The position numbers and the translations under genes were made by a program. Positions 1 to 20,206 of a stretch of 20,206 nt of DNA are shown here, piece by piece; position 1 is the stretch's first letter, and the number at the start of each line of letters is the position of its first letter. Origin of the DNA: a virus. The stretch is taken from positions 1 through 20,206 of the IMG/VR virus record IMGVR_UViG_3300043429_000572; one strand, written 5' to 3'. The notes beneath the pieces were generated by a model, which saw only the letters and a list, made by a program, of their open reading frames with translations, did no database searches and was not told where the DNA came from.

Positions 1-1
1 C

Positions 2-277
2 GGATTAGTAAACGGCATGATTATGTTATCAGATCCGCGACCTATTAGTTTCGGTCTTTGTGTAGGTTCTTCTGATTTAATAGGTTGGACAGAAACAATT
101 GTAACGCCCGACATGGTAGGTCAAAAAATTGCTATATTTACCGCTGTTGAAGTTAAAAACGAAAAAGGAAGGGCAACTAAAGAACAGATAAAATTTTTGC
201 AGGCTGTTCGAAATGCAGGCGGCATAGCACAATTAACAAGATATATTGATAACGAATTTAAAAATGATGAGATATGA
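2..277 (+). CDS. VRR-NUC domain nuclease, 5' end off the window
   Basis: Small phage nuclease of the VRR-NUC family (PD-(D/E)XK fold), which in phages sits among replication and recombination genes. Visible motifs: GSSDLIGW (the catalytic Asp region), then FTAVEVKNEKGR (the ExK catalytic pair), then TKEQIKFLQAV and a closing GGIA. These follow the family order closely. The reading frame is open to the first base of the window (G-L-V-N-G precedes the first ATG at 17). Family members carry an Arg/Asn-rich N-terminal strand upstream of this point, so the true start lies to the left and the ATG at 17 is internal. The stop overlaps the next start (ATGA at 274-277), suggesting translational coupling with the DnaB-N gene. 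The family is confident; the cellular role (Holliday junction or flap cleavage) is inferred. Confidence 0.88.
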   Translation, partial: GLVNGMIMLSDPRPISFGLCVGSSDLIGWTETIVTPDMVGQKIAIFTAVEVKNEKGRATKEQIKFLQAVRNAGGIAQLTRYIDNEFKNDEI

Positions 278-885
278 CAACAGATGCTGAAAAACTTCTC
301 GAAGACTTAAAACAGGAAGCTATTAAAATGGATGCTTGGTTTAAAGATGACACTAAGCGCGAAAATTATAGAAACATTAAAGAAAAACAGCTGCTAACTT
401 TACAAAATGTAATTTTAGCATTAAATGAAAAAGAACAATCGATATTTGAAAAGTCAATTATTTTTCCACACAGCAAAGACCTTGAACAGATAATTTTAGG
501 TGCTATTCTGTTAGAATCGGATGCATATGAAAAAGTAAGTTTTTTAAAACCTGAACATTTTTATTTTGAAAATCACAAACAAATATTTGATGTTTGCAGT
601 TCGGTTGAAAAATGCGACATAATAACGGTAGCTGAAAAACTTAAATATTCTTGTGGTGGTCCTGCTTATTTGGCTGAAATGACAAACCGTGTTGCATCAA
701 CTGCTAATCTTGAAATGCACGCCAGAATACTAATTCAAAAACACATACAGCGCGAACTTATAGTATTGTCGATTCAAATGATAAATACAATTATCGCTGA
801 TACTGAGGATGTTTTTGAAACGGTAAAAAATCACATGGCAAATATTAAAAAATTCAATATTGGCAAACAAATCATAAGACAATGA
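274..885 (+). CDS. Stand-alone DnaB N-terminal-domain protein (helicase accessory or loader-like)
   Basis: 203 aa. From about residue 65 it matches the DnaB helicase N-terminal helical domain: HSKDLEQIILGAILLESDAY, then FYFENHKQIFD, a segment on choosing conditions (DIITVAEKL), then GGPAYLAEMTN and HARILIQKHIQRELI. In DnaB this domain forms the hexamer collar and binds primase. The RecA-type ATPase half is missing; the protein ends soon after the linker. The first 60 residues are charged and helical and have no family I recognise. The gene overlaps the nuclease by 4 bases and the helicase by 4 bases (ATGA at 882), so the three are probably translated together. Likely role: an oligomerising or primase/loader-contact subunit for the P-loop helicase encoded next. 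That role is inference; the domain call is firm. Confidence 0.82.
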   Translation: MTTDAEKLLEDLKQEAIKMDAWFKDDTKRENYRNIKEKQLLTLQNVILALNEKEQSIFEKSIIFPHSKDLEQIILGAILLESDAYEKVSFLKPEHFYFENHKQIFDVCSSVEKCDIITVAEKLKYSCGGPAYLAEMTNRVASTANLEMHARILIQKHIQRELIVLSIQMINTIIADTEDVFETVKNHMANIKKFNIGKQIIRQ

Positions 886-2603
886 AACAAGATAAAATAA
901 TTGATTGGTCAAATTCTGACCAAAAACAAAAACCAACTAAAAAACATAAGGCTGAACGTGCGCAATCAGTAACACCTGAAACTAATAAAAAAGGTTTTAT
1001 TGGCGGTTATTTTCGCCCTTTAGGCTGGTCAGCTGATGATGGTAGCATGATGTATTATTTTTATATCAGTACAACAATGTCAATAGTAAAATACAAAGCA
1101 TCGGCATTAAATAAAAATAATTTACTTAGCATTGCACCACTTGAATTTTGGCTAACAACGTTTCCGAATAGAGATAATAGCAATTTTGATGTAATGGCAG
1201 CAGCTGATTATCTAATTAGTTTTTGTAATTCATTAGGTTTTTACGATACGGTAAACATTCGCGGCCGAGGTGCATGGCAAGAAAAACAAGGCGTTATTTT
1301 TCATACCGGGAATAGCTTAATTACAGGCGGTCAAAAATACGCTTTAGATGCATTAAAAACTGAATATACATACGAATATCGAAAGGCAATTGAAATGCCA
1401 ATAGAACAGCCTTTAAGCTATGGTGAAGCTGCAATGTTGCCAAAGTTATTATCTAAACTAAATTGGCAAACAAAAGCTGATTATATTTTATTATCGGGTT
1501 GGTTAGCATTGGCACCAATTAGCGGTATTTTAAAATGGCGTCCTCACGTTTGGATAACAGGACCGCGCGGTAATGGCAAAAGTTGGGTTTTAGAAAACGT
1601 AATAAATGAAGTTATAGGAAGCATTGCAGTTAGTGTTCAAGGCACAGCGGCAACCGAACCAGCAGTAAGGCAAAAATTAAATAGTGATGCACTACCTGTT
1701 ACAATAGATGAAGGCGAAGGTAACGATGAACGCGCAGCACAAAGAATGCAAGAAATAATAGCATTAGCAAGAGCCGCAAGTAGTGAAAAATCGCCTGCCA
1801 TTGCCAAAGGCGGCAAAGATGGCAAAGCCATTGATTATTTTGTAAGAAGCTGTTTTTTGTTTGTAAGCATTAACCCACAATTAGTTAATGATTCTGACAA
1901 ACGTAGGTTTTGTATTTTAGAACTTAAAAAGTTAACTAATCAGGAAACTTTTAACGAAGTAGAAAAACTAAGAACTAAAACAATTTTTGAAAATTACGGA
2001 CAGCGTTTTCAGGCGCGCATGGTTAGTCTTGCTTATGAAATTCAAAAAAGCATTAAGATATTTACTCATGCTGTATCATTATTAACTGAAGATCGCGCAA
2101 CAGGTGACCAATTCGGAGCATTATTAGGCGGTTGGTGGCATACATGGAATGACAAAGCAGTAACGCCTGAATCGGCATTAGAAGAAGCTGCAGTTATATT
2201 AGAATATAGAAACGTGCAAGATGAAAAAGAAGAACTAACAGATGAACAAAGATGTTTGCAGCAAATATTAAGTCAGGAAGTTAGAATCGAATCTGAAAAC
2301 TACGTAGGCACAAAAACAATAGGTGAATTAGTTGAATACGCACATAATTATCAGCCAGCTGTTAAACCATCGCAAGCGGAAGCAAACGAAAGGCTAATGC
2401 GTTTAGGTATCCGCGTAATAAATGATGACCTGCTAATACTAAACACATCAGTTTTTGTGAAAAAAGTATTGACTAATACACCTTGGCAAGTATCATGGGC
2501 AACAATACTTTTAAGGCTAAAAGGCGCATCACGGCGAAGCAATACAAGATTTGCGGCTGGAATGTCGGGGCGTTGCGTTTCAATAAATTTAAAAAATTTA
2601 TAA
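882..2603 (+). CDS. Phage replicative helicase, P-loop ATPase (DUF927-like)
   Basis: 573 aa. The Walker A motif is GPRGNGKS at residues 227-234, preceded by HVWITG. The Walker B region is LPVTIDEGEG at 271-280. A sensor/arginine-finger-like stretch follows (RSCFLFVSINPQ, then DKRRFCILELKK). The N-terminal part has a DUF927-like layout (GGYFRPLGWSADD, then a YYFY strand). The C-terminal third has no motif I can name. Proteins of this type are phage or mobile-element DNA helicases, often fused to a primase; no primase (TOPRIM or AEP) motif is visible here. It follows the DnaB-N protein with a 4-base overlap, as if collar and motor were on separate chains. Its last codons lie in a 20-bp AT palindrome, after which the operon appears to end. 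ATPase is confident; the exact helicase family is less sure. Confidence 0.8.
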   Translation: MKQDKIIDWSNSDQKQKPTKKHKAERAQSVTPETNKKGFIGGYFRPLGWSADDGSMMYYFYISTTMSIVKYKASALNKNNLLSIAPLEFWLTTFPNRDNSNFDVMAAADYLISFCNSLGFYDTVNIRGRGAWQEKQGVIFHTGNSLITGGQKYALDALKTEYTYEYRKAIEMPIEQPLSYGEAAMLPKLLSKLNWQTKADYILLSGWLALAPISGILKWRPHVWITGPRGNGKSWVLENVINEVIGSIAVSVQGTAATEPAVRQKLNSDALPVTIDEGEGNDERAAQRMQEIIALARAASSEKSPAIAKGGKDGKAIDYFVRSCFLFVSINPQLVNDSDKRRFCILELKKLTNQETFNEVEKLRTKTIFENYGQRFQARMVSLAYEIQKSIKIFTHAVSLLTEDRATGDQFGALLGGWWHTWNDKAVTPESALEEAAVILEYRNVQDEKEELTDEQRCLQQILSQEVRIESENYVGTKTIGELVEYAHNYQPAVKPSQAEANERLMRLGIRVINDDLLILNTSVFVKKVLTNTPWQVSWATILLRLKGASRRSNTRFAAGMSGRCVSINLKNL

Positions 2604-2616
2604 AAATTTTTATAAA
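2597..2616. repeat. 20-bp perfect AT palindrome over the helicase stop codon
   Basis: A perfect inverted repeat made only of A and T, with core TATAAAAATTTTTATA, covers the TAA stop of the helicase gene. It ends 6 bases before the -33 element of the promoter at 2622. It could be a weak terminator, an operator for that promoter, or chance in an AT-rich stretch. Confidence 0.45.
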
Positions 2617-2621
2617 AATAG

Positions 2622-2651
2622 TTTGAAATATAAAAGTAATAGCTAACTTTG
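2622..2651 (+). promoter_or_regulatory. Bacteroidota-type promoter (TTTG-N18-TAACTTTG)
   Basis: TTTG at 2622-2625 and TAACTTTG at 2644-2651 match the -33/-7 consensus of the Bacteroidota housekeeping sigma factor (TTG, about 19 bases, TAnnTTTG). It lies in the 87-base gap after the helicase gene. Transcription should start near 2657-2660, giving a leader of about 30 bases for the small-gene operon beginning at 2691. Confidence 0.62.
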
Positions 2652-2690
2652 TGTATCGATTTGATTTTATGACAACAAAAACTTTATATT

Positions 2691-3023
2691 ATGAGAACGT
2701 ATTTAAGATTTACAGAAAATATCGAACAAGATATGAAAAAAGGTTTTTCTTATTTGAAAACACCTACAATGAAAAAAGCGCAAAAATTACAAGGTTTGTG
2801 TGCATTTAGTTTTGATACAACTATTTTTGATTATGAATTAGGTTGTGATAGAGAAAAAACAAAAGAAGAAATTCTTAAAGAAATTTATCAAATTTTAGAT
2901 AATTCTTGGTATATCAAATCTGATACAGCTGTTATTATTGAAGGCGAATATTTAGGTTCAAATCCAAATGGCGAAGGTGTTATTATTAAAGCAAATAGCA
3001 TTTATAAAAAATTTTACATTTAA
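2691..3023 (+). CDS. Conserved-looking small phage protein, unknown function
   Basis: 110 aa, first gene after the promoter at 2622. Not recognised. The N-terminal third is basic (MKKGFSYLKTPTMKKAQK). The middle is a mixed alpha/beta stretch with FDYELG. An acidic helix follows (REKTKEEILKEIYQIL), then a beta-rich tail with GEYLGSNPNGEGVIIKANS. There is no signal peptide, membrane segment or catalytic motif. An ATG at 2669 in another frame lies in the leader and opens a 47-codon overlapping frame, which I treat as a shadow. The leader has no Shine-Dalgarno. The position points to an early accessory protein. Confidence 0.72.
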   Translation: MRTYLRFTENIEQDMKKGFSYLKTPTMKKAQKLQGLCAFSFDTTIFDYELGCDREKTKEEILKEIYQILDNSWYIKSDTAVIIEGEYLGSNPNGEGVIIKANSIYKKFYI

Positions 3024-3040
3024 CAACAAAAAACTTCACA

Positions 3041-3238
3041 ATGAAAAACTTAATTATTTTTACCAGCAAGTTTAACATAGGCGATATAGTTACCTATGAT
3101 GATAAAATGACAAAGCTTTACACATCTAAAATTATTGATATCAAGTTTACTAATTCTTATCAGTACATGTACAAACTTGAAGATAAAAAAGGCATTTGGT
3201 TAACCGATAGATATTTAACAATACATGAAAACATTTAA
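3041..3238 (+). CDS. Small beta-rich protein, SH3/KOW-like layout, unknown function
   Basis: 65 aa, starting 17 bases after the previous stop behind an A/C-rich leader. The pattern FNIGDIVTYDD, then YTSKIIDIKF, then YKLEDKKGIWLTDRYL resembles the small SH3-like beta-barrel proteins common in phages (a GDIV strand, a turn, then a W-x-T/E-x-x-L end). That resemblance is from overall shape only. The last 14 bases overlap the next gene. Confidence 0.65.
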   Translation: MKNLIIFTSKFNIGDIVTYDDKMTKLYTSKIIDIKFTNSYQYMYKLEDKKGIWLTDRYLTIHENI

Positions 3239-3428
3239 AATATATCAACGCTTAAAAAGACAAGCGTACACATCAAAAGAAATATCCGCAATGCTTTTAA
3301 ATCTTTACATTGCTTTAGCCGATAATGATGAACGTGATATAAAATCTATTATTGAACTCTATGAAATTACGTACGAAGAAATTGAACAGATACAAACATT
3401 AACAAACAAATTATTAACTTCAAATTAA
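3225..3428 (+). CDS. Small helical protein, unknown function
   Basis: 67 aa, mostly alpha-helical, with a basic start (KIYQRLKRQ) and an acidic second half ending in ITYEEIEQIQ. The phrases SKEISAMLLN and TYEEIEQ recur in altered form in the next protein (STDELAIMLN, TYEEVEE), so the two may share a helical module by duplication. It overlaps the gene before it by 14 bases. The start was chosen because it is the only ATG that gives a full-length frame. No function can be assigned. Confidence 0.62.
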   Translation: MKTFKIYQRLKRQAYTSKEISAMLLNLYIALADNDERDIKSIIELYEITYEEIEQIQTLTNKLLTSN

Positions 3429-3440
3429 AAACAACAGATT

Positions 3441-3770
3441 ATGAAAACGACAACAGAGTATTTAATGCCAAATGACAAGACACTAATTATTACAGGCGAA
3501 TATAACGAATATTGCCGAGGTTCACGCGATAGATTTGGCGTACCATTGGAACCCGATACAGATGCTTATTTTGAGATTCTCAGCACTACAATTGATGATA
3601 CTGAATATAGCACAGATGAACTTGCAATCATGCTTAATATGACATATGAAGAGGTCGAAGAATTACTACAAGAATGTTTAAGCGAACAAGATGAATGCGA
3701 TTATGATGCTTATATTGATAACATGATACACAACCAACTTGATGACCTTTATGAAAAAAATAATTATTAG
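3441..3770 (+). CDS. Very acidic small protein, unknown function
   Basis: 109 aa, strongly acidic throughout. The N-terminal half is beta-like (TLIITGEYNEY, then GSRDRFGVPLEPDTDAYFEI). The C-terminal half is a helical, Asp/Glu-rich domain with TYEEVEELLQE and DECDYDAYID. The G-x-Y...RDRFG.P.EPD arrangement is one I associate with small uncharacterised phage proteins. A high negative charge is shared with DNA-mimic anti-restriction proteins, but nothing specific supports that here. The last 20 bases overlap the start of the hidden membrane protein at 3751. Confidence 0.68.
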   Translation: MKTTTEYLMPNDKTLIITGEYNEYCRGSRDRFGVPLEPDTDAYFEILSTTIDDTEYSTDELAIMLNMTYEEVEELLQECLSEQDECDYDAYIDNMIHNQLDDLYEKNNY

Positions 3771-3912
3771 TGCTACATTTGGGCTTTTCCTTGGTTTACT
3801 TATAGCCCTTAACACAAATCAACATCAACTTATGATTATCTTTAGTTTTGTTACCGGAGTTTGCTTTGCAATAGGTTTATTTTTATTTTTTGACAGAAAA
3901 AAAAGTGAATGA
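3751..3912 (+). CDS. 53-aa small membrane protein with two hydrophobic segments
   Basis: A short frame opened by ATG at 3751 inside the end of the acidic gene and closed by TGA at 3910-3912, one base before the next ATG (3914). It begins MKKIIIS. The first hydrophobic segment is about residues 7-20, followed by a polar turn (NTNQHQ) and a second hydrophobic segment at 28-47. It ends in a basic tail, DRKKSE. It fills what would otherwise be a 143-base gap, and its membrane pattern would be unlikely by chance. Likely an inner-membrane protein with a hairpin topology; its function is unknown (superinfection exclusion or a small lysis regulator are possible). Confidence 0.6.
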   Translation: MKKIIISATFGLFLGLLIALNTNQHQLMIIFSFVTGVCFAIGLFLFFDRKKSE

Positions 3913-3913
3913 T

Positions 3914-4168
3914 ATGACAGCAGTAGAATGGTTAGTTCAACAAATTGAAACTGGCAAGATTGAAATAGTATACTCAGACAAAATACATTCAATTAGATGC
4001 TTACCTGAGTTTGTCAAAGAAGCCCTCGAAATGGAAAAGCAGCAGATAAAAGATGCTTACAATCAAGGTTATCGGGATGGTGAAGATGATTCTTCGGGTA
4101 AAGATATAAGCCTTTATAATGATGCTGAATTATATTTTAATGAAACCTTTAAAAAAGATAAATTATGA
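3914..4168 (+). CDS. TAVEWL-family small protein, paralogue 1 of 3
   Basis: 84 aa from ATG 3914. A TTG at 3890 would add eight residues, but the two downstream copies both begin at the equivalent of this ATG. It has an N-terminal MTAVEWLVQQIE, a central ALEMEKQQIKDAYNQGYRDG helix, and a C-terminal ELYFNETF. This pattern (TAVEWL, then MEKQQI, then YYNETF/YK) is a recurring small protein in Bacteroidota phages with no known function. It is the longest of three tandem copies. It overlaps the next copy by 4 bases (ATGA) and starts one base after the membrane-protein stop. It is probably a soluble helical protein. Confidence 0.78.
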   Translation: MTAVEWLVQQIETGKIEIVYSDKIHSIRCLPEFVKEALEMEKQQIKDAYNQGYRDGEDDSSGKDISLYNDAELYFNETFKKDKL

Positions 4169-4374
4169 CAGCAGTAGAATGGTTAATTGAGCACGTCGGT
4201 TTAGACCTTACAAATGCTTGGAAAAAAGAAATTGAAATAGCCTTAATAATGGAAAAGCAGCAGATAAAACATGCTTATGTTTCTGGATTTAAAGAATGTG
4301 AGAAAATACATGAGGAAGCATTTTTTATTCAAGATTTATCAGAACAATATTACAATGAAACCTATAAAAAATAA
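4165..4374 (+). CDS. TAVEWL-family small protein, paralogue 2 of 3
   Basis: 69 aa. It begins MTAVEWLIEHVG and has the shared IMEKQQIKHAY helix and the C-terminal EQYYNETYKK. The nucleotide runs coding for the first seven residues and for MEKQQI are almost identical to those in copies 1 and 3, so the duplication is recent or kept similar by recombination. The spacer between the two motifs differs and contains a basic-hydrophobic helix. ATGA overlap with copy 1 and a three-base gap to copy 3 indicate one transcript. Confidence 0.75.
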   Translation: MTAVEWLIEHVGLDLTNAWKKEIEIALIMEKQQIKHAYVSGFKECEKIHEEAFFIQDLSEQYYNETYKK

Positions 4375-4377
4375 ATT

Positions 4378-4569
4378 ATGAAACAGACAGCAGTAGAATG
4401 GTTAGTATCAAAAACCGAATTAAATTATTATTCAGATAGCGATACTCTTTTAGCAATTCAACAAGCCCTCGAAATGGAAAAGCAGCAGATAATAGAAGCT
4501 TGTAATTATGGAGATTTTGAAGAATTAGGAGAACAATACTACAATAAAACTTATAAGCCCTCTGCTTAG
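4378..4569 (+). CDS. TAVEWL-family small protein, paralogue 3 of 3
   Basis: 63 aa. It begins MKQTAVEWLVSKTEL and has ALEMEKQQIIEACNYGD and the C-terminal EQYYNKTYK. Compared with copies 1 and 2 it has two extra N-terminal residues and a shorter linker between helix and tail. It is the last gene before the tRNA-like region; its TAG stop lies inside a 14-base near-palindrome (4564-4577). Function unknown. Confidence 0.73.
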   Translation: MKQTAVEWLVSKTELNYYSDSDTLLAIQQALEMEKQQIIEACNYGDFEELGEQYYNKTYKPSA

Positions 4570-4801
4570 CGCTGAGCATGGATCGAAGATGATACGCCTA
4601 AGTATTCCAAATCGTATGTTGGCACTGTTAGCGTTCAGGGGATAATTTAAAAACGCATTTTAAAGAAACTTAACTTGTATGTGGTTCGAATCCACTCGTT
4701 TACTGAGGTTAGGGAAGTAGGTGTTCAAAAGTTCGAATCTTTTGGTCTTGTAAAAGAAATGGTAGACACGAACAGTATGACAGCTGGAAAGACAGCATTA
4801 T
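4570..4801 (+). other. Non-coding stretch holding fragments of tRNA-like arms
   Basis: No credible gene in about 230 bases. Two hairpins look like tRNA T-arms: GTGG-TTCGAAT-CCAC at 4681-4695, and CAAAAG-TTCGAAT-CTTTTG at 4726-4744. Both have the seven-base TTCGAAT loop typical of a TpsiC loop. A D-loop-like phrase AAATGGTAGACACG, usual in tRNA-Leu, is at 4757-4770, and a GCTG-GAAAGA-CAGC hairpin lies near 4782-4798. I could not join these into a complete cloverleaf. A near-palindrome covers 4564-4577, and ATACG/CGTAT arms lie within 4592-4618. Best reading: decayed or rearranged tRNA genes, or a family of tRNA-like RNA elements. Confidence 0.45.
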
Positions 4802-4920
4802 AGTCCTGTGGCGGAAGTAGACGCACTGAGGTCAAAGAATTTTGTACACAACTGAGGTATTGGAGGATATTGACTGTTGAACCAATACAATTACAGGTAT
4901 CAAATCCTGTCAGGACTACT
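4802..4920 (+). tRNA. tRNA-like element A (degenerate, Leu-like ends), no confident anticodon
   Basis: The 5' arm AGTCCTG (4802-4808) pairs perfectly with CAGGACT (4911-4917). A D-arm-like GCG-GAAGTAGA-CGC follows at once, resembling tRNA-Leu but lacking the usual GG of the D-loop. A T-arm-like hairpin ACAGG/CCTGT (4893-4910) has an eight-base loop TATCAAAT instead of TTCGAAT. The middle (4825-4892) holds GTATTGG/CCAATAC (4857-4888) with an 18-base loop, and no normal 5+7 anticodon arm. The total of about 116 bases is too long for a class II tRNA. A T-run follows the 3' end and CCA is not encoded. A tRNA relic, a tRNA with an insertion, or a tRNA-like regulatory RNA are all possible. Confidence 0.42.
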
Positions 4921-4947
4921 TTTTTTAACTTCAATACACACACAATG
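4903..4947 (+). repeat. Direct repeat: tRNA-like 3' end plus leader, copy 1
   Basis: Bases 4903-4934 are identical to 5195-5226 (32 bases: the end of the T-arm, the 3' acceptor, a T-run and AACTTCAA). The following leader ACACACACA differs at two positions from the second copy. In both copies the start codon of a small ORF lies exactly 11 bases after the identical block. Confidence 0.85.
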
Positions 4948-5100
4948 GAAGAAACAGCATTTGATTTACCAGAAACAACAAAGTTAGAAATTATTGAAAA
5001 AATTGAAGCATTAGCTTGGGAAATAAGAAATGATTGGAGTGACCCAAGAAATGAATGTAGAAAAATTGTAGAACTTTGTGAAAAATTAAAACAATTATAA
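4945..5100 (+). CDS. 51-aa helical protein in tRNA-like cassette A
   Basis: ATG at 4945 sits behind the repeated leader, exactly as the ATG at 5237 does in the second cassette. A longer frame from 4870 (TTG) would run through the T-arm and acceptor of the tRNA-like element, so I reject that start. The protein is acidic-to-neutral and helical (ETTKLEIIEKIEALAWEIRN, then CRKIVELCEKLKQL), with two Cys and no recognisable domain. It ends 7 bases before element B. It shares no sequence with the cassette B protein. Function unknown; cargo-like position between two tRNA-like elements. Confidence 0.6.
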   Translation: MEETAFDLPETTKLEIIEKIEALAWEIRNDWSDPRNECRKIVELCEKLKQL

Positions 5101-5106
5101 ATAAAA

Positions 5107-5211
5107 TGTCCTGTGGCGGAAGTAGACGCAAGGATAGTGACCCCTAAAACTATCAGTTAGCAACTAAACTGCAAGGTGAGGCATTACAGGTTCGAATCCT
5201 GTCAGGACTAC
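5107..5211 (+). tRNA. tRNA-like element B (class II-like layout), no confident anticodon
   Basis: Acceptor arm GTCCTG (5108-5113) pairs with CAGGAC (5203-5208). The D-arm-like GCG-GAAGTAGA-CGC is identical to element A. A canonical T-arm ACAGG-TTCGAAT-CCTGT lies at 5186-5202. Between them are hairpin GATAGT/ACTATC (5133-5154, ten-base loop), hairpin AGTTAG/CTAAACT (5155-5170, one bulge, loop CAA), and a weak TGC/GCA pair. This resembles acceptor, D, anticodon, long variable and T arms of tRNA-Leu/Ser, but the anticodon loop is three bases too long and the D-loop lacks GG. It is about 103 bases long. T-run after the 3' end, no encoded CCA. Confidence 0.48.
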
Positions 5212-5239
5212 TTTTTTTAACTTCAAAACAAACACAATG
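5195..5239 (+). repeat. Direct repeat: tRNA-like 3' end plus leader, copy 2
   Basis: Second copy of the 4903-4947 block, with 32 identical bases and the same 11-base spacing to an ATG (5237). Together with the 23-base identical 5' block (4803-4825 and 5108-5130) it frames two different RNA cores and two unrelated small ORFs. Confidence 0.85.
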
Positions 5240-5419
5240 ACAGAACTAACAATATCAATGGCAAAAGATATGGATTTTGTAGAGTGGGTGCAGCATTTTA
5301 GACCCGAATGGTCTGAAGATGAATGTGTGGATTATCTATGGGAGCATACTTGTTTTCCATTTGGTCTTAAAGAAACAATCAAACAACTAAATGAGCAGCT
5401 TTTAAACACAACACAATGA
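5237..5419 (+). CDS. 60-aa protein in tRNA-like cassette B, unknown function
   Basis: Starts behind the repeated AACTTCAA leader. The protein is acidic and rich in Trp and Phe (DMDFVEWVQHFRPEWSEDEC, then VDYLWEHT) with a helical C-terminus (KETIKQLNEQLL). The DFVEWVQHF...WSEDE part is a helix-turn-helix-like layout with conserved aromatics, but I recognise no family. The stop overlaps the start of the glucosaminidase (ATGA, 5416-5419), so this gene is coupled to the wall hydrolase rather than to cassette A. Confidence 0.62.
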   Translation: MTELTISMAKDMDFVEWVQHFRPEWSEDECVDYLWEHTCFPFGLKETIKQLNEQLLNTTQ

Positions 5420-5985
5420 AAACACTAAAATTAAGCAAAATTATAGGTGTAATGGTTGGTATGACTATATCAATGTTTTTTATAACAATGTGCAGTTCAA
5501 CCTATCCACTTGCAACACCTACAAATCAAAAGCAAAAAACAAAAATACCGACACACGTTGATGCTTATATAAAACGCTTTTTAAAGACCGCAAAAAAAGA
5601 AGCGGAACTATTTAATATACCAGTCAGCATAAAACTCGCACAAGGCATTCTCGAAAGCAATGCAGGAAGATCGGAACTAAGCCGCAAACACAATAACCAC
5701 TTCGGAATGAAATGGCATCGCAGCAGAAAAGAAAAATATGCTGTGTTCCGGGATGATACTCCGGCAGATCGTTTCGTTGTTTACAAATCAGCTTGGCGTT
5801 CTTATCGTGACCATTCAAAACTCCTCTGTATTGAAAGATATTCGCACTTGCGTAAACTTAATCGAACCGATTACAAAAAGTGGGCGTACGGCTTAAAAAA
5901 AGCTGGATATGCAACTGCTCCGCACTATGCCGAATCATTGATTAAAGTTATAGAAACATATCAACTTTATAAATACGATAAATAG
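5416..5985 (+). CDS. Glucosaminidase / peptidoglycan hydrolase (GH73, FlgJ-like), candidate endolysin
   Basis: 189 aa. A hydrophobic N-terminal segment at residues 9-25 (GVMVGMTISMFFITM) ends at Cys26, so it is either a signal-anchor or a lipoprotein-type signal; the lipobox is weak (ITMC). A Gln/Lys-rich linker covers about 36-46. The GH73 core follows: IPVSIKLAQGILESNAGRSE with the expected catalytic Glu80, then KHNNHFGMKWH (91-101), then a VYKSAWRSYRDHS stretch and the GLKKAGYATAPHYAESLIKV repeat region typical of Bacteroidota glucosaminidases. It cleaves the glycan chain of peptidoglycan. The export signal suggests Sec-dependent delivery. It lies in the plus-strand block, far from the holin on the other strand. 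Confidence 0.86.
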   Translation: MKTLKLSKIIGVMVGMTISMFFITMCSSTYPLATPTNQKQKTKIPTHVDAYIKRFLKTAKKEAELFNIPVSIKLAQGILESNAGRSELSRKHNNHFGMKWHRSRKEKYAVFRDDTPADRFVVYKSAWRSYRDHSKLLCIERYSHLRKLNRTDYKKWAYGLKKAGYATAPHYAESLIKVIETYQLYKYDK

Positions 5986-5987
5986 CT

Positions 5988-6215
5988 ATGCTTTACCAAT
6001 TCTTTCACGATCCGATTAAAGGTTCTGAATGGTATATAATTGAACGATGCGATAACGGAACCTATAAAGCTATTTGCACACGCCAAACAAAAACATATCG
6101 CTTAGGCTGTATTACTAATTTCTTTTTCGATGACATGTTAATTTGGCGCAAAGGCAGACTTAAACCTAAATGTAATTCATTAACTAATTTAAATATTAAA
6201 GCACATCAAAGATGA
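5988..6215 (+). CDS. Small basic protein, unknown function
   Basis: 75 aa, basic, with an aromatic-rich N-terminal half (MLYQFFHDP, then SEWYIIERCDNGTYKAICTR) and a Lys/Arg C-terminus (WRKGRLKPK). There are three Cys, not arranged as a zinc motif. It begins two bases after the glucosaminidase stop and overlaps the ssb start by 4 bases, so it is part of the same transcript. I do not recognise it. Confidence 0.6.
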   Translation: MLYQFFHDPIKGSEWYIIERCDNGTYKAICTRQTKTYRLGCITNFFFDDMLIWRKGRLKPKCNSLTNLNIKAHQR

Positions 6216-6574
6216 TTAACAAAGTAACACTAATCGGTAATCTTGGCAAAGAACCCGAAATCAAAACAATTGGCGATAAAAAGCTATCTAAGTTTAGCAT
6301 TGCAACCTCTGAAAGCTACAAAGATGCAAATGGCGAATGGAAGCAAAAAACCCAATGGCATAATGTAACAGCATGGTCAGAAGTTAAAGCTGAAAAAGGC
6401 GATACTTTATATGTCGAAGGTAAAATAGAATACCGCGAACATGAAGGCAAATATTATACTGACATTATCGCTTCTTATACGCGCAAAATGAACAGCAATC
6501 AAAAAGTAGAATCAGTAAAAGCCGAAATAATTCAAAGCACACCACAAACAGATAGTGAGGATTTGCCATTTTAG
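6212..6574 (+). CDS. ssb: Single-stranded DNA-binding protein
   Basis: 120 aa with the full SSB OB-fold signature: INKVTLIGNLGKEPEIK at the start, SKFSIATSES, then EWKQKTQWHNVTAWSEVKAE, KGDTLYVEGKIEYRE, and YYTDIIAS. A short disordered linker follows, and the C-terminal tail is DSEDLPF, the acidic tip that recruits other replication proteins. It is shorter than bacterial SSB (about 170 aa), as usual for phage versions. It coats single-stranded DNA during replication and recombination and probably works with the helicase and nuclease at the left end. It is the last gene before the promoter/terminator gap at 6575-6697. Confidence 0.95.
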   Translation: MINKVTLIGNLGKEPEIKTIGDKKLSKFSIATSESYKDANGEWKQKTQWHNVTAWSEVKAEKGDTLYVEGKIEYREHEGKYYTDIIASYTRKMNSNQKVESVKAEIIQSTPQTDSEDLPF

Positions 6575-6584
6575 AAAATAGCAC

Positions 6585-6615
6585 TTGCAATTATAATATA
6601 ATTTTATTATTTTTG
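6585..6615 (+). promoter_or_regulatory. Bacteroidota-type promoter (TTG-N20-TATTTTTG)
   Basis: TTG at 6585-6587 and TATTTTTG at 6608-6615 match the -33/-7 consensus, in the only sizeable gap of the plus-strand block besides the tRNA-like region. Predicted transcription start is near 6622. A strong terminator hairpin lies between this promoter and the next start codon. Confidence 0.55.
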
Positions 6616-6652
6616 TTTGTTGTCATAAATTTTCATCAATTTTGGTTTTTTG

Positions 6653-6687
6653 AACCGCCTGTTTTGAAGTTCAGGCGGTTTTTTTTA
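6653..6687 (+). terminator. Rho-independent terminator
   Basis: Nine-base stem AACCGCCTG (6653-6661) / CAGGCGGTT (6672-6680), ten-base loop, and a run of eight or nine T directly after. It would end the operon that includes ssb. It also lies only 10 bases before the ATG at 6698 and downstream of the promoter at 6585. Confidence 0.88.
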
Positions 6688-6697
6688 AGCATTACAC

Positions 6698-7129
6698 ATG
6701 TATCTAACATTTCAGCAAGCAATGGATTTAATCAAACCTCAAGGTTATAAGAATCCAACCTACGCACAAACACGCATTCGACAGCTTATAAATGATGGCA
6801 GTTTAGTTGAAGTTAAACCAGATATTTATGTTGATGATGATAGCGTTTTTGTTTGTTTAGGCAAAATAAAAACCGAGGGCTTAGTTTGTGAAAAATCTGT
6901 ATTTAGCTACATCGAAAAGCGCAAAAATCAAATACAAAACATTGGCAAGATACCTAAGCAAAATATCGAAATAAAAGCTGTTTTTTGCGATGACACAAGT
7001 TCTAATTTTATCAGCATTGAATCGGCTTGTAGGTTTTTTAATGTTAGCCGGGCAAAGATTAGCAAAGGCATAAAAAAAAACAAGCCTGTAAAAATCAATA
7101 ATCAATTAGTCAAATTTTACATAAAATAG
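6698..7129 (+). CDS. Putative DNA-binding protein with NUMOD1-like C-terminus
   Basis: 143 aa, basic. Residues 1-50 look like a winged-helix/excisionase-type domain (LTFQQAMDLI, then YAQTRIRQLINDGSLVEV, then DIYVDDDSV). The C-terminal 45 residues read FISIESACRFFNVSRAKISK, then GIKKNKPVKINNQLVKFYI. That fits a NUMOD1-type helix-turn-helix found on homing nucleases and phage DNA-binding proteins (SI..A...F.VSR..ISK). No nuclease motif lies between. It starts 10 bases after the terminator and could regulate this block. The domain calls are from pattern only. Confidence 0.68.
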   Translation: MYLTFQQAMDLIKPQGYKNPTYAQTRIRQLINDGSLVEVKPDIYVDDDSVFVCLGKIKTEGLVCEKSVFSYIEKRKNQIQNIGKIPKQNIEIKAVFCDDTSSNFISIESACRFFNVSRAKISKGIKKNKPVKINNQLVKFYIK

Positions 7130-7136
7130 AAAACAC

Positions 7137-7493
7137 ATGTTTAACCAATTAGCAAAAGAAATACATGAAGGTAACGCATCGCGCGGATTTTGGGAAGGCG
7201 AACGCAAATTAACAGAAGTAGTTATGCTATCTGTTTGCGAATTAGCCGAGGCAATTGAGGCCGACCGCGCTGGCAAATGGTGTACCGAAACTGACATTAT
7301 TCAGTATTTAAACATTCCAACACCTTCAAGATTCCAAGAAAACATCAAAGATTCAGTACAAGATGAAATAGCTGATGCGATAATTAGAATTTTAGACTTT
7401 AGTCATAAATTTAACATTGACTTAGATTTTCACATCAAAGCTAAATTGAATTATAACGCCTCTCGCGCGTACAAACACGGCAAAAACTACTAA
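7137..7493 (+). CDS. MazG-like nucleotide pyrophosphohydrolase
   Basis: 118 aa, all-alpha NTP pyrophosphohydrolase. The metal-binding signature is visible as CELAEAIEADRAGKW (Glu35, Glu38) and DEIADAIIRILDFS (Glu77, Asp80), with the closing KLNYNASRAYKHGKNY expected of phage members. It hydrolyses (d)NTPs to (d)NMP plus pyrophosphate. In phages it may clean or bias the nucleotide pool or lower host alarmone levels. It starts seven bases after the gene before it, behind the leader GAAAACAC, with no Shine-Dalgarno. Family firm; substrate unknown. Confidence 0.85.
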   Translation: MFNQLAKEIHEGNASRGFWEGERKLTEVVMLSVCELAEAIEADRAGKWCTETDIIQYLNIPTPSRFQENIKDSVQDEIADAIIRILDFSHKFNIDLDFHIKAKLNYNASRAYKHGKNY

Positions 7494-7494
7494 G

Positions 7495-7698
7495 ATGTCA
7501 AATTACGAAAAAAACCGCTTAAAACAGAAATTAGAATATTATAAAGGCTATTATGCCGCTTTACTTTGGTTTGAACACAACCAACCTGATAATGACACAA
7601 TAGAAGAATCTTGCGAATTTATAAAAGACAAAATTGATGAATATGAACTTAAAATCAAAAAACATGACAGCAGATCAAAAGAAAGCTGCACTGATTGA
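7495..7698 (+). CDS. Small helical protein, unknown function
   Basis: 67 aa, one base after the MazG-like stop. Mostly charged helices (KNRLKQKLEYYKGYYAALLW, then IKDKIDEYELKIKK), probably coiled-coil. No recognised domain. The C-terminal 11 codons overlap the next gene. Confidence 0.6.
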   Translation: MSNYEKNRLKQKLEYYKGYYAALLWFEHNQPDNDTIEESCEFIKDKIDEYELKIKKHDSRSKESCTD

Positions 7699-8053
7699 GA
7701 AAATTGGTGAGCAAAAAGTAAATGAACTAACTCAAAACATTTGGCTTTTAATTGGTGCTTTGCATACAGCTAAATTTGCCATTGCACAATTCGAACCTAA
7801 GAAGCTAAAATTTGAAATGAAAAACCGTTTCAATAATTTGTCAACGGCAATAAATGGATTTATCAATAACTTTGAAAAGTCAGCATCACCCGAAGAACGT
7901 GAACTATTAACAGCTGTAAGTTTTGATAATGTAGCTGGCATTGCTGAGTTTATTGCAATGGCTGTATTATTACCACCAAGTCAAATAGATTGGTATATCG
8001 AAGAATGCAAAAAACTAACATACGTAGCCGTAAACCGCGAAAATGCAAAGTAA
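7664..8053 (+). CDS. Helical protein, unknown function
   Basis: 129 aa from ATG 7664. The frame also has a TTG at 7634 and an ATG two codons inside it, but ATG 7664 gives less overlap (35 bases) and a clean MTADQKKAALIEKIG start. Predicted all-helical: QKVNELTQNIWLLIGALHTA, then a KKLKFEMKNRFNNL stretch, then ASPEERELLTAVSFDNVAGI, then PPSQIDWYIEECKK. Hydrophobic stretches are amphipathic rather than membrane-spanning. No motif I can name. It overlaps the next gene by 11 bases. Confidence 0.65.
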   Translation: MTADQKKAALIEKIGEQKVNELTQNIWLLIGALHTAKFAIAQFEPKKLKFEMKNRFNNLSTAINGFINNFEKSASPEERELLTAVSFDNVAGIAEFIAMAVLLPPSQIDWYIEECKKLTYVAVNRENAK

Positions 8054-8294
8054 ATATATAATTCTATTCATTGCAGCTGTAATTATCGAAATAGCAAGTA
8101 CTTTTTACATCTCGGCTGTTTCTGATAAACATATGGCTGCAATGATATTCTGGGCGTTTATTGGCCCGTTTTTAGGCTTGCCATTTCTTAAATATCAAAT
8201 CGAAGCTGAAAATAATAAACAGCGTTTTAAATTAGCTTTATGCTATGGTTTAGGCTATGGCATTGGTGCTTTAATAGTTAATATCATCTTATGA
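8043..8294 (+). CDS. Small multi-pass membrane protein
   Basis: 83 aa with three hydrophobic segments: about 5-26, 31-49 and 62-83. A charged cytoplasm-like loop lies between the second and third (KYQIEAENNKQRFK). Glycines are frequent in the third segment (GLGYGIGAL). No signal cleavage site. It overlaps the genes on both sides by a few bases (ATGA at 8291). It could be a second holin, an antiholin or an exclusion protein; nothing in the sequence decides. Confidence 0.66.
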   Translation: MQSKYIILFIAAVIIEIASTFYISAVSDKHMAAMIFWAFIGPFLGLPFLKYQIEAENNKQRFKLALCYGLGYGIGALIVNIIL

Positions 8295-8686
8295 ATTGCG
8301 TTGTTGAAGCTGTAAGTAAGCTATTTAATTTTGATACTGATAAATTTCCCGACCGCGAGGTTGGTTATGCTTTATGTGACATTCAGCGAATGATACCAGC
8401 TAATTTTTCAGTATGGATTGTTTACGCTAATCACACAAAGTGTATAAACTTTGACCTACTTAAACAGCTACCAAAATCAGAAAATTACATACCGCTGTTT
8501 TTATTTAAATCTATAATGTCAAATCGTTATAAAATGCATTGCGAATTCTGTTTATATGACCGCAATACAGTCAATATAGACGGCAAAGAATATGATGCTG
8601 ATGAATACTTTAAACAGAACAAAATAATTCAAGTAGCGGCAATTATTAAGTACGAAACACATGAAATATTATCAATACTAAAATAA
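8291..8686 (+). CDS. Protein of unknown function, last gene of the plus-strand block
   Basis: 131 aa, alpha/beta. Landmarks: VSKLFNFDTDKFPDREVGYA, ALCDIQRMIPANFSVWIVYA, FLFKSIMSNRYKMHCEFCLY and NIDGKEYDADEYF. Four scattered Cys include a CEFC pair near residues 79-82. I recognise no family. The stop lies immediately before the minus-strand terminator hairpin; no T-run follows on the plus strand, so this transcript may run on into the opposite block. Confidence 0.66.
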   Translation: MNCVVEAVSKLFNFDTDKFPDREVGYALCDIQRMIPANFSVWIVYANHTKCINFDLLKQLPKSENYIPLFLFKSIMSNRYKMHCEFCLYDRNTVNIDGKEYDADEYFKQNKIIQVAAIIKYETHEILSILK

Positions 8687-8709
8687 AAAAACCCCGATTT
8701 AACTCGGGG
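8684..8709 (-). terminator. Rho-independent terminator of the minus-strand virion operon
   Basis: Hairpin CCCCGA/TCGGGG (8692-8697 with 8704-8709, six-base loop). On the minus strand it is followed by seven T then ATTTT (plus-strand A-run 8684-8691). On the plus strand the hairpin is followed by CCTGAAAACAC, with no T-run, so it acts efficiently only on minus-strand transcripts. Confidence 0.85.
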
Positions 8710-8749
8710 CCTGAAAACACATGAGAACCAAAAAACCAAAACAAACAAA

Positions 8750-9187
8750 CTATTTCTTTTTTAACATTTCTTTAGGATTCGGAATAAAGCCTTTAAAGTA
8801 ACCGATAATGTCTACTCCTGTTGTTTGGCTGACATTTTCAAAAATAGATTTTAATTCTATACCGCAAACAAACAAAGCTACATAGTAACTAAGTGTAAAT
8901 TCAAGACTTAACAACCAAGTAAAAACCTGACTACTTATAATAGCTAGACAATAATCATTCATTTTATTTATTGAACGCCTAAAGCCTTTAGATTGTATCT
9001 TTTCTCCCAATGATTTGGCTTTACGAACGCCAGTTAAAAAGTCAACTAATAGCAAAAACGAAAGGCAAATAATAAGTGGCTTTAAAACGCAAAGTTGTTC
9101 TTTAATTTGGGGTAAAACTTTAACAAAAAAGTTTAGCGAATCATTTGCAAGTGCGAGTGTGTCTGAGGTAATAACAAGGGAATCCAT
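8750..9187 (-). CDS. Phage holin
   Basis: 145 aa. Hydrophobic segments at about 34-48, 79-94 and 98-112. The motif LVDFLTGVRKAKSLGEKIQS (residues 47-66) followed by KGFRRSINKMNDY matches the toxin-secretion/phage-lysis holin family (DxLTG motif). The N-terminal 25 residues are amphipathic; the tail is basic (KKK). It forms membrane lesions that trigger lysis. It is the last gene of the virion block and starts within the stop of the CPxC membrane protein (TAATG), so the two are coupled. The wall hydrolase is on the other strand, at 5416. Confidence 0.86.
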   Translation of the reverse strand: MDSLVITSDTLALANDSLNFFVKVLPQIKEQLCVLKPLIICLSFLLLVDFLTGVRKAKSLGEKIQSKGFRRSINKMNDYCLAIISSQVFTWLLSLEFTLSYYVALFVCGIELKSIFENVSQTTGVDIIGYFKGFIPNPKEMLKKK

Positions 9188-9675
9188 TAGTAAATTTTAA
9201 TATAACGTGATAAAATGACTGCCGTAGGTGTACAAATAAATATTGACCACCACGGTAACATGACAAAAATCACAAAAAAAAATGATATTATCAAGCTAAT
9301 CCACGTACCAAAACAAATTGGGCAGGCACCAGCTATTGACCAAGGATTATTTTTCATGTTATTTTCAACATCCTTATAAACGTGTTGAATTTGCTGCAAA
9401 TAGTCTTTATAAATAGTATCAGCTTCATTAGCTGTTTTGTTTTGCAGTTCTTCGTTTAGTTCCTTATCGCGTTTTTGCTTCCACGCGTTATAAATTGCCC
9501 ACACACGGTTTTTTTCTTTTGCTTCGAAGTCTAAGTACAGTTTAGAAATAAAAGCGCCATAAGCTGAAAATATACGCCCTGTATAAAATTCACCTTGAAC
9601 AGGCGAACCGATGCAATAATGCAAAAACTTAATTGCAAAGGCTGTAAATATTGTTAGTGTTATGAGGGATAGCAT
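9187..9675 (-). CDS. CPxC-motif membrane protein, probably lysis-associated
   Basis: 162 aa. N-terminal hydrophobic segment at about 2-22 and a C-terminal pair at about 124-158 with Trp-rich PWWSIF. Between them is a long charged helix (about 52-110), likely coiled-coil or periplasm-facing. GACPICFGTW at 116-125 has a Cys pair entering the membrane, similar in shape to the CPxCxGxW motif of DUF1360-type membrane proteins. It lies between a small virion gene and the holin with 1-base spacing on each side, so a role in lysis or membrane is likely. Family assignment tentative. Confidence 0.66.
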   Translation of the reverse strand: MLSLITLTIFTAFAIKFLHYCIGSPVQGEFYTGRIFSAYGAFISKLYLDFEAKEKNRVWAIYNAWKQKRDKELNEELQNKTANEADTIYKDYLQQIQHVYKDVENNMKNNPWSIAGACPICFGTWISLIISFFFVIFVMLPWWSIFICTPTAVILSRYIKIY

Positions 9676-9676
9676 A

Positions 9677-9910
9677 TTATACAGCGTATTGAGCTAACCA
9701 AATATTTACCATATCGGGAATGTCGGCATCATCCCAAGTGTCAGTATAAGGCATATTTTCAGCACGTACACCGAACTCAGCGGAGGCAGTTGTAAGCAGT
9801 ACGTCAACACTTAAAAGTTTGTCAATTGCCTTATCTGAAATAGTATTAAGGTTTATGCTTATTGTAGGGTCTGTAATTTCTACTTGAAATTGTGGAAACT
9901 TGTATGTCAT
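9677..9910 (-). CDS. Small acidic protein, unknown function
   Basis: 77 aa, acidic, beta-rich N-terminus (KFPQFQVEITDPTISINLNT) then helices. Trp/Asp-rich C-terminus (DTWDDADIPDMVNIWLAQY). Placed between the lectin-like adsorption protein and the CPxC membrane protein, one base from the latter. It may be a small virion or fibre-assembly protein; not recognised. Confidence 0.65.
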   Translation of the reverse strand: MTYKFPQFQVEITDPTISINLNTISDKAIDKLLSVDVLLTTASAEFGVRAENMPYTDTWDDADIPDMVNIWLAQYAV

Positions 9911-9927
9911 TTTATTAATTTTTTATG

Positions 9928-10521
9928 TTATGAAAGTGTTGTTCCAGTTACTGTAAAAGTTCGGCAAGGAAAAAATGAAGCTGTAGAAGTTGTTTTACCA
10001 CCATCATACAGTATCCCGGTATTATTAAAAAATAAAGCTCTTGTCGTATTACTAAGATTTGTATTAGATGTCCATATATTTGTCACAACTGAAACACTAA
10101 AAGGAATATACCCCCATTTATTAGTTAAACCCCAATTTAGTGTACTGAAAACTTCTTGAATATTAGGTAATCTCCAACCTGTTGTAAATGGAGGAATACT
10201 TACTAATAAACTTTGGTCAATTGCAGTATCCCAAATACCCGAACCCGCTGTTCTTCTCCACCCCAAAACCGTACTACCGTCATAGGTACTCCAATCAATC
10301 ACAATATTTTTTGTATATGTTTGTGTACCTAATTCATCTGTAAATCTATTAGTATTTCCAAAAGGATTATTTTCAGCTAAGGTAGTAAAACTTACATTTC
10401 GACCACGTTCTAAGTCACCATCATCACCTGTACGATAACTTGTAGTTTGTCCTGTTTTCATTAGTTGTGCCGTGCTTCTACTGACAGCAGTTGCAACCGC
10501 TTTAATATAGTTCCCTATCAT
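9928..10521 (-). CDS. DUF1566/Lcl-type (C-type-lectin-like) virion protein, probable receptor-binding protein
   Basis: 197 aa. After a short N-terminal helix (IKAVATAVSRSTAQLM), residues 22-197 follow the DUF1566 layout: a KTGQTTSYRTGDDGDLERGR entry, NRFTDELGTQTYTKNIVIDW, WRR at 88-90, GWRLPNIQEV at 115-124, NIWTSNTN, and a closing FFPCRTFTV. The WRLPN and SST/WR-type elements belong to a fold related to C-type lectins and formylglycine-generating enzymes, often found at phage tips and in variable adhesins. It follows the fibre-like gene, so adsorption is the likely job. No reverse transcriptase or template repeat is in the window, so hypervariation is not supported. Confidence 0.74.
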   Translation of the reverse strand: MIGNYIKAVATAVSRSTAQLMKTGQTTSYRTGDDGDLERGRNVSFTTLAENNPFGNTNRFTDELGTQTYTKNIVIDWSTYDGSTVLGWRRTAGSGIWDTAIDQSLLVSIPPFTTGWRLPNIQEVFSTLNWGLTNKWGYIPFSVSVVTNIWTSNTNLSNTTRALFFNNTGILYDGGKTTSTASFFPCRTFTVTGTTLS

Positions 10522-10524
10522 AAT

Positions 10525-11358
10525 TTATGCTTTTGTTATGTTAAGATTTACAACCCCTGCAACCGATGCCGTTACCGTAATTTTACTGCCTACTGCAATA
10601 GTATTAGTCAAAGTATAAGCAGCTCCATCGTCTTGAATAGTAATTGTCGGAGCATTTTTGATATTTGTAGTTGTGTTTATTTTTAAATCGTATGGAGCGT
10701 AAAAATCAACTGTTAAAGCGTTTATTAGTTCTAATGTATAAATTAAGCCACTCCAATTTACGGCCGTTCCTGTGCTTTCTAAAAAATCTCCTTTATTGCC
10801 TGTGCTTCCGGCATTCTTTAAAACTATTTTCCCGGTTCCCTTTCCCTCTATTGTTATATCAGTATTATTTTGACTATGTATTAACGGCACGTTATGAATT
10901 TCGCCGCCTGTCATGTTTATTGTTTTGCCATTGCAATCAATAGAACCAACAGGATTAAGGAACAAATCTGCACCTGATGTAATTTCATTGACATTTAGAA
11001 TGTCATTACCATTTAAATCAATATCATTAGCACCTGCACTATTCCCCGCTGCTAAAACCGTAGCTAAATCACTAACACCACCGCCACTAACTACAAAAAA
11101 AAAATCACTTGCTAACAATGCAGCAAGGTCGGCACAATCACCCGAAAAAGCAATTGCCGCAGCTGGTACTACTTCTGTATTTTGAACCGTTGCAGGGTCT
11201 ATATATTCAACGCTGCCGTTATCTTGAACTATCTTAACAGAACCGTTAACGTTACATTCAATTTCTACAATGTCAGGGCTAAGGCTGTTAATAAAATCGC
11301 CTGATGTTGAATCATAAATAGCGACATTACCGTTTGCGAGTTTTACTATGTCAATCAT
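10525..11358 (-). CDS. Fibre- or spike-like virion protein
   Basis: 277 aa, low in Cys and rich in Gly, Asn, Ile, Thr and Val, as in beta-solenoid or trimeric fibre proteins. An N-terminal domain (about 1-60, IVKLANGNVAIYDST) is followed by repeated strand-turn units such as GANDIDLNGNDILNVNEITS and GSIDCNGKTINMTGGEIHN, and ITIEGKGTGKIVLKNAGS. The C-terminal 60 residues form a beta domain (TLTNTIAVGSKITVTASVAG). The LNGNDI-LNVNEI style is common in phage tail fibres and appendages. No intramolecular chaperone (S74) domain. Overlaps the upstream gene by 4 bases and is followed by the lectin-like gene. Fibre role inferred from composition and place. Confidence 0.72.
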   Translation of the reverse strand: MIDIVKLANGNVAIYDSTSGDFINSLSPDIVEIECNVNGSVKIVQDNGSVEYIDPATVQNTEVVPAAAIAFSGDCADLAALLASDFFFVVSGGGVSDLATVLAAGNSAGANDIDLNGNDILNVNEITSGADLFLNPVGSIDCNGKTINMTGGEIHNVPLIHSQNNTDITIEGKGTGKIVLKNAGSTGNKGDFLESTGTAVNWSGLIYTLELINALTVDFYAPYDLKINTTTNIKNAPTITIQDDGAAYTLTNTIAVGSKITVTASVAGVVNLNITKA

Positions 11359-11678
11359 TGGTTAATTATTATTTTAGTGCTAAATTCAATACAATCATAT
11401 TCAATATTATTAACTTCAATTTTTACAATTTCGCCGTTAGGGTCAATTATCTGTCCTGTGTATGTGTAGTTTTCGTTTAGGTTTGTAAGTGTAAAAATAA
11501 CCGTTTCGCCATCATTAACAAATGTACTATAATAAATAATTACTGAGCCAAAACTTAATTGCAAAATCCAAGTACCTACACTTAAAGCATCTACAACAAT
11601 GCCCGTATTATAAACAGCATCGCAAGCGTTAAGACAGCCCAAATTTAACGTATTTTCACAACAATTACAACAAGCCAT
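11355..11678 (-). CDS. Small protein with Cys-rich N-terminus and beta domain, virion-associated
   Basis: 107 aa. The first 20 residues contain seven Cys (CCNCCENTLNLGCLNACDAV), followed by an Ig-like or beta-sandwich stretch (WILQLSFGSVIIYYSTFVND, then VIFTLTNLNENYTYTGQI, then IDPNGEIVKIEVNN). Metal binding or a disulfide knot is possible. Small proteins with this kind of CC-x-C start occur between neck and fibre genes of Bacteroidota phages. It starts 23 bases after a terminator hairpin and overlaps the fibre-like gene by 4 bases. Confidence 0.7.
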   Translation of the reverse strand: MACCNCCENTLNLGCLNACDAVYNTGIVVDALSVGTWILQLSFGSVIIYYSTFVNDGETVIFTLTNLNENYTYTGQIIDPNGEIVKIEVNNIEYDCIEFSTKIIINQ

Positions 11679-11700
11679 ATATATAAAATTAAATATTTTC

Positions 11701-11730
11701 TAAAAAAGGGGGTATTAATTCCAACCCCCT
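11701..11730 (-). terminator. Rho-independent terminator after the Ig-domain virion gene
   Basis: Seven-base stem AGGGGGT/ACCCCCT (11707-11713 with 11724-11730), ten-base loop, followed on the minus strand by a T-run (plus-strand A-run 11702-11707). It lies in the 96-base gap between two minus-strand genes and 23 bases before the next start codon, so read-through or a weak promoter must feed the fibre genes. I found no clear TAnnTTTG match in this gap. Confidence 0.82.
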
Positions 11731-11774
11731 ACTAATTGCCCCAAGGTAGCGAAAATGGCGGCATAGTGATTCTT

Positions 11775-12647
11775 TTATACAATTATTATACTATTACTCA
11801 TTACGCTTGATGAGCCTACTATATTAGTAGCTGTTACCTCGCAGATTATTTTTGTTCCTAAATCAGCTAATACAGTTGTATATTGATTATTTATTTCGCC
11901 TTTAATATTTATTCCATTTCTTTTCCATTGATAAGTGTATGTTATTGGCGTTATACTTGTCCAAGTTCCATTATCAATAACTTCTAATTTAGAATTAACA
12001 ATATCTTTACCTTCTATTTTTGGTAAAATTGTATTGACTGGTAATCCTGAAATTGGTTGCGGTTTATAAGTATCTGTACATATAGCAAACGGCTTACATT
12101 TTTCTGTAAGACTAAAATCATATCTTAATTCAAAATCAATACTTACTATTTGCATTAAACTTTGCAATGTCTTTGCATCTTTGCCTGTTTCAGCTGAATA
12201 TACTACCCAAGGTAGTATTTCATTACTAACTGGAAACAAGCGCGGATTAACTACTGAATAATCATAATTAACGGCTTTTAAATTGGCACCATAAAGCGCA
12301 AACTTAACGCTATCTAATAACATTCGCGGATCAGCGCACAAGTTCCAAAACACTAATTTAAATGGAACACGCACATCAAGTTCGATACCACAACTTCCCC
12401 TCTTTGTATTTCCTGCCTTTCGAGTTTCGGAACTAATACCATTAAGACGGATATAATAGCCCGTTCCCGAGGTGTCTGAGATGCCCACATAGTTACGATG
12501 TCCATTTTGCGTAACATTTAACGTTACAACCTGACTATCTATGTCTTTGACTGCAATACCTTGACCATTAACATTAACGTTAACAGCAAGCATTTGCGCA
12601 TCAATCTGTTTGATAAGTTCGGTTATTATATTTTGTGTTACGTACAT
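11775..12647 (-). CDS. Virion protein with C-terminal Ig-like domain (tail or neck)
   Basis: 290 aa. Residues 1-195 form an unrecognised N-terminal domain starting with a helix (TQNIITELIKQIDAQMLAV) and beta-rich afterwards (DVRVPFKLVFWNLC, FELRYDFSL). Residues about 198-290 are an Ig-like domain of the type attached to phage surface proteins: YTYQWKRNGINIKG, then DLGTKIICEVTATNIVGSSS. Its start overlaps the stop of the neck protein by one base (TAATG). The place after the neck gene suggests a tail-terminator, tail-tube or decoration role; the Ig domain is clear, the rest is not. Confidence 0.72.
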   Translation of the reverse strand: MYVTQNIITELIKQIDAQMLAVNVNVNGQGIAVKDIDSQVVTLNVTQNGHRNYVGISDTSGTGYYIRLNGISSETRKAGNTKRGSCGIELDVRVPFKLVFWNLCADPRMLLDSVKFALYGANLKAVNYDYSVVNPRLFPVSNEILPWVVYSAETGKDAKTLQSLMQIVSIDFELRYDFSLTEKCKPFAICTDTYKPQPISGLPVNTILPKIEGKDIVNSKLEVIDNGTWTSITPITYTYQWKRNGINIKGEINNQYTTVLADLGTKIICEVTATNIVGSSSVMSNSIIIV

Positions 12648-13216
12648 TATAAATAAGTATCTATTTCTTCAAGTATTGCTAATAGTTCGTTTTGTGCGGA
12701 TGTTTCGCCAAGTTCACGTTCTGATTCTGAAACGGTTGAAATATCTTTACTAAAACGCGCTTCGTTACCTTCCATAATATCAGCCATGCTATCATTCGTA
12801 TAAGTAACAGCACTAACGCTTCCATTTTCAGTTACTTTAATACTTTGAAATAACGAACCGCTAAAATTTAAATCTACCTTTTCAGCTTGTCGGCCTGTTA
12901 AACTTCTTAATTCAGCATAGCCTTGCGTTAAGTATTTTGTTTTGTGCGGATTACCATTTTTAAAAACCGATTGGCCGTTTTTACCTTGTGGCTTTATACC
13001 CGATGCCGAAACCGTTGTAAGTGTAAGCGGATTGATGTAAAACGGATTTACACTATATGTTCCGATATCACTACCACTTGAATCTAAACCATTAAAAAAT
13101 ATTCTTTGCTTATATTCTGCAATGACTTGAAAAGCGGCAGCCTGTGAAATTCTACGCGCTGTATTTTCGTTGGCAATAACCTCTGAAAGTATTTTAAGTC
13201 TTGCTATTGCATTCAT
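12647..13216 (-). CDS. Neck / tail-completion-type virion protein
   Basis: 189 aa. An N-terminal helix (AIARLKILSEVIANENTARR) is followed by the signature SSGSDIGTYSVNPFYI and later GYAELRSLTGRQAEKVDLNF, then SGSLFQSIKVT and GNEARFSKDI. This set of phrases (D-G-S-x-I-x-x-Y; L-x-x-G-Y-x-x-R-x-x-x-G-R; V-x-L-x-x-x-G-x-L; R-F) is what I associate with head-tail connection / tail-completion proteins of the gp10 (HK97) or virion-morphogenesis type. The acidic C-terminus is helical. It is two bases from the large virion gene before it and coupled to the Ig-domain gene after it. Confidence 0.74.
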   Translation of the reverse strand: MNAIARLKILSEVIANENTARRISQAAAFQVIAEYKQRIFFNGLDSSGSDIGTYSVNPFYINPLTLTTVSASGIKPQGKNGQSVFKNGNPHKTKYLTQGYAELRSLTGRQAEKVDLNFSGSLFQSIKVTENGSVSAVTYTNDSMADIMEGNEARFSKDISTVSESERELGETSAQNELLAILEEIDTYL

Positions 13217-13218
13217 AT

Positions 13219-14199
13219 CTAACCCGGGAACATTGGATACATTCTTAAACGCGGTTCACATCTATAACAAAATCTATCTGTTTCTAACAACTGAATTATA
13301 TTATCAATTTCGTTATCTAGGGCTTCAATACTTGCATTTTCCCATTCAACTATTTTAAGATTTGCCCACTCATTTCCGTGTGTCTTAATAAGATTCAAAC
13401 GATTGTTAGGACTAACCCATTCTTTAAGAATTTGTACACCTGTTTGATACAGAATTGTCATGCCTAAACGGTCTAAAAACTGACAAATAATATCAGTATC
13501 TACACAATCAACACGAACACACGCACCTAAATAACCCGATGGTTGCGCACTTACACCATTCCAACCTTCTATATTTAACACCATATCACCGCAAGGCTTA
13601 CAATTAGATGCTTGATTGCAAGTATACAGATAAGGCGCAACATTTGTTGTATCAATAGTAATTAAAATTACATCTTGATTAAATGACTTCTTAACAAAAA
13701 TATGCATTTCAGTATCGGCATAACAAGTAACCGCTTGCTGAAATAAAATATTGCCTACAAAATCGGTAACATAAACAGTTGAACTTGCATTAACCGTGCT
13801 TTTAAAACGTACTGAATCTACATAAATGCGACTTTGTGGGCTGTTAATCCATTTTTTAGATACTTTGATACCGCGATTAACAGCAACTGGAATATCAGAT
13901 ATATTACTAACAGCACAAACAGAATATAAATTACCTAATGTGTTTAGTTTTATACCGCGCGCATTTAATACAGCCTTTAAACGCTTTTCAACTATGTCGG
14001 CTGCAAAATACATTTTTTCGCGAACTGTTGCCGTTGCTGATACCAATGCCTCACTACTAACCGCTGCTACATTATTTATAGTTAATCCTTCAAGATTTTC
14101 TAAATAATATCCCGATGTCGGTACTGTATCTGTTGGATAACAGCCGTTAAGTGATATGATATAATTATCTAAGCAATTAGGTGTGTTAAGATTTAGCAT
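13219..14199 (-). CDS. Virion protein, unknown function (head-tail region)
   Basis: 326 aa, with about a dozen Cys spread through it, including CNQASNCKPCGD near 203-214 and CYRCEPR at the C-terminus. The N-terminal 120 residues are mixed (YIISLNGCYP, then VSATATVREKMYFAADIVEK). The middle is beta-rich (SRIYVDSVRFKSTVNASSTV, then YVTDFVGNILFQ). The C-terminus is helical (WENASIEALDNEIDNIIQLL). Lies between the capsid region and the neck gene, where adaptor or decoration proteins are encoded. Overlaps the upstream gene by 14 bases. No family recognised. Confidence 0.7.
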   Translation of the reverse strand: MLNLNTPNCLDNYIISLNGCYPTDTVPTSGYYLENLEGLTINNVAAVSSEALVSATATVREKMYFAADIVEKRLKAVLNARGIKLNTLGNLYSVCAVSNISDIPVAVNRGIKVSKKWINSPQSRIYVDSVRFKSTVNASSTVYVTDFVGNILFQQAVTCYADTEMHIFVKKSFNQDVILITIDTTNVAPYLYTCNQASNCKPCGDMVLNIEGWNGVSAQPSGYLGACVRVDCVDTDIICQFLDRLGMTILYQTGVQILKEWVSPNNRLNLIKTHGNEWANLKIVEWENASIEALDNEIDNIIQLLETDRFCYRCEPRLRMYPMFPG

Positions 14200-14563
14200 C
14201 TATTTCAGATTGTTTTTTGCGACCGCGTTTCTTTGGCTGTTCTTCAATAACAGTTTCTTCTACTATTTCAGTTTCTTCTACTATTTCGCTTATATTTTCA
14301 GCTGGTGTTGGTATAATTTCGGTTTGTGTTTTAACTACTGATAACATACCATCAGAATAATAAACATCTTTTGGAAAATCTTGCTGTTTTACAGCTTTTT
14401 CAAAAGCCTTATGTATTTTTTCAGATCCGATTGTTTTTTTCTGATTGCTATAATCAAACAAATAAATTACATCTTCATTATCGGTTCTTTGCACATTAAC
14501 TGCGCTGTAATATTTGCGGATTAAGTTTAATGCTTCGTTTAATTTTTTACTTTGATTTTTCAT
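14186..14563 (-). CDS. Glu-rich protein with basic AT-hook-like tail, unknown function
   Basis: 125 aa. N-terminal helical domain (SKKLNEALNLIRKYYSAV) plus a short beta part (EDVIYLFDY), then a repetitive acidic linker built from EIVEET units (EIVEETEIVEETVIEEQ), encoded by a direct repeat of the DNA near 14246-14287. The tail is PKKRGRKKQ, a Lys/Arg-Gly run like an AT-hook, which could bind DNA or another virion part. It starts 12 bases after the capsid terminator. Probably a head-tail or DNA-end-associated protein; not recognised. Confidence 0.68.
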   Translation of the reverse strand: MKNQSKKLNEALNLIRKYYSAVNVQRTDNEDVIYLFDYSNQKKTIGSEKIHKAFEKAVKQQDFPKDVYYSDGMLSVVKTQTEIIPTPAENISEIVEETEIVEETVIEEQPKKRGRKKQSEIDAKS

Positions 14564-14575
14564 TGTGTTTTATTT

Positions 14576-14598
14576 AAAAAGGGGCGGTTTCCCGCCCC
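14576..14598 (-). terminator. Rho-independent terminator after the major capsid gene
   Basis: Seven-base GC stem GGGGCGG/CCGCCCC (14581-14587 with 14592-14598) closed by a four-base loop (GAAA on the minus strand), then five T on the minus strand (plus-strand A-run 14576-14580). Placed 14 bases after the capsid stop and 12 bases before the next start. It should cut most transcripts after the capsid gene. Confidence 0.9.
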
Positions 14599-14611
14599 AC
14601 TATCATTAAAA

Positions 14612-16330
14612 CTAAATTGTACCGTTAAAAGTATCGTTGCATGCAGCTGTATCAGTTATGATAAGCTGTGCAGCACCTGTATTTGTACTTATAGTATAGA
14701 AATTAGCATAAGTTCCAAATACACCTGTTTCGCCTAAAACTTGTGCAGCAGGTGCACCATTAAATGTATTAGAATCTAAAACCCAACTAAGGTCTGTAAG
14801 TGTTGCACCTGTTGAAGGTGTTGAAGCACTATAAACATTGTAAAGTGTTTCAGTAGAAACTGTAAGCGCAACATCCGAACCCGTAGCAGAAACAATAACA
14901 ACTGATGCAACAGTAGCGTTACCGAAAACATAAATTGTTAAGCCTACACCATCCCAACCACCTGCAACGCTGTAAATAGAACCTACACTTGCAAGGGCAG
15001 TTTGTGCAGCAGCTACAAAACCATTAGCACCTGCTTCTGTACCTGTATCAAAAGAACCGCCTACGCTAAATGGCAAACCGTTAATTTGAATTGCAACAGC
15101 ATCGGTAACATCTAATTCAGTATCTTTAAACAATTCACCTGAAACAGATTTAGAATAGAATACAGCATTACAAGCTACATCACAAGCATCCGCAGATTCG
15201 CAGAAAACAGCATCAGTAGATGTTGGAGTACCAGCAGCACCGCAAGCAGGTTCAATATCGCAATATCCTGTATCAGCGCAAACAACTTCATATTTGAACA
15301 CATCAAGAACGCCGTCAAATAAACAGTCATTTTGTGCCCAAGATTTAGGCATACCAACAACCGCCCAGTTAGTAGCGAATTGAATGTAAAGTTCAATTTC
15401 ATCGTTACACTTAACATAAGACATTACTACGTCATGCTCGATGCCTAACCAAGGGTCAACAACTGTTGTACGCATTTGGTCTTCAAAGTCATAAGTGAAC
15501 TGACCTTTGTTTTTTGCGTAAGTGATAAGCTGAAGCGCACCCGGTGCCATTGCGATAACTTCATTAGTGTTACCCAATGCAGCTGGCAAATTAGTATCGT
15601 AGTAAATTGAACGAGTGATATCAAGTAATGAAGCATCAAAACCATTATCGTTACCGCTTGCAATTACGCGTGCTTTACGATATTGGTCTAGCAAAGTACC
15701 ACCAATAAGAATCATTTGCTGTTCGATTTCAGCTTGTTTGCGGTCGCTATCAAGAATTGACTCGCCAACTGGGTTAATGCCCAAACCACTTGCAAGGAAC
15801 AAAGGCAAAGACTTAGAAGTAACAGCAGGAGCAGCGCAATCGCATTTAACAAATGAACCGATAAAACCGCCGTTAGCAACAACAGTTGAAACTTCTTTAC
15901 CAAGTTTGTTAATGTGATTTCTTAGTACCTCATTAACGTAGCTGTTTTGATAATCAGCACGGCTTTCTTTGATACAACGAATCAGTTCATCGTCAATTTT
16001 AATTTTCTGAGAAACTGTTTTGTTAGTAATTTCAATTTCATCATAAAGCGGCTTAACTACATCGCCATCAGTTGGGCAATATTCAAGTGAAGTTGCGTTA
16101 GATTCAGAAAGACGTGGGAAAAAACGGCGTGATACTTTGTATACTTTACCGTTTCCTTGTTCAACAGCTTGAACGTTACCGAGTTTAACTTGTGAAGCTG
16201 CTTTATTTGCGCTGCTAACAAGCAACTGCAAAAGACCGATATTTGGGCTTGGCATAGAACGCATGCCGCTGTTGTTATTCAGCGATATGTCTATAATTTT
16301 CCATGCATCAGCTAATTTTATTGTTGACAT
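14612..16330 (-). CDS. Major capsid protein with C-terminal extension
   Basis: 572 aa. Called from place and content: directly downstream of a scaffold gene, with its own promoter/leader and a strong terminator. The core (about 1-345) begins MSTIKLADAWKIIDISLNN and includes SRRFFPRLSESNATSLEYCP, a KTVSQKIKIDDELIRCI region, a long helix and beta strands ending VVGMPKSW. From about 350 a Cys-rich linker (CADTGYCDIEPACGAAG, then CESADACDVACNAVF) leads to a repetitive beta domain of about 170 residues (VSGELFKDTELDVTDAVAIQ, then GGWDGVGLTIYVFGNATVAS), similar to exposed Ig/decoration domains. HK97-fold capsid proteins are usually 300-400 aa, so the extension is notable. Fold inferred, capsid role likely. 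Confidence 0.82.
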   Translation of the reverse strand: MSTIKLADAWKIIDISLNNNSGMRSMPSPNIGLLQLLVSSANKAASQVKLGNVQAVEQGNGKVYKVSRRFFPRLSESNATSLEYCPTDGDVVKPLYDEIEITNKTVSQKIKIDDELIRCIKESRADYQNSYVNEVLRNHINKLGKEVSTVVANGGFIGSFVKCDCAAPAVTSKSLPLFLASGLGINPVGESILDSDRKQAEIEQQMILIGGTLLDQYRKARVIASGNDNGFDASLLDITRSIYYDTNLPAALGNTNEVIAMAPGALQLITYAKNKGQFTYDFEDQMRTTVVDPWLGIEHDVVMSYVKCNDEIELYIQFATNWAVVGMPKSWAQNDCLFDGVLDVFKYEVVCADTGYCDIEPACGAAGTPTSTDAVFCESADACDVACNAVFYSKSVSGELFKDTELDVTDAVAIQINGLPFSVGGSFDTGTEAGANGFVAAAQTALASVGSIYSVAGGWDGVGLTIYVFGNATVASVVIVSATGSDVALTVSTETLYNVYSASTPSTGATLTDLSWVLDSNTFNGAPAAQVLGETGVFGTYANFYTISTNTGAAQLIITDTAACNDTFNGTI

Positions 16331-16446
16331 TTAATGTAAATTATTAGAATGAAAAAAAGTTTTATTAGGCATTTCCACGCTGCCCTGCGTTCTGTTTTTT
16401 TCTGTGCCTTAGCACCTATATTGTGAGAGGTCGTAGTGCAAAAATA
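16331..16446 (-). promoter_or_regulatory. Capsid-gene promoter (-7 box) and structured leader
   Basis: The 154-base gap between scaffold and capsid genes (16331-16484) has no gene. On the minus strand TATTTTTG (plus-strand 16439-16446) matches the Bacteroidota -7 element, the same octamer as at 6608; the -33 TTG is not clear. The resulting leader of about 100 bases contains hairpins GTGC-TAAG-GCAC (16404-16415) and ACGC-AGGGCA-GCGT (16377-16390), plus a competing GGCA/TGCC pair (16368-16384) followed by a T-run. It could boost or stabilise the capsid message. Confidence 0.45.
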
Positions 16447-16484
16447 AAATAGTTTTATCTAATAAATTTTATAATTTTTTTATT

Positions 16485-17315
16485 TTAAATTAAACCGTTT
16501 TCTTGCATATATCTTAAACGCGCTGGGTGTATACCCGTTTTTGTTTTTTCATCTATTTCAAATGATTTTGTAGTATTGCCTTGACTTTGTTTTTCAAAGC
16601 TATATTCAGCTGCTACAATTTCAAATAGTGTTTCGTACTTTAAGTTTTCGGTTGGCTTAGTTGGATGCTTTACGCGATTACCGTCTTTATTTACCCAAAT
16701 GTTATTGTCGGGGTCAATTTCAAAATCAAAACCACGTTCACGTACTTCAGCTTCAAATATTGCGCGCATTTCTTTAGGTGTTAATCTTGCATTCTTTACA
16801 GATTCAACAAGCGAACCGCGCACCTTTTCAATTTGCTGATTTTTAATGTAGCTTTGAAATTTACTTTGTTCTTCTTTAATAGCTTGTTGCATTAGCATTT
16901 CTTTTTCGCTTAGTTTAGCGTTTGCAAGTTCCAGCTGTTGTGTTAGCTGTTGTAATTTTTGAGCATCAGCTGAAGTATATTCTTGCTTTAGCTTTTCAAT
17001 CATTTCAACTTGGCTATTTTTCAAGTCAGAAACAATAGTTTTAAATCTATCTTTTTTATCTAATGCTTCGTATTTCTTTAACTCAATACCAAATGCATCG
17101 GCAATTTGCTTTTCTGTTTTGGCGTACGCGGCACCAAACAATTCAGCCGATTTGGTTTCTTCAACTTGTTTAGCTATTCGTTCTTGAACGGTTTTTTCAA
17201 GTTTAGAAACATAACCCGTTACCGCTTCGTCAACGTTAATTTCGTTGTTTTCAATTTTGCTTAGTGTTTCATTATCGAAACCTAACTTTTCTACTACTGT
17301 TTTTAAGAATTCCAT
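16485..17315 (-). CDS. Scaffold protein (phage minor structural / prohead core type)
   Basis: 276 aa, highly charged and helical: a Glu/Lys-rich first 90 residues, then a long coiled coil (about 90-165) with LQQLTQQLELANAKLSEKEM, and a C-terminal basic/aromatic part (RLTPKEMRAIFEAEVRERGF, then NIWVNKDGNRVKHP) ending HPARLRYMQENGLI. The start MEFLKTVVEKLGF followed by a long coiled coil, placed just before the capsid gene, is the standard layout of phage scaffolds (GP20-like family). It directs capsid assembly and is normally absent from the mature head. No protease is seen. Ten bases after the previous gene. Confidence 0.8.
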   Translation of the reverse strand: MEFLKTVVEKLGFDNETLSKIENNEINVDEAVTGYVSKLEKTVQERIAKQVEETKSAELFGAAYAKTEKQIADAFGIELKKYEALDKKDRFKTIVSDLKNSQVEMIEKLKQEYTSADAQKLQQLTQQLELANAKLSEKEMLMQQAIKEEQSKFQSYIKNQQIEKVRGSLVESVKNARLTPKEMRAIFEAEVRERGFDFEIDPDNNIWVNKDGNRVKHPTKPTENLKYETLFEIVAAEYSFEKQSQGNTTKSFEIDEKTKTGIHPARLRYMQENGLI

Positions 17316-17325
17316 GTGTTAAAAT

Positions 17326-17676
17326 TTAATTAGAAAATAATACCTTTTTAAAGTCTTCGATAGTAATTTGAATTGGCATTTCATAACCGCCTTTAAGTAT
17401 AACTTTTGTAAAACGTTCTTTAGTATCTACATAAAATGACTGATAAAACGCTGCAACTTCATCAAGATCAATTACGCAAGTTTCTTCTAATTCGTTTATA
17501 ATTTCTGTTTCATCTACTCCCTCAATAATGCGTTCTGAAATTATATCTTTAAGTTTTTGTGCTTCAATGTAATTTTCATTTTTAACAGCTTTATCAAATT
17601 CATCTTGCAATTCTTTGATGCTTTTTTCTTCGGTTACATCTTCCAACATTATTATAAACTCGGCAAATCTTGGCAT
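17326..17676 (-). CDS. Protein with UVR-like helical motif, unknown function
   Basis: 116 aa, acidic. Residues 20-47 (IKELQDEFDKAVKNENYIEA then QKLKDIIS) fit the UVR motif, the paired helix of UvrB/UvrC and McsA proteins (L..EM..A...E.YE.AA.LRD.I). After it come acidic helices (DETEIINELEETCVIDLDEV) and a C-terminal GGYEMPIQITIEDFKKVLF that looks like a small fold of its own. It is in the head-gene operon between the CxC small protein and the scaffold. The motif is a protein-interaction helix pair, so a role in head assembly rather than repair is plausible. Confidence 0.66.
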   Translation of the reverse strand: MPRFAEFIIMLEDVTEEKSIKELQDEFDKAVKNENYIEAQKLKDIISERIIEGVDETEIINELEETCVIDLDEVAAFYQSFYVDTKERFTKVILKGGYEMPIQITIEDFKKVLFSN

Positions 17677-17680
17677 AGTG

Positions 17681-17878
17681 TTATTTTTTATTTTTGTTAG
17701 CGCATCCGCAACCGCGTTTAGCAGTTACGTTTTTTTGTTGTATTGGTTGTATTGGATCGGCAACGTGAATAGTACCTAAGTAATTATAATTTCCTGTCTG
17801 TTGCGCATCATACCATTGTGCAGGGGTAAACTGATATTCAGTTAGTGTTGTTTTGTGTTTTGCTTTAATGACTAACAT
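17681..17878 (-). CDS. Small protein with C-terminal CxC motif
   Basis: 65 aa. A beta-like N-terminal half (VIKAKHKTTLTEYQFTPAQW) contains a tryptophan-bearing PAQWYDAQQ segment. A disordered Gln/Pro linker leads to a basic RGCGCANKNKK tail. The CxC pair could bind metal or form a disulfide. Lies 6 bases after the MuF-like gene and 4 bases before the UVR-motif gene. Small genes at this spot occur in many Bacteroidota phages; function unknown. Confidence 0.66.
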   Translation of the reverse strand: MLVIKAKHKTTLTEYQFTPAQWYDAQQTGNYNYLGTIHVADPIQPIQQKNVTAKRGCGCANKNKK

Positions 17879-17884
17879 AGTGTT

Positions 17885-18736
17885 TTATTTTTTCTGATAG
17901 TTTTGTGACCTTATCGGATAAGCGATATGCCTACAATTATAACCGCCTCTATTTTGACAAAAGTTTTCTGGCGTTGTATTTGGTATCATGCCTGTGCCAT
18001 TATCTTCAGCCCAATTTATTTCGCTTTGTAAATCTTCAAATAATATTAAACCTACTTTTCCGTTTTTTGTTTCATTTACCCACCTTTCACATTGCGCGCG
18101 GCTATCTTTAACAATAGAACCAACATACAACAAAGCATCCATTTTATAAGACTTTCGTACCGCTTCATTAACTATGCCATCGTACTGTAATAACGCGTCA
18201 CGTGATGCCTGCAAACTAATTCTTTTTAAAACTCCTTGCCTTGCTTCTGTTGTTGTAAGTTGACCAGCTACTGATTCAACAACATCTTTTATACTACTGC
18301 CTTGGTTTACTGCAATTAGTAACTCATTCTTTAAAGGATTTATTAAATCAGTATTTAATCCTTGACCTTGCATGGCAGCAATGACATTATTAACGGCATA
18401 GCGTTTAAATGGATTCAAAAAACTTTTTGTAATTTCTAAGCCGTTTAATTCTTGTTGAACAAGCTGTGTATTAGCGCCTATTTCGTCAAAGTTTTCTAAG
18501 AAACCCGAAACCATTACATTATAACCAGCCTTTTCTAAGAACCTATTTATTGCAGTTTTAAAAGAACCTAAACGCGCTAAATTATCTTTTGACCTAACTA
18601 AATTGCCCGATGTGGTTCTAAATTTTTCAACCCAATCAACAACTTGTTTTACAAATTTAGGTTCTACTTTGTCAAACCGCTTTTGTAAAATTTCAAGTGC
18701 TTTGTCGTTAATTCTTTCGGGTTTGTTAAAGTCCAT
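17885..18736 (-). CDS. MuF-like minor head (head morphogenesis) protein
   Basis: 283 aa. The N-terminal two thirds are helical (LEILQKRFDKVEPKFVKQVV, then NRFLEKAGYNVMVSGFLENF, then AVNNVIAAMQGQ). The C-terminal part carries the MuF/SPP1 gp7 signature: VGSIVKDSRAQCERWVN near 205-221, then PENFCQNRGGYNCRHIAYPI ending near 275, where Cys and CRH residues mark the domain. Such proteins attach to the portal and are injected or help head assembly. The gene overlaps the portal by one base (stop/start) in the standard order portal-MuF-scaffold-capsid. Strong call. Confidence 0.84.
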   Translation of the reverse strand: MDFNKPERINDKALEILQKRFDKVEPKFVKQVVDWVEKFRTTSGNLVRSKDNLARLGSFKTAINRFLEKAGYNVMVSGFLENFDEIGANTQLVQQELNGLEITKSFLNPFKRYAVNNVIAAMQGQGLNTDLINPLKNELLIAVNQGSSIKDVVESVAGQLTTTEARQGVLKRISLQASRDALLQYDGIVNEAVRKSYKMDALLYVGSIVKDSRAQCERWVNETKNGKVGLILFEDLQSEINWAEDNGTGMIPNTTPENFCQNRGGYNCRHIAYPIRSQNYQKK

Positions 18737-20205
18737 TAGATATTATCTTGGTCGTTATCTGAGTTATTATCTGAGTTATCTGAATTGTTAAACTGATTCA
18801 TGTCAACCTCAGGTATATCATTACTCGCTACAGCATCAAAACGCGGTGCTAACTTTTCATCAATAGCGTTTTTAATAGCTGTATAATCATTAGACATAAT
18901 ATCAAAGCCTTCATCGTAATACAACTCTGTAACAGCATCAAAAACAAACTGCGCACTTATTGCATCATTTGATGTTATTTGCCCTGATGCTAACAAATTA
19001 ACGCGCTCTTCAACTGTGTACAAATATGCACTATTATACATTGCGCAAATTGTCGCTATCTGTTTTGCTATTGCATCTGAATTATAACGGCGGTCAATAT
19101 AGCTAATATAAGATTCGTATCTAATAGCAGTAGGTAAGCCTTGCTGTGATGCTGCAAATTCTGCCATCAATTCAGTTTCTGTTTTAAGGTCAAAACTAAT
19201 CGGAGCATTTACAAAAATATTACTTTCAGTATCTAAAAATACAATAGCCTGAATGATTTTTAATACATCCTTATAACGTGCGTAAACATCATCGCTAATT
19301 TTACCAACTTCGATATATTCAGGTTCTCTGTCTAATTCTTTTGCAATGCCCGATTGTGCAGCTTTTAAACTGCGATTGATGTTCAATACTTGTTCGGCTT
19401 TTGCCAAACTTGATTCAGCTATTTTATTTGTTTCTTGAATTGTGCTAACATCAGGCGAATAATAACGTATCGGTTCAACTTGCTGTTTATCTGAATCGCC
19501 AAACTTTGATGTAGTTGGATTCAGGTTATAAGCTGCCAATGGTGTTACGCTAAGTGTTTTACCATGCCCATGACATGTTTTACATGTTATGCTATTATCG
19601 TAGTTTGAAGGGTCAACAACACGCCCAACGCCATTACATGAATTACAATCAACGCCTTCAACAAATTTAATAGGAAAACACGTTGCCAGCATAACCGATT
19701 TGTGCTGATTGTCAAAGATAGCAGCATCGTTAAGGTAAGGTATTGCAGGGCTAAAATCAGACTTATAAACTTTAAACGTATTGCCATAAGTATCATATTT
19801 TGGGACAACTCTACCGCCAAGCGTAACCCATGGCATTATGCCGCTGTTGTGTTCATAAATAACTTCAAACATTGTTTTATCACCGTACGCACGCGCTTGT
19901 GCGTAAAACATATCAGTTACAATATGATAGTAAAGCGGATTTTCAATACCTAAGTTTGCATATTTGTTTTTTGATATGCCTTTATATATTAACAATCTGT
20001 ATTCAGGGTCATTAAAAATAATCCTGTCAGATTGGATAACTTTCATATCTACATTAACACGAACCGCATCATTTTCTAATCCATCGCCTTTTGGTTCGAT
20101 AAGTAATACCGCGTTCGGATCAAGTACGCGATTAGGAATAAAAACAGAAAATATAAAAGACTGCAAATTACTTTCGCCAAACTTTTGATTGTCGGAAAAT
20201 TGTTG
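18736..20205 (-). CDS. Portal protein, N-terminus off the window, with DnaJ-like Cys motif pair
   Basis: At least 489 aa are visible. The frame stays open to the right edge (…QQFSDNQKFGESNLQ before the first start-like codon at 20166), so the beginning is missing. Phage portal layout: beta-rich wing region, then a long helical stretch (about 19080-19450) with KIAESSLAKAEQVLNINRSL and a stem-like INAPISFDLKTETELMAEFA region (FVNAPISFD), and an Asn/Asp/Ser-rich tail. Between wing strands (19562-19656) are two CxxCxGxG units, CNSCNGVG and CKTCHGHG, as in the DnaJ zinc-binding domain. It heads the order portal-MuF-scaffold-capsid. Its C-terminal tail is encoded by short direct repeats (GATAAC/TCAGAT units near 18737-18790). 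Portal role likely from context. Confidence 0.78.
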   Translation of the reverse strand, partial: QQFSDNQKFGESNLQSFIFSVFIPNRVLDPNAVLLIEPKGDGLENDAVRVNVDMKVIQSDRIIFNDPEYRLLIYKGISKNKYANLGIENPLYYHIVTDMFYAQARAYGDKTMFEVIYEHNSGIMPWVTLGGRVVPKYDTYGNTFKVYKSDFSPAIPYLNDAAIFDNQHKSVMLATCFPIKFVEGVDCNSCNGVGRVVDPSNYDNSITCKTCHGHGKTLSVTPLAAYNLNPTTSKFGDSDKQQVEPIRYYSPDVSTIQETNKIAESSLAKAEQVLNINRSLKAAQSGIAKELDREPEYIEVGKISDDVYARYKDVLKIIQAIVFLDTESNIFVNAPISFDLKTETELMAEFAASQQGLPTAIRYESYISYIDRRYNSDAIAKQIATICAMYNSAYLYTVEERVNLLASGQITSNDAISAQFVFDAVTELYYDEGFDIMSNDYTAIKNAIDEKLAPRFDAVASNDIPEVDMNQFNNSDNSDNNSDNDQDNI

Positions 20206-20206
20206 C

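Follow-up and report, generated by a model that had tools for sequence, protein, structure and literature searches.

Among the RNAs described so far, the bacterial Y RNA YrlA carries a tRNA-like module and tethers the Ro60 protein Rsr to PNPase. The ends of YrlA form a Ro-binding stem, and genes for this RNA have reportedly been found in phages. In biotechnology, foreign RNA is put into the anticodon arm of a tRNA scaffold for stability. YrlA displays D, T and acceptor-like arms and has a length of 90-150 nt (PMC8394870), and it has been proposed to act as a decoy against an anticodon nuclease (PMC7790460). The window considered here, i.e. the whole stretch of DNA that was analysed, is a virus record of 20,206 bases, encoding a DnaB N-terminal domain, a primase, SSB, an endolysin and holin-like genes. 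Two elements, A and B, sit upstream of the endolysin and have the anatomy of a tRNA minus the anticodon arm (Table 1). They are probably phage non-coding RNAs in which a tRNA-like scaffold holds exchangeable payloads. The structural part of this reading, a tRNA-like frame with exchangeable cores, can be put forward with high confidence from the sequences compared below; the payload mechanism has a little less than an even chance, and the payload idea itself is a guess from allelic exchange.

Anatomy of elements A and B

The frame common to both elements comprises a 7-bp acceptor stem, a D arm (GGCGGAAGTAGACGC), a T arm and A73. The sequence-only reading of this DNA had pointed to tRNA-like ends around different cores, and direct reading of the window bears this out: a 5' block of 23 nt (GTCCTGTGGCGGAAGTAGACGCA) and a 3' block of 32 nt (AATCCTGTCAGGACTACTTTTTTTAACTTCAA) are shared, and the cores, which replace the anticodon arm and the variable loop, are unrelated. 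The same spacing to the ATG recurs in both elements, and the 11 bases given for it by that reading become 10 nt when measured. The 7-bp acceptor stem with a T arm closing on it is present as in tRNA. The acceptor of element B has 6 of 7 pairs, the outermost one being a T-T mismatch; the element with the same core in the related record L274 has an A at the outermost position and thus 7 of 7 pairs. G18 and G19 are missing from the D loop of A and B, and GG is missing from that of 67 of the 83 non-canonical elements collected in total. The T-run and A-rich leader are taken to comprise the 3' end of the RNA and, for the gene that follows, an ordinary leader.

Table 1 Coordinates of the features read in the window
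Feature	Start	End	Strand	Description
Companion hairpin	4779	4797	+	GACAGCTGGAAAGACAGC; directly upstream of A; kept in L003, L004 and L149
Element A	4802	4918	+	Acceptor AGTCCTG (4802-4808)/CAGGACT (4911-4917); TG; D arm GCG-GAAGTAGA-CGC (4811-4824); T arm ACAGG-TATCAAAT-CCTGT (4893-4910); discriminator A4918
Core A	4825	4892	+	68 nt; hairpin GTATTGG/CCAATAC; possible pseudoknot GGTCAA/TTGACT (by eye)
T-run and A-rich leader after A	4919	4944	+	Outside the conserved frame of the family
51-aa ORF	4945	5100	+	Between A and B; optional insertion; no family match above cut-off
Element B	5107	5210	+	Acceptor TGTCCTG (5107-5113)/CAGGACT (5203-5209); D arm as in A (5116-5129); T arm ACAGG-TTCGAAT-CCTGT, 7-nt T loop (5186-5202); A5210
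Core B	5130	5185	+	56 nt; hairpins GATAGT/ACTATC and CAGTTAG/CTAAACTG (second by eye)
T-run and A-rich leader after B	5211	5236	+	
60-aa ORF B	5237	5419	+	Conserved small protein, in three relatives; independent of preceding core

An ordinary tRNA was discarded, as ARAGORN in standard mode called no tRNA in the window. Its intron mode returned one low-score Asp(atc) call, on B, which was rejected because the implied intron finds no support in the family. Rfam at its own cut-offs reported nothing in the window. The sequence-only reading had left room for a covariance search scoring both elements as ordinary tRNAs, which did not occur: with relaxed limits, the Rfam tRNA model (RF00005) gave 28.2 bits for B, versus a cut-off of 29, and did not list A. 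This cut-off is passed by two family members that have a GG-containing D loop, namely L162 605-739 (core of 84 nt) and L274 3712-3821 (element C, core of 60 nt); hence, the family shades into tRNA-like genes. A self-splicing intron was discarded too, as neither group I nor group II introns were matched among all Rfam families searched, and neither ARAGORN nor Rfam called a tmRNA in the window.

Several further features lie near the elements. Of the 83 elements, 12 are preceded, at a distance of at most about 40 nt, by a companion hairpin, which has a covarying stem and the loop GGAAAGAC (or GGAATTAGAC); it is carried by the window, L120, L038, L173, L168, L176, L212, L218, L229 and L110, several of which are unrelated phages, and its loop resembles the D loop of its own element. 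Positions 4680-4776 of the window contain two orphan T arms (GTGGTTCGAATCCAC and CAAAAGTTCGAATCTTTTG; 4686-4750) and a D-arm-like piece (AAATGGTAGACAC), without partners, which may be remnants of other cassettes. Conservation is also seen in a second RNA-like stretch at about 4531-4665, CCTCTGCTTAGCGCTGAGC...CAGGGGATAATT, which overlaps the upstream gene at its end and contains a hairpin whose loop varies. This stretch is 96% identical to L274 over 135 nt, versus 65-78% for the genes.

A family of tRNA-like elements in phages

The 18-mer TGTGGCGGAAGTAGACGC was retrieved from six stretches in IMG/VR, three of them relatives of the window phage and three unrelated to it. The unrelated carriers possess different acceptors, which still pair, and different cores. 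A looser D-arm scan of IMG/VR yielded further members. As the T loop of many members has the unusual length of 8 nt, a T-arm scan with GCAGGTATCRAATCCTG was chosen as well; it matched at least 120 stretches, with a chance expectation of about 10 if the collection is taken to hold some 40 billion bases (an estimated size). Fixed patterns with a 7-nt T loop recovered few members, since the loop of most members counts 8 nt.

Statistics were calculated on 98 distinct T-arm sites with an 8-nt loop among the matches listed. A 7-bp acceptor plus a D arm was found at 49 of these 98 sites and at none in 20 shuffled sets. The octamer TGGCGRAA occurred within 330 nt upstream of 51 of the 98 listed sites, with about 2 expected (about 0.02 per site), and 50 of these 51 octamer-bearing sites had at least six of the seven acceptor pairs, versus 10% (maximum 20%) when partners were re-dealt. 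In 41 distinct frames, all seven acceptor pairs changed on both sides, 97.9% of the acceptor cells were paired, and the acceptor covariation score amounted to 0.715, versus 0.165 for shuffled and at most 0.168 for slid frames. This covariation set was anchored on sequence and not on acceptor pairing, so that the count is not circular. On these family statistics, a chance origin of the predicted frame is excluded.

The family is spread over dozens of unrelated phages. Core length ranges from 20 to about 195 nt, with short forms of 20-22 nt. A D loop without GG goes with an 8-nt T loop: 59 elements without GG have a T loop of 8 nt and eight one of 7 nt, whereas the numbers are four and 12, respectively, for elements with GG. 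Of 81 elements outside the window, 17 are situated at most 400 nt from a tRNA, all on the same strand, some of them inside tRNA arrays. A tRNA or tRNA-like gene is nested within the core of the element in L046/L151 and L175, and apparently in the D loop in L221. In L178, L191, L216 and L266, the D loop contains a hairpin insertion of its own, and the surrounding GAAG...AGTAGACGC is kept. The 151-nt tRNA-like element of L204 (about 9730-9890) has a long core and a GG-containing, non-Leu D arm, which suggests that other frame types may exist.

BLAST of the element regions and of the whole window retrieved no named isolate with an element, and a scan of seven annotated phage records revealed none either. 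Of four matches in a collection of cellular genomes, one was convincing, on a contig of a Lachnospiraceae MAG, and three had no frame; none of 397 genomes from the family of this MAG contained an element. The tRNA-like gene at 5880-5946 of L124 (Lachnospiraceae MAG contig) has a 17-nt core and no anticodon stem. Rfam contains no model for the family, and no description of it was found in the part of the journal literature that was searched. Apparently, the family is uncatalogued; tRNA finders skip these genes.

Core exchange, conservation and rival explanations

The sequence-only reading had seen conserved borders around exchangeable contents, and this view is confirmed by the comparison of related phages. 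At the locus of the window, core A is present in L003, L004 and L149, cores B and C in L274, and cores A and B in the window itself; core C lies 224 nt beyond core B in the same AGTCCTG frame. Hence, one frame at one locus accommodates three cores. Elsewhere, unrelated cores are found between flanks of 92-98% identity. Between L184 and L211, the 1500 bp upstream of the element show 98.0% identity and the 611 bp downstream of it 97.7%; acceptor and T arm are the same, and the cores, of 97 and 72 nt, are unrelated. Similarly, L162, L263 and L268 have the frame and near flanks in common and cores of 97 (like L184), 136 and 52 nt, and L218 and L229 (acceptor AGCAAGG) are 92.7% identical upstream and contain unrelated cores of 57 and 74 nt. 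With these cases, the refuting condition attached to the sequence-only reading, that no other genome would show the blocks with different contents, is answered. Such exchange would most likely proceed via recombination through the short conserved blocks of the frame.

Individual cores are strongly conserved. Core A is unchanged over all 68 positions in four phages (the window, L003, L004 and L149), whereas the DNA of ORF B differs by 8-25%. Core B has one other occurrence, in L274 (3488-3592), with no changes over 56 positions relative to the window, at a gene identity of 65-78% between the two phages; the frame around it in L274 differs from that of the window in its D and T loops. Such identity across diverged phages could be explained by purifying selection or by recent exchange. 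Concerning core structure, the five related cores of L168, L176, L212, L229 and L233 include two (L176 and L233) with compensating changes in two hairpins, read by eye from the aligned sequences. A large structured core, GCGCAYCTGTAAGACAAGT...AAGGTGCG, with stems that covary by eye, is common to the unrelated phages L008 and L037. Overall, cores fold slightly better than shuffled sequence (mean z of -0.68), and core B alone folds no better than shuffled sequence, so that payload structure is weakly supported. An outer stem closing the core is not enriched. The slight difference in folding suggests that payloads may act by sequence, by pseudoknots invisible to the folding program, or by both. 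Antisense action on the phage's own genes was rejected, no target of core A or B being found in the window by complementarity: the longest complement to the genes of the window was 11 nt for core A, versus 10.3 nt expected, and 12 nt for core B, which is not convincing (p of about 0.07).

One rival explanation holds that the elements are interrupted or decaying tRNA(Leu) genes, the core being a small intron in the anticodon region or the debris of an insertion there. The tRNA order of the frame, the Leu-type D arm and A73 speak for it, as do the score of B just 0.8 bits below the Rfam tRNA cut-off, the GG-containing members that pass, the same-strand neighbourhood of tRNAs for 17 of 81 elements and the further orphan T arms in the window (4686-4750). 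It is nonetheless unlikely. An anticodon-like stem is not enriched in the cores (16 of 71, versus 13.2 +/- 3.6 expected), some cores are, with 20-22 nt, too small for an anticodon arm plus an intron, and no group I or II intron was matched among the Rfam families searched. Moreover, decaying pseudogenes could not explain the identity of cores A and B between widely diverged phages. A role as decoys, in which host nucleases or modification enzymes directed at tRNA are titrated by the tRNA-like frame, the core serving only to disable the anticodon, has a small probability as well. It fits phage elements that are tRNA-like in shape and lack an anticodon arm, and a similar role against an anticodon nuclease has been proposed for YrlA (PMC7790460), but it leaves the base-level conservation of individual cores and their exchange as units unexplained.

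The small ORFs bear on another alternative, namely a cis-acting leader in which the tRNA-like structure and the T-run control termination or translation of the following small ORF. Indeed, the window and its relatives have a T-run, a short leader and an ORF start about 26-35 nt after the element, and the sequence-only reading had counted the ORFs and leader as part of the module, or imagined a tRNA-like RNA acting on the message it precedes. Yet the following ORF changes and the core stays. Core A stands ahead of ORF B in L003 and L004; in L149, a different small ORF intervenes between the two; and in the window, the 51-aa ORF and element B separate core A from ORF B, the 51-aa ORF being missing at that place in the relatives read. 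In L274, core C directly precedes the endolysin, and L003 has another ORF between the companion hairpin and A. Judging from these gene orders, the small ORFs come and go independently of the elements and are not part of the module. Furthermore, a T-run follows only 14 of the 83 elements, and members occur inside tRNA arrays; together with the changing ORFs, this indicates that regulation of the message is not a general function, and the cis-acting leader is improbable. Kinship with the bacterial Y RNAs (YrlA), whose genes are said to occur in phages, is the least likely of these alternatives: the ends of YrlA make a Ro-binding stem, whereas the ends of the elements make an acceptor stem in 50 of the 51 octamer-bearing sites among the matches listed. 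D, T and acceptor-like arms and a length of 90-150 nt do favour it (PMC8394870). However, Rfam model RF02553 had no match in the window, nor in any element of 20 records at E up to 1, and the Ro60/Rsr partner (TROVE PF05731) is encoded by none of 36 carrier records; YrlA was rejected on these two negatives.

The preferred reading, a tRNA-like scaffold with exchangeable payloads, combines a constant and a variable part. The former consists of the acceptor stem, a Leu-type D arm, in most cases lacking GG, a T arm whose loop often counts 8 nt, and, mostly, A73; the latter is an RNA core in place of the anticodon arm and the variable loop. The frame probably acts as a natural tRNA scaffold, which routes the transcript to tRNA-processing enzymes of the host (RNase P and 3' nucleases) and protects the product. 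The core would be the active part. Its target is probably variable and belongs to host defence or to the competition among phages, since alleles swapped at a fixed locus are typical of genes in such conflicts. The elements may tentatively be considered a new class of phage RNA, in which a natural tRNA-like scaffold carries interchangeable RNA effectors whose alleles are swapped at fixed loci, like anti-defence or immunity genes but wholly as non-coding RNA. Should the cores be effectors, phages would possess an arsenal of modular RNAs that is exchanged no less freely than anti-defence genes. With the clean swap pairs, the selective force on each core can be addressed directly, and the altered D and T loops bear on how far the tRNA elbow can change and stay recognised.

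Comparison with known systems

With the tRNA(Leu) type (RF00005), the elements have in common the order of the parts, the 7-bp acceptor, T8, the Leu-type D arm, the T arm and, mostly, A73. They differ from it in the absence of an anticodon arm, a core of 20 to about 195 nt, a D loop that usually lacks GG and a T loop that often counts 8 nt, and A and B stay under the Rfam cut-off. YrlA (RF02553) is a stable non-coding RNA and resembles them in a tRNA-like module made up of D, T and acceptor arms (PMC8394870), but the elements do not match its model, have an acceptor stem at their ends and an exchangeable core, and reside in carrier phages without a Ro60 gene. As in tmRNA, tRNA-like ends enclose a long insert that replaces the anticodon arm; however, the elements are much shorter, are of Leu-type instead of Ala-type, received no tmRNA call from ARAGORN or Rfam in the window and have no identified tag frame. 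The stable RNAs C and D of phage T4 (species 1 and 2) are also small stable phage RNAs, and RNA C ends in the T arm CCGGGTTCGAATCCCGG; they were rejected as counterparts, as the T arm is in common but a matching D arm was not found in T4. Finally, the tRNA scaffold of biotechnology is man-made, whereas the arrangement proposed here would be natural.
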